Shown here piece by piece: positions 1 to 64,000 of a DNA stretch of 64,000 nucleotides (positions are counted from its first letter, which is position 1; each line of letters opens with the position of its first letter). The notes beneath the pieces were generated by a model. The model was not told where the DNA came from. It saw only the letters and a list, made by a program, of their open reading frames with translations, and ran no database searches. Both the position numbers and the translations under genes were made by a program. Origin of the DNA: Mumia xiangluensis (GTDB taxonomy: Bacteria > Actinomycetota > Actinomycetes > Propionibacteriales > Nocardioidaceae); NCBI RefSeq assembly GCF_010994095.1, contig NZ_WJYO01000001.1, positions 1,116,001 through 1,180,000 on the forward strand. Reading direction: 5' to 3'.

Positions 1-1
1 G

Positions 2-250
2 GACCTCGCGGCCGGGTACGACCAGGTGGTCGCTCTCACTCCGATCGCGGCGGCCGTGCCGCGCTCGCGGGGAGCGGAGGCACAGCTCGCCGGGACCGGC
101 GCTCGCTACACCGTCGTCGCACCGGACAGGGACGCGCGCCGCGCCATCGGCCGCAACGTGCTCGACCCGTCGGCGCGGGCGGCGACTGCGCGTGCGGGCC
201 TCGCGCAGGCTGCGAGCGTCGCGGACGCCGTCGCCGCCGTGTGGGGCTGA
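2..250 (+). CDS. patatin-like phospholipase family protein, C-terminal fragment
   Basis: Only the last 82 codons are present; the gene enters from the left edge in the frame that begins at base 2. The visible residues (AIGRNVLDP, then an Ala/Arg-rich helix ending in AVWG) resemble the C-terminal tail of actinobacterial patatin-like hydrolases. The Ser-Asp catalytic dyad of that family would lie outside the window, so function cannot be checked here. The stop codon lies 2 bp before the proposed start of the next gene, suggesting co-transcription. The family call rests on a remembered tail pattern only. Confidence 0.55.
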   Translation, partial: DLAAGYDQVVALTPIAAAVPRSRGAEAQLAGTGARYTVVAPDRDARRAIGRNVLDPSARAATARAGLAQAASVADAVAAVWG

Positions 251-252
251 CC

Positions 253-615
253 GTGGCTCGCCGACTCGTCCCACTCGATCCGGAGGTCTGGCAGGAGCTG
301 CGCGTCCGGCTCGACGCGGCCGGCCCGCCGCAGCCCGCTGACCTTCGCGCCGCGACCAAGCACCTGCTGGCCGTGCTCGACCAGCGCGCGCCCGGCAACA
401 GCGTCGAGGTGCGCGTCCCGCCGTACGCAGCGGTCCAGGTGATCCCCGGTGCCCGTCACACCCGCGGCACACCGCCGGCGGTCGTCGAGACCGACCCTCT
501 GACGTGGATCGCGCTCGCCACCGGCCGTACGACGTGGGCCGAGGCGGTCGCGGCGGGCAGGGTCAGCGCGTCCGGGGAGCGCAGCGACCTCACGCCGTAC
601 CTCCCGCTGGACTGA
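253..615 (+). CDS. sterol carrier family protein
   Basis: A 120-residue protein with the conserved run GNSVEVRVPPYAAVQ, then HTRGTPP, VVETDP and SGERSDLTPYLPL. This is the pattern of the small actinobacterial proteins annotated as sterol carrier (SCP2-like) family. These are thought to bind lipid or hydrophobic ligands in the cytosol; no enzymatic residues are evident. The GTG at 253 was chosen because it follows the upstream stop by 2 bp; a GTG at 241 in the same frame would give four more residues. It is probably co-transcribed with the patatin-like gene. Its 3' side is followed by a single copy of the repeat found in arrays near 30 kb. Confidence 0.8.
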   Translation: MARRLVPLDPEVWQELRVRLDAAGPPQPADLRAATKHLLAVLDQRAPGNSVEVRVPPYAAVQVIPGARHTRGTPPAVVETDPLTWIALATGRTTWAEAVAAGRVSASGERSDLTPYLPLD

Positions 616-625
616 CCGCACCCGC

Positions 626-655
626 CGCTGGTCGAGGCGCGGAGCGATCGAGACC
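626..655 (+). repeat. solitary copy of the 30-bp CGCTGGTCGAG...ATCGAGACC repeat
   Basis: This 30-bp segment matches the array unit at 29.4-30.4 kb with one difference (G for A in the centre). It sits in the 46-bp gap between two convergent stop codons, the usual place for REP-type elements. Outer GGTC/GACC and inner CGC/GCG can pair into an imperfect hairpin. Confidence 0.85.
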
Positions 656-661
656 CGACCC

Positions 662-1981
662 TCACCGCTTCCCAGCGCGCAGGGCGGCCCACAGCTGGGG
701 CTCGGCCGTGCGCCACCCGGGCAGCTTGACCCGCTTGCGGTAGTCCAGCACGGCTCGCTCCGTCGTCGCGTCGAACAGTCCGTTGCGCGGCACGGAGCGC
801 GCCAGCGCCGCGGTGAGGGAGCGCTGGAGCTTGTAGACGTTCTGGCCTGTCGAGCCGCGCTTGAGCACCGGCGCGCTGTTGCCCGACAGCAGCGAGACCC
901 AGACCTTGCGGCTGATCGTGCCGGTCTTCGCCCACCCGCGGGCGGCCCGGTAGCGGTTGATCGCGCGCTGGGCCTTCGCGCCGAACTTGGTGCCCGACGT
1001 CGACCCCTTGTAGTAGCCACGCTGCTTCAGCAGGCACTTCGCCTCGGGGACGAGGTCGGCACGGCGCTGGTTACGGCGGATGTAGCGGTACTTCGAGACG
1101 CTCGGTGTCCCGCACTGCGCCTTGGGCTTCTTCGTGGTCGATCCCGAGCCGATGTCCATCACGTTGCGGTCGATGTTGATCGTGACGCCGTTGTAGCGGG
1201 TGACGGCGTTGCCGACGTACTGGTGGATCCGCTTGCCGTCGACCCAGTAGCGGTCGTCGAGGTACGGCTCGGCCTTGAGGTTGGCCTTGCCGTTGTACCA
1301 GCCGAACCAGAGGGCGTCGGGGTAGTGGTAGCCGCTCACCGAGGCGTTGCGGAGGTTGTTCATCGTCCTGATCGCGGCCGACGCGCTCGAGTAGAGCCCG
1401 GAGCGGTAGCCGTGCTGGGCGATCCGTGAGCTCCAGCCGTGAACGAACTCGATGACGGCGGCGTTGCAGGCGGCGTTGGAGATCGGGTACCACTCGATGT
1501 CGAGCGTGAGCGTGCTTCCCCTGCCGATGGCGAGCGCGGTCGCGGCGGTGACGCTCTCGTTAGCGGCGAGCACGCCCTGGGAACGCGCGGTCGCGGGGTC
1601 TGACGACATCTTCTGCTTGTTGCCGGCGTAGCAGGGCGCCTGCATCCCGACGTGGATCGGCAGGAGGCGCCATCCGCGGGACGCCTGCGTGGTCACCCAG
1701 CTGCGGGTCAGGTTCGGTTGGGCGCAGGCTCGGGAGGAGCCGGAGATGTAGATGCCCACCGCGCCGAACGGGGACGAGACCCACCACGCGTCCATCTGCG
1801 CCTGCGTCGGCGCGGTGCAGGCGTCGAACGCGAAGCCGGTGAAGTTGCCGGGGGCGTTGACCGCGGCGTCCGCGGGCGCGGCGGCCAGAGCCGGGACGAG
1901 CGCTCCGGCGGCCAGCGTGAGGCCGGCGACCGCGGCGGTCAGCCGCCGCCTGGACGCGGCGTGGATCCGTGTGGTGAGCAT
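662..1981 (-). CDS. secreted glycoside-hydrolase-like (DUF1906) protein with peptidoglycan-binding C-terminus
   Basis: A protein of about 439 residues. The N-terminus has a Tat/Sec-like signal: Arg-rich RIHAASRRR, a hydrophobic stretch, then an Ala-rich cleavage zone ending near PADAAV. A DUF1906-type domain follows (GFAFDACTAPTQAQMDAW, then GIYISG, and TLDIEWYP with an acidic pair on a predicted beta strand), a TIM-barrel fold related to cell-wall-acting glycoside hydrolases. After a KPKAQCG linker, the C-terminal 160 residues hold two peptidoglycan-binding-type repeats. It probably acts on or binds the cell wall outside the cell. Three ATGs lie at 1990, 1987 and 1981; the last has a GGGGG stretch 9 nt upstream and is preferred. 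It is transcribed divergently from the M20 peptidase. Confidence 0.75.
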   Translation of the reverse strand: MLTTRIHAASRRRLTAAVAGLTLAAGALVPALAAAPADAAVNAPGNFTGFAFDACTAPTQAQMDAWWVSSPFGAVGIYISGSSRACAQPNLTRSWVTTQASRGWRLLPIHVGMQAPCYAGNKQKMSSDPATARSQGVLAANESVTAATALAIGRGSTLTLDIEWYPISNAACNAAVIEFVHGWSSRIAQHGYRSGLYSSASAAIRTMNNLRNASVSGYHYPDALWFGWYNGKANLKAEPYLDDRYWVDGKRIHQYVGNAVTRYNGVTINIDRNVMDIGSGSTTKKPKAQCGTPSVSKYRYIRRNQRRADLVPEAKCLLKQRGYYKGSTSGTKFGAKAQRAINRYRAARGWAKTGTISRKVWVSLLSGNSAPVLKRGSTGQNVYKLQRSLTAALARSVPRNGLFDATTERAVLDYRKRVKLPGWRTAEPQLWAALRAGKR

Positions 1982-2008
1982 CGACATCATCCCCCGTAAA
2001 GTGCCGAC

Positions 2009-3346
2009 ATGAGCCTTGCGGCGTTGCAACGACTTCATGCCATCATGCCTTCGGTTCTCTCGGACTTGAAGGATCTCGTGCGGATTCCTTCGGTGGGTGC
2101 AGATCCTTCGCGATCTGAGGACGTACGCCGTAGCGCTGACGCCGTTGCCGCACTGCTCCGTGACGCCGGTTTCGCACGCGTCGACGTCGTCTCCGCGGGC
2201 GGCGGACCTGCCGTCATCGCAAATCATCCCGCACCGCCGGGGTCACCGACGGTGCTCCTCTACGCCCACCACGACGTCCAGCCGACCGGCGATCCCGCCG
2301 TCTGGACGTCGCCGCCGTTCGAGCCGACCGAGCGTGGAGAACGCCTGTACGGCCGGGGTGCCGCCGACGACAAGGCTGGGATCGCTGCCCACCTGGCGGC
2401 GTTCCGGGCCTGGGACGGAGCACCTCCGGTCGGAGTCACGGTCTTCGTCGAAGGCGAGGAGGAGTCGGGGTCGGCGAGCCTCGGGACGCTGCTCGACACC
2501 TATCGCGACCGGCTGGCCGCCGACGTCATCGTCATCGCGGACTCGACGAACTGGGCGATCGGCACCCCCGCGCTGACCACGACGCTGCGCGGCCTGGTCG
2601 ACTGCGTCGTCGAGGTCGAGACGTTCAAGCACGCGGTCCACTCCGGGATGTGGGGTGGCGTGTTCCCCGACGCGCTCTCCGTGCTGGTCCGTCTCCTCGC
2701 GACGCTGCACGACGACACCGGCGAGGTGGCCGTGTCGGGGCTGCATGTGGGGACGGCCGCCGACGTCGAGTACCCGCTCGACCGCCTGCACGCCGAGTCC
2801 GGTGTGCTCGACGGGGTCGACCAGATTGGCTCCGGCTCGGTCGTCGACCGACTGTGGGCCAAGCCGGCGATCAGCGTGATCGGTATCGACGCGCCGACGG
2901 TGGCCGACTCCTCGAACACGCTCGTGCCTCGGGCGCGGGCTAAGGTCTCGATGCGGATCGCTCCCGGCTCCGACACCGACGCGTCGATGGATGCACTCGT
3001 CGAGCACCTGCGGACCCACGCACCGTGGGGCGCAAGGGTCACGGTGACGCCGAACGACCGCGGCGACGCGTATGCGATCGAGGCGGAAGGCCCGGCGTAC
3101 GACGCGGCTCGCTCGGCCTTCCGCGAGGCGTGGGACGGTGTGGAGCCGATCGACATGGGCGTAGGCGGATCGATCCCGTTCATCGCGGAGTTCGCCAGCC
3201 GTTATCCGGACGCGGCGGTCCTGGTGACCGGGGTCGAGGACCCGGACACGCGCGCTCACGGGGTCGACGAGGGTCTGCACCTCGGGGAGTTCTCACGGGT
3301 CTGCGCCGCCGAGACACTCCTCCTGGCTCGCCTCGGGGAGCTCTGA
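2009..3346 (+). CDS. M20 family metallodipeptidase
   Basis: A 445-residue cytosolic zinc peptidase of the M20/CNDP-like dipeptidase group. Expected metal and catalytic residues are visible: LYAHHDVQP (His and Asp), GRGAADDKAG (bridging Asp), EGEEESGS (Glu pair), IADSTN, and a late DTRAHGVDEG supplying the C-terminal His. A lid/dimerisation domain (about residues 190-320) interrupts the catalytic core, as is usual. The start at 2009 gives a normal N-terminus (LVRIPSVGADP follows at residue 23); the ATG at 2045 is an alternative. No clear Shine-Dalgarno is seen. Only a few tens of bases separate it from the divergent secreted protein, so their promoters must overlap. Confidence 0.88.
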   Translation: MSLAALQRLHAIMPSVLSDLKDLVRIPSVGADPSRSEDVRRSADAVAALLRDAGFARVDVVSAGGGPAVIANHPAPPGSPTVLLYAHHDVQPTGDPAVWTSPPFEPTERGERLYGRGAADDKAGIAAHLAAFRAWDGAPPVGVTVFVEGEEESGSASLGTLLDTYRDRLAADVIVIADSTNWAIGTPALTTTLRGLVDCVVEVETFKHAVHSGMWGGVFPDALSVLVRLLATLHDDTGEVAVSGLHVGTAADVEYPLDRLHAESGVLDGVDQIGSGSVVDRLWAKPAISVIGIDAPTVADSSNTLVPRARAKVSMRIAPGSDTDASMDALVEHLRTHAPWGARVTVTPNDRGDAYAIEAEGPAYDAARSAFREAWDGVEPIDMGVGGSIPFIAEFASRYPDAAVLVTGVEDPDTRAHGVDEGLHLGEFSRVCAAETLLLARLGEL

Positions 3347-3457
3347 AAAAGACGCCCACGTGCTGAGAACTTTCTGATAAATCATATATCGTCGCGCTGT
3401 TCATCCTAAGTTCTTCGGAAACGGTCGCTGTCCGGAGGCGGCCGCGGAAGGAGAGAC
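3347..3457 (+). promoter_or_regulatory. AT-rich promoter region of the secreted Lys-rich protein
   Basis: This 111-bp gap is markedly AT-richer than its surroundings (TGATAAATCATATATCG around 3375-3391). It contains AGAACTT at 3366 and its inverse AAGTTCT at 3408. A strong Shine-Dalgarno, GGAGAG, lies just before the ATG at 3458. The -10 cannot be assigned uniquely among the TA-rich hexamers. Confidence 0.4.
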
Positions 3458-4582
3458 ATGACGATGACTCCAACCCGCCGCGGTGCGGGCCTGATCGCCG
3501 CAGGTGCGCTTGTCGCCGGCACCCTCGGTCTGGCCGCAGCTCCCGCCGCCAACGCTGCCGAGACCACCACCGACTACTCCTGCGACTACACGGGCGGCCC
3601 CCACGCGTCGTCGCTGAGTGCGGACGTCCAGGCGCCGGCGACGATCCTGACGGGCCAGCCGCTCACGCTGACCGCGACCGGCGTCGAGTACGCATGGGGC
3701 GCGACCTGGACCCAGGCCGGCCGCGACTACTCGATGAAGTACAAGGACGTGACCGCGACGGTGCCCGTCCTCGTCAACGGCGTCGCTCTCGCGCAACCGG
3801 CGAAGCTGACCTTCAACAACGCTGACCTGGTCGTCCCCGCGGCAGGCAACATGACGTGGCCCGGGAAGATCGCGTTCCCTGCGATCCCGACCACCTCGGG
3901 TGCAGACGTGAACGTCACCTTCGGCAAGGTCGACTTCGACATGCAGGTCGCCCTCAGCCTCGTCGGCGGCGGCAACATCTTCATCCCGGCCAAGGTCCCC
4001 TGCGCGGTCTCGGGCACGGCACCGACGGTCGCAAGTGTGGACGTCCTTCCCCCGGGCAACCTCGCCGCGGCTGCGCCGTTGAGGGCTGTCGGCAAGCCCG
4101 TCGTCGGCCAGCGGCTGTCGGCCGTCGGTGGGACGACCACCCCGGCCAGCACGGTCGCGTACACGTGGCTCGTCGGCGGCAAGGCTGCCGGCGCCGGCTC
4201 GGCGTACGTCGTGAAGCCCGCCGACCTCGGCAAGACCATCGCCCTGAGCGCGAAGGCGACGAAGGTCGGCTACAACCCCAAGGCCTCGACCGTCACGGTC
4301 GGCAAGGTCGCCGCCGGCTCGTTCGTCGTGCCGGGCAAGCCCGCGATCAGTGGCAAGGCCAAGGTCGGCAAGACGCTCAAGGCCAAGGCCAAGAGCGTCG
4401 CCGGCACGAGGGTCACCTACCAGTGGCTGAAGAACGGCAAGGCCATCAAGGGTGCAAAGTCCAGCAAGCTCAAGCTCAAGAAGTCGTTCAAGGGCAAGAA
4501 GGTCTCCGTGAAGGTGACCTACACCCGGGCCGGCTACAAGACCGTCGCCGTGACGTCGGCGGCCAAGAAGGTCAAAAAGTAA
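3458..4582 (+). CDS. secreted protein with Lys-rich Ig-like C-terminal repeats
   Basis: A 374-residue exported protein. Residues 1-33 form a signal peptide (MTMTPTRRGAGLIAAGALVAG..., cleavage near AANAAE). Residues 35-185 form a beta-rich domain with two cysteines (YSCDYTGG and KVPCAV) that resembles the DUF6801 type. The remainder holds two bacterial Ig-like/A1-type repeats, each with a Y-W-L core (VAYTWLVGGK and VTYQWLKNGK) and ending in a strongly basic tail rich in KLKLKK and AAKKVKK. Export and a cell-surface or cell-wall role are inferred from the architecture; no enzyme motif is visible. It is monocistronic: its own promoter region lies upstream and a strong hairpin terminator follows. 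Confidence 0.75.
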   Translation: MTMTPTRRGAGLIAAGALVAGTLGLAAAPAANAAETTTDYSCDYTGGPHASSLSADVQAPATILTGQPLTLTATGVEYAWGATWTQAGRDYSMKYKDVTATVPVLVNGVALAQPAKLTFNNADLVVPAAGNMTWPGKIAFPAIPTTSGADVNVTFGKVDFDMQVALSLVGGGNIFIPAKVPCAVSGTAPTVASVDVLPPGNLAAAAPLRAVGKPVVGQRLSAVGGTTTPASTVAYTWLVGGKAAGAGSAYVVKPADLGKTIALSAKATKVGYNPKASTVTVGKVAAGSFVVPGKPAISGKAKVGKTLKAKAKSVAGTRVTYQWLKNGKAIKGAKSSKLKLKKSFKGKKVSVKVTYTRAGYKTVAVTSAAKKVKK

Positions 4583-4592
4583 CCCAGTTCTG

Positions 4593-4649
4593 ACGAAGGA
4601 CCCGACATCCGGCCACCTGTCCTGGCCGCGGTGCCGGGTCCTTCGTTTT
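4593..4649 (+). terminator. rho-independent terminator of the secreted protein gene
   Basis: The arms ACGAAGGACCCG (4593-4604) and CGGGTCCTTCGT (4635-4646) pair perfectly over 12 bp, with a small GGCCA/TGGCC stem nested in the loop. A short T-run follows. It begins 10 bp after the stop codon. Confidence 0.85.
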
Positions 4650-4651
4650 GT

Positions 4652-4666
4652 CGCGTCAGATCTGGC
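4652..4666. repeat. left 15-bp direct repeat flanking the two-gene cassette
   Basis: CGCGTCAGATCTGGC occurs here and again, identically, at 5651-5665. The right copy covers the last codons and stop of the acyl-CoA ligase gene. The pair brackets the lower-GC cassette of about 1.0 kb. Confidence 0.6.
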
Positions 4667-4783
4667 CGCACGCCGGACGGAGCCAGTCGCAACCTGGCAC
4701 AGCTCGTGACGTTGTTCAGCACGATGCTGACACGCAAGGATGGGCACGCGGACAGAAATTGGCGGCAAGGACCTGGGGTAGTG

Positions 4784-5236
4784 ATGCGCGTCGAGTCTCA
4801 CGATCGCTTCAGCGCCGTTGCCGAGTTTGACCCGGTGACGGGGCGCCTCGATGAGTTCAGCCGTGCGTCAGGCGCCGCTGCGGACCGGGTCGCCCCACAA
4901 GGCCACTATTCAAGGTTGGCGGGGACGCTCGTGGTGTTCTACCGACTTGGCGCGTCACTTTGGATACGCATCGGGGTCGCATCCCGGAATCTCAACGACG
5001 CGGGAGTGGAGATCCGCTGGAAGAGGTCTCGTGGGCACTCAACTCTGGACCTCATCGATAACGGAGTGCTGATTGCGGAAGCGGAGTATCAGCCAAGCCC
5101 GGGAGGTGGCGACGCGGATCCGACTCCTTTCGCGGAATCGGAAGACTGGGACTTCGGGCTGTTCGTGACGGCGGTGCTTGGGAGCGAAGGTCGGCGCGCG
5201 CGCATCTACGGCGGGGCGGGAGAGTACGCGGAATGA
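4784..5236 (+). CDS. hypothetical protein, first gene of a lower-GC two-gene cassette
   Basis: A 150-residue protein I do not recognise. It starts MRVESHDRFSAVAEFDP and has strand-rich segments such as LVVFYRLGASLWIRIGV and EIRWKRSRGHSTLDLIDNG; it has no signal peptide and no membrane segment. The ATG at 4784 (GTG at 4781) was chosen over a 51-codon upstream extension, because that extension would start inside the preceding terminator. Codon use is visibly less GC-biased than in neighbours (third positions include TTT, ATA, TCA), suggesting recent acquisition. It overlaps the next gene by ATGA, so the two are translationally coupled. A toxin-immunity or other partner pair is possible, but there is no motif support. 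Confidence 0.55.
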   Translation: MRVESHDRFSAVAEFDPVTGRLDEFSRASGAAADRVAPQGHYSRLAGTLVVFYRLGASLWIRIGVASRNLNDAGVEIRWKRSRGHSTLDLIDNGVLIAEAEYQPSPGGGDADPTPFAESEDWDFGLFVTAVLGSEGRRARIYGGAGEYAE

Positions 5237-5571
5237 CGAGATCGAGAAGGGGTCAGTCGTACCGTCGGAAGATCCGGTTCCTGGACGACGCCCTGATTCT
5301 CGAGGATGGGGAGCGGTGGGATCGGGTCCGTCCCGCGAGCTCGTACTTCAGTACAGCGTGCGAGGTCCGTGAACTGTCGCCCCTCCGTGCCGTCCTCATC
5401 GATGGCCGCGCTGCGCCGACGGACATGACGCTCGAGCGATACAGAGCCTGCGTCACGCAGGCGCTGGCGACCAACCATCCGGAAGGCGAGGATCCGGCGG
5501 TGCAGTTCCTCGTCTACTCCCGAGGCGACCACACGATTGTCGGCGTGGTGCCGACCCAGGACTGGTTCTAA
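5233..5571 (+). CDS. hypothetical protein, second gene of the cassette
   Basis: A 112-residue protein of unknown function, coupled to the preceding gene by a 4-bp ATGA overlap. The N-terminus is very basic (MTRSRRGQSYRRKIRF). A mixed acidic/hydrophobic body follows (VRELSPLRAVLIDGRAA), and it ends in GDHTIVGVVPTQDWF. No catalytic motif, transmembrane helix or signal peptide is visible. The GC content is lower than flanking genes. A hairpin shared with the convergent acyl-CoA ligase follows. The coupling, ORFan character and flanking direct repeat mark the pair as accessory DNA. Confidence 0.55.
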   Translation: MTRSRRGQSYRRKIRFLDDALILEDGERWDRVRPASSYFSTACEVRELSPLRAVLIDGRAAPTDMTLERYRACVTQALATNHPEGEDPAVQFLVYSRGDHTIVGVVPTQDWF

Positions 5572-5612
5572 GTCGTCCACAGTGGTGCGGGCACCCAGTG
5601 ATCCAGCGAACT

Positions 5613-5651
5613 GCTGGGCTCTGATCCACCGCTGATGGACCAGAGCCCAGC
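5613..5651. terminator. bidirectional hairpin between convergent genes
   Basis: GCTGGGCTCTGATCCA (5613-5628) pairs with TGGACCAGAGCCCAGC (5636-5651) with one G-T wobble position. It lies between the end of the cassette and the end of the acyl-CoA ligase and can serve both strands. There is no long T-run. Confidence 0.7.
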
Positions 5652-5665
5652 GCGTCAGATCTGGC
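5651..5665. repeat. right 15-bp direct repeat, overlapping the acyl-CoA ligase stop
   Basis: Identical to 4652-4666. Read on the minus strand it encodes the final Arg-Gln-Ile and stop of the ligase, so the left copy looks like a duplicated gene end. Confidence 0.6.
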
Positions 5666-7226
5666 GACCGGTGTCCGCCCAGTAGCCCTTGCGCAGGTCG
5701 CGCTTGAGGATCTTGCCGGACGGGTTGCGGGGGAGGAGCTCGACGACGTCGATCGTCCGCGGGCACTTGTAGCCGGCGAGCTGCTCGCGCGTGTACGCGA
5801 TGAGCTCCTCCTCGGTGACCGACTGGCCCTCGCGGAAGGCGACGACGGCCTTCACGCTCTCGCCCCAGCGCTCGTCGGGAACGCCGATCACGGCAACCTC
5901 GGCGACGGCGGGGTGTCCGGTGAGGACGCGCTCCACCTCGGGGGAGTACACGTTCTCGCCACCGGTGACGATCATGTCCTTGATGCGGTCCTCGACGTAC
6001 ACGTAGCCGTCGACGAACCGCCCGATGTCGCCGGTCCGGAACCACCCGTCCTCGGTGATGACCTCGGCCGTCGCCTGTGGCTTGTTGAGGAAGCCCTTCA
6101 TCAGCTGCGGCGTGCGGAACCACAGCTCGCCCGCGTCGCCCTCGGCCACGTCCTCCAGCAGGAACGGGTCGACGACACGGGTCTCGACGCCCGGGATCGG
6201 GATGCCGGCCGACAGCAGCCGCTCCGGGTGGTCGGCGTCGAGGTGGTCCTCGGGGAGCAGGTGCGTCACGACGCCGCACACCTCGGTGAGGCCGTACACC
6301 TGCATGAACTTCGTGTCCGGCCACGCCTCCATCGCCGCGCGCAGCAGCGGCAGCGGCATCGGCGCGGCGCCGTACGTGAAGAACTTCAGCTTGCCGAACA
6401 GCGCGGCGGCCTCCGGCCCTCCGGCGAGCGCCATCTGCGCGACGGCGGGGACGAGGAACGCCGAGTTGGCGCCCTTCATGATCGCCGTCGCCAGCGACAT
6501 CGGGTCAGGGTCGCGCGTCATGATGCTCGGGAAGCCGTCGTGGATCGCGAACTGCACGTACGACGTGCCGCCGACGTGGAACAGCGGCATGGCGACGAGG
6601 CTCTTGTCGCCGGGCTCGAGCTCCCAGTCGGCGTGCGCGTTGATGGTGTGCGCCACCATCGCGCGATGGGTCAGCATGACGCCCTTGGGGCGGCCGGTCG
6701 TGCCTGAGCTGTACATGACGAGGCAGACGTCGTCGGGGCTGTGGTCGGGCGATGGGCCGGCGGGTTGCGACGCGGCGAGCCACCCCTCGTACTCGTCGCC
6801 CTCCGCACCGTCGGGCATCACCTGGATGATCTGCTCGACCGTCGGGAGCCTCTCGCGGATCGTCTCGATCGCGGGGACCAGCTCGGTGCCGACGAACAGC
6901 ACTCGCGCACCGGAGTCGTTGATCGTGTAGTCGAGCTCGTCGCCGGCGAGGCGCCAGTTGACGATCGCTGTGGCCATCCCGCGCGAGGCGGCAGCCAGCG
7001 TGATCTCGACGCATGCCGGGTGGTTCTTGTCCAGGAAGGCGACGACGTCGCCGCGGCCCAGGCCGAGGTCGCGCAGACCGCCGGCGGCACGGCGTACGCG
7101 GTCGTCGAACTCGGCGTACGTCCAGGCCCTCTCTCCGTAGTCCATGCACTCGGCGTCGGGGGTCACCTCGGCCCAGTAGGAGAGGCGATCGTCAAGGAAG
7201 GTCGGTGTCGGAGGGGCTGCGGTCAT
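5655..7226 (-). CDS. AMP-forming acyl-CoA synthetase (FadD-like)
   Basis: A 523-residue cytosolic ligase that activates a carboxylic acid with ATP and then loads CoA. The hallmark motifs are present in order: the P-loop SSGTTGRPKGVMLTH (about residues 180-195), the YGLTEVCG acid-binding/A5 region, the A8 hinge (YVEDRIKDMIVTGGENVYS), and the C-terminal PRNPSGKILKRDLR with the catalytic Lys. Length is normal for the fatty-acyl-CoA ligase group. The acyl substrate cannot be read from sequence. The ATG at 7226 was chosen over a 26-residue upstream extension, as MTAAPPTPTFLDDRL is a typical start. It is monocistronic and divergent from the purF region. Confidence 0.88.
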   Translation of the reverse strand: MTAAPPTPTFLDDRLSYWAEVTPDAECMDYGERAWTYAEFDDRVRRAAGGLRDLGLGRGDVVAFLDKNHPACVEITLAAASRGMATAIVNWRLAGDELDYTINDSGARVLFVGTELVPAIETIRERLPTVEQIIQVMPDGAEGDEYEGWLAASQPAGPSPDHSPDDVCLVMYSSGTTGRPKGVMLTHRAMVAHTINAHADWELEPGDKSLVAMPLFHVGGTSYVQFAIHDGFPSIMTRDPDPMSLATAIMKGANSAFLVPAVAQMALAGGPEAAALFGKLKFFTYGAAPMPLPLLRAAMEAWPDTKFMQVYGLTEVCGVVTHLLPEDHLDADHPERLLSAGIPIPGVETRVVDPFLLEDVAEGDAGELWFRTPQLMKGFLNKPQATAEVITEDGWFRTGDIGRFVDGYVYVEDRIKDMIVTGGENVYSPEVERVLTGHPAVAEVAVIGVPDERWGESVKAVVAFREGQSVTEEELIAYTREQLAGYKCPRTIDVVELLPRNPSGKILKRDLRKGYWADTGRQI

Positions 7227-7321
7227 CGGCTGACTCCTCGGGGCGGCGCTCACGCGTCGGCGGACAGTGGTGACGACTGTGACACGGGTCACACGGTGAG
7301 GCAAGGACGTACTCTGAGGTG

Positions 7322-7450
7322 GTGCCTCTTGCTGAGATCTCCGCCGCCGGTTCCCTTCCCCAGCCGCTCATCGGAGCGGTCGCCGTCGGCATCCCGCTGC
7401 TCATCGTCGCTGTCTTCTTCGTCTTCTGGGACCGCCCGAAGAAGCCCTGA
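7322..7450 (+). CDS. 42-residue single-pass membrane protein
   Basis: A short ORF starting at the second codon of a GTG-GTG pair. It encodes a polar N-terminus (MPLAEISAAGSLPQP), one 20-residue hydrophobic helix (about residues 18-36) and a basic end (FWDRPKKP). It ends 38 bp before purF on the same strand. The good helix, the positively charged cytoplasmic tail and the tight spacing argue that it is a real gene. No family is recognised. Confidence 0.55.
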   Translation: MPLAEISAAGSLPQPLIGAVAVGIPLLIVAVFFVFWDRPKKP

Positions 7451-7476
7451 GCAGGAGCGCATTCACCCCAGGCACC

Positions 7477-7482
7477 TACACT
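7477..7482 (+). promoter_or_regulatory. possible -10 element (TACACT) for leaderless purF
   Basis: TACACT lies 6 bp before the purF GTG, the distance expected for a leaderless transcript. A GGAGG at 7483-7487 directly abuts the start and is too close to be a conventional Shine-Dalgarno. No good -35 is seen. Confidence 0.35.
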
Positions 7483-7488
7483 GGAGGC

Positions 7489-9003
7489 GTGCCTCGCGGA
7501 GACGGTCGTCTGACCCACGACCTGGACCCCCACGACGTCGGCCCCCAGGATGCCTGCGGTGTCTTCGGAGTCTGGGCTCCAGGCGAAGAAGTAGCCAAGC
7601 TCTCGTACTTCGGGCTCTACGCCCTCCAGCACCGCGGGCAGGAGTCCGCGGGCATCGCCGTCAGCAACGGGTCCCAGATCCTCGTCTACAAGGACATGGG
7701 CCTCGTGTCCCAGGTCTTCGACGAGGCCACGCTCGAGTCGCTGCAGGGCAGCCTCGCGATCGGCCACACGCGCTACTCGACGACCGGCGCCAGCGTCTGG
7801 CAGAACGCGCAGCCCACCTTCCGCCCCACTGCGCACGGGTCCGTCGCCCTCGGCCACAACGGCAACCTGACCAACACCGCCGAGCTCGCCGACCTTCTCG
7901 AGAAGCGCACCGCCGAGAGCGGCAGCGAGCTCGTCGGGCGCGTCCGTGAGTTCGCCTCCAGCGACACGGCTGTGATGGCGTCGCTGCTCGCCTCCTACGA
8001 GGACCGCACCCTCGAGGAGGCCGCCCTCGAGGTGCTCCCGCAGATGCGCGGCGCGTTCTCGCTGGTCTTCATGGACAACGACACCCTGTACGCCGCTCGC
8101 GACCCGCAGGGCATCCGTCCGCTGGTGCTCGGCCGGCTCGAGCGCGGATGGGTGGTCGCGTCGGAGACCGCCGCCCTCGACATCGTCGGCGCCTCGTACA
8201 TCCGTGAGATCGAGCCGGGCGAGTTCATCGCGATCGACGCCGACGGCCTGCGCACCCACCGCTTCGCCGAGCCTGCGCCCAAGGGCTGCGTGTTCGAGTT
8301 CGTCTACCTGGCACGCCCCGACACCCAGATCTCCGACCAGCGCGTCTTCTCCGTACGCGCAGAGATCGGCCGCCGGCTCGCCGCCGAGGCGCCGGTCGAG
8401 GCCGACCTCGTGATCCCGGTGCCGGAGTCCGGCACGCCCGCGGCGATCGGCTACGCGGAGGCCTCCGGCATCCCGTTCGGACACGGCCTCGTCAAGAACT
8501 CGTACGTCGGACGCACGTTCATCCAGCCGAGCCAGACCCTGCGCCAGCTCGGCATCCGGCTCAAGCTCAACCCGCTGCGCGACGTCATCGCAGGCAAGCG
8601 CCTGGTGGTCGTCGACGACTCGATCGTGCGCGGCAACACCCAGCGCCAGCTCGTCCGCATGCTCCGCGAGGCTGGCGCGGCAGAGGTCCATGTCCGGATC
8701 TCGAGCCCGCCGGTCAAGTGGCCCTGCTTCTACGGCATCGACTTCGCGACCCGCGCCGAGCTGATCGCCAACGGCATCTCCGTGGACGAGATCCGCCGCT
8801 CGATCGGCGCCGACTCGCTGTCCTACATCTCGCTCGAGTCGATGGTGGACGCCACCAACGTGCCGAAGGCCAACCTGTGCCGGGCGTGCTTCGACGGCGA
8901 GTACCCCGTCGCGCTGCCCGAGGGCAGCCTGGTCGGCAAGAACCTGCTCGAGCCCGAGGAGCACGCGGACGACCGCGTCTCCGTGACCATGGTCAACCCC
9001 TGA
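7489..9003 (+). CDS. purF: amidophosphoribosyltransferase
   Basis: PurF catalyses the first committed step of purine synthesis, PRPP plus glutamine to 5-phosphoribosylamine. The 504-residue protein has a short propeptide before Cys23 (DACGVFGVW), the N-terminal nucleophile of the class II glutaminase domain. The glutaminase landmarks HRGQESAG and GHNGNLTN follow, and the PRPP-binding loop (VVVDDSIVRGNT, about residues 373-384) lies in the C-terminal phosphoribosyltransferase domain. The cysteines in GCVFEF, WPCFYG and CRACF match the 4Fe-4S ligands of Bacillus-type PurF. It is followed 16 bp later by purM. Confidence 0.97.
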   Translation: MPRGDGRLTHDLDPHDVGPQDACGVFGVWAPGEEVAKLSYFGLYALQHRGQESAGIAVSNGSQILVYKDMGLVSQVFDEATLESLQGSLAIGHTRYSTTGASVWQNAQPTFRPTAHGSVALGHNGNLTNTAELADLLEKRTAESGSELVGRVREFASSDTAVMASLLASYEDRTLEEAALEVLPQMRGAFSLVFMDNDTLYAARDPQGIRPLVLGRLERGWVVASETAALDIVGASYIREIEPGEFIAIDADGLRTHRFAEPAPKGCVFEFVYLARPDTQISDQRVFSVRAEIGRRLAAEAPVEADLVIPVPESGTPAAIGYAEASGIPFGHGLVKNSYVGRTFIQPSQTLRQLGIRLKLNPLRDVIAGKRLVVVDDSIVRGNTQRQLVRMLREAGAAEVHVRISSPPVKWPCFYGIDFATRAELIANGISVDEIRRSIGADSLSYISLESMVDATNVPKANLCRACFDGEYPVALPEGSLVGKNLLEPEEHADDRVSVTMVNP

Positions 9004-9019
9004 GCGGCGGAGGGTCGCA

Positions 9020-10069
9020 GTGACGTCGTACGCAAGTGCCGGAGTCTCCATCGAGGCGGGGGACCGCGCCGTCGAGCTGATGAAGGAGTGGGTCGAGAAG
9101 GCTCGCCGTCCTGAGGTCCTCGGTGGCATCGGCGGCTTCGCCGGCCTGTTCGACGCCTCGCAGCTGAAGCGGTTCGACCGCCCGTTGCTCGCCACGTCCG
9201 CCGACGGGGTCGGCACCAAGGTCGCGATCGCGCAGCGCATGGACGTCCACGACACGATCGGGTACGACCTGGTCGGCATGCTCGTCGACGATCTCGTGGT
9301 CTGTGGCGCCGAGCCGTTGTTCCTCACCGACTACATCGCGACGGGCAAGGTCGTCCCGGAGCGTGTCGCGGCGATCGTCAAGGGCATCGCCCAGGCGTGC
9401 GAGGAGGCGGGCTGTGCGCTGCTCGGCGGCGAGACGGCGGAGCACCCCGGGCTGCTCGGGCCTGACGAGTACGACGTGGCCGGCTCGACGACCGGTGTCG
9501 TCGAGGCGGAGTCGCTTCTCGGGGCGCACCGTGTGGAGGCCGGAGACGTCGTGATCGCGATGGCGTCGTCGGGCTTGCACTCCAACGGCTACTCGCTGGT
9601 CCGCAAGGTGTTCTTCGACATCGCCGGCTGGGACGTCGAGCGTGAGGTCCCCGAGCTCGGCGGGACGCTGGGCGAGACCCTGCTGACCCCGACCCGGCTG
9701 TACGCGAAGCCGTGCCTGGAGCTGGCGTCCACGGTCGACGTGCACGCGATGTCGCACATCACGGGCGGCGGATTCGCCGCGAACCTCGCGCGCGTGCTCC
9801 CCGACAGCGTCTCGGTTCGGGTCGAACGGGGCACGTGGACGCCGGCCCCGGTGTTCGGGATGGTCGGCGAGCTCGGAGCGGTCGAGCGCCCCGATCTGGA
9901 GTCCGCGCTCAACATGGGTGTCGGCATGGTTGCCCTGGTCGCGCGCGACTCCGCCGACCGCGCTCTCGAGGTCCTGGCGGAGCAGGGCGTCGACGCGTGG
10001 CAGTGCGGCGAGGTCCTCGATGCTTCTGGTGGAGGGGTTGAGCTGGTCGGCGACTACCGCACGATGTGA
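9020..10069 (+). CDS. purM: phosphoribosylformylglycinamidine cyclo-ligase
   Basis: PurM (AIR synthetase) closes FGAM to aminoimidazole ribonucleotide using ATP, the fifth step of purine synthesis. The 349-residue protein starts with the characteristic YASAGVSIEAGD. It contains the ATP/substrate loop region TSADGVGTK, GYDLVGMLVDDLVVCGAEPLF, GGETAEHPG and the C-terminal HITGGGFAANLARVLP. The GTG at 9020 has a strong GGAGGG Shine-Dalgarno 8 bp upstream. It is the second gene of a purF-purM operon, the arrangement conserved in actinobacteria. Confidence 0.97.
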   Translation: MTSYASAGVSIEAGDRAVELMKEWVEKARRPEVLGGIGGFAGLFDASQLKRFDRPLLATSADGVGTKVAIAQRMDVHDTIGYDLVGMLVDDLVVCGAEPLFLTDYIATGKVVPERVAAIVKGIAQACEEAGCALLGGETAEHPGLLGPDEYDVAGSTTGVVEAESLLGAHRVEAGDVVIAMASSGLHSNGYSLVRKVFFDIAGWDVEREVPELGGTLGETLLTPTRLYAKPCLELASTVDVHAMSHITGGGFAANLARVLPDSVSVRVERGTWTPAPVFGMVGELGAVERPDLESALNMGVGMVALVARDSADRALEVLAEQGVDAWQCGEVLDASGGGVELVGDYRTM

Positions 10070-10206
10070 TCTGCATCACCTGCGACATCGGGTGCCGGAA
10101 TTGTCGGTGACGAGTCGCCGGGTCGGTTCGCGCATCCTTGGTCTCAACAGGTAGCCTTATCGCTACGAGAGACCACATCCGAGACTTCGCGAGGGGGTCG
10201 GACCCT

Positions 10207-10401
10207 ATGGGGCGCGGCCGTGCAAAAGCCAAGCAGACGAAGGTTGCACGCAACCTGAAATACCAGACGCTCGACACCGACTTCGACCAGCTGCAGCGTG
10301 AGCTCCATGGTGAGCCCGATCGCCCTGTCGAAGAGCCGGACCCCGAGCTTCTCGAGAAGTACGCCGACTACGCCGACAGCGAGTCCGGTCCTCCGAAGTG
10401 A
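10207..10401 (+). CDS. DUF3073 family small protein
   Basis: A 64-residue, highly charged protein with the conserved opening MGRGRAKAKQTKVARNLKY, then an acidic half (DPELLEKYADYADSE). This family is confined to actinobacteria and typically sits just downstream of purM, as here. Its function is unknown; the basic N-terminus could bind nucleic acid. The ATG at 10207 is preferred over an upstream in-frame GTG because family members start with MGRGRAKAK. A strong terminator follows. Confidence 0.92.
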   Translation: MGRGRAKAKQTKVARNLKYQTLDTDFDQLQRELHGEPDRPVEEPDPELLEKYADYADSESGPPK

Positions 10402-10409
10402 TCGTCGCT

Positions 10410-10450
10410 GACGCAGCCCGCCGGGTCATCCCGCGGGCTGCGTCGCGTTT
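10410..10450 (+). terminator. terminator after the DUF3073 gene
   Basis: GACGCAGCCCGC (10410-10421) pairs perfectly with GCGGGCTGCGTC (10433-10444), followed by GCGTTTC. It also lies just downstream of the convergent ABC transporter operon. Confidence 0.85.
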
Positions 10451-10494
10451 CTGCGCGAACCCGGTCCGCGCTGGGGTGGGCTGCGCCTAGGCCG

Positions 10495-12270
10495 TCAGGA
10501 CTGCGACCAGGACGCCCACAGCCGTGCGTACTGTCCGTCGCGCGCCAGCAGCTCGTCGTGCGTGCCTTCCTCGACGATCGCGCCACGGTCCAGCACCACG
10601 ATCCGGTCCGCGCGCACGGCCTGGGTGAGACGGTGCGCGACGACCAGTGCGGTCCTGCCCTGCAGGATCTCGGTGGCCGCCTCGTCGAGCTGCCTGGCGC
10701 CTGACGACCCGGCCTCGGCCGTCGCCTCGTCGAGGACCACGACGGGCCTGTCGGCCAGCAGGATCCGCGCCAGCGCGAGCTGCTGCGCCTGCGCCGGGGT
10801 GAGCGTGTGGCCGTGGGCACCGACGACCGTGTCGAGCCCGTCGGGGAGGGCGGCGACCCAGCCGGACGACCGCGTACGTCGCAGCGCGTCGTGCAGCGCC
10901 TCGTCGTCGGCGTCCTCGGCCGCCAGCGTCAGGTTGTCGCGCACCGTGCCTGCGAAGACGTGCACCTGCTGCGTCACGAGCGCGACCTGGCTCCGCACAC
11001 CGCGTGCGCCCCACTCGTCGTACGCGGCACCGTCGAGCGTGCGCGCTCCCGCCGAGGGGACGAGATGGCCTGCGGCGACCAGCGCGAGAGTGGACTTGCC
11101 GGCTCCGGTCGCGCCGACGAGGGCGACCCGCTCGCCGGCGGCGACCCGCAGAGTGACGTCGTGCAGGACCTCGTCGCCGTCACGGTAGCGGTGATGGATC
11201 CCGGCGACGTCGAGCGCGAGGCCCGTCTGATCTGCACGCGCTGCTGACCGGGCGGAGGCGGGATCGTCAGGCTCGGCGCCGTCGGCCTCCGGCATGAGCG
11301 CGAGTCCGGCGAGGCGTGCCAGCGAGGCCCCCGCCGACTGGACCTGGTCGAAGGTCGTCAGCACGCCGCCGATCGGCCCGAACAGCCGGTGAAAGAACAG
11401 GGCCGCCGTCGTCGCGGCACCGACGGTCGCGGCGCCGTCGCGGACGAGCACGAAGCCGGTGCCGAGCACCAGCAGCAGCCCGACGAGCTCGGCGCGGTTG
11501 GTGCGCGCGAAGAAGCGCGTCAGCATCCGGAACACGGTGATCGACACAGTCGCGGCGCGCCACGAGCGTACGGCGACCTGCTCCTGCCACGCCTCGCCGT
11601 AGCCGAGGGCCCGCAGCGTCTGCGCGCTGTGCACCCCGGTCAGCAGAGCCTCGGCCCGCTCGCCCTGGGCGATCCGCTCCTCGCGGTAGAGCGGGGCGGA
11701 CCGGGGGAGGTACCAGCGCAGGCCGAGCACGTAGAACGGGAGCGCGCACAGCCCGGCGAGCCCCAGCCGCCAGTCCAGCGCGGCGAGCCCGACGGCGGTG
11801 AAGCCGATCGCGACCGACGACTCCACCGTGTAGGGCACGGCCTCGTCGAGGGTGTTCGTGACAGTGCGGACGTCGTCGCCGACCCGCGACAGCACGTCGC
11901 CGGCTCCGGCTTCCTCGATCCGGTCGGGCTCGAGGCCGAGGACACGCGCGACCACCTCTTCGCGAAGCCGGGCGAGGGCGGGGACGACCGCCTGGCCGAG
12001 CGCGGCGACGGCGAGCCCGGCGCACAGCGCACCGGCGAGCGCGGCAGCGGCGATGATCGACGCGGCGCGTACGACGTCGGCCGCGGTGCCGCCGTCTCCG
12101 ACCGTGTCCACGAGGTCGCCGAGCACCCACGGGGGAACCAGGCCGAGGAAGCCGCTCGCTGCGAAGGCCACGGTCGCGATCGTCAGCGGGAGGCGCCGCT
12201 CACGCAGGAGCGTCCATGCGACGCGTACGGTCTCGCGCCGGGACGCGATCGGGAGGATCGTGCTGCTCAT
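10495..12270 (-). CDS. ABC half-transporter (membrane domain fused to ATPase), second subunit
   Basis: A 591-residue exporter-fold half-transporter: six predicted helices (about residues 20-300), then an ATPase domain. The Walker A motif is canonical (VGATGAGKS, about residues 383-391) and Walker B is LDEATAEAG (about 508). The signature motif is degenerate, however: LTPAQAQQ instead of LSGGQ (about 488). It overlaps the upstream half-transporter by ATGA (12267-12270), so the two should form a heterodimer. Given the divergent siderophore-interacting protein and the iron box, an IrtAB-like siderophore importer is the best guess. A drug exporter is the alternative. Confidence 0.85.
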   Translation of the reverse strand: MSSTILPIASRRETVRVAWTLLRERRLPLTIATVAFAASGFLGLVPPWVLGDLVDTVGDGGTAADVVRAASIIAAAALAGALCAGLAVAALGQAVVPALARLREEVVARVLGLEPDRIEEAGAGDVLSRVGDDVRTVTNTLDEAVPYTVESSVAIGFTAVGLAALDWRLGLAGLCALPFYVLGLRWYLPRSAPLYREERIAQGERAEALLTGVHSAQTLRALGYGEAWQEQVAVRSWRAATVSITVFRMLTRFFARTNRAELVGLLLVLGTGFVLVRDGAATVGAATTAALFFHRLFGPIGGVLTTFDQVQSAGASLARLAGLALMPEADGAEPDDPASARSAARADQTGLALDVAGIHHRYRDGDEVLHDVTLRVAAGERVALVGATGAGKSTLALVAAGHLVPSAGARTLDGAAYDEWGARGVRSQVALVTQQVHVFAGTVRDNLTLAAEDADDEALHDALRRTRSSGWVAALPDGLDTVVGAHGHTLTPAQAQQLALARILLADRPVVVLDEATAEAGSSGARQLDEAATEILQGRTALVVAHRLTQAVRADRIVVLDRGAIVEEGTHDELLARDGQYARLWASWSQS

Positions 12271-13973
12271 CGGAGCACCGCCTCGTCGTAGTCGGCCCGG
12301 CCGAGCAGCTCCGCATGCGTGCCGTCGGCGACGGTCTTGCCGTCGAGCACGAGGAAGACGCGGTCGGCCTGCTGGAGGACCGAGGGGCTGGAGGTGATGA
12401 CGAGGGTCGTCGCCGACGAGCCCTCGCCGTGGCGCAGGCCGCGCAGACCGGCGGCGATGACCTCCTCGGTCACTGAGTCGACGGCGCTCGTCGGGTCCTG
12501 AAGGACGAGGACCGGCCGGTCGGCGGTGAGGGCACGGGCCAGCGCGAGACGTTGCCGCTGTCCGCCGGACAGTGCGCCGCTGACCCGGACCCGGCGATCG
12601 AGCCCGTCGGGATGGCTGTGGACGACCTCGCTGGCGGCGGACGCGTCCAGTGCGGCGCCGAGCCTGTCGTCGGGGGCGGCCGCCGTGGGGTCGACGTTGA
12701 AGCGCACGCTGCCCTCGAACAGGTCCACGTGGTGGTTCGCGACGAGCAGGGCCTCACGGCGCGCCTCGACGCTGAGGCTGTGCAGGGGAACGCCGCCGAT
12801 GCGGGCTTCGCCGCCTTCCGGTACGGCTTCGCCGCTGAGCAGCGCGACGAGCGTGTCGGAGGAGCCGGGGTCGTCGACCACGACCGCGACGAGCTGGCCG
12901 GGATCGGCGATGAGGTCCAGGCCCGTCAGCGGACCGGTCACCACGCCTTCGAAGGACACCGACAGCGGCCCTGTGGGCGTCGCGTCGCCGTCAGGGACCA
13001 GGCGTGGCGTCCGGAGCACGGCTCCGACCCGGGCAGCCGACGCCCGCGACGTCGCGGCGTGAGCGCCGATCTCTGCCAGCATGCCGACGGGCTCCGCGAG
13101 GAACTGGGTCAGGCCGGCGACGGCGACGAACTGGCCGAGCGTCAGGTCTCCGTCGAGTGCTCGCAGGCCCGCGACCAGGGCGACCGCGGCGAGCAGGAGC
13201 CCGCTCAGCCCGCTCGTGGTCCCGGCCAGGACGCCCCACCCGCGAACGGTGCGGACGGCAGCCGTCGCTGCGCGTCCGCTCGCGTCGCGGTACCGGGAGA
13301 CGGCGATCCGCTCCGCGCCGACACCCGCCAGCGGGCGTACGCCCTGGACGAGGTCGGTCGCCATGCCGGCCGCGCGGGCGACGGCGGCCTGCTCGGCGCT
13401 CGAGCGGCGGGCGATCACCGGACTGATCACCTGGGTCAGCGCGACCACGGTCGGCACCCCGACCAGGACGAGGACACCGAGCCACACGTCGAGCCACAGC
13501 AGGTACGCGGCAGCGCCGACGACCGACGCGAGCGCACTGAGCGTGAAGCCGAGCTGGCGCACGACGTAGGTGACCGCGTCCGTGTCGCTCGTGGCGACCG
13601 ACAGGAGCTCGCCCGGCAGCAGCCCGGTCCTGGCGCCGCGCGGGTGGAGGACGTGCTCGGTGATCTCGAGCCGCAGGGCGTGCTGCTCGCGCTGGACCGC
13701 CTCGAACCCCAGCCGGGCCCCGAACCGGTACGAGTAGCTGAGGACGCCCATCAGCACGCTGAGCCCGACGGCACCGACCACGAAGGCCGACAGGTCGCCG
13801 GGGGCGATCGCCGTGTCGATGATGATGCCGATCGCGACGGGCACGAGCGCTTCGCACACGTGCCACAAGCTCAGGAGGGCGTACGAGCCCGTCAGGCGGC
13901 CGCGGTGGCGGCGCAGGGTCCGGCGCAGCAACGACCACTCGGTGAGCGGCGGTGCGACCGGCGCCTCAGCCAT
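12267..13973 (-). CDS. ABC half-transporter with degenerate Walker motifs, first subunit
   Basis: A 568-residue exporter-fold half-transporter and first gene of the two-gene operon. The ATPase domain lacks a usable P-loop: the Walker A position reads VDDPGSSDT (about residues 364-372) with no Gly-Lys-Ser. The Walker B is LVLQDPTSAVD, with the catalytic Glu replaced by Asp and the preceding Asp by Gln. Its signature motif LSGGQRQRLALARA (about 464) is intact. Combined with its partner's motifs, this gives one complete ATP site and one dead site, the asymmetry seen in heterodimeric ABC exporters. The ATG at 13973 lies about 150 bp from the iron box shared with the siderophore-interacting protein gene. 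Confidence 0.85.
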   Translation of the reverse strand: MAEAPVAPPLTEWSLLRRTLRRHRGRLTGSYALLSLWHVCEALVPVAIGIIIDTAIAPGDLSAFVVGAVGLSVLMGVLSYSYRFGARLGFEAVQREQHALRLEITEHVLHPRGARTGLLPGELLSVATSDTDAVTYVVRQLGFTLSALASVVGAAAYLLWLDVWLGVLVLVGVPTVVALTQVISPVIARRSSAEQAAVARAAGMATDLVQGVRPLAGVGAERIAVSRYRDASGRAATAAVRTVRGWGVLAGTTSGLSGLLLAAVALVAGLRALDGDLTLGQFVAVAGLTQFLAEPVGMLAEIGAHAATSRASAARVGAVLRTPRLVPDGDATPTGPLSVSFEGVVTGPLTGLDLIADPGQLVAVVVDDPGSSDTLVALLSGEAVPEGGEARIGGVPLHSLSVEARREALLVANHHVDLFEGSVRFNVDPTAAAPDDRLGAALDASAASEVVHSHPDGLDRRVRVSGALSGGQRQRLALARALTADRPVLVLQDPTSAVDSVTEEVIAAGLRGLRHGEGSSATTLVITSSPSVLQQADRVFLVLDGKTVADGTHAELLGRADYDEAVLR

Positions 13974-14125
13974 GGACCGTCGGGCGGCGGCGGTCGCTGC
14001 GGCGCGGGGCCGCGGGGAGGTCGTGGAGCACGACGCTGATAGTACGTGCGGCGTCGCGGCACGCTCGCACCGAGAGAGCGCCTCGGCACCGGATGTCCGA
14101 CCCGGGAGATGAGAGAGCCACGAGG

Positions 14126-14144
14126 TTAGGTTAGCCTCGCCAAC
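14126..14144. promoter_or_regulatory. DtxR/IdeR-type iron box
   Basis: The 19-bp TTAGGTTAGCCTCGCCAAC matches 15 of 19 positions of the palindromic TTAGGTTAGSCTAACCTAA consensus, with the left half-site perfect. It lies in the divergent gap between the ABC operon and the siderophore-interacting protein gene, 43 bp before the latter's ATG. Iron-loaded DtxR/IdeR would repress from here. Confidence 0.8.
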
Positions 14145-14187
14145 TATCAGCGACCAGGCCGGGGCTTCCGGCCGCGGAGGAGTGACG

Positions 14188-15066
14188 ATGGGCGCGACGC
14201 CGAACCTGAAGGCCGACGTGGTGGGTCCCGCCCTCGCCGCGGTCGATCACCCGCTCGGCATCCGCGAGGTCGAGGTGCTCCGCCGGGAGCGGCTCACGCC
14301 GCGGATGGTCCGGCTGGTGCTCGGTGGCGACCTCGAGGGTTCGGGGTGGACGGCGAGGACGCCCGACGAGCACGTGAAGCTGGTCTTCCCCGATCCCGAC
14401 ACCGGCGTCACCCGGCATCCCGTGCTCGACGGCGACCACCTCGACTGGCCGAAGCCGTTCCCGCCGACACGCGAGTACACGGTCCGCCGGTACGACGCGG
14501 AGGCCGGCGAGGTCTGGATGGACTTCGTCGTCCACCCGGGCGGGCTGGCCTCGGACTGGGCCCTCTCGGCCGAACCCGGTGACCGGGTGTGGGTCGCGGG
14601 GCCGCGATCCGGGCACGCGACGCCCGACGCCTTCACGCACCGAGTGGTCCTCGCGGACCTCACTGCCCTCCCGGCGGTGGCGCGGATGCTCGAGGAGCTG
14701 CCCGACGGCGTCACCGCCCAGGTCGCCGTGCTGGTCCCAGACGCCGAGGAAGAGCAGGAGCTCGCGGTGCGTGAGGGTGTCGCGCTGACCTGGCTCCACC
14801 TCGACGGGCCGCACGGCGAGCACGGTTTCGAGCCGTACCTCGCGTCGCTCGACGTCCCTGCCGGCGAGCCGTGGACGCTGTGGGCCGCAGGCGAGGCGGG
14901 CCTGCTCAAGCCCGTGCGGCGGTGGGCGAAGGACCACGGCCTGGTGAACGGGCGTACGGCCGACATCTCCGGCTACTGGAAGCGGGGCCGTACGAACGAG
15001 GTCACCGCGCGCCGGATGATCACGCACCGGCTCGCGCACCTCCTGCACCTCCCGCACCAGGACTGA
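14188..15066 (+). CDS. siderophore-interacting protein (FAD-dependent ferric-siderophore reductase)
   Basis: A 292-residue cytosolic flavoprotein of the SIP family, which reduces ferric siderophores with NAD(P)H to release iron. The N-terminal FAD domain has the signature TREYTVRRYD (about residues 94-103) and the HPGGLASDWA segment. The C-terminal part holds WAAGEAG and the family-typical SGYWKRGRTNE. The ATG at 14188 was selected because GGAGGAG ends 5 bp upstream; a GTG lies at 14182. An iron box lies directly upstream. The divergent transporter pair probably brings in the siderophore it reduces. Confidence 0.92.
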   Translation: MGATPNLKADVVGPALAAVDHPLGIREVEVLRRERLTPRMVRLVLGGDLEGSGWTARTPDEHVKLVFPDPDTGVTRHPVLDGDHLDWPKPFPPTREYTVRRYDAEAGEVWMDFVVHPGGLASDWALSAEPGDRVWVAGPRSGHATPDAFTHRVVLADLTALPAVARMLEELPDGVTAQVAVLVPDAEEEQELAVREGVALTWLHLDGPHGEHGFEPYLASLDVPAGEPWTLWAAGEAGLLKPVRRWAKDHGLVNGRTADISGYWKRGRTNEVTARRMITHRLAHLLHLPHQD

Positions 15067-15088
15067 GTCGTACGGCGTGCGTGCGGCG

Positions 15089-16168
15089 TCAGGGCAGCCA
15101 GACGCCGCGCAACCGCCCGACCTCGCGCATCCGCTGCTCCGCGATCCGGTCCGCCGCGGTCGACGGTGCCACGCCCTCGTCCTTCGCGCGGTGCAGCACG
15201 TCGAGCGTCGTCGCGTAGATCCTCTCCGCACGCGCCTTCGCGCGTTCGAACGAGAAGCCGTCGAGCTCGTCGGCCACCTGGATCAGGCCGCCGGCATTGA
15301 CGCAGTAGTCGGGCGCGTACACGATCTCGCGCTGCGACAGCAGGTCCTCGGTCCCGGTGTGCGCGAGCTGGTTGTTGGCGCCGCCGCACACGATGCGGGC
15401 GCTCAGGGCGGCCACCGTCTCGTCGTCGAGCGCACCGCCCAGGGCGCAGGGTGCGTACACGTCCAGCGGCTCACGGACGAGCGACGCGGTGTCCGCGACC
15501 GCCTTCACCGACGGGTACGCCGCCTGGACCGCGTCGACGGCGCGCGGGTCGACGTCGGTCACGACGACGTCGGCACCGTCCTCGATCAGGTGGCCGACGA
15601 GGTGCCGCCCGACCTTGCCGACACCGGCGACACCCACCCGTCGCCCGGACAACGACGGCGTCCCCCAGATGAACTCGGCACTGGCTCGCATCCCCTGGAA
15701 CACCCCGAACGCGGTCAGCACCGAGGAGTCGCCGGCGCCGCCGTGCGCGGTCGTACGGCCTGTCACGTACGACGTCTCGCGGGCGATCACGTCCATGTCC
15801 TCGGGGAAGGTGCCGACGTCGCACGCCGTGTAGTAGCGGCCGTTCAACGACTCCACGAACCGCCCGTACGCCCGTAGCCTCGCCTCCGACTTGTCGCGGC
15901 GCGGGTCGCCGATGATCACGGCCTTGCCGCCGCCGAGGTCGAGTCCCGCCAGCGAGGCCTTGTAGGCCATCGCTCGGGAGAGAGCCAGCACGTCGGCGAG
16001 CGCCGCATGCTCGTCGGCGTACGGATAGAACCGCGTCCCGCCGAGGCCTGGCCCGAGCGCTGTGGACCACACCGCGACGATCGCCTTCAGGCCGCTCTGC
16101 TCGTCCTGGCAGAACACCACCTGCTCGTGGCCACCGCCGAACGGGGACACCATCGTCGAACCCACCAC
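15089..16168 (-). CDS. vdh: Glu/Leu/Phe/Val dehydrogenase, probably valine/leucine dehydrogenase
   Basis: A 359-residue NAD-dependent amino-acid dehydrogenase that oxidatively deaminates branched-chain amino acids. It has the substrate loop [12 protein letters not shown], the catalytic-Lys segment [18 protein letters not shown], and a Rossmann domain ([11 protein letters not shown], about residue 170 on). Length and motifs match the Leu/Val group rather than the longer Glu group. The GTG at 16168 has GAGGAGG 6 bp upstream; further upstream extension enters non-coding sequence. In Streptomyces the equivalent gene also lies beside bldC, supporting the vdh name; substrate preference is not provable from sequence. 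Confidence 0.85.
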
Positions 16169-16327
16169 TGCCAGCCTCCTCAGACGTCTCCCACCCACTC
16201 TAGGACGGCGTGCGGGACACGCTGAGAGGTGCGATTCTGTCGCAGGGATAGTCATTCGGTTACATCTCGATACGAATTCCGCGATACCCCTCGGCTCGGG
16301 ATGGTCGAGTTTGGCATCATTCACCCC

Positions 16328-16561
16328 ATGGATTCGCACTCCCCCGATGCGGAACGCCTACTCACGCCCTCCGAGGTCGCCGCGATGTTCCGCGTCGTCC
16401 CGAAGACCGTGACCCGCTGGGCGCAAGCAGGCAAGATCAGTTCCATCCGTACGCTCGGCGGTCACCGCCGCTTCCGTGAGAGCGAGGTTCGCCGTCTTCT
16501 CGCCGAGGGATTCGGCACCGACGACGACTTCGACAGCACGGACGCGTCCCGCGCCAGCTAG
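16328..16561 (+). CDS. bldC: BldC-like MerR-family DNA-binding protein
   Basis: A 77-residue single-domain winged-helix protein. The core [21 protein letters not shown], followed by [25 protein letters not shown], is nearly identical in pattern to Streptomyces BldC. BldC is a MerR-like regulator without an effector domain that binds DNA cooperatively as head-to-tail oligomers and controls development. The ATG at 16328 gives the BldC-type MDSHSPDAE start. It has an AT-richer upstream region (16205-16327) divergent from vdh. A C-terminal acidic tail ([10 protein letters not shown]) is specific to this copy. Confidence 0.93.
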
Positions 16562-16639
16562 CGGCGCGTCGGCGAGGGCAACCTGTCGCCGCGGTAGAGG
16601 GTCGGGGGACCTGCTGCGCGCGCGATCAAGGAGAACGAC

Positions 16640-17107
16640 ATGCCACAGGGTCACAGTCCGCGCACGGTCCTGCTCGCCAGCGCCGTCGCAGGTCTCGCCA
16701 GCGGCGGTCGGTCCTCGCTCGGACCCGTCGTCACCTGCTTCGTGGGGACGACGTCCTCCTGGGCCCGAGCAGGGGCCGTCACCGGTGTCGCCGTCGAGCT
16801 CGTGGGTGACAAGCTGCCGCGCACTCCCGACCGTCTCGGCCTCGCGCCGCTGACCGGCCGGGTCGTTGCAGGTGGTGTGACCGGCGTGCTGCTCGCCCGC
16901 GCCCGCCGAGTCCGGGGCGCCCTGCCTGCTGTCGCCGGTGCCGGTGGAGCGCTCGCCGGTTCGTACGCTGGCGCAGCCTGGCGCGCTGCGTGGGCGCGGT
17001 CCGGGCGACCCGACCTGCCGGCCGCGATCATCGAGGACGCGGTCGCGATCGGGCTCGCGTACGCCGCCTACCGCGCGGTCTCGTCAGTCCCGACATCCTC
17101 CGCCTAG
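16640..17107 (+). CDS. small hydrophobic membrane protein, DUF4126-like
   Basis: A 155-residue protein with three or four hydrophobic helices. The opening LLASAVAGLASGGRSSLGP resembles the small-residue-rich first helix of DUF4126-type membrane proteins. AGGALAGSYAGAAWR and EDAVAIGLAYAAYR follow. The ATG at 16640 has an AAGGAG Shine-Dalgarno. No catalytic site is visible and its role is unknown. Its 3' end overlaps the end of the convergent DUF6191 gene by 4 bp. The family call is tentative. Confidence 0.65.
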   Translation: MPQGHSPRTVLLASAVAGLASGGRSSLGPVVTCFVGTTSSWARAGAVTGVAVELVGDKLPRTPDRLGLAPLTGRVVAGGVTGVLLARARRVRGALPAVAGAGGALAGSYAGAAWRAAWARSGRPDLPAAIIEDAVAIGLAYAAYRAVSSVPTSSA

Positions 17108-17439
17108 TCAGCCGGTGCGGAGCGATCTCGATCGGGCAGGCCGCTGACCCGAAGGCGTACGACTCCGCGCTCGAGGTCCACTCGACCCCACGGTGGTGTG
17201 CCGTCCGCGTCGTCGCTGCGGCGGACCCGCTGCGAGGCGCGGTGCTCCAGCGCATCCTGCGAGCCCGGTGCGACGACCCCGGTGAAGGCGTCGAAACCTG
17301 CGGCCGCGACGGGGGTGCGCGCCGTTTCGTCGCCGGCACGTCTGCGTCGGCGGGAGACGACCGTCTCGACCGCCGCGACAACGACGAGCAGCACCACGAT
17401 GGCGGGCAGCGTGGTCACGAGAAGGACGCCGGCGGACAT
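17104..17439 (-). CDS. DUF6191 family small membrane-anchored protein
   Basis: A 111-residue protein with one N-terminal helix (about residues 4-27, ending in the stop-transfer RRRRR). A cytoplasmic tail follows whose segment FDAFTGVVAPGSQDALEHRASQ, then WGRVDLERGVVRLR, resembles DUF6191 proteins of actinomycetes. Function is unknown. It converges on the preceding gene with a 4-bp overlap. No Shine-Dalgarno is obvious upstream of the ATG at 17439. Confidence 0.65.
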   Translation of the reverse strand: MSAGVLLVTTLPAIVVLLVVVAAVETVVSRRRRRAGDETARTPVAAAGFDAFTGVVAPGSQDALEHRASQRVRRSDDADGTPPWGRVDLERGVVRLRVSGLPDRDRSAPAD

Positions 17440-17471
17440 GCGTCGAGACTATCGGTGCGGCGGTGAGACGC

Positions 17472-17506
17472 CGAAGGCCCGCAGGCGTGCTGCCTGCGGG
17501 CCTTCG
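17472..17506 (-). terminator. terminator of tRNA-Phe
   Basis: CGAAGGCCCGCAGGC (17472-17486) and GCCTGCGGGCCTTCG (17492-17506) form a perfect 15-bp stem with a 5-nt loop, 9 bp downstream of the tRNA-Phe 3' end on the minus strand. Confidence 0.85.
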
Positions 17507-17514
17507 TGATGAGG

Positions 17515-17588
17515 TGGCCAGGGCCGGGGTCGAACCGGCGACCTTCCGCTTTTCAGGCGGACGCTCGTACCAACTGAGCTACCTGGCC
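17515..17588 (-). tRNA. tRNA-Phe (GAA)
   Basis: On the minus strand the acceptor stem GGCCAGG/CCTGGCC closes a full cloverleaf: D-arm GCTC...GAGC, anticodon stem TCCGC/GCGGA with loop CTGAAAA (anticodon GAA), and T-arm GCCGG-TTCGACC-CCGGC. The discriminator base is A, and CCA is not encoded. Confidence 0.96.
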
Positions 17589-17649
17589 GCTGCCGGTGAC
17601 GCAGAGCCACCAGGACAACGATGCGCCCGGGGCGACCCGGGCGAGCACC

Positions 17650-17655
17650 ACTATA
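17650..17655 (-). promoter_or_regulatory. candidate -10 (TATAGT) of tRNA-Phe
   Basis: On the minus strand TATAGT is followed by GGTGCTCGC. The same 12-bp string GCGAGCACCACT (plus strand, 17641-17652) recurs at the tRNA-Asp promoter (18537-18548). No clear -35 is visible because the nitroreductase terminator sits there. Confidence 0.45.
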
Positions 17656-17663
17656 CAAGGCGG

Positions 17664-17690
17664 TCCCGACCGGCGAGAAGCCGGTCGGGA
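17664..17690 (-). terminator. terminator of the nitroreductase gene
   Basis: TCCCGACCGGC (17664-17674) pairs perfectly with GCCGGTCGGGA (17680-17690) around a 5-nt loop, 15 bp beyond the nitroreductase stop. Confidence 0.8.
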
Positions 17691-17704
17691 GTCCCTGCTT
17701 CCGA

Positions 17705-18313
17705 TCAGACGACCGAGATGACGTCGGCGTCGTCGAGGCGCGGGAGCCGGTCGAGCCAGCTGTCCTCGGCGGGGTGGCCGATGTTGACGACGACGAGCGT
17801 CTTCTTCGACGTGCCGGCGTGGAACTCGGCATCGATGCCGGCGCCGTCGAAGCCGGTCATCGGGCCTGCGTAGAGGCCGGCGGCGCGGACGCCGATGATG
17901 AAGTAGCCGATCTGCAGGCCCGTGTTGAGGTCCGCCATGGACGTACGGCTGTCCTCCTGGCCGTGGAGCATGTCGCGGATGCCGGGGGCGTGCGGGAAGA
18001 CCGTCGGGAGGTTCTCGTGGAACTCGGCGTCCGACGCGAGGATCGCGACGAGGGGGGCCTTGCCGGTCTTCGCGCGGTTGCCCTCGGACATGTGGGGCAG
18101 CAGACGCTCACGGCCGACGGCACTCTCCACGAGGGTGATGCGCAGCGGCTGGCTGTTCATGGCAGTAGGGCCGAACTTCACGAGGTCGTACACGGCGCGG
18201 ATCTCGTCAGCGGTGACGGGCTCGTCGGTGAAGGCGTTCGCGGTACGGGCCTCGCGGAAGAGGAGGTCCTGCGCAGCGCGGGGGAGCTGAAGCTCGGGCA
18301 GAGTGATGGTCAT
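17705..18313 (-). CDS. nitroreductase family protein, RutE-like (malonic semialdehyde reductase type)
   Basis: A 202-residue FMN-dependent oxidoreductase. ARTANAFTDEPVTADEIRAVYDLVKFGPTAMNSQP is the FMN-binding start of the RutE subgroup (NAFTD near residue 25, PTAMNSQP near 48). The later segments NLPTVFPHAP and MTGFDGAGIDAEF also fit. RutE reduces malonic semialdehyde to 3-hydroxypropionate in uracil degradation, but no other rut gene is nearby, so the substrate is open. It lies between tRNA-Asp and tRNA-Phe on the same strand and has its own terminator. The ATG at 18313 is preferred to an upstream in-frame ATG. Confidence 0.82.
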   Translation of the reverse strand: MTITLPELQLPRAAQDLLFREARTANAFTDEPVTADEIRAVYDLVKFGPTAMNSQPLRITLVESAVGRERLLPHMSEGNRAKTGKAPLVAILASDAEFHENLPTVFPHAPGIRDMLHGQEDSRTSMADLNTGLQIGYFIIGVRAAGLYAGPMTGFDGAGIDAEFHAGTSKKTLVVVNIGHPAEDSWLDRLPRLDDADVISVV

Positions 18314-18394
18314 GGTGGTTGAAACGCCAACCATAAAGGGTGTGTTCCGCAACCTTCTGTGGCATGAGTCACGGGCTGAGGCCGCAACGAACGA

Positions 18395-18426
18395 CGAAGG
18401 TCCGAGCCGGATGGCTCGGACCTTCG
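18395..18426 (-). terminator. terminator of tRNA-Asp
   Basis: CGAAGGTCCGAGCC (18395-18408) pairs perfectly with GGCTCGGACCTTCG (18413-18426) around a 4-nt loop, 8 bp past the tRNA-Asp 3' end. Confidence 0.85.
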
Positions 18427-18433
18427 TTGCTTG

Positions 18434-18507
18434 CGACCCTGACGAGACTCGAACTCGCGACCTCCGCCGTGACAGGGCGGCGCGCTAACCAACTGCGCCA
18501 CAGGGCC
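18434..18507 (-). tRNA. tRNA-Asp (GTC)
   Basis: The minus strand gives the acceptor stem GGCCCTG/CAGGGTC (one G-T pair), D-arm GCGC...GCGC, anticodon loop CTGTCAC (anticodon GTC) and T-arm GCGAG-TTCGAGT-CTCGT. The discriminator is G, as expected for Asp. CCA is not encoded. Confidence 0.96.
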
Positions 18508-18545
18508 ATTGTTCAGTTTTCGCACCGCTCAGCGGTGCGAGCACC

Positions 18546-18574
18546 ACTTTAGCGGACGCCTCTCTGGACTCCAA
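18546..18574 (-). promoter_or_regulatory. tRNA-Asp promoter (TTGGAG, 17 bp, TAAAGT)
   Basis: On the minus strand TTGGAG (18574-18569) and TAAAGT (18551-18546) are separated by exactly 17 bp. A perfect 9-bp palindrome (18521-18539) lies between the promoter and the tRNA 5' end. This implies tRNA-Asp is transcribed independently of tRNA-Glu. Confidence 0.55.
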
Positions 18575-18624
18575 AACGGGGGTCCCTGTTTTGGGCACCC
18601 GCCCCAGAACGAGTCGAGAGAGCG

Positions 18625-18697
18625 TACCCCCTACGGGATTCGAACCCGCGCTACCGCCTTGAAAGGGCGGCGTCCTAGGCCGCTAGACGAAGGGGGC
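18625..18697 (-). tRNA. tRNA-Glu (TTC)
   Basis: The minus strand gives the acceptor stem GCCCCCT/AGGGGGT, anticodon loop CTTTCAA (anticodon TTC) and T-arm GCGGG-TTCGAAT-CCCGT. The discriminator is A. It is the most upstream of the three tRNA genes on this strand. Confidence 0.96.
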
Positions 18698-18806
18698 GCC
18701 CCGCACCCGTTCAAAGCGGTGCGGACGGTTCATCGTACGGGGAGGCCCTGCGTGGCGCCAAAGCCGGGACGACCTCCTGGTGCGCTCGGGCAGACTGGAT
18801 CCCGTG

Positions 18807-19154
18807 ATGGACATGTCGCAGGACCGCTTCGCCGAGCTGGTCGAGCAGGCGTTCGACGCCCTTCCGGAAGACCTCGTCGGTCTCCTCGAGAACGTCGTGC
18901 TGCTCATCGAGGACGATGCGCCCGCGGACGACCCCACCCTGCTCGGGCTGTACGACGGAGTTCCCGTCACCGAGCGCACCTCCGCCTACGGGGGTGTCCT
19001 GCCGGACCGGATCACGATCTACCGCAACCCGACCCTCGCCATCTGCGACGTCGAGGAAGACGTGGTGGAGGAGGTCGGGATCACCGTCGCGCACGAGATC
19101 GCGCACTACTTCGGGATCGACGACGACCGCCTTCACGAGCTGGGGTACGCGTGA
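18807..19154 (+). CDS. minimal zinc metallopeptidase family protein
   Basis: A 115-residue protein of the DUF1025 / minimal-zincin family. The zinc-binding helix AHEIAHYFGIDDDRLHELGY carries His96-Glu97-xx-His100 and a downstream Asp/His, near the C-terminus as is normal for this compact family. Acidic stretches such as LIEDDAPADDP and the Tyr-rich PDRITIYRNPT segment are also typical. The physiological substrate of the family is unknown. The ATG at 18807 is used (a GTG immediately precedes it). Its stop overlaps the GTG start of the pirin gene, so the two are coupled. Confidence 0.85.
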   Translation: MDMSQDRFAELVEQAFDALPEDLVGLLENVVLLIEDDAPADDPTLLGLYDGVPVTERTSAYGGVLPDRITIYRNPTLAICDVEEDVVEEVGITVAHEIAHYFGIDDDRLHELGYA

Positions 19155-19936
19155 GGGGTTTCGACGCGCTGCGCTCGCTCAACGAGCGGTGGAGGGGGCG
19201 CAGCGCGTCGGGGCCGCGCCGCGAGCTCGCGGTGATCCGCGCCGACGACCGGTACGCGACGCGTCGCGACGGGATCACGACGCGCCACAGCTTCTCGTAC
19301 GGGGACCACTACGACCCCGACAACGTGGCGTTCGGTCCGCTGCGTGCGGTGAACGAGGAGCGGCTCGAGCCTGGCGCCGGCTACGACAGCCACCGGCACA
19401 GCGACGTCGAGATCGTCACCTGGGTTCTCGACGGCGCGCTCGCGCACGAGGACTCGACCGGCACGCGCGGGGTGGTCCGACCGGGCGAGGTGCAGCACGT
19501 CAGTGCGCGCGCAGGCGTCGAGCACACCGAGCGCAACGCGTCGGCGACCGAGCCGCTGCGTTTCCTCCAGATGATGCTCGCCCCGTCCGACGGCGAGCTC
19601 GCGGACCCCGATCCCGGGCCGCCGGCGTACCGGCAGTGGGACCTCCAGGGAGCCCGCGGATACCTTCTCGACGTCCTGCGGCTGCGCGACGGCGTCACGC
19701 TGCACGCGGCGCTGCTCGATGCCGGTGACGTCGTGGCACTCCCCGAGGACGGCCGGCTGCACCTGCAGGTCACGCGTGGACGGGTCGTGGTCGAAGGCAG
19801 GACGCTCGACGTCGGCGACGTGCTGCGCGCGACGGGGGACGGTCCGGTGCGTGTGACCGCTGACACGTCGTCCGAGATACTGGCGTGGCACTTCGCCGCC
19901 GAGCAGCCGCCCGGCAACGACCAAGGAGCATCGTGA
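19151..19936 (+). CDS. pirin family protein
   Basis: A 261-residue bicupin. The N-terminal cupin has the pirin metal-site pattern ([35 protein letters not shown]). Family members bind iron and act as quercetin dioxygenases or redox-linked regulators; which applies here is unknown. The GTG start at 19151 overlaps the metallopeptidase stop (GTGA). The stop overlaps the aroQ ATG by one base, completing a three-gene operon. The C-terminal cupin is poorly conserved, as usual. Confidence 0.88.
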
Positions 19937-20358
19937 TGGCCAGCGTCCTCGTCCTCAACGGCCCGAACCTCAACCGCCTCGGGCTGCGGGAACCCGCCAT
20001 CTACGGCGACCGCACCTACGACGACCTCGTCGCTCTCTGCCACGCGACCGCGGCCGAGCTGAACCTCGACGTCGACGTGCGCCAGACGAACGACGAGGCC
20101 GAGATGATCGGCTGGGTCCACGCCGCCGCCGACGAGGGCAACCCGGTGATCATCAACGCCGGAGCCTGGACGCACACGTCGATCGCACTCCGTGACGCGG
20201 TGGCGATGGTGTCCGCCCCGGTGGTCGAGGTGCACATCTCGAACGTGCACGCGCGCGAGGAGTTCCGGCACCACTCGTACCTCTCTGCTGTCGCCACCGG
20301 CGTCATCGTCGGGCTCGGCTTCGAGGGGTACGTCGCTGCGCTGCGCTTCGTGAGCTGA
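19936..20358 (+). CDS. aroQ: type II 3-dehydroquinate dehydratase
   Basis: A 140-residue dodecameric shikimate-pathway enzyme that converts 3-dehydroquinate to 3-dehydroshikimate. It has [17 protein letters not shown] with the active-site Tyr23 on the flexible lid, [28 protein letters not shown] supplying the catalytic His and substrate Arg, and the C-terminal GFEGYVAAL. Length is typical. The Shine-Dalgarno AAGGAGC precedes the ATG at 19936. It lies last in an operon with pirin and metallopeptidase genes and no other aro gene. Confidence 0.96.
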
Positions 20359-20464
20359 GCACGCGTCACGGAGGTCGGGCGCGCAGCGTACGCCTGTGTG
20401 TCGGGTTGGGACATAGCGGACACCGATCTAGCGAGCGTCGGTGTGCGTGCTTAGTCTGAGCATC

Positions 20465-21901
20465 GTGAGCGACCTCGTCGGACACGACCTTGTAGGCCAC
20501 ACGGACCACGATGGCGCCGTGCGCAGGCTCAGAGCCTCGTACGACGCCATCCCCGATGGTGCGCCGGTGCGGCTGGCGAAACGCACCACCAACCTGTTCC
20601 GGCCGCGCGACGCGACGGATGCGCCCGGCCTGGACGTCAGCGGGCTCACCGGTGTCATCAGCGTCGACATCGACCCCGAGACCGGCGAGGCGACGGCAGA
20701 CGTGCAGGGCATGTGCACGTACGAGGATCTCGTCGCCGTGACGCTGGCGCGCGGCTACATCCCGTACGTCGTGCCGCAGCTCCGCACGATCACGCTCGGC
20801 GGCGCGGTGACAGGGCTCGGCATCGAGGCGACGTCGTTCCGCAACGGGCTCCCGCACGAGTCCGTCGTCGAGATGGACGTGTTCACCGGCGCCGGCGAGG
20901 TGGTCACGTGCAGTCGCGACGTCGAGAGCCGGCTGTTCTTCGCGTTCCCCAACTCGTACGGCACGCTCGGCTACTCCACGCGCATCCGCATCCTGCTCGA
21001 GAAGGCGCCGGGGTGGGTCCGGCTGCGCCACGTGCGCTTCGACGACGCGGACGCGGCTGCCGCGGCGATCGCGCGCATCGTGACCGACCGCAGCGACGCG
21101 GGTGTCCGGGTCGACGCGATCGACGGCACGGCGTTCAGTCCTGGCGAGATCTACCTGACCCTCGCCGAGTTCACCGCCACCGACCCGGCCGCCGACGGCG
21201 AGGACGTCAGCGACTACACCGGGCAGCAGATCTACTACCGCTCCGTCCGCGAGCGGACCACCGACGTGCTGACGATGGCCGACTACCTCTGGCGCTGGGA
21301 CACCGACTGGTTCTGGTGCAGCGGCGCCTTCGGCGCACAAAATCCGTTGATCCGCCGCGTGTGGCCACGGAAATATCGTCGGAGTGACGTCTACCAGCGG
21401 TTCGTCGGCCTCGACACGAAGTACGCGCTGGCGCGACGCCTCGACCGCATCAAGCGCAACGGCATCGCCCAGCGTGAGCGCGTCATCCAGGACATCGAGG
21501 TCTCCGTCGACCGGCTCGCCGAGTTCCTCCGGTGGTTCGACGACGAGGTCGGCATGCGTCCGGTGTGGCTGTGCCCGCTGCGACTGCGCGAGCCCGACGG
21601 GCCCGGCAGTGCGACGCACTGGCCGCTCTACCCGCTCGAGCCCGCGACGACGTACGTCAACGTCGGCTTCTGGGGGACGGTGGCCGTGCCGGCCGACGCG
21701 CCCCCGGGGATGGTGAACCGGCGTGTCGAGACCGAGGTCCATGCACTCGGCGGCCACAAGTCGCTGTACTCCGAGGCGTTCTACGACGCGGACACGTTCG
21801 CTGAGCTCTACAACCTGCCCCACCTCGCCGAGGTGAAGGCCATGTACGACCCCAAGGACCGGTTGACCGGCCTGTACGAGAAAGCGGTGAAGCGGCGATG
21901 A
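20465..21901 (+). CDS. tmsA: FAD-dependent reductase for 10-methyl fatty acid synthesis (TmsA/BfaA)
   Basis: A 478-residue FAD-linked oxidoreductase related to DHCR24-type enzymes. The FAD-binding-4 domain (about residues 40-180) has VDVQ-type strands, then YIPYVVPQLRTITLGGAVTG and FPNSYGTLGYSTRI; the C-terminal cap contains WLCPLRLREPDGPG. Adjacent to a CFA-synthase-like methyltransferase, it matches the mycobacterial pair (Rv0449c type). There the reductase reduces the 10-methylene group to give 10-methylstearate (tuberculostearate). The GTG at 20465 was chosen (MSDLVGHD...); an earlier in-frame GTG is at 20441. It overlaps the methyltransferase by ATGA. Confidence 0.82.
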   Translation: MSDLVGHDLVGHTDHDGAVRRLRASYDAIPDGAPVRLAKRTTNLFRPRDATDAPGLDVSGLTGVISVDIDPETGEATADVQGMCTYEDLVAVTLARGYIPYVVPQLRTITLGGAVTGLGIEATSFRNGLPHESVVEMDVFTGAGEVVTCSRDVESRLFFAFPNSYGTLGYSTRIRILLEKAPGWVRLRHVRFDDADAAAAAIARIVTDRSDAGVRVDAIDGTAFSPGEIYLTLAEFTATDPAADGEDVSDYTGQQIYYRSVRERTTDVLTMADYLWRWDTDWFWCSGAFGAQNPLIRRVWPRKYRRSDVYQRFVGLDTKYALARRLDRIKRNGIAQRERVIQDIEVSVDRLAEFLRWFDDEVGMRPVWLCPLRLREPDGPGSATHWPLYPLEPATTYVNVGFWGTVAVPADAPPGMVNRRVETEVHALGGHKSLYSEAFYDADTFAELYNLPHLAEVKAMYDPKDRLTGLYEKAVKRR

Positions 21902-23190
21902 CGACCATGACGAAGACCACGATCACCTTGGGCGAGGCCATCGAGCGGCTCGTGCCGGGCGGTGTGTCGTTCCGGTTCGAGGGCTACGACGGGAGCACAG
22001 CCGGCCCCGACGACGCCCCGATCACGGTCCGCCTGCTCAACGAGCGTGGCCTCTCCTACATCATGAGTGCGCCGGGCGACCTCGGGTTCGCACGCGCGTA
22101 CGTCACGGGTGACCTCGAGATCGACGGAGCGCACCCGGGCGACCCGTACGACGCGCTGGTGCATCTCATGGACAAGACACGGCTGCGTGCGCCGTCGGCG
22201 GCGGAGACGTTCCGCGTCGTCAAGGCGCTCGGGCTCGCTCATCTCGTCCCGCCGCCGCCCCCGCCGCAGGAGCACCTGCCGCGCTGGCGCCGCGCGCTCG
22301 AGGGACTACGGCACTCCAAGACGCGTGACGCGGTCGCGATCCACCACCACTACGACGTGTCCAACCGGTTCTACGAGCTCGTCCTCGGGCCGTCGATGAC
22401 GTACACGTGCGCGGTGTTCCCGAAGTCCGGCTCGTCGTTGGAGGAGGCGCAGTTCGAGAAGTACGACCTGGTGTGCCGCAAGCTCGACCTGCAGCCGGGG
22501 CAGCGTCTCCTCGACATCGGGTGCGGATGGGGCGGCATGGTCCGCCACGCCGCGAAGCACTACGGCGTGAAGGTCATCGGTGCCACGCTCTCGGAGCAGC
22601 AGGCGCTGTGGGCGCAGGAGGCGATCGCTCGCGAGGGGTTGTCCGACCTCGCGGAGGTGCGGTTCTCCGACTATCGCGACATCGTGGAGACCGGCTTCGA
22701 CGCCATCAGCTCGATCGGCCTGACCGAGCACATCGGGGTCCACAACTACCCCGCCTACTTCGCCTTCATCCGCGACCACCTCAAGGTCGGCGGGCGCCTG
22801 CTCAACCACTGCATCACGCGCCCGGACAACCGTGCGCGCGCGTCGGCGGGCCACTTCATCGACCGGTACGTCTTCCCGGACGGCGAGCTCACCGGGTCCG
22901 GCCGCATCATCACCGAGGTCCAGGACGCCGGTCTCGAGGTGCAGCACGAGGAGAACCTCCGCATGCACTACGCGATGACACTGCGCGAGTGGAACCGCAA
23001 CCTGCGCGACAACTGGGACGAGGCGGTCGCGGAGGTCGGGCTCGGCACCGCCAAGGTGTGGGGTCTCTACATGGCCGGCTCGCGGCTCGGCTTCGAGCGC
23101 AACACGATCCAGCTGCACCACGTGCTCGCGACCAAGACCGACCCGTCGGGCGAGACGACGTTCCCGCTCCGGCCGACCTGGGGGAGCTGA
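21898..23190 (+). CDS. tmsB: SAM-dependent 10-methylene fatty acid methyltransferase (TmsB/BfaB)
   Basis: A 430-residue CFA-synthase-family enzyme that methylates the double bond of phospholipid oleoyl chains. It has the family's N-terminal lipid-binding region (about residues 1-130), then AIHHHYDVSNRFYELVLGPSMTYTCAVF, the SAM motif LLDIGCGWGGM (about 202-212), and GLTEHIGVHNYPAYF. A Pro-rich linker PPPPPP sits near residue 118. Translational coupling to the FAD reductase identifies the pair as the 10-methyl branched fatty acid system rather than a lone cyclopropane synthase. Confidence 0.85.
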   Translation: MTTMTKTTITLGEAIERLVPGGVSFRFEGYDGSTAGPDDAPITVRLLNERGLSYIMSAPGDLGFARAYVTGDLEIDGAHPGDPYDALVHLMDKTRLRAPSAAETFRVVKALGLAHLVPPPPPPQEHLPRWRRALEGLRHSKTRDAVAIHHHYDVSNRFYELVLGPSMTYTCAVFPKSGSSLEEAQFEKYDLVCRKLDLQPGQRLLDIGCGWGGMVRHAAKHYGVKVIGATLSEQQALWAQEAIAREGLSDLAEVRFSDYRDIVETGFDAISSIGLTEHIGVHNYPAYFAFIRDHLKVGGRLLNHCITRPDNRARASAGHFIDRYVFPDGELTGSGRIITEVQDAGLEVQHEENLRMHYAMTLREWNRNLRDNWDEAVAEVGLGTAKVWGLYMAGSRLGFERNTIQLHHVLATKTDPSGETTFPLRPTWGS

Positions 23191-23229
23191 CGCGATCGCC
23201 TGGACCGCCCGAGGCCGTACGCTGCGGCC

Positions 23230-23781
23230 GTGACAGTTGACGGGACCACCAGCGACGTCGTCGGGATCGTGCGCTACCGCTTCGACCGACTGGAGGTGTT
23301 CGACAAGCGCATCCGTCGTTCGATGGCGATCAACGCCGTGCTCCTCGCGGTGCTGGTGACGGTCGCGCTCGGGTTCGGCGCGCTCACGGCAGCGGTCGGT
23401 GCGGTCGTGCTCGTCATCTCCGTGACGTTCGCCCTGCTGGGAGCTGTCCAGGCGTACGTGCTCGTGGCGACGTGGCGGTTCCGACGCGGGTTGCCCCGAC
23501 GAGGTCTCCACGACGTGGCCATCGTCGTACGCGTGTCCGGCCTCGACGTGGCGTGGCCCGACGTGGGCCCCGAACACCCGGCCACGTTCACGTGGGCCGA
23601 CCTCGCCCAGGTCGGCGTACGCGGACCTGCGCATCGCCGCGCCCTACGGATCCGCGCTCACCGTCGTCCCGCGGGGTCGTGGTGGCGGTCTGCGTTCATC
23701 CCGCAGGACCTCCTCGACACCCCGATCGAGGTGATCGCGCGCGACGTCGCCGCACTGACCGGCGGCCACGTCCGCTCCTGA
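23230..23781 (+). CDS. two-helix membrane protein downstream of tmsAB
   Basis: A 183-residue protein with two adjacent transmembrane helices (about residues 37-80), then a soluble beta-rich segment resembling a bacterial PH-like domain (DVAIVVRVSGLDVAWPDV, FTWADLAQVGVRG). It begins with GTG 39 bp after tmsB and ends just before a terminator, so it belongs to the tms transcript. I recall that some tms loci have a third gene (tmsC), but I cannot confirm that this is its homologue. A role in membrane-lipid modification or sensing is inference from position only. Confidence 0.6.
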   Translation: MTVDGTTSDVVGIVRYRFDRLEVFDKRIRRSMAINAVLLAVLVTVALGFGALTAAVGAVVLVISVTFALLGAVQAYVLVATWRFRRGLPRRGLHDVAIVVRVSGLDVAWPDVGPEHPATFTWADLAQVGVRGPAHRRALRIRAHRRPAGSWWRSAFIPQDLLDTPIEVIARDVAALTGGHVRS

Positions 23782-23786
23782 CGCAA

Positions 23787-23828
23787 GACCCGACGTCCTT
23801 CCCCTGATCCGGGGCGGGACGTCGGGTC
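23787..23828 (+). terminator. terminator between the tms operon and the MMPL gene
   Basis: GACCCGACGTCC (23787-23798) pairs perfectly with GGACGTCGGGTC (23817-23828), with a nested CCCC/GGGG in the loop. It starts 5 bp after the last tms-operon stop and 18 bp before the convergent MMPL stop. Confidence 0.8.
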
Positions 23829-23846
23829 CTCGTGTCGGGTCGTCGG

Positions 23847-26084
23847 TCAGGCGGGTACGGCGACCTTGGGCGCCTCGTCGGCCTTGCGGCGCTCCGGCAC
23901 CCGCAGCTTGCCGAGGCGCTTGTCGAGCACGAGCAGCGCCGCCGGCAGGAGCACCAGCCGCACGAGCGTCGCGTCGACCAGGATCGCGACGGAGAGGCCG
24001 ATCCCCATCTGCTTCATCTCGAGCATCGACAGCGTCGCGAACACCGCGAACACCGAAACCATCACGGCAGCCGCGCTCGTGACCACGCTCGCGGTCTCCC
24101 GCACGCCGTACTCGACCGCGAGTCGTGTCGACAGCCCGCGCCGCATGCCCTCACGGATCCGGCTCATCACGAACACGTGATAGTCCATCGAGAGCCCGAC
24201 GAGGACGACGAAGCAGAACAGCGGCACCCAGTCGACCAGGAATCCCGGTGACGTGAAGTCGAGCATCCCCTCGGCCCAGGTGTTCTGGAAGACCAGCGTC
24301 ATCACGCCGAACGCCGCTCCGACCGACAGCAGGTTGAGTCCGGTCGTCAGCAGGGCGACGGTGCCGCTGCGGAACACGAACCACATCATCAGCAGCGTCA
24401 GCAGCAGCACGAACCCGACGACCAGCGGCAGCGCATCCCGCTGCGCGTCCTGCGCGTCCATCGTGTCGGCGACGTCGCCGCCGATCGCCCACTCGGACGC
24501 GTCGGTCCCGTCGAGGGTGTCAGGCACGACCGTCTCGCGGAGCTCGGTGACGGCCTCCTCGTTGGCGACGTCACCCTCCGGCCCGACCGTCGTCAGCCGC
24601 AGGACCGAGGTGCGCCCGTCGTCGGAGACCGCGACCGGGTTCACCTCGGACGCGAGCCCGTCCCTCTGGGCCTGCGCGCCGAGCGCCTCGAGCTCACCCT
24701 TCACGGCCGCCGTGTCGGCGGCGGAGTCCGAGCGGGCGACGACCTCGATCGTGGGCCGCTCCGCCGGGAAGTGCTCCTGGACCTTCTGGAACGTCGCGAC
24801 AGCCGGGATGTCCTGCGGGAGGGTGTCGATCGTCCCTTGGTGGAGCGTCATGCCGAGCGCCGGCGCAGACAGCGCGACAAGCACGCCGAGCGACAGGGCC
24901 AAGGCGGTCTTCGGACGTTCGAGCACTGGACGGACCAGACGCTTGCTGATGCCTCCGGTGCCGAGGCGGCGGTTCAGGCGCCACAGCCCCGGGACCCGCG
25001 GGCGGTCCACCCACCGGCCGAGCTTCGCGAGCAGCGCTGGGAGGACGGTGACCGATCCCAGCATCGCGACGGCGACCACGAGCATCGCCCCGACGGCCAG
25101 GCCGGCGAACACCGTGTCCCGGGTGAGCAGCAGACCCGACATCGCCACGATCACGGCGAGACCGGCGACGATCACGGCGCGGCCCGAGGTCGCAGCAGCG
25201 ATCTCGATCGCGTCGAGCGTCGACGCACCCTTCAGCCGCTCCTCCCGCTCACGCTTCAGGTAGAACAGCGAGTAGTCGACACCGACCGCCATCCCGATCA
25301 TCAGCACGACGCTGGCGACCGTGCCGGAGTCGGGGATGAAGGTCGACACCACCGCGTACAGGCCGAGGGCCGTCAGGACGCACGAGAACGCCAGCGCCAC
25401 CGGGATCGCCGCCGCGATCAACGCTCCGAACGCGACGATCATGATGAGGAACGTGATCGGGAGGCTCCGCGCCTCACCCGAGCCGAGGTCCTCTCCGACG
25501 CGCTCGTCCACTTGGTTGCCGATGGAGGCGCCGCCCGTCTGCGCGATGTCGAGGTCCGGGTGGCTGTCCGCCACCTCGGTCGTCGCGTCGTGCAGCGCAT
25601 CGACAGTGGCATCGAGGTCGTCGACCCCCTTCTCCAAGGTGATGGGCACGAGCATCGCCGTACCGTCGTCGGACCACACCGGCGGGCCCACGCCGTCGAC
25701 GTGCGCGATCCCTTCGGCACCCGAACGGATCGCCTCGTACGCCCCCTCGCCCGCCGCGCGGTCGAGCGACCCGCCGTCGGCGGTGACCAGGACGACCTCG
25801 CTGGGAGCCTGTCCGAGGTCGGCATCGCGGATCATCTCGGCGGCTCGGCCGGACTCGCCGACGCCGTAGTCGTCATCGCTCATCGACTGCGTCGGTACGA
25901 CGGTCATCAGCGCCATCGCACCGACGACCAGCGCGAGCCAGAGCGAGATCGCTCGCCACGGATGGGTGGCACTCCATCGGGCGATGCGTACGACCGGCGA
26001 GCCGCGCCCAGGTCGTACGGACCTCGGCCCCACGCGTTGGGGCTGACGTGGATCGGGCTGCGGAGGTGCTGCTGTGGTGGTCAT
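23847..26084 (-). CDS. MMPL-family RND transporter
   Basis: A 745-residue inner-membrane transporter with the MmpL layout: a single N-terminal helix (ISLWLALVVGAMALMTVV), a first extracytoplasmic domain (about residues 70-200), five helices, a second domain (about 370-530) and five more helices. Proton-relay-type motifs are present in the membrane: MAVGVDYSLFYLKREREE and GLSMDYHVFVMSRIREGM, the paired Asp-Tyr motifs of MMPL proteins. The substrate is unknown; lipids or drugs are typical. The ATG at 26084 has GAGAGG upstream. It is transcribed divergently from a two-component system that may regulate it. Confidence 0.9.
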   Translation of the reverse strand: MTTTAAPPQPDPRQPQRVGPRSVRPGRGSPVVRIARWSATHPWRAISLWLALVVGAMALMTVVPTQSMSDDDYGVGESGRAAEMIRDADLGQAPSEVVLVTADGGSLDRAAGEGAYEAIRSGAEGIAHVDGVGPPVWSDDGTAMLVPITLEKGVDDLDATVDALHDATTEVADSHPDLDIAQTGGASIGNQVDERVGEDLGSGEARSLPITFLIMIVAFGALIAAAIPVALAFSCVLTALGLYAVVSTFIPDSGTVASVVLMIGMAVGVDYSLFYLKREREERLKGASTLDAIEIAAATSGRAVIVAGLAVIVAMSGLLLTRDTVFAGLAVGAMLVVAVAMLGSVTVLPALLAKLGRWVDRPRVPGLWRLNRRLGTGGISKRLVRPVLERPKTALALSLGVLVALSAPALGMTLHQGTIDTLPQDIPAVATFQKVQEHFPAERPTIEVVARSDSAADTAAVKGELEALGAQAQRDGLASEVNPVAVSDDGRTSVLRLTTVGPEGDVANEEAVTELRETVVPDTLDGTDASEWAIGGDVADTMDAQDAQRDALPLVVGFVLLLTLLMMWFVFRSGTVALLTTGLNLLSVGAAFGVMTLVFQNTWAEGMLDFTSPGFLVDWVPLFCFVVLVGLSMDYHVFVMSRIREGMRRGLSTRLAVEYGVRETASVVTSAAAVMVSVFAVFATLSMLEMKQMGIGLSVAILVDATLVRLVLLPAALLVLDKRLGKLRVPERRKADEAPKVAVPA

Positions 26085-26253
26085 GATGGCCTCTCGATTC
26101 GTGGTGTCTCCTTCTGCCCTCGACGATTCCGGCTCACGCGGTGGCAGACAGGGGTCCGAAGTCCCGAACCGAGGTGGTGCTAGGTCCACTGTCCCGAGCG
26201 CTTCAGGCACGCAGAGTGGGAGCATGACGACGACCGCCCTCGCAGGAGAGACG

Positions 26254-27555
26254 ATGAGCACCGCGAACGCCTCGTACCCGTTGCCGCCCCAGCGCCGCCC
26301 CTCGCCCCTGGCGCTGACCGGGCTCGCTCTGGTGTACCTGGTGCTGGGGATCCCGACCCTCGTGGTGCTGGTCGTCGTCACGGTGGCGATCCCGTTCGTC
26401 GCCCTCGGGATCGGAGTCCCCGTGCTCGCGGTGTTCGTGCCTGTCCTGCGGCAGCTGGCGCGCGTGCACCGCTACTTCGCGGCGCAGGTCCTGCGGACGA
26501 CAGTCCTCAGTCCGTACCACCCGCGCTCGTCGCAGGGCGTCAAGGTCGTCGTCGAGGACTGGGCGCGGGATCCCGCTCGATGGCGCGACCTCGGCTGGGC
26601 GTACGTGTCGGTGACCCTCGGCTGGCTCCTGTCGCTGATCCCGATCACGCTCCTGCTCGGCGTCGTGTGGTTCGCGGTGTTCCCGTTCGTCTACTGGGTG
26701 ACGCCGGAGGGTGTCTTCGACATGAGCTGGTGGATCGTGCAGGTCGACGACCAGCAGTCCTCCTTCTCGATGTGGGTCGCCGCGGGCCTGTGCGCCCTCG
26801 TGTGGTGGCTCCTGACTCCGCCCGTCAGCCGACTGCGGGCGCGACTCGACCTGGGGCTGCTGTCGCCGACGCGGACAGAGCTGGAGAAGCGGCTCGTCGA
26901 GGTCTCCGCCTCGCGCACCGAGACCATCGACCACTCGGCGGCCGAGCTGCGACGCATCGAGCGCGACCTCCACGACGGCGCGCAGGCGCGCCTCGTGTCG
27001 CTCGGCATGAGCCTCGGCCTGGCCGAGCAGCTCCTGCGCACCGACCCCGATGCGGCCGCGCGGCTGATCGAGGAGGCGCGGGCGACGACGACGTCGGCGC
27101 TCGGCGACCTGCGCTCGGTGGTCCGCGGGATCCACCCGCCGGTGCTGGCCGACCGCGGACTGGTCGGTGCTGCGCAGGCGCTCGCGCTCGACCTCGCCGT
27201 ACCGACGTCGTTCACCGCCGTCGTGCCCGGGCGTGCCCCGGAGCCGGTCGAGTCGGCGATGTACTTCGCGGTCGCCGAGGCCCTCGCCAACGTGGTCAAG
27301 CACGCCGGTGCGAGCGCGGCCTCGGTGGCGCTCTCGTACGACGGGACGCGCCTCCGCGCCGTGGTCGCGGACAACGGGAACGGCGGCGCTAACCCGGCCG
27401 CCGGCACCGGACTCGAGGGTGTGGGTCGCCGCCTGGCCGCTTTCGACGGCACCATGGTGGTCGAGAGTCCCGCTGGGGGACCGACCGTCGTGACCATGGA
27501 GCTGCCGTGCGTGTTGTCATCGCCGAAGACCTCGCCCTCCTCAGGGACGGACTGA
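26254..27555 (+). CDS. NarL/DesK-type sensor histidine kinase
   Basis: A 433-residue membrane kinase. The N-terminal putative sensor domain has four hydrophobic helices (about residues 20-190). The HisKA_3 dimerisation helix carries RDLHDGAQARLVSLG with the phosphoacceptor His240. The HATPase domain shows NVVKHAG (N box), DNGNGG (G1) and GTGLEGVGRRL. The ATG at 26254 is favoured by AGGAGAG upstream; an ATG at 26224 would add ten residues. It overlaps the response regulator by 49 bp. The divergent MMPL transporter is a likely target. Confidence 0.87.
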   Translation: MSTANASYPLPPQRRPSPLALTGLALVYLVLGIPTLVVLVVVTVAIPFVALGIGVPVLAVFVPVLRQLARVHRYFAAQVLRTTVLSPYHPRSSQGVKVVVEDWARDPARWRDLGWAYVSVTLGWLLSLIPITLLLGVVWFAVFPFVYWVTPEGVFDMSWWIVQVDDQQSSFSMWVAAGLCALVWWLLTPPVSRLRARLDLGLLSPTRTELEKRLVEVSASRTETIDHSAAELRRIERDLHDGAQARLVSLGMSLGLAEQLLRTDPDAAARLIEEARATTTSALGDLRSVVRGIHPPVLADRGLVGAAQALALDLAVPTSFTAVVPGRAPEPVESAMYFAVAEALANVVKHAGASAASVALSYDGTRLRAVVADNGNGGANPAAGTGLEGVGRRLAAFDGTMVVESPAGGPTVVTMELPCVLSSPKTSPSSGTD

Positions 27556-28151
27556 CCCGTCTCCTCGAGGCGAACGGGTTCACGGTCGTCGCCGCCGTCG
27601 ACAACGCACCGTCGCTGGCGAAGGCGCTGCGGGAGGTCGCCGTCGACGTCGCCGTCGTGGACGTCCGGATGCCTCCGACGTTCACCGACGAAGGGCTGCG
27701 GACCGCGATCGAGGCGCGCGCCGCTCGGCCGGGGCTTCCGGTGCTGGTCCTCTCGCAGTACGTCGAGCAGCTGTACGCCCGCGAGCTGCTGTCGTCGGGC
27801 GAGGGAGCCGTCGGCTACCTCCTGAAGGACCGCGTGGCCGACGTGGAGCGGTTCGTCGACGCCGTACGCCAGGTCGCCGACGGGGGAACCGTGCTCGATC
27901 CGGAGGTTGTGTCGGTGCTGCTGTCGAAGGCGGCAGCGAACCGGCCCGTCGACCGCCTCACCGAACGCGAGCGGGAGGTGCTCGGGCTGATGGCCGAGGG
28001 GCGGTCCAACGCAGCGATCGCCGGACGGCTGTTCGTCACCGAGAAGGCGATCTCGAAGCACACGAACTCGATCTTCGCGAAGCTCGACCTTCCGGTGTCC
28101 GAGGACGACAACCGCCGGGTGCTCGCCGTGCTCGCCTATCTGCAAGGTTGA
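27507..28151 (+). CDS. NarL/LuxR-family response regulator
   Basis: A 214-residue regulator. The receiver domain (about residues 1-120) has the acidic pocket AEDLALL and phosphoacceptor Asp52 in VVDVRMPP, with Lys in the YLLKDR motif. The C-terminal LuxR-type HTH (about 150-212) has LTEREREVLGLMAEGRSNAAIA. The GTG at 27507 lies 49 bp inside the kinase gene, giving tight coupling with its partner. Its target promoter is probably in the 26085-26253 divergent region, which is inference. Confidence 0.9.
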   Translation: MRVVIAEDLALLRDGLTRLLEANGFTVVAAVDNAPSLAKALREVAVDVAVVDVRMPPTFTDEGLRTAIEARAARPGLPVLVLSQYVEQLYARELLSSGEGAVGYLLKDRVADVERFVDAVRQVADGGTVLDPEVVSVLLSKAAANRPVDRLTEREREVLGLMAEGRSNAAIAGRLFVTEKAISKHTNSIFAKLDLPVSEDDNRRVLAVLAYLQG

Positions 28152-28198
28152 CACGCACTTGCCCGGCGATTGCGACCGCGCTCAGTCAGGATGGTGAC

Positions 28199-28519
28199 AT
28201 GAGCAAGGACACGCGTGCGTACTGGTTCATGCCGTATCGCATCCGGCAGCCAGAGCTCCTCGAGATCTGGTTCGAGGACCAGGCCCAGCTCGGCTGGGTG
28301 GCGGAGCACTTCGGCCCGTCGAGTGCCATCCGCCTGACGCTGCACCGACGCGAGGACGCGCCGACCTACCGGTACGCGATCGATCCCCGGACGTTCCCCA
28401 ACACGCAGGAGGACGACCTTCTCGCCGCTGCCGGCTGGGAGGACCTCGGCTCGCTCGCCGGCAAGGACGTGTGGCGCGCGCCGTACGAGGGGGAGCGTCC
28501 GGAGTTCTTGTTCGGATAG
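28199..28519 (+). CDS. small protein, possibly DUF2812-like
   Basis: A 106-residue soluble protein. Features resembling DUF2812 are WFEDQAQLGW (helix after which a hydrophobic sheet follows), then TYRYAIDPRTF and DDLLAAAGWEDLGSLAG. There is no signal peptide, no membrane helix and no catalytic motif. The ATG at 28199 follows the response regulator by 47 bp on the same strand, but function is unknown. The family link is a weak pattern match. Confidence 0.55.
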   Translation: MSKDTRAYWFMPYRIRQPELLEIWFEDQAQLGWVAEHFGPSSAIRLTLHRREDAPTYRYAIDPRTFPNTQEDDLLAAAGWEDLGSLAGKDVWRAPYEGERPEFLFG

Positions 28520-28541
28520 CTCGCCGGGTACGTTCGTACCC

Positions 28542-29330
28542 ATGCGGATCGCCACCTGGAACGTCAACTCCATCCGTTCGCGCATCGACCGCGTCGCGGC
28601 CTGGCTCGAGCGCAGCGACGTCGACGTCCTGGCGATCCAGGAGACCAAGTGCCGCGACGACCAGTTCCCCGAGCTGTCGCTGCTCGCGGCCGGCTACGAG
28701 GTCGCGCACCACGGGCTCTCGCAGTGGAACGGCGTCGCGATCATCTCGCGCGTCGGGCTCGAGGACGTCCAGGTCGGGTTTGCCGACATGCCGACGTGGG
28801 GCGACCCCGCTGCCGCGGAGGCGCGGGCGATCTCAGCGGTCTGCGGCGGCGTACGCATCTGGTCGCTGTACGTCCCCAACGGACGCACGCTCGAGGATCC
28901 GCACTACGCCTACAAGCTGCAGTGGCTCGACCAGCTGCACGCCGACGCGACGGGCTGGCTCGCCGACGACCCCGCCGCGCAGATCGCGCTGATGGGCGAC
29001 TGGAACATCGCTCCCCGGGACGAGGACGTGTGGGACATGGCGAAGTTCGAGGGCAGGACCCACGTCTCCAAGCTGGAGCGCGAGGCGTTCGCGGCGTTCG
29101 AAGACTCCGGGTACGCCGACGTGGTCCGGCCGCACACCCCCGGGCCGGGGACGTACACGTACTGGGACTACACGCAGCTGCGGTTCCCGCGGCGTGAGGG
29201 CATGCGGATCGACTTCGCGCTGTGCACGCCCGCGCTGGCGGCGCGCGTGACCGCGGCGTCGATCGACCGCGAGGAGCGCAAGGGCAAGGGCGCGTCGGAC
29301 CACGCCCCGGTCGTCGTCGACCTCGCCTGA
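28542..29330 (+). CDS. xth: exodeoxyribonuclease III
   Basis: A 262-residue AP endonuclease/3'-5' exonuclease of the ExoIII family in base-excision repair. It has MRIATWNVNSIRSR, the metal Glu in LAIQETKC, the Tyr of WSLYVPNG, the catalytic GDWNIAPRDEDVWD, and the C-terminal SDHAPVVVDL with its Asp-His pair. Length is normal. Its 3' end runs straight into the first partial repeat of the left array (7 bp after the stop), so no separate terminator is seen; the repeat hairpins may serve. Confidence 0.95.
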   Translation: MRIATWNVNSIRSRIDRVAAWLERSDVDVLAIQETKCRDDQFPELSLLAAGYEVAHHGLSQWNGVAIISRVGLEDVQVGFADMPTWGDPAAAEARAISAVCGGVRIWSLYVPNGRTLEDPHYAYKLQWLDQLHADATGWLADDPAAQIALMGDWNIAPRDEDVWDMAKFEGRTHVSKLEREAFAAFEDSGYADVVRPHTPGPGTYTYWDYTQLRFPRREGMRIDFALCTPALAARVTAASIDREERKGKGASDHAPVVVDLA

Positions 29331-29336
29331 CGTCCC

Positions 29337-29776
29337 GGTGGTCGAGGCGCCCCTCCCGCTGGTCGAGGCGCCACCTCCCGCTGGTCGCTGCGTCCCTCCC
29401 GCTGGTCGAGGCGCGAAGCGATCGAGACCCCCACCCTCCGCTGGTCGAGGCGCCCCCCATCCGCTGGTCGAGGCGCGAAGCGATCGAGACCCCCACCCTC
29501 CGCTGGTCGAGCCGCCCCCTCCCGCTGGTCGAGGCGCGAAGCGATCGAGACCCCCCACCCTCCGCTGGTCGAGGCGCCCCCTCCCGCTGGTCGAGGCGCG
29601 AAGCGATCGAGACCACCGCTGCGTCCCTCCCGCTGGTCGAGGCGCGAAGCGATCGAGACCACCGCTGCGTCCCTCCCGCTGGTCGAGGCGCGAAGCGATC
29701 GAGACCACCGCTGCGCCCCCCATCCGCTGGTCGAGGCGCCCCCTCCCGCTGGTCGAGGCGCGAAGCGATCGAGACC
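29337..29776 (+). repeat. left repeat array: seven full 30-bp repeats plus seven partial copies
   Basis: Full copies begin at 29400, 29462, 29523, 29585, 29631, 29677 and 29747. Each starts CGCTGGTCGAG and ends ATCGAGACC. Start-to-start distances are 62, 61, 62, 46, 46 and 70 bp. Truncated 5' halves (CGCTGGTCGAGG-type) sit between them at about 29337, 29357, 29379, 29439, 29501, 29563 and 29725. The copies at 29585, 29631 and 29677 are separated by an identical 16-bp linker, ACCGCTGCGTCCCTCC. The last copy abuts the stop codon of the GIY-YIG gene. No protein-coding content is credible here. Confidence 0.95.
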
Positions 29777-30060
29777 TACCTCGGTGTTCGCCTCTTCGCC
29801 AGTGCAGACAGCGCAGCAAGATCGCCTCTGATCAAGGCCTCGCGCTTCGCGCGTGACCAGTTCTGGATGCGCTTCTCCCAGCCGTACGCCTCCGCAACGC
29901 TCTCCGTCTCCGCTGCGAAGACGAGGGTGATCGGCAGCCGACGGCGTGTGTAGGCGGCGCCGCGGCCCGAACGATGCTGGTCGATGCGCTGCTCGAGATT
30001 GCGGGTGCTTCCGACGTAGTAGCTGCCGTCGCTGCAGCGGAGGATGTAGACCCATGCCAT
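29776..30060 (-). CDS. GIY-YIG single-domain endonuclease flanked by inverted repeat arrays
   Basis: A 94-residue protein consisting of one GIY-YIG nuclease domain of the UPF0213/YhbQ group. Landmarks are VYI at residues 4-6 (the GIY strand), YYVG at 14-17 (the YIG strand), Arg25 and His29 in the catalytic helix, and metal-binding Glu62 in YGWEKRIQNW. All expected catalytic positions are filled, so it should be active. The C-terminus is basic (ALAKRRTPR). The stop codon overlaps the first base of the left array; the right array begins 56 bp upstream of the start. Being enclosed by mirror-image repeats suggests the nuclease acts on or spread with them; this is inference. Confidence 0.88.
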   Translation of the reverse strand: MAWVYILRCSDGSYYVGSTRNLEQRIDQHRSGRGAAYTRRRLPITLVFAAETESVAEAYGWEKRIQNWSRAKREALIRGDLAALSALAKRRTPR

Positions 30061-30115
30061 CGCACGAGTGTGGCGGTCGGCAGCGGCGGGCTACCCGGAT
30101 ATCCACAGGCGGGGT

Positions 30116-30485
30116 GGTCTCGATCGCTTCGCGCCTCGACCAGCGGTGGGGTGGGTGGTCTCGATCGCTTCGCGCCTCGACCAGCGGGAGGGACGCAGCG
30201 GTGGTCTCGATCGCTTCGCGCCTCGACCAGCGGGAGGGGGGCGGCTCGACCAGCGGAGCGGGTCTCGATCGCTTCGCGCCTCGACCAGCGGAGGGGTGGG
30301 GTGGTCTCGATCGCTTCGTGCCTCGACCAGCGGTGGGGTGGGTGGTCTCGATCGCTTCGCGCCTCGACCAGCGGAGGGGGCTGCTCGACCAGCGGTGGGG
30401 AGGGGGTCTCGATCGCTTCGCGCCTCGACCAGCGGTAGGGGGCGCCTCGACCAGCGGAGGGGGTCTCGATCGCTACGTGCCTCGG
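30116..30485 (+). repeat. right repeat array: seven full repeats in inverted orientation plus partial copies
   Basis: Full copies, reading GGTCTCGAT...CGACCAGCG, begin at 30116, 30157, 30203, 30261, 30303 (one mismatch), 30344 and 30405. A decayed copy begins at 30462. Half-copies lie near 30243, 30384 and 30445. The linker at 30187-30202 is the exact reverse complement of the 16-bp linker in the left array. In both arrays the GGTCTC end faces the GIY-YIG gene. The array ends about 60 bp before the decarboxylase start. Confidence 0.95.
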
Positions 30486-30546
30486 CGGGCGTGGATCGCG
30501 TAGGGTTTACGGGGAGACTCTCGACAAGCAGGAGGATTTGCGGCAC

Positions 30547-32865
30547 ATGGGCGATCTGGCCGAAGCGAGCATGACCGCGCGGGCCATCAAGGTCCTCATC
30601 GTGGACGAACGACCGCAGTCGTCCACGGCGCACGAGGAGATGCTCCGGCGCGTGGTCCAGGAGCTGGACCGGATCGACGTACGGACCGAGTTCGCGCCGA
30701 GCCCTGACGACGCCGTGCTGCGGATCGCCTCCGACGCGTCGCTGTGCGCCGTGATCGCCGACGCTGGTGGCGACTCCGACCACCACGCCGCCCACGTGGA
30801 ACCCGATCGGCTGACGTCGTTCCTCGCCGGCGTGCGCGCCCGCAACGCCGACCTGCCCGTCTTCGTGATGACGGGCACCCGCGGCGCCGACTCGCTCGAC
30901 ACGGCGGTGCTGCGTGAGGTCGACCAGCTGATCTACCTGCTCGACGACACGCCGTCGTGGATCGCCGGGCGCATCCGCAACGCCGCAGAGCGCTATCGCC
31001 AGGACGTGCTCCCGCCGATGTTCGGAGCCCTGGTGGCGTTCTCCCGCAAGCACGAGTACTCGTGGCACACTCCCGGCCACGAGGGCGGCGCCGCATTCCT
31101 GCGCTCCCCGGCCGGGCGCGCGTTCTGGGAGTTCTTCGGCGAGCAGACCTTCCGCTCGGACCTGTCCGTGTCCGTCCGCGAGCTCGGCTCGCTGCTGGAC
31201 CACTCCGGCCCGATCGGCGAGGCAGAGCGCCGCGCCGCGACGATCTTCGGCGCCGACCGGACGTACTTCGTCACCAACGGCACCTCCACCTCCAACCGCG
31301 TCCTGCACCAGGCGTCGGTCGTCGCGGGCGACGTGATGGTGCTGGACCGCAACGCCCACAAGTCGATCGAGCAGGCCGCGACGCTCACCCACGGCGTACC
31401 GGTCTATCTCACGACGACCCGCAACCACCTCGGCATCATCGGCCCTGTCCCGCCGAGCGAGCTGACCCGGGCCGCGGTCGCCGGCAAGCTCGCCGCGTCG
31501 CCGCTCGTCGAGGACCCGTCTGTCCGCCCCGTGATCGCGATGATCACGAACTCGACGTACGACGGTCTGCTCTACCACGTACCGACCGTCGAGCAGACGC
31601 TCGGCGAGCACATCGACCGCCTGCACTTCGACGAGGCCTGGTACGGCTACGCCGCGTTCCACCCGATCTACGCGGAGCGGTTCGCGATGCACACCGGCGA
31701 GAGGCCGGCCGATGCGCCGACGACGTTCGCGACGCAGTCGACGCACAAGCTGCTCGCCGCGCTCTCGCAGGCGTCGTACCTGCACGTCCGCAACGGCCGC
31801 AACCCCGTCGAGCACGACCTGTTCAACGAGGCGTACATGATGCACGCCTCGACGTCCCCGCTGTACGCGATCATCGCCTCCAACGACGTGTCCGCCGCGA
31901 TGATGTCGGGTCGCGGGGGGCCGCTGCTGACCGGGATCTCGATCCAGGAGGCGGTCGCCTTCCGGCGTACGCTCGCCCGCGTCGCCGCGGAGACGCCCGA
32001 GGACGACTGGGCGCTGGTGCCGTGGCAGCCCGAGACCGTCACGCAGGCGGACGGGTCGAAGGTCCGGTTCGAGGACGCCGACGAGGAGTGGCTGTGCAGC
32101 TCGCCGGACCCGTGGCTGCTGCGGGCAGGCGACGACTGGCACGGGTTCGACCTGCCCGACGCGTACGCGATGCTGGACCCGATCAAGGTCACCGTCGTGA
32201 CGCCCGGCGTGAAGGAGGACGGGTCGCTCGCGGCGTTCGGCGTGCCGGCGCCGATCCTGTCCGAGTACCTCGAGCAGCAGGCGTCGATCGTCGTCGAGAA
32301 GACCCAGTCGTACTCGATCCTGCTCCTCTTCTCGATCGGCGTCACCCGCGGCAAGTGGGGCTCGCTGGTCACGACGCTGATGTCGTTCAAGCGGGACCTC
32401 GACGCCAACCGGCCGTTGGAGCAGGTGCTGCCCACGACGTACGCGTCCGACCCACGCCGCTATGCCGGAATGGGGCTGCGCGACCTCGCCGAGGAGCAGC
32501 ACGCGGCGATCGCCCGGACGCGGCTGCTGGCGCTGCAGAGGGAAGCGTTCGGGGCGCACCCGGTGCCGGTGATCACGCCGGCTGAGGCGTACGCGCACGT
32601 GGTCCGCGGCACGGTCGACGCCGTACCGCTGGACGATCTCGCGGGGCGGACCCTCGCGATCGGCGTCGTGCCCTACCCGCCGGGCATCCCCCTGGTCATG
32701 CCGGGCGAGTCGATCGGACCGGCGGACGGGCCGTTCCTCGCGTATCTGCAGGCGCTCGAGGATTTCGACCGGCTGTTCCCCGGGTTCGAGCACGAGACGC
32801 ACGGCGTCGAGGTCGTCGACGGCCGGTACGTCGCGCGCTGCGTCCGCGACTCTCCTGTCGGTTGA
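30547..32865 (+). CDS. PLP-dependent Orn/Lys/Arg decarboxylase (fold type I)
   Basis: A 772-residue decarboxylase of the large inducible type. An N-terminal wing/receiver-like domain (about residues 1-130, IKVLIVDERPQSS...) is followed by the PLP domain: HTPGHEGG, the VTNGTSTSN phosphate loop, DRNAHKS, FDEAWYGYA, and the PLP lysine in STHKLLAALSQAS (Lys401). A C-terminal domain ends with the conserved PYPPGIPLVMPGE. It converts a basic amino acid to its polyamine (cadaverine, putrescine or agmatine); which one is not readable. AGGAGG lies 11 bp upstream of the ATG; a TTG at 30538 and an ATG at 30571 are alternatives. It is monocistronic. Confidence 0.88.
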   Translation: MGDLAEASMTARAIKVLIVDERPQSSTAHEEMLRRVVQELDRIDVRTEFAPSPDDAVLRIASDASLCAVIADAGGDSDHHAAHVEPDRLTSFLAGVRARNADLPVFVMTGTRGADSLDTAVLREVDQLIYLLDDTPSWIAGRIRNAAERYRQDVLPPMFGALVAFSRKHEYSWHTPGHEGGAAFLRSPAGRAFWEFFGEQTFRSDLSVSVRELGSLLDHSGPIGEAERRAATIFGADRTYFVTNGTSTSNRVLHQASVVAGDVMVLDRNAHKSIEQAATLTHGVPVYLTTTRNHLGIIGPVPPSELTRAAVAGKLAASPLVEDPSVRPVIAMITNSTYDGLLYHVPTVEQTLGEHIDRLHFDEAWYGYAAFHPIYAERFAMHTGERPADAPTTFATQSTHKLLAALSQASYLHVRNGRNPVEHDLFNEAYMMHASTSPLYAIIASNDVSAAMMSGRGGPLLTGISIQEAVAFRRTLARVAAETPEDDWALVPWQPETVTQADGSKVRFEDADEEWLCSSPDPWLLRAGDDWHGFDLPDAYAMLDPIKVTVVTPGVKEDGSLAAFGVPAPILSEYLEQQASIVVEKTQSYSILLLFSIGVTRGKWGSLVTTLMSFKRDLDANRPLEQVLPTTYASDPRRYAGMGLRDLAEEQHAAIARTRLLALQREAFGAHPVPVITPAEAYAHVVRGTVDAVPLDDLAGRTLAIGVVPYPPGIPLVMPGESIGPADGPFLAYLQALEDFDRLFPGFEHETHGVEVVDGRYVARCVRDSPVG

Positions 32866-32872
32866 GCTCGTC

Positions 32873-33409
32873 TCATCGCGACGCGCGAATCGCGCTGTCC
32901 AGCGCGGACATGAGCTGCGCGGCGCGACTCCTGCCGGAGGGTGGGGACGGGTACCGGCACAGAATCTCGATCAGCAGCGGGGTGGCCCGCGCGCGAGCCT
33001 GCTCGATGATCCTGTTCGCGGCATCCTCGTCGCCGTCGGACTGGATCTCGGCGATGCGCGCGGCATTCGCGGCGGCGCGGAGGATGTGCCCGACCTGGTG
33101 CGCCTTGCGGATCGGGTGCAGGTAGGCAGCGGAGGCGGCGTCTCCGGCGGCCTGGGCGGTGAGGCGGGAGACCTCGGTGCTCGCCTCCCTTGCCGCTCGG
33201 TGGGCGTCCACGGACGTGACGCGCTGCAGCGCGGTCCTCGGGGCGCCGTGGACGAAGTCCCACGCAGCATCGACGGCCGCGCGGGGACGGGGATCATCGG
33301 GATCGGCGCTCTCGAACACCGGGAGCAGCTCCTGCGCGGTGTCCGTCACGTAGCGCGCGACGACGCGCAGCTCGTGGACGGTGAGCTCGAAGTCACCGCT
33401 CCCAGTCAC
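32873..33409 (-). CDS. Imm5-like helical protein (putative immunity family)
   Basis: A protein of about 178 residues, almost all alpha-helical, with the repeated Ala-rich pattern of Imm5-like proteins: LRVVARYVTDTAQELLPVFE, DPRPRAAVDAAWDFVHG, AHRAAREAS, GDAASAAYLHPIRKAHQVGHILRAAANAAR. In polymorphic-toxin systems such proteins neutralise a cognate toxin, but none is adjacent, so immunity is only a family label. A GTG at 33409 is suggested because the domain begins just after it; an ATG at 33481 would add 24 unconserved residues and overlap the next promoter. It is divergent from the VOC gene. Confidence 0.6.
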   Translation of the reverse strand: MTGSGDFELTVHELRVVARYVTDTAQELLPVFESADPDDPRPRAAVDAAWDFVHGAPRTALQRVTSVDAHRAAREASTEVSRLTAQAAGDAASAAYLHPIRKAHQVGHILRAAANAARIAEIQSDGDEDAANRIIEQARARATPLLIEILCRYPSPPSGRSRAAQLMSALDSAIRASR

Positions 33410-33501
33410 CACCCGGCGATTCTCGCCGAGGAGACAGACGCACGCCAACACGGGTCGTTTGAGCGAGCGAAGTGTCGCCACCGCCCGCTAGCGTGACGGG
33501 C

Positions 33502-33855
33502 ATGGCACTCACGGTGGGAATGGTCACGATCGATTGCGTCGACGCTCTGGCACTCGGCCGGTGGTGGGCAGAGCAGGTCGGCGGTGAGATCGTGCAGGAG
33601 AACGAGGGATTTTTCGTCGTGGTCTCGACCGGCGAGGGCAACGTCATGCTGGCGTTCCAGAAGGTCGAACGCGTCACCCCCGGCAAGAACAAGATGCACC
33701 TCGACCTGGTCACCGCAGACCTCGATGCCGAGGTCGAGCGACTCGAGGCCGCAGGCGCCGAGCAGGTCGCCACGCAGACCATGGACGACTTCCGGTGGGT
33801 GACGCTCGCCGATCCCGAGGGCAACTACTTCGACGTCGCGCAGGGCGAGGGCTGA
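33502..33855 (+). CDS. VOC (glyoxalase-like) domain protein
   Basis: A 117-residue vicinal-oxygen-chelate fold protein. Its two beta-alpha-beta-beta-beta modules show TIDCVDALALGRWWAEQVGG at the start, KMHLDLVTADLDAEVERLEAAGA in the middle and WVTLADPEGNYFDVAQG at the end, the usual actinobacterial glyoxalase-like pattern. The His in MHLDL and Glu in DPEGN are candidate metal ligands. The substrate is unknown. The ATG at 33502 is chosen on the normal family start. It converges on the mrp operon end (9-bp gap). Confidence 0.85.
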   Translation: MALTVGMVTIDCVDALALGRWWAEQVGGEIVQENEGFFVVVSTGEGNVMLAFQKVERVTPGKNKMHLDLVTADLDAEVERLEAAGAEQVATQTMDDFRWVTLADPEGNYFDVAQGEG

Positions 33856-33864
33856 CGCGACCCG

Positions 33865-34200
33865 TCAGTCGGGCAGCTGCTCGTCCACGAGCCGCTCGTC
33901 CGGCTCCTTGTCGCCGGTGCGATAGACGGCGCGTCCGAGCATGTGGGCAGCGACCGGTGCCGTGAGCAGCTGGAAGGCCGCGACCAGCACGAGGAGGCCG
34001 AGGTCGCTCCAGTGCTCCATCCGTAGCGCGATGCCCATCAGGATGAGCAGCAGGCCGAGCACCTGGGGCTTCGTGGCGGCATGCATCCGGCTGAAGAGGT
34101 TGTCGAACCGGATGATGCCGATCGCGGCGATCAGGGCGAGGAACGCGCCGACGAGCAGGCAGAATGCCGAGGCGATGTCGCGGATCAGGTCGAGGTTCAT
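33865..34200 (-). CDS. mrpG: Mrp cation/proton antiporter subunit G
   Basis: A 111-residue subunit with three hydrophobic helices. IASAFCLLVGAFLALIAAIGIIRFDNLFSRMHAATKPQ is the diagnostic MnhG/MrpG segment, and APVAAHMLGRAVYRTG closes the domain. It is the last gene of the operon, joined to mrpF by an ATGA overlap, and carries an acidic C-terminal tail (DKEPDERLVDEQLPD). The Mrp complex exchanges Na+/K+ for protons across the membrane. Confidence 0.93.
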   Translation of the reverse strand: MNLDLIRDIASAFCLLVGAFLALIAAIGIIRFDNLFSRMHAATKPQVLGLLLILMGIALRMEHWSDLGLLVLVAAFQLLTAPVAAHMLGRAVYRTGDKEPDERLVDEQLPD

Positions 34201-34547
34201 TGCGGCTGCTCCGCTCCGCCGGCGAAGCCGCCGCCCCCGCTGTCGGCGCGGTCGGCCTGGTCCGCCTCGTCCGACTCGTCGGGCTCGTCCCCCGTCGCGA
34301 AGCGGGCGATGCTGACGGATCCGACCACGCCCACGAGCGACAGGACGACGAGGATCGGGAGAGTGTCGGTGTGCCGGTTGTACGCCGCCTCCACGCCGAG
34401 ACCACCGACGAGGACGGCCACGAGGACGTCGATCGCGACCGCACGGTTCGGCATCGACGGGCCGATCGCGGCACGGACCACGCAGAGCAGGGCGGCGATC
34501 CCGAGCATGCCGCCGGCGGTCCAGGCGACCGCTGTCATCCAGGTCAT
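34197..34547 (-). CDS. mrpF: Mrp antiporter subunit F
   Basis: A 116-residue three-helix subunit. RAAIGPSMPNRAVAIDVL is the MnhF motif, and ILVVLSLVGVVGSVSIARF is the third helix. An unusually long acidic/glycine tail follows (about 30 residues, with eleven Asp/Glu). It overlaps mrpE and mrpG by 4 bp each. Its role is structural in the Mrp complex. Confidence 0.93.
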   Translation of the reverse strand: MTWMTAVAWTAGGMLGIAALLCVVRAAIGPSMPNRAVAIDVLVAVLVGGLGVEAAYNRHTDTLPILVVLSLVGVVGSVSIARFATGDEPDESDEADQADRADSGGGGFAGGAEQPQ

Positions 34548-35149
34548 GACGACGTGCCCTCCCCGTGGTCAGCGCGCCGCGCAGGCGGCAGCGCGGGAGG
34601 GGGTTGCTCGATGCGGGCGATGTCCTCGGCATTGCCCAGGGCCCGGACGACGCGCTCCTCCTCGGCCCACACGCGCTGCCGCGCGGCCTCGACGTCGTCC
34701 GCGTCGTTCGTCTCGATCACGTGGATCTGGAGGGTCCAGTCCTTGCGGGAGACCTCGATCAGCAGACTGCCGGGCACGAGCGACACGATCTCCGACGTCA
34801 TCATCAGGGCCAGGTCGCTGCGCGTCCGCATCGGCACGATGATGACGGAGTTCACGGGCTGGTAGCCGAACCGCAGCACGATGCCTGCCACCTGGATGCT
34901 GGAGAGGACCAGGTCGCGGAAGAACGCGTAGACGAGCACGGCCAACCGCCACGGGTGCACCCGCCCGGTGAAGTCGATCGGGGGCAGCGGGAACACACGG
35001 ATGATCGCGATGGAGATCACCACGCCGGCCAGGATGTTGCCGACGGTGAACTCTCCCCACAGCAGGACCCAGACGAGGGTCAGCCAGACCAGGACCGGCC
35101 ACTCGAGCGCGCGCCGTGCCTGCGCGCTCCGCGACGTCTCGGGGCTCAT
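34544..35149 (-). CDS. mrpE: Mrp antiporter subunit E
   Basis: A 201-residue subunit. Two N-terminal helices (VLVWLTLVWVLLWGEFTVGNILAG...) are followed by the conserved PWRLAVLVYAFFRDLVLSSIQVA. The cytoplasmic domain contains SEIVSLVPGSLLIEVSRKDWTLQIHVIE, the MnhE core. ATGA overlaps on both sides place it inside the operon. The C-terminal tail (DIARIEQPPPALPPARR...) is Pro-rich. Confidence 0.93.
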   Translation of the reverse strand: MSPETSRSAQARRALEWPVLVWLTLVWVLLWGEFTVGNILAGVVISIAIIRVFPLPPIDFTGRVHPWRLAVLVYAFFRDLVLSSIQVAGIVLRFGYQPVNSVIIVPMRTRSDLALMMTSEIVSLVPGSLLIEVSRKDWTLQIHVIETNDADDVEAARQRVWAEEERVVRALGNAEDIARIEQPPPALPPARRADHGEGTSS

Positions 35150-36771
35150 GGCGACACCTCCCCGGCGGCGGAGTCACCGGGCATGCTTCCGTCCTCCAGG
35201 ACGGTCTCGATGTACGGAGTGCGGTCTCGCAGCTCGGCAGCGGCCCGCTCCGTGATCCCGAACAGCGGTCCGGCGACCAAGGTCAGCGCCGTGCCGAGGG
35301 CGACCAGCGTCAACGTCGGCGCGACCATCGCACGCGGGAGGGAGCGTACGGACGTGACGGTGACCGTGTCGCCCCACGGCTCGCCCGACTTGGTGCCGGT
35401 GCTCGGGACCCACTCGCCGACCTCGTCCGGCTCCTCGGTGCGTGGACGCCAGAACGCGCGGTTCCAGGTCTTCGCAACGGCGTACAGGGTCAGGAGACTC
35501 GTCACGATCGACGCCGCGACGACCAGGTAGGCCAGCCAGCCTGCGCGGTCGACGCCGGCCTGGACGAGCGCGACCTTGCCGAGGAACCCGGAGAACGGCG
35601 GGATCCCGGACAGGTTCATCGCCGGGAGGAAGAACATCAGGGCGAGCACCGGCGCCGCCTTGGCCAGGCCACCGAGATGCTCCAGCGACGTCGAGCCGCC
35701 GCGGATCTCGATGAGGCCGGTGACGAGGAACAGCGTCGTCTGGATCGTGATGTGGTGGACGATGTAGAAGATGGCGCCGGCGAGGCCCAGATCGGACGCG
35801 ATCGCCACCCCGAACACCATGTAGCCGATGTGGCTGACCAGGGTGAACGAGAGCATACGTTTGATGTCCGACTGGGCGATGGCGCCGAGGATGCCGATCA
35901 GCATCGTCAGCAGCGCTGCCCACAGCAGCAGGTCCGACAGGGGACTGTCGGGGAAGAGCAGGGTCTGCACGCGCATGATCGCGTACACGCCGACCTTGGT
36001 CAGCAGGCCGGCGAACACCGCCGTGACCGGAGCGGGCGCCGTCGGGTAGGAGTCGGGAAGCCAGGCCGACAGCGGGAACACCGCCGCCTTGATCGAGAAC
36101 GCCGTGAGCAGCATCAGCTGCAGCACGACGCGCACGCCCTCGGGCACCTCCTGCAGCTTGACCGCGAGATCAGCCATGTTGACGGTGCCGGTGGCGGCGT
36201 AGACCCCCGCGATGGCGATGAGGAACACCATCGACGACAGCACGGACACGACGACGTACGTCGTGCCGGCCCGCACCCGCGGACCGGTGCCGCCGAGCGT
36301 GATGAGCACGTAGCTCGCCGCCAGCAGGACCTCGAAGCCGACGTACAGGTTGAAGAGGTCGCCCGACAGGAAGGCATTGGAGACACCAGCGACCAGGACG
36401 AGGTACGTCGGGTAGAAGACCGACAGCGGGGTGTCGCGGCCGAACTCGATGATCCCCTGGCCGACCGAGTAGACGAGGACCGACAGCGTGACGATCGCCG
36501 ACACGAGCAGCAGCAGGGCAGACAGACGGTCGGCGACGAGCACGATCCCCATGCGGGCGGGCCAGCCACCGACGTACACGACCTGGGGCCCGTCGCGGTC
36601 GGCCGCCCACAGGAGCGTGGCTGCGATGCCGACGATCGCGGTGAGGACCACGAAGCTGATCACCCGCTGGGCGCGGGCGTTGTGCCCGACGGCGAGGCAG
36701 ACGCCTGCGCCGAGGAGCGCCAGCACCACGGGGAGGGGGATCAGGAAGGACATCGCGGAGTCAGCGGTCAT
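35146..36771 (-). CDS. mrpD: Mrp antiporter subunit D
   Basis: A 541-residue NuoM/N-like proton-translocating subunit with about 14 helices. Key segments are FYPTYLVLVAGVSNAFLSGDLFNLYVGFEVLL (with the conserved helix-5 Glu), LTAFSIKAAVFPLSAWLPDSYPTAPAPVTAVFAGLLTKVGVYA (Lys pair) and IAQSDIKRMLSFTLVSHIGYM. It overlaps mrpC and mrpE. Together with MrpA it supplies the ion channels of the antiporter. The C-terminal extension after about residue 460 is soluble-looking and variable. Confidence 0.94.
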   Translation of the reverse strand: MTADSAMSFLIPLPVVLALLGAGVCLAVGHNARAQRVISFVVLTAIVGIAATLLWAADRDGPQVVYVGGWPARMGIVLVADRLSALLLLVSAIVTLSVLVYSVGQGIIEFGRDTPLSVFYPTYLVLVAGVSNAFLSGDLFNLYVGFEVLLAASYVLITLGGTGPRVRAGTTYVVVSVLSSMVFLIAIAGVYAATGTVNMADLAVKLQEVPEGVRVVLQLMLLTAFSIKAAVFPLSAWLPDSYPTAPAPVTAVFAGLLTKVGVYAIMRVQTLLFPDSPLSDLLLWAALLTMLIGILGAIAQSDIKRMLSFTLVSHIGYMVFGVAIASDLGLAGAIFYIVHHITIQTTLFLVTGLIEIRGGSTSLEHLGGLAKAAPVLALMFFLPAMNLSGIPPFSGFLGKVALVQAGVDRAGWLAYLVVAASIVTSLLTLYAVAKTWNRAFWRPRTEEPDEVGEWVPSTGTKSGEPWGDTVTVTSVRSLPRAMVAPTLTLVALGTALTLVAGPLFGITERAAAELRDRTPYIETVLEDGSMPGDSAAGEVSP

Positions 36772-37208
36772 CGCTCGGCCTCCGCAGGATCGGCGCCTTC
36801 CTCGTCCGGGTCACCGGTGCCTTCCTCGTACGACTGCGACGCCTCGTCGAGGTCGGCGAGACGCATGATGAGACGGTCCTCGACGTCGTCCTGGACCTCG
36901 TCGTGGCCCTCGAGCTGCCAGGACCTGTACGCGAGCGCGAGCAGGAACGCCGCCACGCCGAGGGTGATCACGATCGCCGTCAGAACCATGGCCTGAGGGA
37001 GAGGGTCGCTCATCGGAGACGGGTCGCTCTCGTCCACGATCGGGGCGCGACCGGGGGCCCCGGAGGCGACGATGAAGATGAGGTTGACGGCGTTGCCGAT
37101 CAGCAGCGTGCCGACGACGATCCGGGTCAGGCTGCGCTCGAGCAGGAGCGTGACCCCGCAGGCGAACGTCACGCCGATGACGACGATCAGGACGAGGTTG
37201 ACGGTCAT
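36768..37208 (-). CDS. mrpC: Mrp antiporter subunit C
   Basis: A 146-residue NuoK-like subunit with three helices. LVLIVVIGVTFACGVTLLLERSLTRIVVGTLLIGNAVNLIFI and DPLPQAMVLTAIVITLGVAAFLLALAYR are the conserved MnhC blocks. A long acidic C-terminal tail (about residues 100-146) is rich in Asp and Glu, similar in character to the MrpF tail. It is joined by ATGA overlaps to mrpA and mrpD. Confidence 0.94.
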   Translation of the reverse strand: MTVNLVLIVVIGVTFACGVTLLLERSLTRIVVGTLLIGNAVNLIFIVASGAPGRAPIVDESDPSPMSDPLPQAMVLTAIVITLGVAAFLLALAYRSWQLEGHDEVQDDVEDRLIMRLADLDEASQSYEEGTGDPDEEGADPAEAER

Positions 37209-40111
37209 CGCGCCCCTCCTGTCATCGGGGTGGACTCGTCGTCGGTGTACGAGCCGGGCAGGTCGGGCATCTCGTCCTCCGCGTCGGCGTCGATGCCACC
37301 GCCCAGGCTGCGCAGGACGTCGAGCATGAGACCGAACACGACGAGGTAGACGCCGATGTCGAAGAACAGCGACGTCACGAGGTGGATGTCGCCGATCGCC
37401 CACAGGTGGAGATCGATCGTCGCGCTCTGGAGCACCTGCCCGCCGAAGGCCAGCGGGGCGAGCGCGGCGCTCGTCGCGACAGCGAGCCCGAGCCCGAGGA
37501 CCCGACCAGCATCGACGGGTGCGGCCTCGTCCAGCTCGTACCGGCCACCGGCGAGATAGCGGACCATCAGGGCGAGACCCGCCATGAGGCCGCCCGCGAA
37601 CCCGCCTCCAGGGCCGTTGTGGCCGGCGAACACCAGCCACACCGAGAACAGGATGATCGTGTGGAACACGAGTCGCGTGACGATCTCGAAGACGATCGAA
37701 CGTCGCTCGGCGGACAATGTCCTGCCCGCACGCAGCCAGCGGCCGGTGTCCTGGTGGGACGGCAGCGGGTTGGCGGGGCTCTGAACGCCGCCGCGGCCGG
37801 TGATGAGGAAGATCAGCGAGGCGACACCGGTCGCGGCCACAACCAGCACGGACAGCTCGCCCATCGTGTCCCATGCGCGGATGTCGACCAGGGTCACGTT
37901 GACGATGTTGTGCCCGCCGCCGTACTCGACGGCGCTCTCGGGGAACTCCACCGACACCGGGTCGCCGATCCGGACGCCGGCCGCGGCGAGCGCGATGCCG
38001 GAGGCGAAGATCCCGGACGCGGCTCCGATCCCGACGCGGAGCCAGCGCGCCCGGGTCAGCGGGCGGTCGGAGAAGTACGGGACCATCCGGCGGAGCACGA
38101 GCACGAAGATCACGAGGGTGACGGTCTCGACCAGCACCTGTGTCAGCGCGAGGTCGGGAGCTCCGTGCAGCAGGAACAGCATCGCCGTGCAGTAGCCGGA
38201 GACGCCCGCGAGCAGCACGGCCTTGAGCCGCCGTCGCGAGCGGACGGTCAGCACCGCAGCGGTCGCCATCAGGACCGCGACGACGGCCTGCGCCGCCGAG
38301 TCGAACCATACGACGTCGTCGGTCCAGGTGCGGTTGAGCACCAAGGCGGTGCCGGGCACGAGGAGCACGACGACGAGGATCGACCCGAGGTAGAACGGCA
38401 GCGAACCGCGCTGCGTACGGCCGGTGACCTCGACGGCCAGACGGTCCGTGCCGCGCATGACGGCCTCGTACGACCGCTCGGCCGAGGGCATCCACGGTGC
38501 GGTGGGCACGTACTGGGCGCGGCGCTGCCAGACGAAGAGGGCGACACCGCCGAGCACCGCGATCGCCGACAGGCCGAGAGCGGGCGACAGGCCGTGCCAG
38601 AGGGCGAGCTCGGCGTGGTGGACACCCGGCGGGAAGAGGTGGTCGTACCCGGCCCACAGGTCGGTCAGCGCGCTCCCGAAGAAGCCCAGGACGAGCGACA
38701 CGGTCGCCAGCACGGCGGTCGGCGCCGCGAAGCCGACCGGCACCGCGACCAGGTCTGCGGGGCGCTCGACGCCGGGCTTGTCACCGAACACGCCCCAGAC
38801 GAACCGCAGCGTATAGGCCATGGTCAGCAGCGAGCCGACGACGAGCCCGGCGAGAACGAGGCTGCCGGCGACGGGGCCGATCCCTGTGCCGTCACCGTCC
38901 GCGACCACGTCGACGAACGCCCCGTAGACCGACTCCTTCGCGACGAAGCCCAGCATCGGTGGGATGCCGGCCATCGATGCCGCAGCGAGCACCGTGAACC
39001 CGAACAGCCAGGGCATCGCGGGCCGCAGCTGCGACAGCTTGCGCAGGTCGCGCGTGTGGGCCGAGTGGTCGACGATGCCCACCACCATGAACAGCGCCGC
39101 CTTGAACAACGCGTGTGCGACGACCATCGCCAGGCCTGCCAGGGCCGCGGCACGGGTGCCGAGACCGACGACCGCCGTCAGGAAGCCGAGCTGGCTCACC
39201 GTGCCGTACGCGAGGAGCAGCTTGACGTCGTGCTGTCCGAGAGCGCGGACGCCGCCGACGATCATCGTGACGACGCCGAGCGTGAGCAGGGCCGGCCGCC
39301 ACAGCGACACCTCGGCGAACGTCGGCGCCATGACCGCGACGAGGAAGACGCCGGCCTTCACCATCGCGGCGGCGTGCAGGTAGGCGCTCACCGGCGTCGG
39401 CGCCGCCATCGCGCCGGGCAGCCAGAAGTGGAACGGCACGAGGGCGGACTTCGACACCGCGCCGACCAGGACGAGCGCGATGGCGGCCGTCGTCGCGGCT
39501 CCGGACGGGGCGAGGCCCATGATCGCGTCGATCTGGTACGAGCCGGCGCTCTCGCCCAGCATGATGAAGCCGACCAGCATCGCCAGTCCGCCGAAGGTCG
39601 TCACGAGCAGGGCGGTCATCGCGGCGCGCCGGTTGGCGATGCGCTCGGGGTTGTGACCGATGAGGATGTAGGAGAAGACGGTCGTGAGCTCCCAGAAGAC
39701 GTAGAGGAGCAGCACGTCGCTCGCCAGGACGAGCCCCAGCATCGAGCCAGCGAAGGCGACGAAGGCGCCGGAGAACCGCCACAGCGCGGGGTCGTACGCC
39801 CGGAAGTACCAGGTGCAGTAGAGCAGGACCAGGGCGCCGATCCCCGTCACGAGCAGAGCGAGTGTCCAGCTGAGCGTGTCGAGACGCAGGCCGACCTCGA
39901 GCCCGATCGTCGGGACCCACTCGTACGTCTCGGTCCGGACCGCAGCATCGGGCCCCGCGACCTCGCCGCCCAGGGTGAGCAGCCAGACGAACACCGAGGC
40001 AGGCGCCAGGGCGAGGACCGGGAACGCGTAGCGGTCCAGTCGGCTGACGAGAGCAGGTGCTGCCGCTGCGGCGACCAGGTGGATCAACAGGGCGAGCAGC
40101 ATCAGATCCAC
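37205..40111 (-). CDS. mrpA: Mrp antiporter subunit A with fused subunit B domain
   Basis: A 968-residue first subunit of the operon. The NuoL-like part (about residues 1-550) has FVAFAGSMLGLVLASDVLLLYVFWELTTVFSYILIG and LVGAVSKSALVPFHFWLPGAMAAPTPVSAYLHAAAMVKAG with the functional Glu and Lys residues. A middle MnhA_C part and a C-terminal MnhB domain (about 800-930, FHTIILFSVWLVFAGHNGPGGGFAGGL) make it an A-B fusion, which explains the absence of a separate mrpB. The GTG at 40111 has GAGGAGG closely upstream; an ATG follows at 40102. All downstream subunits overlap by 4 bp. Confidence 0.94.
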   Translation of the reverse strand: MDLMLLALLIHLVAAAAAPALVSRLDRYAFPVLALAPASVFVWLLTLGGEVAGPDAAVRTETYEWVPTIGLEVGLRLDTLSWTLALLVTGIGALVLLYCTWYFRAYDPALWRFSGAFVAFAGSMLGLVLASDVLLLYVFWELTTVFSYILIGHNPERIANRRAAMTALLVTTFGGLAMLVGFIMLGESAGSYQIDAIMGLAPSGAATTAAIALVLVGAVSKSALVPFHFWLPGAMAAPTPVSAYLHAAAMVKAGVFLVAVMAPTFAEVSLWRPALLTLGVVTMIVGGVRALGQHDVKLLLAYGTVSQLGFLTAVVGLGTRAAALAGLAMVVAHALFKAALFMVVGIVDHSAHTRDLRKLSQLRPAMPWLFGFTVLAAASMAGIPPMLGFVAKESVYGAFVDVVADGDGTGIGPVAGSLVLAGLVVGSLLTMAYTLRFVWGVFGDKPGVERPADLVAVPVGFAAPTAVLATVSLVLGFFGSALTDLWAGYDHLFPPGVHHAELALWHGLSPALGLSAIAVLGGVALFVWQRRAQYVPTAPWMPSAERSYEAVMRGTDRLAVEVTGRTQRGSLPFYLGSILVVVLLVPGTALVLNRTWTDDVVWFDSAAQAVVAVLMATAAVLTVRSRRRLKAVLLAGVSGYCTAMLFLLHGAPDLALTQVLVETVTLVIFVLVLRRMVPYFSDRPLTRARWLRVGIGAASGIFASGIALAAAGVRIGDPVSVEFPESAVEYGGGHNIVNVTLVDIRAWDTMGELSVLVVAATGVASLIFLITGRGGVQSPANPLPSHQDTGRWLRAGRTLSAERRSIVFEIVTRLVFHTIILFSVWLVFAGHNGPGGGFAGGLMAGLALMVRYLAGGRYELDEAAPVDAGRVLGLGLAVATSAALAPLAFGGQVLQSATIDLHLWAIGDIHLVTSLFFDIGVYLVVFGLMLDVLRSLGGGIDADAEDEMPDLPGSYTDDESTPMTGGAR

Positions 40112-40244
40112 CTGCCTCCTCTGCCGCCGTCACCCGTGGGGCAATTCTAAGGGTCGGCCCCTGAAGGCCGCCGGGGGCCGTTCACAGGAACCTCACAGCC
40201 TCTGCCCAGGCGGGTCGGAGAGACCTGGGACAGACTCGTGGGCG

Positions 40245-40946
40245 ATGGCCACCGAAGACACTCCAGCACGGCTGCTCGTCGTCGACGACGACGCGAGCAT
40301 CCTCGACCTGCTCGCCTCCAGCCTCCGGTTCGCCGGGTTCGACGTGGCGACCGCCACCGACGGCCGGCAGGCCCTCGACACCATCGTCACCGACCCCGCG
40401 CTCGACCTCGTCGTGCTCGACGTCATGATGCCTCGCGTCGACGGGTTCGAGGTCGTGAAGCGGCTTCGTGCCGAGCGGCGTGAGGTCCCTGTCATCTTCC
40501 TGACGGCGCGCGACACTCCCGCCGACCGGGTCAGCGGACTGACGGCGGGGGGCGACGACTACCTCGCGAAGCCGTTCAGCCTCGACGAGCTGGTCGCACG
40601 CGTCCATGCCGTGCTGCGTCGTACGCGTCGGTCGGAGGCGTCGGACTCGCGGCTGCGGCTGGCCGACCTCGAGATGGACACCGACAGCCACGAGGTCCGC
40701 AAGGCCGGCCACCTCGTCGAGCTGTCGCCGACGGAGTTCAAGCTCCTGCGCTACCTCCTGCTCAACAGCGGGCGGGTGCTGAGCAAGCAGCAGATCCTCG
40801 ACCACGTCTGGAACTACGACTTCGGCGGAGACGGCAACGTCGTCGAGACCTACGTGTCGTACCTGCGACGCAAGCTCGACACCGCCGAGCCACGACTGAT
40901 CCACACGGTGCGCGGCGTGGGATACGTCCTGCGGCGTCCGCGATGA
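40245..40946 (+). CDS. OmpR-family response regulator
   Basis: A 233-residue regulator with a receiver domain (VVDDDASILD acidic pocket, phosphoacceptor Asp59 in VVLDVMMPR, Lys in LAKPFSLDEL). It also has a winged-helix DNA-binding domain (LSPTEFKLLRYLLLNSGRVLSKQQILDHVW, VETYVSYLRRKLD, RGVGYVLR). The ATG at 40245 has no obvious Shine-Dalgarno. It overlaps the kinase by ATGA. The pair resembles TcrXY/TrcRS-type systems. It starts 133 bp from the divergent mrp operon, so either flank could be a target. Confidence 0.92.
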   Translation: MATEDTPARLLVVDDDASILDLLASSLRFAGFDVATATDGRQALDTIVTDPALDLVVLDVMMPRVDGFEVVKRLRAERREVPVIFLTARDTPADRVSGLTAGGDDYLAKPFSLDELVARVHAVLRRTRRSEASDSRLRLADLEMDTDSHEVRKAGHLVELSPTEFKLLRYLLLNSGRVLSKQQILDHVWNYDFGGDGNVVETYVSYLRRKLDTAEPRLIHTVRGVGYVLRRPR

Positions 40947-42397
40947 GCGCCACGCGGCAGCCCTCGTCCGTCTCAGGGCTGATCCGTCGGTGGCGCGACC
41001 AGCCCCTGCGCGTCCAGCTCGTCGTCGTCCTGGTGGCGATGGTGACGATCGCACTCGTCGTCAGCGCGCTCGCCACCAACGTGCTCCTCGAGCGGACGCT
41101 CACCCAGCGGGTCGACCGTCAGCTGACGTCGGAGGCCGACCGGCTGGCGAACGGCCCGGGTCCGCGGCCGCTGGAGGCGGCAGGGCGCGCCGGGCTGCCG
41201 TCGCAGTACGTGATCCAGTTCTTCGACGACGCCGGCAACGCGTCGGACCCGATCGCCGACGACCGGCTCGACCCCGCCGACTACCCGGATCTTCCGTCCC
41301 CTGACGAGGTCACCCTCGACGAGCCGCTGACCGTGTCGTCGGTCGACGACGGCAGGCAGTGGCGCGTCGTCTTCACCACCACGCGTGACGGGCTGACGGC
41401 CGCGGTCGCGGTCGGCCTCGACGACGTCTCCGCGACGTTGACTCAGCTGCGCTGGATCGAGCTCGCCATCGCGGCCGTCGTGCTGCTCGCCCTGGCTCTC
41501 GTCAGCTCCGCCGTCGTACGGCGCAGCCTGCGTCCGCTCGTCGAGGTCGAGGCGACCGCGGAGTCGATCGCCGCCGGGGACCTGACGGCTCGCGTCGACA
41601 CCGGCCTCGACCCGCGCACCGAGGTCGGCGCGCTGTCGGCATCGCTCGACACCATGCTCGGGCACATCGAGGATGCCGTCCGCAACCGCGAGGAGGAGGC
41701 GCGCAGGGCCGAGGAGTCGGAGCGGCGGATGCGCCGCTTTGTCGCCGACGCCAGCCACGAGCTCCGTACGCCGCTGACGTCGATCCGGGGCTTCGCCGAG
41801 CTGTACGGCCAGGGTGCTGCGGCTGACCAGGCGACCGTGGACCGGTTCATGGGGCGGATCCGCCAGGAGGCCGACCGGATGGGCGTCCTCGTCGAGGACC
41901 TCCTCCTGCTCGCCCGGCTCGACCAGGAGCGACCGCTGCTCCAGGACCCGGTCGACCTCCGTGAGCTGGCTCGCGACGCCGCCGTCGACGCACGAGCCGT
42001 TCAGCCGGATCGCGTGATCGTCGCACCCGACGCGGGGGCTCCCGTGGTGGTCGAGGGCGACGAGGCCCGCCTGCGCCAGGTCCTCGGCAACATCGTGGGC
42101 AACGCGCTCGCGCACACGCCCGTGGACGCCGAGGTCCGGATCGACGTGAGCATCGACGGGGACGACGGTGTGGTCGCGGTGTCGGACGCCGGGCCGGGCC
42201 TCGACCCGCAGCAGGCGGACCACGTGTTCGAACGCTTCTACCGTGCCGACGAAGCACGCAGCCGCGAGGACGGAGGGTCCGGGCTCGGGCTCGCGATCGT
42301 GTCCGCGCTCGTGGCGGGCCACGGCGGTCGCGTCGACCTCGACACGGCGCCCGGCGAGGGTGCGACGTTCACGGTGCGGATCCCGCTCGCCCGCTGA
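40943..42397 (+). CDS. HAMP-domain sensor histidine kinase
   Basis: A 484-residue classical kinase: TM1 at about residues 25-48, an extracytoplasmic sensor of about 120 residues rich in Asp and Pro, TM2 at about 175-195, and HAMP to about 250. The HisKA box FVADASHELRTPLTSIRG carries His272. The HATPase has NIVGNALAHTP, DAGPGLD and GGSGLGLAIV. The sensed signal is unknown. It is the second gene of the two-component operon; the repeat cluster follows 3 bp after its stop codon. Confidence 0.93.
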   Translation: MSATRQPSSVSGLIRRWRDQPLRVQLVVVLVAMVTIALVVSALATNVLLERTLTQRVDRQLTSEADRLANGPGPRPLEAAGRAGLPSQYVIQFFDDAGNASDPIADDRLDPADYPDLPSPDEVTLDEPLTVSSVDDGRQWRVVFTTTRDGLTAAVAVGLDDVSATLTQLRWIELAIAAVVLLALALVSSAVVRRSLRPLVEVEATAESIAAGDLTARVDTGLDPRTEVGALSASLDTMLGHIEDAVRNREEEARRAEESERRMRRFVADASHELRTPLTSIRGFAELYGQGAAADQATVDRFMGRIRQEADRMGVLVEDLLLLARLDQERPLLQDPVDLRELARDAAVDARAVQPDRVIVAPDAGAPVVVEGDEARLRQVLGNIVGNALAHTPVDAEVRIDVSIDGDDGVVAVSDAGPGLDPQQADHVFERFYRADEARSREDGGSGLGLAIVSALVAGHGGRVDLDTAPGEGATFTVRIPLAR

Positions 42398-42400
42398 GGC

Positions 42401-42582
42401 CCCATCTTCTGCTGGTCGGCCCCATCTTCTGCTGGTCGAGTAGGGCGGAGCGCCAGCGGAGCCCGTATCCCTCCGCTGGTCGAGTAGGGCGGAGCGCCAG
42501 CGGAGCCCGTATCGAGACCGGGTCTCGACCGGGGGGGTCTCGATATGTCCTCGCCCAGCGGCTCGGACTACTCGACCGGCGG
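42401..42582. repeat. type-B repeat cluster: two direct 40-46 bp units and one inverted unit
   Basis: Unit B1 (42431-42469) and unit B2 (42474-42519) are direct copies beginning GCTGGTCGAGTAGGGCGGAG. B2 ends ATCGAGACC. A GGTCTCGACC fragment (42521-42530) and a diverged inverted unit (42536-42582, GGTCTCGATATG...CTACTCGACCGG) follow. A 20-bp CCCATCTTCTGCTGGTCG-type duplication lies at 42401 and 42421. The ends match those of the 30-bp arrays near 30 kb while the centres differ. The rest of the 265-bp gap (42583-42662) shows no further structure. Confidence 0.85.
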
Positions 42583-42662
42583 GGATGGGGCGGCGGCAAC
42601 TCACAGTCGACTCCCAGGCTTGCCGCAGGGGAACGTGAAGTTCCGGCGCGACCGTGAGGGAC

Positions 42663-43895
42663 ATGAGCCAGTCATCCCCCGTGATCGACATCGTCGTCCC
42701 GGTCCTGAATGAGGCGCACGTCCTCGAACGTAGCGTGCACCGGCTGCGGACCTACCTCGACACCGCCGTCCCGTATGCGAGCCGGGTGGTGATCGCCGAC
42801 AACGGCAGTACCGACGGTACGGCGGAGGTTGCCGCCGACCTCGCGGCGACGCTGCACGGGGTGGAGCTGGTCCGCATCCCCGAGCGCGGCCGCGGACGGG
42901 CGCTCGCGACGGTCTGGTCGCGCAGCACGGCCACGGTCGTCGCGTACATGGACGTGGACCTCTCCACCGACCTCGACGCCCTGATGCCGCTGGTCGCGCC
43001 GCTGCTCTCGGGCCACTCCGACGTGGCGATCGGGACGCGGCTGCGTCGTGACTCCCGCGTCGTACGGGGGACGAAGCGCGAGGCGCTCTCGCGGGGCTAC
43101 AACACGATCCTCCGGGTCGCGCTCGGCGCCCGGTTCAGCGACGCGCAGTGCGGCTTCAAGGCCGTGCGTGCCGACGTCGCCCAGGCGCTGCTCCCGTACG
43201 TCGAGGACACCACCTGGTTCTTCGACACCGAGCTCCTGGTCCTTGCCGAGCGCGCCGGCCTCCGGATCGCCGAGGTCCCCGTCGACTGGGTCGACGACCC
43301 CGACAGCCGGGTTGCGATCGCGTCGACCGTACGCGACGACCTGCGGGGCGTCGCGCGGATGGCGCGGGGCCTGACGACGGGGTCGCTCGACCTCGAACCC
43401 GTACGCCGAGCCTTCGGCCGCTCACGACCCGTGATGCCGATCGGCATCCGGGTGGTCAGGTTCGGCCTCGTCGGCGCGCTCAGCACGATCGCGTACGCGG
43501 TCCTCTTCCTGCTGGCCCGCGAGGTCGCCTCCGCGCAGGTCGCGAACCTCGTCGCCCTCGTGATCACCGCGATCGGCAACACCGCGCTCAACCGGCGCTT
43601 CACCTTCGAGGTCGTCGGTGCCGGCGGACTCGCCCGGCACCACCTCCAGGGACTGGTCGCCTTCGGCTGCGGCTGGGTGCTCACCGCGTCGGCGCTGCTG
43701 CTCACGGCAGGCCATGGCCACACGCCGCTCACGGAGGTCGGCGTCCTCACGATCGCGAACGTCGCGGCGACTGCGCTGCGGTTCCTGATGCTCGACCGCT
43801 GGGTGTTCGCCGACCGCCAGCGCGGGGCCGTCGTCCCCGCCCCACTCCGCACCGACACGCTCACCGCCCCGGCGGACGAGAGGAGCATCGCATGA
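42663..43895 (+). CDS. GT2 glycosyltransferase fused to a GtrA-type flippase domain
   Basis: A 410-residue membrane protein. The N-terminal GT-A domain (about residues 1-235) is DPM/DPG-synthase-like, with VIDIVVPVLNEAHVL, ADNGSTDGT, the DxD-like YMDVDLSTDLDAL and QCGFKAVRAD. It would transfer a sugar to polyprenyl phosphate at the cytoplasmic face. The C-terminal GtrA domain (about 265-395) has four helices (VRFGLVGALSTIAYAVLF, NTALNRRFTFE, RFLMLDRWVFA) and would flip or carry the lipid-linked sugar. It overlaps the GT39 gene by ATGA. The fusion supports a single lipid-sugar supply step. Confidence 0.88.
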   Translation: MSQSSPVIDIVVPVLNEAHVLERSVHRLRTYLDTAVPYASRVVIADNGSTDGTAEVAADLAATLHGVELVRIPERGRGRALATVWSRSTATVVAYMDVDLSTDLDALMPLVAPLLSGHSDVAIGTRLRRDSRVVRGTKREALSRGYNTILRVALGARFSDAQCGFKAVRADVAQALLPYVEDTTWFFDTELLVLAERAGLRIAEVPVDWVDDPDSRVAIASTVRDDLRGVARMARGLTTGSLDLEPVRRAFGRSRPVMPIGIRVVRFGLVGALSTIAYAVLFLLAREVASAQVANLVALVITAIGNTALNRRFTFEVVGAGGLARHHLQGLVAFGCGWVLTASALLLTAGHGHTPLTEVGVLTIANVAATALRFLMLDRWVFADRQRGAVVPAPLRTDTLTAPADERSIA

Positions 43896-45808
43896 CCACG
43901 CTCGCACGAGAGACAGCTTCCGCGCCTGTCGGTGCGCCCGCCGATGCCGCGGCGACGAGCCGCTGGTGGACCGTCGACCGCACGCTCCTCGTCGCGCTGC
44001 TCGCGGCGACGGCCGTGGCGTACTGCTGGAACCTGTCGATCAACGGCTACGCCAACGAGTACTACGCGGCGGCCGTGCAGGCGGGTTCGGAGAGCTGGAA
44101 GGCCTGGTTCTTCGGCGCCCTCGACGCGTCGAACGGCATCACCGTCGACAAGACGCCGGCCTCGCTGTGGGTGATGGGCGTGTCCGCGCGTCTCTTCGGG
44201 TTCAGCTCCTTCAGCATGCTGCTGCCGCAGGCACTCCTCGGCGTCGCGAGCGTCGGTGTCCTGTACGCGGCGGTGAAGCGCTGGGCCGGCCCGTGGTCGG
44301 CGCTGATCGCCGGAGCGGTGCTCGCGACCACCCCGGTCGCGGCGCTGATGTTCCGGTTCAACAACCCGGACGCGCTGCTCGTCTTCCTCATGGTCTCCGC
44401 TGCGTGGGCGGTGACCCGGGCGGTCGACGCCAAGAAGGCGCTCCGCTGGATGGTCCTGGCCGGGCTCCTGATCGGGTTCGCGTTCCTGGCGAAGATGCTC
44501 CAGGCGTTCCTGGTCGTCCCCGGGATGGCGCTCGCGTACGGCGTCGCCGGCGCGGCGCAGCTGCGTACCCGTCTTCTTCACCTCCTCGCCGCCGGCGGTG
44601 CCGTGATCGTCGGAGCCGGGTGGTGGGTGCTCGTCGCCGAGCTGTGGCCAGCGGGGTCGCGGCCGTACATCGGTGGCTCGACCGGGAACAGCATCCTCGA
44701 GCTCACGCTCGGCTACAACGGCCTCGGCAGGCTCAACGGCGAAGAGACCGGGTCCGTCGGCGGTGGAGGGGGTCAGGGCGGTCAGTGGGGGACGCCCGGC
44801 ATCGGGCGCCTCTTCAGCTCGCAGATGCAGACTCAGGCGAGCTGGCTCCTCCCGGCAGCGCTGGTGGCGCTCAGTGTCCTGGCGGCCTTCTCCTGGCGCG
44901 CGGCGCGGACCGACCGGATGCGCGCGTTCGTGATCGTCTGGGGCGGATGGCTGATCGTCACGGGGCTGACGTTCAGCCTCATGCAGGGGATCATCCACGA
45001 GTACTACACGGTGGCGCTCGCACCGGCGATCGCCGCGCTGGTCGGGGTCGGGACCGTCCTGCTCTGGCGGCGCCGTACGGAGCTGGTGCCGCGGGCGGTT
45101 CTCGCGGGGACGGTCTTCCTGACGGGGGTCTGGCAGTGGCGGCTCCTGGCTGCGACCCCGGCGTTCCTGCCGTGGCTTCGCTGGGTCGTCGTCGTGGCAG
45201 CGGTCGCCGCCGGTGTCCTGCTCCTGCTCGGGCCCGAGCTCACCCTCGTCGGTGCCAGGGCTCGACGCCTCGCGGTCGCGGTCGCGGTCCTCGTCGGGAT
45301 CGTCGCGCTCGCCGGTCCGACCGCGTCGGCGATCGAGACCGTCGGCACAGCGCACACGGGGTCGATCGTGACCGCAGGCCCGTCCTCGGGCGGGGGGCCG
45401 GGCAGGGGCGGTGGGTTCGGAGGCGCGGCGCCAGGCGGAACCGGGACCGGTGGCACCAGCTTCCTCGGGGGCAACGGGATCGCCGGTGTCAGCGACGACG
45501 TCGTGCGGCTCCTCCAGAGCGGCGACTACCGGTGGGCCGCTGCGGCGCAGACCGCCAACGGTGCAGCGCCGTTGCAGCTCGCCTCCGGGGAGCCGGTCCT
45601 CGCCATCGGCGGCTTCAACGGCACCGACGACTACCCGACCCTCGACCAGTTCAAGGAGTGGGTCGCGGCCGGCGAGATCCACTTCTACGTCGCCGGCACC
45701 GGCCGGGGCGGCGGAAGCAACAGCGAGATCGAGAGCTGGGTGACCGCGAGCTTCACGGCGCAGACCGTGGACGGCACCACGCTGTACGACCTCACGTCCG
45801 CGCAGTGA
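43892..45808 (+). CDS. GT39-family (ArnT/PMT-like) membrane glycosyltransferase
   Basis: A 638-residue polytopic enzyme with about 12 helices. The first periplasmic loop has NGYANEYYAAAVQAG and ITVDKTPASLWVMG, the acidic-loop signature of the PMT/ArnT fold, which takes sugars from polyprenyl phosphate. Two glycine-rich insertions (GGGGGQGGQWG near residue 290 and GGGPGRGGGFGG near 500) are characteristic of the actinobacterial subgroup. A soluble C-terminal domain ends in DGTTLYDLTS. The upstream GT2-GtrA protein is the likely lipid-sugar supplier. The acceptor (protein or cell-wall glycan) is unknown. Confidence 0.87.
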   Translation: MTTLARETASAPVGAPADAAATSRWWTVDRTLLVALLAATAVAYCWNLSINGYANEYYAAAVQAGSESWKAWFFGALDASNGITVDKTPASLWVMGVSARLFGFSSFSMLLPQALLGVASVGVLYAAVKRWAGPWSALIAGAVLATTPVAALMFRFNNPDALLVFLMVSAAWAVTRAVDAKKALRWMVLAGLLIGFAFLAKMLQAFLVVPGMALAYGVAGAAQLRTRLLHLLAAGGAVIVGAGWWVLVAELWPAGSRPYIGGSTGNSILELTLGYNGLGRLNGEETGSVGGGGGQGGQWGTPGIGRLFSSQMQTQASWLLPAALVALSVLAAFSWRAARTDRMRAFVIVWGGWLIVTGLTFSLMQGIIHEYYTVALAPAIAALVGVGTVLLWRRRTELVPRAVLAGTVFLTGVWQWRLLAATPAFLPWLRWVVVVAAVAAGVLLLLGPELTLVGARARRLAVAVAVLVGIVALAGPTASAIETVGTAHTGSIVTAGPSSGGGPGRGGGFGGAAPGGTGTGGTSFLGGNGIAGVSDDVVRLLQSGDYRWAAAAQTANGAAPLQLASGEPVLAIGGFNGTDDYPTLDQFKEWVAAGEIHFYVAGTGRGGGSNSEIESWVTASFTAQTVDGTTLYDLTSAQ

Positions 45809-45844
45809 CGCGCTGACCTCACCACAACCACGAAGGACAGAGAG

Positions 45845-46183
45845 ATGAATGAGACGAACCCCCAGCAGCCGTCGTACGAACCGCAGCCGCAGCCCCAGCC
45901 CCAGCCCCAGCAGCCGCAGCCCCAGCCGACCGCGGGCTGGCGTGGGACCGACCGCAAGACCCGGATCGGCGCCGCCATCGCCGGGATCGCGCTGTGCGGC
46001 TTCGGGTTCCTCGGAGGGATGGCCGTCGGCACCGCCTCGGCCGACGACGGGCAGGGCGGCCCGGGCTGGGGCGGCGGTCGTCCGGGGATGGGCGGTGGTC
46101 CTCCGGGAATGAGCCAGGACGGTACGGGCCCGCAGGGCGGGGGCGGGATGCCCGGCGGATCCGGCACGGACTCCGGAATCTAG
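45845..46183 (+). CDS. small membrane protein with PQ-repeat head and Gly/Pro/Met tail
   Basis: A 112-residue protein. Residues 1-30 are a Pro-Gln repeat (QPQPQPQPQQPQPQP). One transmembrane helix follows (about residues 40-62, IGAAIAGIALCGFGFLGGMAVG), then a low-complexity extracytoplasmic tail of Gly, Pro and Met. It starts 36 bp after the GT39 stop. Its Gly-rich tail is similar in composition to the GT39 loops. It could be a partner or acceptor of that enzyme; no homologous family is recognised. Confidence 0.65.
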   Translation: MNETNPQQPSYEPQPQPQPQPQQPQPQPTAGWRGTDRKTRIGAAIAGIALCGFGFLGGMAVGTASADDGQGGPGWGGGRPGMGGGPPGMSQDGTGPQGGGGMPGGSGTDSGI

Positions 46184-46210
46184 CCCGCAGTCACGCGCGT
46201 CAACCCGTGC

Positions 46211-46326
46211 GCGGTGAGCCTGGTCCCACGGCACGGGCGGTGCGTGGGATTCAGCTCACCGCGGGTCGGTTGGACGGGCGGTGCGTGGGACTCAGCTCAC
46301 CGCCGGTCGGTTGGGCGGGCGGTGCC
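46211..46326. repeat. 41-bp tandem repeat with an inverted copy
   Basis: Two 41-bp direct copies (46234-46274 and 46275-46315) share GTGCGTGGGA, TCAGCTCACCG and GGTCGGTTGG. A partial third begins at 46316. The segment 46211-46233 is an imperfect inverse of the first copy and could pair with it, forming a long hairpin after the operon. The sequence is unrelated to the GGTCTCGAT repeats. Confidence 0.75.
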
Positions 46327-46338
46327 GTGTGGCCGACC

Positions 46339-47406
46339 TCAGGCCTGGCGCGTGCGGGCGCGCCGGGGCCGACGGGTCGACCTCGCGCTGCGTGCGGCGG
46401 CGGCCGTGGCGTCGCGCGCGAACCGCCCGACCTCCCTCGTCGCCTCTCGCGACTCCGGGACGATGCCGATCGCGAGCTGGAAGACGTGCACCTGCTTCTC
46501 CCAGACCTGCAGCTCGACGTCGACGTCGGAGCGGGCGAGGCGGATCGCCATCAGCTCGGCGTCGGGAAGGACGAGCTCGTCGGACCCGACCTGGATGAGC
46601 GTGCGGGGAAGGCCGCGCAGGTCGGCGTCGACGAGCGACGACGCCGGTTGCAGGAGCTCGGAGAGCAGCTCGTTCTCGACCATGTCGACGAGCCGCAGGA
46701 ACCCCCGCCACGCCGAACGGGGGAAGAGCGCGCAGGACGGACGGTCGGGGTGGTCGAGCTTGCGCTCGGGGTCGAGGTCGGTCAGTGGGGACATCGCCAC
46801 GAGGCCGGCGGGGGCAGCGAGGCCCTCCTGCAGGATCGCGAGCGTGACGGCGAACGCGAGGTAGCCGCCCGCTGAGTCGCCGGCGACGACGATCCGCTCG
46901 GGCGGGTATCCCTGCTCGAGCAGCCAGCGGTAGCCGTTCAGGCCGTCCTCGATCGCATGGCTGACGGGATGCTTCGGCATCATCCGGTAGCCGACGTTGA
47001 GGACGGTGCAGCCTCCGGTCGCCGACAGGCGCGCTGCGAGGCCGCGGTGGGTGTTGAGGCCGCCGATGAGGAACGCCCCACCGTGGAGGTAGAGGATCGC
47101 GTGCGTGTCGGCGTGCTCGGCGGACTCCGCGCGGATGACCTCGGCGTCGCACTGCGGCAGCCGGATCTCGTCGATGGTCGTACGGCGGGGGGCGGGAAGG
47201 AAGGCGGCGGCACCCTCGAGAAGACCGGTCGGCCAGGGCGCTCCCGGGGCGTGCGCCCACACCGACAGCGCGGGCTTCACGGTCATCCTGAGCGCGCTGG
47301 ACAGGATCAGGGATCGCGCGCTGCGGCGCGACTTGGCGACGACGCGGAGGTTGTCCCTCTCCAGGGGGATGATCTCGGCGGTGCGCAGGCCCTCTGTCGG
47401 GGTCAT
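46339..47406 (-). CDS. HSL-family alpha/beta hydrolase (esterase/lipase)
   Basis: A 355-residue esterase of the hormone-sensitive-lipase group. It has the oxyanion motif LYLHGGAFLIGG (about residues 104-115), the nucleophile GDSAGG (Ser near 176), Asp in the segment GSDELVLPDAELM and His in KQVHVFQLA. An N-terminal cap of about 90 residues precedes the core. The C-terminus is a basic Ala/Arg tail (RSARSTRRPRRART). It likely hydrolyses short- to medium-chain esters. The ATG at 47406 has GGAAGGAACG-type purines upstream. It is monocistronic. Confidence 0.88.
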   Translation of the reverse strand: MTPTEGLRTAEIIPLERDNLRVVAKSRRSARSLILSSALRMTVKPALSVWAHAPGAPWPTGLLEGAAAFLPAPRRTTIDEIRLPQCDAEVIRAESAEHADTHAILYLHGGAFLIGGLNTHRGLAARLSATGGCTVLNVGYRMMPKHPVSHAIEDGLNGYRWLLEQGYPPERIVVAGDSAGGYLAFAVTLAILQEGLAAPAGLVAMSPLTDLDPERKLDHPDRPSCALFPRSAWRGFLRLVDMVENELLSELLQPASSLVDADLRGLPRTLIQVGSDELVLPDAELMAIRLARSDVDVELQVWEKQVHVFQLAIGIVPESREATREVGRFARDATAAAARSARSTRRPRRARTRQA

Positions 47407-47540
47407 GGTGACCGTTCCTTCCTGAGGTGAACGCCAGGCAACCCGAGTGTGTGCCGTGCGTCACATCTCTGTAAACGGATGTTATCCGGTCGTCGGTCCG
47501 GATTCCGGCCAGCCCGCAGGTTTGGTGCCATTCTGGGCAG

Positions 47541-48215
47541 ATGGTGACCTCGCACGACGGGGCGGCGACGCCCCCGGAGAATCCGCCGGAGCGCGCGCGG
47601 GACGCGGCCGACGGCGCTCCGCGGCGTACGGCTCCCAGCCACGTCTCCGATGCCTCGACGCGCGCGAAGGACGTGGCCCGCAAGGCCGTGTTCGTCCTGG
47701 CGATCGCCGTGGTGCTCGTTGCGGTCGGCTACGCGCTCGCTGCGTTCGTGCCGCGCTGGTGGGCGCAGTGGATCGGGACCCGAGTCGACGGGAAGCTCAC
47801 CGCGGGCACCGTATGGGGGCTGTTCCTCGGCGTCGTCTTCACGTTCGTGCCGCTTCTCATCGTGTGGCAGGCGATCGCCCGACGATGGATCAAGGGGGTC
47901 TGGATCGCCGTGCTCGTCGGGGTCGGGATCCTGCTCGCCCTCCCGAACCTGATGACGCTGTCGATCGTCATCGGGACCAGCGACGGCGCGCACGCCGGTG
48001 AGCGCATCCTCGACGTGGACGGGCCGGGGTTCCGCGCGGCGACCTTGTGGGGCGTGATCATCGCCGTGGCGCTCATCCTCGGGCTCGCCTGGCTGACCAG
48101 CTCCAACCGGCACCGCGGCCAGCGGGTCCGCGACCTGTCGGCCGAGGTCTCTCGGCGCAACGAGGCCGAGCGTGCCCGCGAGAGGCCCGAGGACGTGGGT
48201 GGATCACCCGCCTGA
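47541..48215 (+). CDS. hypothetical four-helix membrane protein
   Basis: A 224-residue protein. A 48-residue charged, disordered N-terminus is followed by four hydrophobic helices: KAVFVLAIAVVLVAVGYALAAF, TVWGLFLGVVFTFVPLLIVW, IAVLVGVGILLALPNLMTLSIVIG and TLWGVIIAVALILGLAWLTSS. A basic/acidic tail closes it. It resembles permease-like proteins of unknown role common in actinobacteria. There is no ATPase or substrate motif. It is transcribed alone between two convergent or divergent hydrolase genes. Confidence 0.65.
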   Translation: MVTSHDGAATPPENPPERARDAADGAPRRTAPSHVSDASTRAKDVARKAVFVLAIAVVLVAVGYALAAFVPRWWAQWIGTRVDGKLTAGTVWGLFLGVVFTFVPLLIVWQAIARRWIKGVWIAVLVGVGILLALPNLMTLSIVIGTSDGAHAGERILDVDGPGFRAATLWGVIIAVALILGLAWLTSSNRHRGQRVRDLSAEVSRRNEAERARERPEDVGGSPA

Positions 48216-48225
48216 CGGGTACGGC

Positions 48226-49104
48226 TCAGCCGCGGGTGCGCGCCACGATCTCCGAGGCGACCACGTCCGGGAACTCCTCCGGGAACCAGTGCGACGCCCC
48301 CGCGACGGGCACGAACCGGTACTCGGCGTCGACGTGCTCGCCGCACCGCCGGGCGCCTGCCGCGCCGAGCGCCCAGTCCGCGTCACCCCACAGGTAGGTC
48401 GTGGGCACGACCACCGTCGGGGTCTGGTCGAGATCGCGGTCCATCGCGCGGTACCAGTTCAGCGCTGCCGTCAGCGCTCCCGGCTCCTGCATCGCGGCGA
48501 CGAACGACGCAGCGATCTCCGGCGGGACCGCGCCGTCGTACATCGCCGTGATCCGTCGTGCGCCGTCAGCGAGCAGGACCTCCTCGGCCTTGCCGGGCTG
48601 GCGCATGAGCTGGATGTACGAGGCACGCTTCTGCTGGTCCTCGTCGTGGCGCAGCGCCCACCCGTACGCCGCGAGGTGCGGCACCGAGAGCGCGACCAGC
48701 GAGCGGACGCGGTCGGGGTGGTGCGCCGTCAGCGCCCACGACACCGCCGCACCCCAGTCGTGACCGACCACGTGTGTGGCGTCGTACCCAAGCGCGTCCA
48801 TCAGCCCCGTGACGTCGCCGACGAGGTGCTCCATGCCGTACGCGTCCGTGTCCAGCGGGCGGGCTCCGGGCGAGTAGCCGCGCTGGTTCGGAGCGATGAC
48901 GCGCAGGCCTGCCTCGGCGAGCCTGGGGGCGACCCCCAGCCACGAGTCGTACGTCTGGGGGAACCCGTGCAGCAGGACCACGGGAGTGCCCTCCTCGGGT
49001 CCGGCGAACGCGACGTCGAAGGTCAGCGCGCCGACGTCGACGCTGCGCCGCTCCGTCCAGACGTCGGCCGTTCTTCCGGTCGAGCCCGTCGAGATCTCGC
49101 TCAT
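48226..49104 (-). CDS. alpha/beta hydrolase (epoxide-hydrolase-like), third gene of the encapsulin operon
   Basis: A 292-residue alpha/beta hydrolase. It has the oxyanion HGFPQTYDSW, and the nucleophile elbow is VVGHDWGAAVSW, so the nucleophile is Asp, as in epoxide hydrolases and haloalkane dehalogenases rather than esterases. The loop NQRGYSPGARP and the late GASHWFPEE supplying His complete the set. The ATG at 49104 overlaps the encapsulin stop, which makes it translationally coupled to the DyP-encapsulin operon. No cargo-loading peptide is visible at its C-terminus (SEIVARTRG), so it is probably not encapsulated by the usual route. Confidence 0.85.
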   Translation of the reverse strand: MSEISTGSTGRTADVWTERRSVDVGALTFDVAFAGPEEGTPVVLLHGFPQTYDSWLGVAPRLAEAGLRVIAPNQRGYSPGARPLDTDAYGMEHLVGDVTGLMDALGYDATHVVGHDWGAAVSWALTAHHPDRVRSLVALSVPHLAAYGWALRHDEDQQKRASYIQLMRQPGKAEEVLLADGARRITAMYDGAVPPEIAASFVAAMQEPGALTAALNWYRAMDRDLDQTPTVVVPTTYLWGDADWALGAAGARRCGEHVDAEYRFVPVAGASHWFPEEFPDVVASEIVARTRG

Positions 49105-49898
49105 GCGTCCAGCACCACCGATGCCTCGGAGGTGAGCGGGAGGAACGCGAACGACTCCTGCAGGTAGAGCGTCACGGACTCGTCGTCGTGATGGAGGTAG
49201 CCGATCGACGTGTCCTGCCCGAGGTGCAGGTCGTAGTCACCGCCACGAGTCGACAGGAGGACGGCGCCCGAGATCGCCGGCGCCCACACGATGTTGCCGT
49301 CCACCAGGCGCGACAGCTGTTGGTGGATCGGGTAGCCGTGGTCGGTCGTCTCGTTGACCAGCGTGAACGCGTCGGCGCTGAGCAGCAGGGCGTACGGGCC
49401 TTCGACGCCGACCAGGCGCAGCTGGCTCAGCGCCTGCGCGACCACGTCGGGATAGTCGACCGCGTTCACCGGCAGCGGCATCCGCGGGTTGCTCGACGAC
49501 TCCGCGATGCCGCGGATGCCGACGTCGGTGAGGCCGTGGAAGATCGCCCCGTCCTCGGCGAACGCGAGCGCACGCGCGGCGTCCTTGACCGGCTGCCAGT
49601 CGGAGTCGTTCGAGCCGCGCTCCACGTCGTCGATGTCCTCGCGGCTCAGGTCGAACGTGACGCGCAGCTCAGCGACCGGAGCGACCTCGCGGCGGCGTAC
49701 GGCGACGCCGAAGCTGTCGGTCGTCGCAGCGCCGCGGTGGCCGGTCGACAAGCCGGCGAACTCCACGCCCTGCGGGTCGTGGACGTCGACCACACGTCGG
49801 GCGGCGAGGTTGCGGCGGAACGTCCGGCTCGCCTCCTCCTCGATCTGCGCCCAGGCCGGCGCGGAGATCGGTGCGAGCGAGCGGTACAGGTTGTTCAT
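49101..49898 (-). CDS. enc: family 1 encapsulin shell protein
   Basis: A 265-residue HK97-fold shell protein. Typical segments are MNNLYRSLAPISAPAWAQIEEEA at the start (cargo-binding helix region), then RRVVDVHDPQGVEF, RREVAPVAELRVTFDLSREDIDDVERGS and GYLHHDDESVTLYLQESFAFLPL at the end. These proteins self-assemble into 60-mer (T=1) or larger compartments. The start overlaps the DyP stop by ATGA and the stop overlaps the hydrolase start, so the three are tightly coupled. The adjacent DyP carries a loading peptide, identifying the cargo. Confidence 0.94.
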   Translation of the reverse strand: MNNLYRSLAPISAPAWAQIEEEASRTFRRNLAARRVVDVHDPQGVEFAGLSTGHRGAATTDSFGVAVRRREVAPVAELRVTFDLSREDIDDVERGSNDSDWQPVKDAARALAFAEDGAIFHGLTDVGIRGIAESSSNPRMPLPVNAVDYPDVVAQALSQLRLVGVEGPYALLLSADAFTLVNETTDHGYPIHQQLSRLVDGNIVWAPAISGAVLLSTRGGDYDLHLGQDTSIGYLHHDDESVTLYLQESFAFLPLTSEASVVLDA

Positions 49899-50944
49899 CG
49901 TTCGTACTCTCCTCGAAGGCTCCCGACGCGCAGCGAGCTGTCGGGGGTTGGTGGGGTGGCCTCGGCCGGCGGGGTCGGGGTGGCCTCGGCCAGCGGGGGT
50001 AGGTCGTCGAGCATGGCGAGCGTGGCGGACGAGGGGACGAAGAACAGGCAGCCGGACGTCGCTGTCGAGAAGTCGAGGATGCGGTCGTAGTTGCCCGCGG
50101 GCTTGCCCACGAACATGTTGCGGAGCATCTCCTCGGTGATCGCCGGGTCCTTGGCGTAGCCGATGAAGTAGGTGCCGACCTCGCCGGCGGCGTAGCTCCC
50201 GAAGGCCATGTTGAACCGCACGATGTCGAGATCGTTGCCCTCGTCGTCGGTCAGCGTGTTGAGCACCACGTGCGAGTTCGACGGCATCACCTCGTCGGCG
50301 AGCTCGACGTCGTCGGCCTTGGTGCGCCCGATGATCCGCTCCTGCTCCTCGGTCGACAGCCTTCCCCAGGCGGCGAGGTCGTGGGTGTAGCGCTGCGTGA
50401 CGACGTAGCTTCCGCCCGCGAAGTCGCCGTCGCCGTCGACGTACGCGGCGTCCGTCAGGCCGTCGCCGACCGGGTTCTCGGTGCCGTCGACGAATCCGAG
50501 CAGGTCGCGGGCGTCGAAGTAGCGGAACCCTGGCGTGTCGTCGACGACGCTGACCGCGTCGCCGAGCGCGTCGAGGATCAGCCGCTCGAGCTCGAAGCAC
50601 AGGTCGTGACGCGAGGCGCGGATGTGGAAGAGGAGGTCGCCTGGCGTGCTCGGAGCGTCATGGGCGAAGCCGTCGATCGCCACGAACGGGTGCAGGTGCT
50701 CCGGCCGTGCCGGTGCGTCGAACCGGTCCCACGCCTCCGAGCCGATGCCGACGACGCAGGTGAGGCCGCCGTGGAGGCTGCGGAAGCCGACCGCGCGGAC
50801 CAGGTCGCCGACCTCGCCGACGACGTCCCGAGCGGTCTGCGCAGCCTCGTGTCCGGGCGCGATGGTGACGACGAGGAAGACGGCGTACTCGGTCAGTGGT
50901 GAGGTCACGGCCTGCGGCTCTGGGAAGCGGGAAACGCTGGTCAC
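49895..50944 (-). CDS. DyP-type peroxidase with encapsulin loading peptide
   Basis: A 349-residue heme peroxidase. The distal GXXDG motif is present as GFVDGTENP (catalytic Asp), and the proximal heme-ligand region is around RYTHDLAAW with later conserved Arg and Phe. After about residue 310 a Pro/Thr linker leads to the last 15 residues, DSSLRVGSLRGEYER, which match the encapsulin targeting peptide consensus (SLxIGSLxG). The enzyme would be packaged inside the shell encoded next door and use peroxide on an unknown substrate. The GTG at 50944 has GAGAGGGG upstream; upstream extension is non-coding. Confidence 0.94.
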   Translation of the reverse strand: MTSVSRFPEPQAVTSPLTEYAVFLVVTIAPGHEAAQTARDVVGEVGDLVRAVGFRSLHGGLTCVVGIGSEAWDRFDAPARPEHLHPFVAIDGFAHDAPSTPGDLLFHIRASRHDLCFELERLILDALGDAVSVVDDTPGFRYFDARDLLGFVDGTENPVGDGLTDAAYVDGDGDFAGGSYVVTQRYTHDLAAWGRLSTEEQERIIGRTKADDVELADEVMPSNSHVVLNTLTDDEGNDLDIVRFNMAFGSYAAGEVGTYFIGYAKDPAITEEMLRNMFVGKPAGNYDRILDFSTATSGCLFFVPSSATLAMLDDLPPLAEATPTPPAEATPPTPDSSLRVGSLRGEYER

Positions 50945-51036
50945 GACACCCCTCTCGTCGGCTGCTGTGGCCACCCTACGACGTGCGCTGTGATCCGACC
51001 TCCGACGTAGACTCGAACTACGGCCAGGAGGTGGCG

Positions 51037-51426
51037 ATGAGCGGCAAGGCGCTGGTGACCCTCGACGATGCCGAGACGCGCGACCTGCTGGGCACAGCAC
51101 GCGTCGGGCACATCGCGTACGAGTCCAGCCGCGGTGTCGACATCACGCCGGTGAACTTCCGGCTGAGCGGCGACATGATCTACATCCGTACGGTCGAGGC
51201 GGGCACCCTCGCCGAGCTCGCGCCGGGTCCGGAGCAGGTCGCGTTCCTCGTGACCTATCTCGACCGGCTGGCGCAGACCGGCTGGAGCGTCAAGGTCCGC
51301 GGCACGATCAGGGCGGTCGGCGACGCCGACCTTCCGGACGTGGACCCCGAGCCGTGGGTCGGATTCCCGGGCACGGTGCTCCTCGGCCTCGCGATCGAGG
51401 AGCTGACCGGACGCCGGGTGGCCTGA
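51037..51426 (+). CDS. pyridoxamine 5'-phosphate oxidase family (PPOX) protein
   Basis: A 129-residue split-barrel flavoprotein-fold protein. It has the PPOX pattern LGTARVGHIAYESSRGVDITPVNF and FLVTYLDRLAQTGWSVKVRGTIRAV. Family members bind FMN, F420 or heme and reduce or oxidise small molecules; the cofactor cannot be told here. A perfect AGGAGG (51027-51032) precedes the ATG at 51037. It is divergent from the DyP gene (92-bp gap), and a shared oxidative-stress theme is possible. Confidence 0.85.
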   Translation: MSGKALVTLDDAETRDLLGTARVGHIAYESSRGVDITPVNFRLSGDMIYIRTVEAGTLAELAPGPEQVAFLVTYLDRLAQTGWSVKVRGTIRAVGDADLPDVDPEPWVGFPGTVLLGLAIEELTGRRVA

Positions 51427-51434
51427 CCGCCGGG

Positions 51435-52394
51435 TCACGCAGGCCGGAGCGTCTCCTCGTCAGGGGTCGCCGGGCTGAGGACGCACTCGACGACGAGAGG
51501 GTGCTCCTCGATCCGGCGCTCGAGCGCCCGCAGCGCGTACGCGACCGCCGCCTCGTGGGTGTCGCCGACGAGGTCGACGTGCGCGACGACGTACACCTGG
51601 CGGGGACCGACGAACTCGACGTGCAGGTAGGTGACGCGCTCGATCTCCTCGACGCGCGAGAGCAGGTCCAGCGTCCGGTCGCGCTGCGAGGGCGACACGT
51701 GCTCGCCGACGATGAACCGCCGGTTGCGGTCGATCAGCACCACGGCGACCACGGCGAGCAGGATGCCGACGGCGATGGACCCGATGGCGTCGGGGACCGG
51801 TGATCCCGTCAGCTGGTGCGCGAGGATCCCGGTGAACGCCAGGACGAGTCCGATGAGAGCCGCGGCATCCTCTGCGAAGACTGCGCGCAGGGTCGGATCG
51901 GAGGTGTTCAGCGCGGCGTCGAAGACGTCGATGCTCTCGCGACGGGCGGCGCCGCGGGTCTGCCGGAACGCCTGCGCGAACGAGACGCTCTCCAGGACGA
52001 ATGCGATGCCGAGGACCGCGTAGGCGATGCCGAAGTCGCCGGCCGGCTCCGGGTCGAGGAGCTCGGTGACGCCGTGCCAGATCGACACGGCGGCACCTGC
52101 GGTGAAGAGGCCGATCGCGGCGAACATCGACCACACGTACGCCTCGCGGCCGTAGCCGAGGGGGTGCTCGTCGTCGGGTCGGCCGCGCGAACGCCGGTCG
52201 GCGACGATGAGGAAGATCTCGTTGCCGGTGTCGGCCCACGAGTGCGCCGCCTCGGCGACCATCGACGCTGAACCGGTGAGAGCGGCGGCCACGCTCTTGG
52301 CGATCGCGATGAGCGCGTTCATGGTGAAGGCGACGACGACGGTGAGGGTGCTCTCGTCGTGCGAGTCGGGGCGCGGTGACTGGTCGTCGCTCAC
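51435..52394 (-). CDS. cation diffusion facilitator (Zn2+/metal efflux)
   Basis: A 319-residue CDF transporter. Six helices span about residues 18-225; the transport site is suggested by AEAAHSWADTGNE in helix 2 and FAEDAAALIGL in helix 5. A GRPDDEHPLGYGREAYVWSMFAA motif lies between helices 2 and 3, as in the family. The cytoplasmic C-terminal domain (about 230-310) has the HVEFVGPRQVYVVAHVDL ferredoxin-like fold. It exports divalent metal by proton antiport. The GTG at 52394 is the start. It is tail-to-tail with the PPOX gene. Confidence 0.92.
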   Translation of the reverse strand: MSDDQSPRPDSHDESTLTVVVAFTMNALIAIAKSVAAALTGSASMVAEAAHSWADTGNEIFLIVADRRSRGRPDDEHPLGYGREAYVWSMFAAIGLFTAGAAVSIWHGVTELLDPEPAGDFGIAYAVLGIAFVLESVSFAQAFRQTRGAARRESIDVFDAALNTSDPTLRAVFAEDAAALIGLVLAFTGILAHQLTGSPVPDAIGSIAVGILLAVVAVVLIDRNRRFIVGEHVSPSQRDRTLDLLSRVEEIERVTYLHVEFVGPRQVYVVAHVDLVGDTHEAAVAYALRALERRIEEHPLVVECVLSPATPDEETLRPA

Positions 52395-52440
52395 ACCCCG
52401 GTTCTACCGTCGGTGCGGCCCACCCGCAGGTCGTACGGCG

Positions 52441-53637
52441 CTAGCGAGAGGTGAGCGCGACGGTGACTGTGCCGACGGCGACGGCCACCGGGGCGAGGAC
52501 GAGCCCCTGTCCGAGCGTACGGCGCCACGTCGGCCGTGCGCCGTCGTCTCCGTGCCGCTGGACCTGGCGCCACCACAGCAGCGTGGCCAGGGACCCCCAC
52601 GGCGTCAGCAGCGGTCCGGCGCCGACGGCGACGAGCAGCACCGCCGTACGCGCGGCGTCGTCCACGGCGACCGGTGCGAGCGCGAGGTAGGCGGGCAGGT
52701 TGTTGATGGCGTTGGCGGAGCCGGCTCCGACGGCGGCGAGACGTGCGAGGTCGGCGAGGCCCGTGCCGCTCCCGGCGATGCTCGCGGCGACCTCGTCAAG
52801 ACCGTGGGCGTGGGCGCCGCCGACGACGACGAACAGTCCGGCCACCGCGACGACCATCCGCCACGGCACCAGGTCGGACGCGGGGACCACGAGGCTGCGG
52901 CGGCGCACGAGGATGGCCGTGCCGAGCACGAGCGTGCCCGCGACGGCCACCCAGGCGTACGAGGCTCCCGCGACGAAGCCCGTCACGACTCCGACGGTGG
53001 TCACCGCCGCGGTGCGCAGCAGCACGAGATCCTCGGGGCGGGTGCTCGCCGTGACCGTGAACCGTCCGGTGATCCCACGGCGGTGGAGGAGCGCGAGAAC
53101 GACGATCGTGGCGGCGAGGACCGCAAGTGCGGGCAACGCCATCGTCGCGACGTAGCTGGTGCCGGCGCGCTCGAACGCTGGTGCCGCCAGCAGGTTCGTC
53201 AGGTTGGAGACGGGGAGCAGGAGCGATGCCGTGTTGGCGAGCGCCACCACGGTCAGGGCGAGCGGGAGCGGGTCCGAGCCCGTCCGACGTGCCATCGCCA
53301 GGACGACGGGGGTGAGGAGGACGGCGGTCGTGTCGAGCGAGAGGGTGATCGTGCAGAGCGTCGCGAGCGCCGCGACCCACGCCGACAGGACGAGGCGACG
53401 CCCCGCGGACGCGCGGACCGCGATCCCTGCGGCGGCGTCGAAGAGCCCGCAGACCGCGCACAGCTCGGCGTACGCGGTGATGGCGACGACGAAGACGAGG
53501 ACGGGCCCGGTGTGGCGGAGGAGCTCGACCGCATCGGCGTACGGGAGCCAGCCGGTCACCAGCACCAGGGTGCCGGCCAGTGCCGCGACAGCGGGAAGGG
53601 CGGCCGCGGGGGCGGCGACACGACGGACGACCCTCAC
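52441..53637 (-). CDS. ArsB/SLC13-type permease
   Basis: A 398-residue polytopic transporter with 10-11 helices. FVVAITAYAELCAVCGLFDAAAG and TLSLDTTAVLLTPVVLAMARR match the ArsB/ArsP-like arrangement (substrate loop with Asp-Thr-Thr). The GSANAINNLPAYLAL segment in the second half is the paired Asn-Asn-Pro motif of this superfamily. Arsenite or a related oxyanion/dicarboxylate is possible, and no ars gene is adjacent. The start is uncertain: a GTG at 53637 gives a hydrophobic N-terminus at once, while an ATG at 53682 adds 15 residues. It is divergent from malic enzyme. Confidence 0.8.
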   Translation of the reverse strand: MRVVRRVAAPAAALPAVAALAGTLVLVTGWLPYADAVELLRHTGPVLVFVVAITAYAELCAVCGLFDAAAGIAVRASAGRRLVLSAWVAALATLCTITLSLDTTAVLLTPVVLAMARRTGSDPLPLALTVVALANTASLLLPVSNLTNLLAAPAFERAGTSYVATMALPALAVLAATIVVLALLHRRGITGRFTVTASTRPEDLVLLRTAAVTTVGVVTGFVAGASYAWVAVAGTLVLGTAILVRRRSLVVPASDLVPWRMVVAVAGLFVVVGGAHAHGLDEVAASIAGSGTGLADLARLAAVGAGSANAINNLPAYLALAPVAVDDAARTAVLLVAVGAGPLLTPWGSLATLLWWRQVQRHGDDGARPTWRRTLGQGLVLAPVAVAVGTVTVALTSR

Positions 53638-53715
53638 CGAGGAAGGGTACGCGGCACCCGGAGAACATGAGGGGTGCCTCATGTCTTGTCCGGCGTGGTG
53701 TGACACGCTGGACCG

Positions 53716-55104
53716 GTGCCAGCACCGAGCGTCTCGTACTCCATCACCATCCGCCTCGAGGTCCCGTCCGGCGGATCCGCCGTCAGCGACCTGACCACCG
53801 TCGTCGAGAAGGCGGGCGGCATCGTCACCGCCCTCGACGTCACCGGGTCGCACACCGAGCTCCTCGGGATCGACCTCACCGTCGCGACGTCGGACACCGA
53901 CCACGCCGACCGGATCGTGGCCGCGCTCCGGGCGATCGGGGACGCCGACGTCAAGAAGGTCTCCGACCGCACGTTCCTCATGCACCTCGGCGGCGTCATC
54001 GAGGTCGCGACCAAGCACCCGCTGCGCACCCGCGACGACCTCTCGATGATCTACACGCCCGGCGTCGCGCGCATCAGCGAGGCGATCGCCCGCGACAAGG
54101 AGGATGCGCGCCGCCTGACGGTGAAGCGCAACGCCGTCGCGGTCGTCACCGACGGGTCGGCCGTCCTGGGACTGGGTGACATCGGCCCGTATGCCGCGCT
54201 GCCGGTGATGGAGGGGAAGGCGGCGCTGTTCAAGACGTTCGCCGACATCGACGCCTGGCCGCTGTGCCTCGACACCCACGACGTCGACTCGATCGTCGAG
54301 ACTGTGGCCGCGATCGCACCGGGCTTCGCCGGCATCAACCTCGAGGACATCGCCGCCCCGAAGTGCTTCGAGATCGAGGACCGCCTGCGTGCCCGCCTCG
54401 ACATCCCCGTGTTCCACGACGACCAGCACGGTACGGCGATCGTCGCGCTCGCCTCCCTGCGGAACGCCTTGCGTGTGGTCGGCAAGGACATCGCGGACGT
54501 CCGCATCGTCATGTCGGGCGCCGGCGCGGCCGGGACTGCGATCCTCAAGCTCGTCCTCGAGGCCGGCGCCTCGGACGTGGTGGTGTGCGACATCGACGGC
54601 GTCGTCCACGCGGATCGCCCGGGACTCGTCGGGCAGCTCGGGTGGATCGCCGAGCACACCAACCCGCGCGGCGTGACCGGCACGCTGCGCGACGTGATCG
54701 GCGGTGCGGACGTCTTCATCGGTGTCTCCGCCCCGAACGTGCTGACGGTCGACGACGTCGAGGCGATGAACGACGGCGCGATCGTGTTCGCGCTCGCCAA
54801 CCCGACGCCGGAGATCGACCCCGCGCTCGCTCGCGCGCACGCCGCCGTCGTCGCGACGGGGCGATCGGACTACCCGAACCAGATCAACAACGTGCTCGCG
54901 TTCCCCGGTGTGTTCCGCGGCCTGCTCGACGCGCAGAGCCACGGCATCGGGACCGACGTGCTGCTCGCGGCGTCGGAGGCGATCTCGGCGACCGTCTCCG
55001 ACGACGAGCTCAACGCGAACTACATCATCCCGAGCGTGTTCCACCCGGAGGTGCACGACCGCGTCGCCGAGGCCGTACGCGCGGTGGCGTCGGCCAAGCG
55101 CTGA
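53716..55104 (+). CDS. NAD-dependent malic enzyme with N-terminal ACT-like domain
   Basis: A 462-residue enzyme converting malate to pyruvate and CO2. Residues 1-85 form an ACT-type regulatory domain (VSYSITIRLEV..., AGGIVTALDVTG), then the malic N domain with YTPGVARISEAIA, LGLGDIGPYAALPVMEGKA, and NLEDIAAPKCFEIE (metal ligands). IPVFHDDQHGTAI and the Rossmann GAGAAGTAILKLVLE follow. The ACT domain indicates allosteric control by a small ligand, perhaps an amino acid. The GTG at 53716 starts 79 bp from the divergent permease. The EC class is clear; NAD versus NADP preference is inferred from the subfamily. Confidence 0.93.
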   Translation: MPAPSVSYSITIRLEVPSGGSAVSDLTTVVEKAGGIVTALDVTGSHTELLGIDLTVATSDTDHADRIVAALRAIGDADVKKVSDRTFLMHLGGVIEVATKHPLRTRDDLSMIYTPGVARISEAIARDKEDARRLTVKRNAVAVVTDGSAVLGLGDIGPYAALPVMEGKAALFKTFADIDAWPLCLDTHDVDSIVETVAAIAPGFAGINLEDIAAPKCFEIEDRLRARLDIPVFHDDQHGTAIVALASLRNALRVVGKDIADVRIVMSGAGAAGTAILKLVLEAGASDVVVCDIDGVVHADRPGLVGQLGWIAEHTNPRGVTGTLRDVIGGADVFIGVSAPNVLTVDDVEAMNDGAIVFALANPTPEIDPALARAHAAVVATGRSDYPNQINNVLAFPGVFRGLLDAQSHGIGTDVLLAASEAISATVSDDELNANYIIPSVFHPEVHDRVAEAVRAVASAKR

Positions 55105-55126
55105 CCGCGTCGCCGGCCGTGCGCGC

Positions 55127-55621
55127 TCAGCGCAGGCCGAGCCCCAGCGGGTGCGGCAGGTCGGGCCACGTGTCGCCGTCGGCGATCGTGGCGTCGAGGC
55201 GCGCTGCCACGTCGTCGGCCCAGGGGACCGTACGGCGCTGCTCGAGGCTCACGTGCCCCTCGACGAACTCGAGGGTGTTCGCGAGCGACCCGGTCGTGGT
55301 GTCGAACAGCAGTTGGATGCCGTGCACGATCTTGGCCGACCGCGCGAGCATGCGGACGTACACCGCGACGTCGTGACCGACGAGGACCTCGTCGAGGTAG
55401 CGGATGCGGTGCTCGATGCTGAAGACGCTCAGCCTCCGCTCCTCGCGGTAGGCGTCGTCGATGCCGAACGCCTCGAACGCGGGGTCGCTCGCTCGCGCGT
55501 GCAGGTCGAAGTAGTGGCGAATGTTGACGTGGCCGTTCTCGTCCTCGAACTCCGGCGGGACGGTGAGCGTGAGGATCGGATCGATCCCGGCCATGTCCTC
55601 GGCCCGCAGCACGCCGCTCAC
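55127..55621 (-). CDS. hotdog-fold acyl-CoA thioesterase coupled to menB
   Basis: A 164-residue 4-hydroxybenzoyl-CoA-thioesterase-like protein. It has the hotdog opening [32 protein letters not shown], containing the substrate-side Asp/Asn-His pair. [33 protein letters not shown] and [15 protein letters not shown] follow. The GTG at 55621 overlaps the menB stop (GTGA); an ATG at 55593 is an alternative. Directly following MenB, it is a good candidate for the DHNA-CoA hydrolase step of menaquinone synthesis, but the motif alone does not prove that substrate. Confidence 0.8.
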
Positions 55622-56454
55622 GCGCGTCGGGGGAACTGCGTGAAGTCGGGCTTGCGCTTCTCCTTGTAGGCCTCGCGGCCCTCCTTGGCCTCGTCGTTGC
55701 CGTAGAAGAGCAGGTTGGTGTCGTGGGCGAGCTGCTGCAGTCCTGCGTACCCGTCCTCGGAGGCGTGGAAGCTCGCCTTCATGAGACGCAGCGCGTACGG
55801 CGACAGTGCGAGCATCTCGCGGCACCACTTCACCGTCTCGGCCTCGAGGTCGGCGAGCGGGACGACGGTGTTGACCATGCCCATCTCGAGCGCCTGCTGA
55901 GCGTCGTACTGGCGGCAGAGGAACCAGATCTCCTTGGCCTTCTTCATGCCGACCAGCTGCGACAGCGAGCTCGCGCCGAAGCCGCCGTCGAACGAGCCGA
56001 CCTTCGGGCCGACCTGGCCGAAGCGTGCGTTGTCGGCGGCGATGGTGAGGTCCGCGACGACGTGGAGGACGTGGCCGCCGCCGATCGCCCAGCCGGCCAC
56101 CATCGCGACGATCGGCTTCGGGCAACGCCGCATCTGCACGTGCAGGTCGGTGACGTGGAAGCGGCCGGTGGCGCCGGCGTCCGTCTTGTAGCCGGAGTCG
56201 CCGCGAACCCGCTGGTCGCCGCCCGAGCAGAACGCCTTGTCGCCCGCGCCGGTGAGGATGATGACGCCGACCGACTCGTCCTCGCGCGCCACGGTGAGAG
56301 CGTCGGAGATCTCGATGATCGTCTGGGGCCGGAAGGCGTTGTGCACCTCGGGCCGGTTGATCGTGATCTTCGCGATGCCGTCGTCGGTCGTCTCGTACCG
56401 GATGTCGGTGTAGTCGCCGGCCGCGTGCCAGACGGTAGGGGTCGAGTCAGTCAT
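55618..56454 (-). CDS. menB: 1,4-dihydroxy-2-naphthoyl-CoA synthase
   Basis: A 278-residue crotonase-fold enzyme that cyclises o-succinylbenzoyl-CoA in menaquinone synthesis. Diagnostic residues are [12 protein letters not shown] (oxyanion hole) and [49 protein letters not shown] includes the Asp/Tyr-loop region specific to MenB, and the C-terminal [19 protein letters not shown] is also typical. The ATG at 56454 gives the usual start; an upstream ATG at 56469 adds five residues. It is followed by a coupled thioesterase gene and divergent from xylB. Confidence 0.94.
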
Positions 56455-56558
56455 GGGGCCATTCTCCAACGTGCCTCTCGCGTCGGTGCGTCAGCGTCCA
56501 CCGCCTCCGCGCGGGTGGACGCTGAGGCGCCGACGCGGGGCGCGATGAGGCAAGCCGC

Positions 56559-56585
56559 TTGACATTAGTTTGAGACTCGTACTAA
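56559..56585 (+). promoter_or_regulatory. xyl operon promoter with TTAGT/ACTAA operator
   Basis: TTGACA (56559-56564) and TACTAA (56580-56585) are spaced by 15 bp, with the GTG of xylB 10 bp past the -10, implying a very short or absent leader. The inverted half-sites TTAGT (56565-56569) and ACTAA (56581-56585) fit the ROK-family operator style, placing repressor binding over the promoter. Confidence 0.6.
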
Positions 56586-56595
56586 ACAGGGTGGC

Positions 56596-58032
56596 GTGGC
56601 TCACAGCACTCGCGTCGTCGGCATCGACTCGTCGACCCAGTCCACCAAGGCCGTGCTCGTCGACGCGGCCGACGGCACGGTCCTCGCGCAGCGCTCGGCT
56701 CCCCATCCGGACGGCACGTCGGTCGATCCGCGCCACTGGCTGAAGGCCTGCGACGACGCCCTCGGCGACTGGCTCGGCGAAGCTGCCGCGGTCGCGGTCG
56801 CCGGCCAGCAGCACGGCATGGTCGCGCTCGACGCAGACGGCGAGCCGGTCCACGACGCGCTGCTGTGGAACGACACGCGCTCCGCCGACGCGGCCGTCGA
56901 CCTCGTCGCCGAGATGGGCGGCCCGCAGGAGTGTGCCGCCGCCGTCGGCAGCGTGCTGGTCGCGTCGTTCACCGCCAGCAAGCTGCGGTGGTTGCGTGAT
57001 CACCGGCCCGAGGCAGCAGACCGTACGACGCAGGTGCTGCTCCCGCACGACTACGTCTCGTGGCACCTCGCCGCGCGTCGTACCGGACCCTTCACCGACC
57101 GCGGCGACGCGTCGGGCACCGGCTACTTCGACGCGCGGACCAGCGCTTGGCGCGAGGACCTCGCCGCGGCCGCGCTCGGCCACGAGGTCGCCCTGCCGCG
57201 CGTGGTCGCCGACGGCGCGGCGGCGTACGAGGGCTCCGTCGTCGTGGCGGGCGGCACGGGCGACAACATGGGAGCCGCGCTCGGCCTCGGGCTCGCCGCG
57301 GGCGACGTCGTCGTGTCGATCGGTACGTCGGGGGTGGCGTCGGCGATCGCCGAGACGCCGGTCGCCGACGGGACCGGCTCCGTCACCGGGTTCGCCGACG
57401 CGACCGGACGCTACCTCCCGATGGCGACGACGATGAACGCCGCCGGCATCCTCGACCTCCAGGCCCGGCTGCTCGGCGTCGACCACGCCGAGCTCGGGCG
57501 CCTGGCGCTGGCCGCACCGCCGGGGGCCAACGGCGTGACGCTCTCCCCGTACTACGGCGGCGAGCGCACCCCCGACCGTCCGCACGCGGTCGGCGTCTGG
57601 GACGGGCTGCGGCCGAGCACCACCCGCGAGGACCTCGCCCGGGCCGCCGTGGAGGCGCTGCTGTGCTCGCTCGCCGACGCGGTGGACCTCCTGCGGAGTC
57701 GCGTCGGCGGGGCCCTGCTCGCGGGTCGCAGCGGCGGTGACGGTGACGGACGACTCCTGCTCATCGGCGGTGCCGCCCGCAACCCGGCCGTACGAGCGCT
57801 CGCTCCCGCGATCCTCGGCATGCCGGTGCACGTCCCGCCGTCAGCCGAGTACGTCGCGCTCGGCGCAGCCCGGCAGGCCGCCTGGGCGCTCAGCGGCGCC
57901 GTCGACCCGCCCACCTGGGAGGCCAAGGGCGCCGAGGTGCTCGAGGCCGACCCGACTCCCGCCGTACGCGAGGCGTACGCAGACCTGCGCGACCGCACCG
58001 GCGCGTGGACCCGACCCGAGAGGACATCATGA
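56596..58032 (+). CDS. xylB: xylulokinase
   Basis: A 478-residue FGGY-family sugar kinase that phosphorylates D-xylulose to xylulose 5-phosphate. It has [17 protein letters not shown] (ATP/phosphate-1), [15 protein letters not shown] and [11 protein letters not shown] (substrate). [30 protein letters not shown] (phosphate-2) and [15 protein letters not shown] (adenosine) follow. The GTG at 56596 follows the promoter directly. It overlaps xylA by ATGA (58029-58032). Length is typical. Confidence 0.95.
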
Positions 58033-59204
58033 CCATTCCCAAGCCCATCCGTCAGCCCACCCCGGCCGACAAGTTCTCCTTCGGCCTGTGGACGGTCGCC
58101 TATCCGGGCCGCGATCCGTTCGGTGAACCCACGCGAGGCGAGATGGACCCCGTCCACGCGCTCGAGCGGCTGGCCGACCTCGGCGCGTACGGCGTGAACT
58201 TCCACGACGACGACCTGATCCCGTTCGGGTCCGACGACGACACCCGGGCCCGCATCATCGAGCGCTGGAAGAAGGGCCTCGCGGACACCGGCCTCGTCGT
58301 CACCACCGCCACGACGAATCTCTTCACCCACCCGGTCTTCAAGGACGGCGGCTTCACGTCGAACGACCGCGACGTCCGTCGGTTCGCGATCCGCAAGGTC
58401 ATGCGCAACATCGACCTCGCGGCCGAGCTCGGCGCGAAGGTGTACGTCTGCTGGGGCGGCCGGGAGGGCGCCGAGTCCGGCGCGGCCAAGGACGTCGCCG
58501 CAGCGCTCGATCGCTATCGCGAGGCCTTCAACGTGCTGGGCGAGTTCGTCCACGACCGCGGCTACGACCTGCGCTTCGCGATCGAGCCGAAGCCCAACGA
58601 GCCCCGCGGCGACATCCTCCTGCCGACGATCGGCCACGCGCTGGCGTTCATCGAGACGCTCGACCGCTCGGAGAACGTCGGCGTCAACCCCGAGGTCGGG
58701 CACGAGGAGATGGCGGGCATGAACGCCGCGCACGGCTACGCCCAGGCGCTCTGGCACGACAAGCTCTTCCACATCGACCTCAACGGTCAGCACGGGCCCC
58801 GCTACGACCAGGACCTGCGCTTCGGCGCCGGCAACGCCCGCGGTGCGTTCTGGGTCGTGGACGCGCTCGAGGCAGGCGGGTACGACGGGCCCGTGCACTT
58901 CGACTTCAAGACCCCGCGCACCGAGGACGAGGACGGCGTGTGGGTCGCGGCCGCCGCGTGCATGACGAACTACCTCGTCCTTCGTGACAAGGTGCGGGCG
59001 TTCCGCGCAGACCCCGACGTGCAGGAGGCGCTCGCCGCCGCGCGTCTGCCCGAGCTCTCCGTCCCGACGCTGGACGAGGGCGAGGGCTGGCGCGAGCTGG
59101 AGCAGGCCGAGCTCGCCGACCCGGAGCAGCTCGCCGCCCGCGGCGCCGCGTTCGAGCACCTGGACCAGCTCGCGCTCGAGCACCTCTACGGGGTGCGCGG
59201 GTGA
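58029..59204 (+). CDS. xylA: xylose isomerase
   Basis: A 391-residue class I (Streptomyces-type) xylose isomerase that converts xylose to xylulose. Catalytic and metal residues are present: [13 protein letters not shown] (His near 54), [25 protein letters not shown] (Glu and Lys metal site), and [31 protein letters not shown] and [10 protein letters not shown] follow. Length matches the short actinobacterial class. It is joined to xylB by an ATGA overlap and to the ROK regulator by a GTGA overlap. Confidence 0.97.
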
Positions 59205-60358
59205 CACCGGTCGCGACCGAGGACCTCCGGCGCCAGAACACCGCGTCGGTGCTGCGCTCGCTCCGGCACGACGGCCCGGCGACCCGCACGGAGCTGGCGC
59301 GCCGTACGGGCCTCGCGAAGGCGACCGTCGGCACGATCGTCGGCGCCCTCGTCGACGGCGGGCACGTCAGCGAGTCCGACGCAGTTCCGGCATCGCGGGG
59401 GCGCCCGGGCCGACCGCTGGTCCTGACCGGCGGGATGCTCGTCGGTCTCGGGCTCGAGGTGAACGTCGACTACGTCTCGGCAGTCGCGATCGACCTCGGC
59501 GGCGCCGTACGCCTCGAGCGCACGGTGGCGGTCGACGGCGGCGACCCGTACGACGTGGCGGTCGGTCTCGCGCAGCTGGCCGCGGCTGAGCTGACCGGCG
59601 AGGGGATCCGGCTGACCGGCGCGACGGTGGCCGTCCCCGGTCTCGTCGACCGGCGCAACGGCGTGGTCGCCATGGCCCCGAACCTCGGGTGGCGCGGGCG
59701 ACCGGTCGCCGACGACATGGGGGAGGCCACCGGGCTCCCGGTGGCCGTCGAGAACGACGCGAACTGCGCCGCGCTCGCCGAGGCCCGCCGGGGCGCGACC
59801 GTCGGACTGGGTCAGTCCGTCTACCTCACCGGCACCGTCGGCATCGGTGCCGGCGTGATCAGCGACGGCGCGATCGTCCGCGGTACGTCCGGCTTCGCGG
59901 GCGAGGTCGGGCACATCCCGCTCGGCGACCCGGCCGCCTCGTGCGGGTGCGGGCGTCAGGGGTGCTGGGAGGCGTCGGTCGGCCTGCGTGCCGTGCTGGC
60001 GGCGGTCGGGGTGAGCGAGGACGGGACACCGCTCGAGGCCGCGGAGGCAGTGTCGCGTCGAGCCGCAGCCGATCCCGGGGCGGCTGAGACCCTCGAAGGC
60101 GTCGGGGTGTTGCTCGGCAAGGGGGTCGCGACGATGGCGAACATCCTGAACCCCGACGCGGTGGTGCTCGGGGGCTTCTTCGTGCCCTTGGCGCCGTATC
60201 TGCTGCCTGCGGTCGTCCGCGAGGTCGAGGCCCACGTGACGGCGGCCCCGTACGCGACCCTGGACGTGCGCCTGAGCACGCTTGGTCTGCGCGCCGCCGC
60301 CGCGGGCGCGGCCGAGGAGGCCCTGACGCAGGTGTTCACCGGAGCGACCGCCGTGTGA
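59201..60358 (+). CDS. xylR: ROK-family transcriptional regulator, probable xyl operon repressor
   Basis: A 385-residue regulator. The N-terminal winged HTH (about residues 8-65, [29 protein letters not shown]) is followed by the ROK sugar-kinase-like domain with [14 protein letters not shown] and [28 protein letters not shown]. Those contain the structural zinc His-Cys-Cys-Cys. The GTG overlaps the xylA stop. As last gene of the xylose operon it probably represses the TTAGT/ACTAA operator upstream of xylB and responds to xylose. The symbol is inferred from position. Confidence 0.85.
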
Positions 60359-60404
60359 TGACGAGGCGTACAGCGCTGGCGGGCGACGCGCGGACGTACG
60401 GCGC

Positions 60405-61610
60405 TCAGGCGCTCGCGCGGCTCCGGCGCTCGACAAGTGCCTCGACGGAGCGCGGCGACAGCACTTCCTCGATCACCATCGCGGCAGCGCCGAGCACCGC
60501 CTCGCGTCCGCGCATGGACGAGCTGACGATGCGCAGCTGGTGCGTGGCGAGTGGCAGCGACCGTTGGTACACGACCTCGCGGATGCCGGCGAGCAGGTAT
60601 TCGCCGGTGGCCGCGAGCGAGCCGCCGATGACGACGACCGACGGGTTCAGGAGGCTGACGCACGTCGCGAGGACGCTGCCGATGGCGCGTCCGGCCTCGC
60701 GGACCGCGCGGACAGCCTCGACCTCGCCGCGCTCGACCGCAGCGACCACGTCGTGCGGGGTCTCGACCCCGATGTCGAGCCCGGCGAGCTGCTTGGCGAT
60801 CGCCGGACCGGCGGCGACGGCCTCGAGGCATCCGAGGTTGCCGCAGCGGCAGGCGACGTCCTCGCCCTTGCCGCTGACCTGGACGTGGCCGAGGTCGCCG
60901 GCGGTGCCGAGGGCGCCGCGGACGAGTCGTCGGTTGGAGATGATGCCGGACCCGATGCCGGTCGCGACCTTCACGAACAGGAGATCGTCGGTCTCCGGCC
61001 AGTGGGCCGTGTGCTCTCCGAGCGCCATCACGTTCACGTCGTTGTCGACGAGGACGGGAACGGGGAACGACGTACCGAGGTATCCCGGGATGTCGAAGTC
61101 GTGCCAGCCGGGCATGATCGGCGGGTTCGCGGGTCGTCCTGTGGAGTGCTCCACGGGCCCAGGGGCGCCGACGCCGATCCCGGCGAGCGACTCCGGGGTC
61201 AGCCCGTGGCTCGCCAGGAGGCCGCCGCCGAGCTCGATGACCCGGTCGAGCACCGGTCGCGGACCGTCGGTGATGTCGCTGTCGACGCGGACCTCCCCGA
61301 GGATCTCGCCGCCGAGGTCGGTGAGGGCAACCGTGGCGTGGCTGGCGCCGAGGTCGACCGCGAGCACGACGAACGACCGGGTGTTCATCGCAAAGCGTGC
61401 CGGTGGTCGTCCACCGGTGGAGGCGGCCTCGCCGACGGGGACGAGGAGGCCGGTCGCCAGGAGGAGGTCGAGCCGTGCCGAGACCGTGGATCGCGCAAGA
61501 GAGGTGGCCTCGGCGATCTCCGCCTTGGTCCGTGCGCGTCCGTCTCGCATCAGCTGGAAAACCTCGCTGGCTGCAGTCGCCGAGCTCGGCTGCGGCACGA
61601 ACGGATCCAT
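60405..61610 (-). CDS. ROK-family regulator divergent from the sugar ABC operon
   Basis: A 401-residue ROK protein. The N-terminal HTH (TKAEIAEATSLARSTVSARLDLLLATGLL, about residues 25-55) is followed by the kinase-fold domain LAVDLGASHATVALTDLGG, with VLVDNDVNVMALGEH and GDLGHVQVSGKGEDVACRCGNLGCLEAVA (zinc site). The ATG at 61610 has GGGAG upstream; the upstream extension crosses the shared promoter. It is transcribed away from the ABC transporter, so it most likely controls that operon. Which sugar it senses is not evident. Confidence 0.87.
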   Translation of the reverse strand: MDPFVPQPSSATAASEVFQLMRDGRARTKAEIAEATSLARSTVSARLDLLLATGLLVPVGEAASTGGRPPARFAMNTRSFVVLAVDLGASHATVALTDLGGEILGEVRVDSDITDGPRPVLDRVIELGGGLLASHGLTPESLAGIGVGAPGPVEHSTGRPANPPIMPGWHDFDIPGYLGTSFPVPVLVDNDVNVMALGEHTAHWPETDDLLFVKVATGIGSGIISNRRLVRGALGTAGDLGHVQVSGKGEDVACRCGNLGCLEAVAAGPAIAKQLAGLDIGVETPHDVVAAVERGEVEAVRAVREAGRAIGSVLATCVSLLNPSVVVIGGSLAATGEYLLAGIREVVYQRSLPLATHQLRIVSSSMRGREAVLGAAAMVIEEVLSPRSVEALVERRSRASA

Positions 61611-61643
61611 GGGGATGAGTCTCCCACGGGAACTTATGGAGTC

Positions 61644-61679
61644 AAGTCCGACAGAAGTATGTCGGCAATCATCGGACTT
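61644..61679. promoter_or_regulatory. palindromic operator between ROK regulator and ABC transporter
   Basis: AAGTCCGA (61644-61651) and TCGGACTT (61672-61679) are perfect inverses. Inside them CCGACA (61648-61653) and TGTCGG (61660-61665) form a second, shorter palindrome. Both lie in the divergent gap, upstream of the ABC promoter, and are the probable ROK repressor site. Confidence 0.6.
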
Positions 61680-61683
61680 TTGC

Positions 61684-61713
61684 TTGACGTTCGACATTGG
61701 ACGTGACTAGCAT
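61684..61713 (+). promoter_or_regulatory. ABC transporter operon promoter (TTGACG, 18 bp, TAGCAT), likely leaderless
   Basis: TTGACG (61684-61689) and TAGCAT (61708-61713) are 18 bp apart. The ATG at 61721 is only 7 bp past the -10, so transcription would begin at the start codon. No Shine-Dalgarno precedes the ATG. Confidence 0.55.
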
Positions 61714-61720
61714 CACGCCC

Positions 61721-63253
61721 ATGCCAGCCCCATTGCTTCAGCTGACAGGCATCGTCAAAGAGTTCCCCGGTGTGCGGGCGCTCGACGGTGTCGATCTCGT
61801 CGTCCGTGCGGGTGAGGTCCACTGTCTCCTCGGCCAGAACGGTGCCGGCAAGTCGACCCTCATCAAGGTCCTCGCGGGCGCCTACCAGCCCGACGAGGGC
61901 GAGATCGTCATGGACGGCGAGCACGCTCACTTCGCCGATCCCCAGGCAGCGCTGGCCGCAGGCATCGCCACGATCTACCAGGAGCTCGACCTCGTCGACG
62001 GGCTGAGCGTGGCCGACAACATCTTCCTCGGCCACGAGCGGAGCCGCTTCGGCTTCTCCCGCGTGTCCGACTCCAACCGCGCCGCCCGCGAGCTCCTCGT
62101 GTCGCTGGGCCACCCCGAGATCCGCCCCTCCCGCGAGACGGGCAGCCTGTCGGCAGCAGGCAAGCAGATCGTGTCGATGGCGCGGGCTCTGTCGCGCCAG
62201 GCGCAGGTCATCGTCATGGACGAGCCGTCGGCCGTCCTGGACCCCGACGAGGTCGGCGGGCTCTTCCGCGTGATCGAGGACCTCCGCGCCTCCGGCAAGG
62301 CGATCGTCTACATCTCCCACCGCCTCGAGGAGATCCGCCGGATCGGTGACCGGCTCACGGTGCTCAAGGACGGCCGCACCGTCGCCGCAGACCTCCCGGC
62401 CCGCGAGACCCCCACGTCCGAGCTCATCGCGCTGATGACCGGCCGTGAGGTGTCCGCCGAGTACCCACGCCGTACGACCCCGCTGCCCGACGCCGAGCCC
62501 CTGCTCGTCGTCGACGGCCTGGGTCGCACGGACGAGTTCGAGGACGTCTCGTTCTCGGTCCGCCCCGGCGAGATCGTCGGCCTCGCGGGCCTCGTCGGCG
62601 CCGGCCGCAGCGAGATCGTCGAGACTGTGTACGGCGCGCGCCGGGCCGATCGCGGCACGGTGACCGTGGACGGCAGGACCCTGCGTCGCGGCTCCGTCGA
62701 TGCCGCGGTCGCCGCCGGTCTCGGCCTCTGCCCCGAGGAGCGCAAGTCGCAGGGTCTGGTGCTGGACGAGGCGGTCTACCGCAACATCTCGCTCGCGAGC
62801 CTGCCGCGGTTCTCGCGCTTCGGCGCGACCCGCGACTCCGCCGAGCGCAGCGCCGCGCACGAGGCGTCCCGCACCGTCGACGTACGCCCCGACGATCCCG
62901 ACCGCGTCGTCCGGACGCTGTCCGGCGGCAACCAGCAGAAGGTCGTCCTGGCGCGGTGGCTGCTCAGGTCGTGCCGCGTGCTGCTGCTCGACGAGCCGAC
63001 CCGAGGTGTGGACGTCGGGGCCCGCAGCGAGATCTACACGCTCATCCGCACCCTCGCCGACGAGGGGCTCGCCGTGGTCGTGGTCTCCAGCGACATCGAC
63101 GAGGTCCTCGGTCTGTCCGACCGCGTCCTCGTCGTCGCGGACGGGCGGGTCGTGCACTCCGGCCCGTCGGCCGAGATCGACGCCCACAACGTCCTCGACC
63201 GCATCCTCGCCAGCAACGAGTCAAGTCACGAATCGGAAGGTGACGCCGCGTGA
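61721..63253 (+). CDS. sugar ABC importer ATPase with two ATPase domains
   Basis: A 510-residue RbsA/XylG-type protein with tandem ATPase domains. Domain 1 (about residues 5-240) has a canonical Walker A (GQNGAGKST) and Walker B (VIVMDEPSAVLD) but a relaxed signature (LSAAGKQ). Domain 2 (about 250-500) has the usual altered Walker A (GLVGAGRSE), intact LSGGNQQK signature and LLLDEPTRGVD. This is the normal pattern for ribose/xylose importers. It is coupled to the permease by GTGA. Being next to xyl genes and a ROK regulator suggests a pentose, which is inference. No substrate-binding protein lies in this window. Confidence 0.93.
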   Translation: MPAPLLQLTGIVKEFPGVRALDGVDLVVRAGEVHCLLGQNGAGKSTLIKVLAGAYQPDEGEIVMDGEHAHFADPQAALAAGIATIYQELDLVDGLSVADNIFLGHERSRFGFSRVSDSNRAARELLVSLGHPEIRPSRETGSLSAAGKQIVSMARALSRQAQVIVMDEPSAVLDPDEVGGLFRVIEDLRASGKAIVYISHRLEEIRRIGDRLTVLKDGRTVAADLPARETPTSELIALMTGREVSAEYPRRTTPLPDAEPLLVVDGLGRTDEFEDVSFSVRPGEIVGLAGLVGAGRSEIVETVYGARRADRGTVTVDGRTLRRGSVDAAVAAGLGLCPEERKSQGLVLDEAVYRNISLASLPRFSRFGATRDSAERSAAHEASRTVDVRPDDPDRVVRTLSGGNQQKVVLARWLLRSCRVLLLDEPTRGVDVGARSEIYTLIRTLADEGLAVVVVSSDIDEVLGLSDRVLVVADGRVVHSGPSAEIDAHNVLDRILASNESSHESEGDAA

Positions 63254-64000
63254 GTACCCCATCGGTGACCGGAGACACCCAGACGACGGAGGCCGCCCCC
63301 GCAAAGCGGGCGGGCTCGATGGGAGTCGCCCGCAACCTCGGCCTGGTGGTCGCCCTGGTCATCCTGTGCGGGGTCGGCCTGATCACCGCCGGCGACCGGT
63401 TCGCGAGCACCAACAACATCATCACCGTGCTCAGCCTGGCCTCGGCGATCGGCGTCGTGGCGATCGGCATGACGTTCGTCATCACCGGCGGCGGCATCGA
63501 CCTCTCGGTCGGTGCGATCGTCGCGCTCGCCTCGGTGTGGGCGTCGACGACCGGCACCCAGGCGATGGCGGAGAGCGTCGGCTGGATCGTCATCGTGACG
63601 ACGGCGATCGGCGTCGGTATCGCGTGCGGCGTGATCAACGGCCTCCTCATCGCCTACGGCAAGATCGTGCCGTTCATCGCGACCCTCGCGATGCTGGCCA
63701 GCGCCCGTGGGCTCGCCGAGATCATCGCCGACCGCAAGACGCAGATCATCCGCGACCAGGGCTTCCGCGACGCGCTCGGCGCCCGGCCGTTCGGTGTCCC
63801 GGTGATCGTCTACATCTTCGCGATCGTCGTGATCGTCGGCTGGTTCCTGCTCAACCGCACGACCTTCGGCCGGCGGACCTTCGCTGTCGGCGGCAACCCC
63901 GAGGCCGCGCGCCTCGCCGGCATCAAGGTCCAGCGGCACACGGTCTACCTGTACGCCCTGCTGGGCGCCACGTGCGGCCTGGCTGCCGTGATGCTCATGT
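63250..64000 (+). CDS. sugar ABC importer permease, truncated by the window edge
   Basis: The first 250 codons of an RbsC/XylH-type permease. After a 28-residue polar start come six predicted helices in the window. The family blocks GVVAIGMTFVITGGGIDLSVGAIVAL and CGVINGLLIAYGKIVPFIATLAMLASARG are present. GRRTFAVGGNPEAARLAGIKV is the cytoplasmic loop that contacts the ATPase. The gene continues beyond base 64000. The GTG start overlaps the ATPase stop. Confidence 0.92.
   Translation, partial: MSTPSVTGDTQTTEAAPAKRAGSMGVARNLGLVVALVILCGVGLITAGDRFASTNNIITVLSLASAIGVVAIGMTFVITGGGIDLSVGAIVALASVWASTTGTQAMAESVGWIVIVTTAIGVGIACGVINGLLIAYGKIVPFIATLAMLASARGLAEIIADRKTQIIRDQGFRDALGARPFGVPVIVYIFAIVVIVGWFLLNRTTFGRRTFAVGGNPEAARLAGIKVQRHTVYLYALLGATCGLAAVMLM

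Follow-up and report, generated by a model that had tools for sequence, protein, structure and literature searches.

The nuclease gene and its repeat arrays

We analysed a window of 64,000 nucleotides from the genome of Mumia xiangluensis, in which a GIY-YIG nuclease gene lies between two inverted arrays of a short repeat (Table 1). The gene encodes a single-domain protein of 94 residues, which matched the Pfam GIY-YIG model with E = 6.8e-20 over the complete domain. Residues Y5, Y15, R25, H29 and E62 were invariant in an alignment of 20 sequences, bearing out the sequence-only reading of this stretch, which had described a 94-residue GIY-YIG nuclease with its catalytic residues present. The top PDB sequence matches were UPF0213 proteins, with nuclease residues 3-77 matching BH0048 (1zg2) at E = 1.2e-16 and EF2693 (1ywl) at E = 1.5e-10; UPF0213 proteins are presumably akin to YhbQ. 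A model for group I intron endonucleases (TIGR01453) gave 22.0 bits, below its curated cut-off of 56.05. The names UPF0213, YhbQ and COG2827 were not found in the accessible part of the text of the GIY-YIG phylogenomics paper (PMC1564403).

The repeat is a 27-bp imperfect palindrome (GGTCTCGATCGCTTCGCGCCTCGACCA), present in seven full copies on each side of the gene in inverted orientation. Thirteen of the 14 copies were exact and one had a single mismatch. The left array (29403-29776) holds seven exact copies on the minus strand, and the right array (30116-30431) holds six exact copies and the mismatched one on the plus strand. The GGTCTC head faces the gene in 14 of 14, confirming on every copy the mirror-image arrays, seven full repeats per side and gene-facing GGTCTC ends that had been noted from the letters alone. 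The units had also been called short imperfect palindromes of 30 bp; the palindrome stands, and full copies are counted here as 27 bp.

Tails outnumber heads in both arrays (12 versus 7 on the left, 10 versus 8 on the right), revealing tail-only units. Most partial units retain the tail (CTCGACCAGCGG) and lack the head, the exception being the degenerate eighth right-hand copy, which is a head without an intact tail. In this small sample the tail excess looks as if copying might start at the tail and often halt early.

The nearest left copy and the nuclease stop codon overlap by one base, the first of the copy and the last of the codon. Repeats starting right at a TAG (TAG followed by GTCTCGA) were seen there (window 29776) and at G000:C1:1096050 and G000:C1:1256401. 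At the latter two places GCGTAG is also present in the sister species (G005), and the repeats look like insertions right after this common GCGTAG, though two cases are too few for a target rule. Among the 14 full copies, GTAG overlaps the start of one (at the nuclease stop codon), and neither GTAG nor CGTC precedes the other 13.

Table 1. Positions of the nuclease gene, repeats and associated elements in the window
Feature	Position	Strand	Remarks
Dispersed copy of the window repeat	629-655	-	One mismatch
Copy of repeat B (repeat of the second nuclease)	19157-19185 (G000:C1:1135157-1135185)	+	Three mismatches
Array 3' of the gene	29337-29776	-	Full 27-bp copies and tail-only units; heads face the gene
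Full 27-bp copies, 3'-side array	29403-29429, 29465-29491, 29526-29552, 29588-29614, 29634-29660, 29680-29706, 29750-29776	-	
GIY-YIG nuclease gene	29776-30060	-	94 aa, single-domain; stop codon within span
Upstream element TATCCACAGG	30100-30109		About 41 bp before the start codon; the nearest upstream repeat lies beyond it
Array 5' of the gene	30116-30489	+	Full copies, degenerate copy and tail-only units; heads face the gene
Full copies, 5'-side array	30116-30142, 30157-30183, 30203-30229, 30261-30287, 30303-30329 (one mismatch), 30344-30370, 30405-30431	+	
Degenerate eighth copy, 5'-side array	from about 30462	+	
Cluster of same-frame repeats other than the window repeat (GGTCTCGATACG/ATG...CTACTCGACC)	42478-42577		Counterpart site in G005 has two window-repeat copies

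Other repeat copies and a second nuclease in the same genome

Allowing up to three mismatches, the repeat was found at 91 places in the 4.62-Mb genome and the same pattern read backwards at none, which excludes a chance origin. Related copies had been placed earlier at 626-655 and 42401-42582. The first holds (629-655, one mismatch); at the second the window repeat is absent, and 42401-42582 contains none of the 91 places, its repeats (GGTCTCGATACG...CTACTCGACC) being different ones built on an identical frame.

A Pfam search of the window genome placed GIY-YIG matches at four sites, in short frames of 104 and 137 aa and in long ones of 680 and 683 aa. The second short nuclease (nuclease B, G000:C1:1045823-1046098) is 70% identical to the one in the window (nuclease A) and lies inside its own inverted array of another palindrome (repeat B, GGTTTCGACTCGCTTCGCTCGCTCAACCA), found at 87 places genome-wide. 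Counting copies no more than 5 kb away, nuclease A had 14 of repeat A and none of repeat B, and nuclease B had 10 of repeat B and none of repeat A.

Repeat flanking across nuclease loci

We examined 121 nuclease loci, of which 120 belong to Nocardioidaceae and L043 to a different family in that order; they are mostly the better-scoring among the matches listed rather than a random draw. Two weak matches (L044, L045) and a locus at a contig end (L059) were dropped before the counts on 81 and 121 loci, and the tandem duplicates L038 and L047 were both counted within the 121. At this last place (G018:C1:1392018-1392732) the nuclease is duplicated in tandem together with its repeats, and the two units are identical.

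A strict hairpin was defined as an arm, TCG[A/T], 4 to 44 bases, TC and the complementary arm, with GGTC, GGTT, CCTT or CCCT as arms. Such hairpins occurred in both 600-bp flanks of 99 of the 121 loci and in none of 240 controls, which were random positions in 20 of the same genomes without intergenic matching. At least one flank was positive at 106 of 121 loci as against 9 of 240 controls, leaving 15 loci with a hairpin in neither. A motif-free test, in which one 500-bp flank was scored for its best inverted match to the other, gave a match of at least 16 at 94 of 121 loci (66 of the first 81) and at 2 of 240 controls. The gene-nearest copy pointed its head inward in 97 of 104 cases upstream and 83 of 101 downstream. 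Orthologues of the gene are thus normally repeat-flanked, the outcome for which the sequence-only reading had asked.

We also compared 80 named loci from inside and outside the family, of which 18 are genes already counted among the 121 and four had a flank shorter than 200 bp. A flank match of at least 16, whether inverted or direct, was found at 68 of 76. Outside the family (family names and three ambiguous names omitted, and 2 of 54 left out for short flanks), 45 of 52 loci had an inverted or direct match of at least 16, 34 of 52 an inverted one, and 35 of 52 strict hairpins in both flanks. These loci include Microbacteriaceae, Gordonia, Janibacter, Arthrobacter, Chloroflexota and others; among nine Chloroflexota loci an inverted match was seen at two and a direct one at seven.

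We also considered mobile replicons as the usual carrier and rejected them, as the search gave two viral relatives, distant at 43% identity, and 42 plasmid records, none of which reached 60% identity. Flanks were inspected for four plasmid records and one viral contig. Two of these five, both Alphaproteobacteria, had an inverted flank match, namely a Methylobacterium plasmid (L331; 18) and a Sphingomonas plasmid (L332; 16). The viral contig (L329) had a direct match of 28, and two further plasmid records (Sphingomonas L333 and Vibrio L334) had no flank match above 10.

Cognate pairing of nuclease and repeat

Pairs of loci were compared for a shared 18-mer in their flanking hairpins, omitting those 15 of the 121 that lack a strict hairpin. 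None of 30 same-genome paralogue pairs had an 18-mer in common, the one identical tandem duplicate pair, in which all are common, being set apart. Across genomes, sharing was seen in 21 of 23 pairs at 85% protein identity or more, 36 of 80 at 75-85%, 88 of 928 at 65-75% and 200 of 4503 below 65%. The absence of sharing among paralogues indicates that the repeat goes with the nuclease and not with the genome. Common descent adds to the sharing across genomes, and the high value at 85% identity or more may be plain common descent, but it cannot account for the difference between paralogues of the same genome. When each nuclease was compared with its closest counterpart in another genome, the stem arm was the same in 87 of 110 cases, with 40.7 expected by chance.

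Remote copies were sampled in 60 stretches of 20 kb elsewhere in the genomes, which gave 132 hairpin-like places, many of them resembling coding background. A 16-mer in common with the flanks of a nuclease of the same genome was found at 22 of the 132, with 3.1 expected when another genome's were used; of these 22, a single one fits two paralogues, and five belong to one array in G003, so that not all are independent. At L032 (G004) and L033 (G002) both nucleases adjoin one same gene, which we take to be guaA, and their flanking repeats are wholly different.

On the protein side, position 67 was Gly in 40 of 42 nucleases with GGTT-arm repeats (two unread), and Asn, Arg, Lys, Thr or Asp in 34 of 52 with GGTC-arm repeats (Gly in 17, one unread). 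Its mutual information with the arm exceeded that of shuffles, which ignore relatedness, and a tree-based test had just two usable pairs. Position 67 is put forward as a lead, a candidate specificity residue.

Repeat frame, stem arms and folding

The repeats follow a frame of a four-base arm, TCGA, a variable middle, TC and the complementary arm. Arms on each side were counted independently, using an arm list picked after an earlier look at the data. Complementary pairs were GGTC/GACC (272 copies), GGTT/AACC (195), CGTC/GACG (37), CCTT/AAGG (36), GATC/GATC (14) and CCCT/AGGG (12), and the largest off-diagonal cell was GGTC with GTCC (21 copies at 7 loci). A quick tree built from 110 nuclease rows shows at least 18 changes of arm type. 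Together, the near-diagonal table and these changes indicate that double changes have occurred again and again and kept the arms complementary, a pattern that points to pairing or to a dyad recognised by two subunits; paired arms could equally be a dyad read in duplex DNA. TCGA at the 5' arm and TC at the 3' arm leave an unpaired TC, making the palindrome directional.

Folding of the free single-stranded 26-mer was weak (-4.0 kcal/mol, z -0.84), and six repeat sequences folded as single-stranded DNA gave z values from -1.66 to +0.87. A stable single-stranded hairpin is unsupported by this folding of single repeats, and the weak values speak against a very stable one.

Repeat abundance across genomes and the search for another enzyme

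We counted repeats in 294 genomes of Nocardioidaceae, of which 159 had a nuclease match (E <= 0.001) and 135 had none. The generic repeat used for this purpose (GGTYTCGA...TCRACCR) gives counts that include background and miss other arms. The median was 104 (interquartile range 60-182) in genomes with a match and 28 in those without (AUC 0.88), and 81 of the 90 genomes with at least 100 generic repeats had a match. The expectation of the sequence-only reading that repeats are scarcer where the nuclease is lacking was thus supported, and the link is not absolute: at least 60 repeats were present in 22 of the 135 match-less genomes, and fewer than 40 in 21 of the 159 with a match.

Ten match-less genomes were searched with the Pfam model, eight with at least 100 generic repeats, G032 with 74 and G001 with 24. 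No standalone GIY-YIG protein was found in these ten, all matches lying in frames of at least 274 aa. The eight repeat-rich genomes with GIY-YIG matches solely in large frames are G005, G312, G253, G228, G227, G233, G303 and G084, and their repeats are either orphans or those of another partner enzyme. In the sister species G005 there were at least 30 exact copies of the window repeat, but neither a nuclease match nor a short GIY-YIG frame. This state would be explained if the nuclease was lost and the repeats outlived it, and another enzyme acting on the repeats of G005 is possible.

A RAYT was tried as the hidden partner and rejected. No Y1 transposase (PF01797) was detected in 24 genomes, which include that of the window and nine that are repeat-rich and match-less (G005, G084, G171, G227, G228, G233, G253, G303 and G312), using a model that finds matches in 5 of 14 control genomes. 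In these 24 genomes a Y1 transposase is therefore not the enzyme behind the orphan repeats, in agreement with the earlier reading, in which the arrays held no nuclease gene other than the GIY-YIG one.

Island history and upstream element

The surroundings of the locus are largely collinear with G005, with 55 matching stretches of at least 700 bases making up 268 kb of the 400 kb compared; those above 2.5 kb are in unchanged order and 73-90% identical. The nuclease A island is missing at the corresponding place in G005. By eye, G001-G004 have no island there either, and xth is divergent from a decarboxylase gene. The xth gene (exodeoxyribonuclease III, window 28522-29368) is inverted relative to G005 and, by eye, relative to G001-G004, with the inversion breakpoints at or adjoining the island. 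The island is thus absent in G001-G005, but with the neighbouring xth inverted there this is no clean empty site.

In 400 kb of the window genome we found 28 motif clusters, 13 of them comparable with G005. Four were filled in both species, three of these with a different repeat family, and nine had no full motif in G005; three of the nine are background, equal in length in both species. Different repeat families at the same sites suggest site re-use or conversion, the numbers being small.

CTGTGGA or TCCACAG was present within 120 bp upstream of the nuclease at 111 of 121 loci, downstream at 1 of 121, and in 19 of 1200 random 120-mers. It occurs in either orientation, a median of 8 bp from the nearest upstream hairpin (105 loci with a hairpin found), and was seen at 55 of 79 named loci and at none of nine from Chloroflexota. 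We take this TGTGGA/TCCACA element to be DnaA-box-like; that nuclease expression is tied to replication is a guess from this likeness.

Relation to known systems

In PMC3733652, REPtrons (RAYT/REP/REPIN) are described in which an enzyme gene can have its own repeat flanking it, along with CGTC REPs, Neisseria dRS3 among them, that are apparently without a dedicated transposase. The present system resembles RAYT and REP in its short dispersed palindromes (91 places) and in the inverted copies around the enzyme gene (99 of 121 loci). It differs in that a GIY-YIG enzyme takes the place of a Y1/HUH transposase (found in 0 of 24 genomes), and in that 13 of 14 full copies here have no GTAG or CGTC foot tag before them.

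The Ssn enzymes (site-specific single-stranded nucleases) of Neisseria and others (Chenal et al., Nat Commun, 2025) are reported to be GIY-YIG proteins that cut a dispersed repeat in single-stranded DNA and have many homologues with other targets. The likeness to these features lies in a GIY-YIG nuclease with a multi-copy dispersed repeat around its gene, which here would be the target. Set apart from Ssn as so reported are the inverted arrays with inward heads, the TCGA...TC frame with paired arm changes, the several mutually distinct pairs per genome and the upstream TGTGGA element. The window system could belong to the Ssn nucleases as one of their branches, and a GIY-YIG nuclease with a dispersed repeat as target is probably already known. 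Within a limited literature search, what looks new is the multi-pair, arm-covarying, inward-array form across Actinomycetota.

A proposed nuclease-repeat pair and alternative explanations

The association is real, broad and specific, and we give a probability of roughly 0.7 to the reading that the locus is a functional nuclease-repeat pair. This rests on comparison between genomes, i.e. orthologue flanking, inward heads, cognate pairing, paired arm change, the genome-wide association and the missing Y1 transposase. That relatives of the gene in other actinobacteria usually lie among repeats of their own, differing in sequence, suggests matched evolution of enzyme and repeat. The functional link proposed in the sequence-only reading gains support in particular from the flanking (99 of 121 loci) and from repeat abundance (AUC 0.88). 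More tentatively, and at a little under even odds, we propose a GIY-YIG counterpart of RAYT/REP in Actinomycetota, with weaker evidence in Chloroflexota and Alphaproteobacteria, in which each nuclease would drive or hold its own TCGA...TC palindromes, with several orthogonal pairs per genome and at least 18 stem switches. In the main reading, the small GIY-YIG protein of the window would recognise its own imperfect palindrome and, most likely, nick one strand at the asymmetric head while the repeat is present as a single strand or has been extruded into a hairpin or cruciform. From that nick, repair or copying would multiply, convert or preserve copies, including the inverted ones that bracket the gene, and gene plus repeats would act as a unit, selfish or domesticated, that can be compared with RAYT and REP. 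Binding and nicking by the nuclease, a single-strand preference and a copy number driven by nicking are the steps that we infer.

An Ssn-type self-marker has a real if lesser-than-even chance of being the correct explanation. The repeat would be cut solely in single-stranded DNA (e.g. transforming or conjugating DNA), and repeats would mark or protect stretches of the host genome without being spread by the nuclease. The single-domain GIY-YIG protein, its UPF0213 relatives and the dispersed repeat, as reported for the Neisseria Ssn, speak for it, but taken alone it leaves unexplained the inverted arrays flanking the gene, the tail-only units and the different repeats at the same intergenic site in the sister species (three sites). 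A passive cassette, in which nuclease and flanking repeats travel together by recombination with the enzyme inactive on them, and other copies arise via general recombination or another enzyme, appears unlikely. Linkage alone would yield the sharing among orthologues, gene and repeats are duplicated in tandem in G018, and G005 keeps repeats without a nuclease. Against this, repeat abundance tracks nuclease presence over the 294 genomes, remote copies fit the repeat of their own nuclease more often than that of another genome, and paralogue pairs, the tandem duplicate excepted, never share a repeat (0 of 30).

We consider it similarly improbable that the gene is a homing endonuclease that homes into the repeats as mere recognition sites. 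GIY-YIG is a homing-endonuclease domain (PMC1564403), and the island is absent at the corresponding place in sister genomes. The gene is, however, flanked by whole inverted copies and not by two halves of one split site, and the group I intron endonuclease model scored 22 bits against a cut-off of 56. That the repeats are terminators or chromosome-structure signals, with the nuclease among them by chance, is strongly disfavoured and highly improbable: they are palindromic and three stand directly at a TAG, but flanking, inward orientation and cognate pairing would not be expected.

Implications

Most genomes with a nuclease match contain from tens to hundreds of places with palindromes of the form GGTYTCGA...TCRACC (background included), and no partner enzyme for them was found in a limited literature search. 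If the proposed counterpart of RAYT/REP is true, a partner would be named for a very common class of orphan repeats of GC-rich bacteria, and a cognate nuclease would make the origin and upkeep of these palindromes directly testable. The family would likewise be a natural library of cognate nuclease-target pairs. With its many pairs, paired arm changes and differing paralogues within one cell, it would be a data set on how a nuclease of 90 residues reads its site, and such learning could serve site-specific nicking tools.
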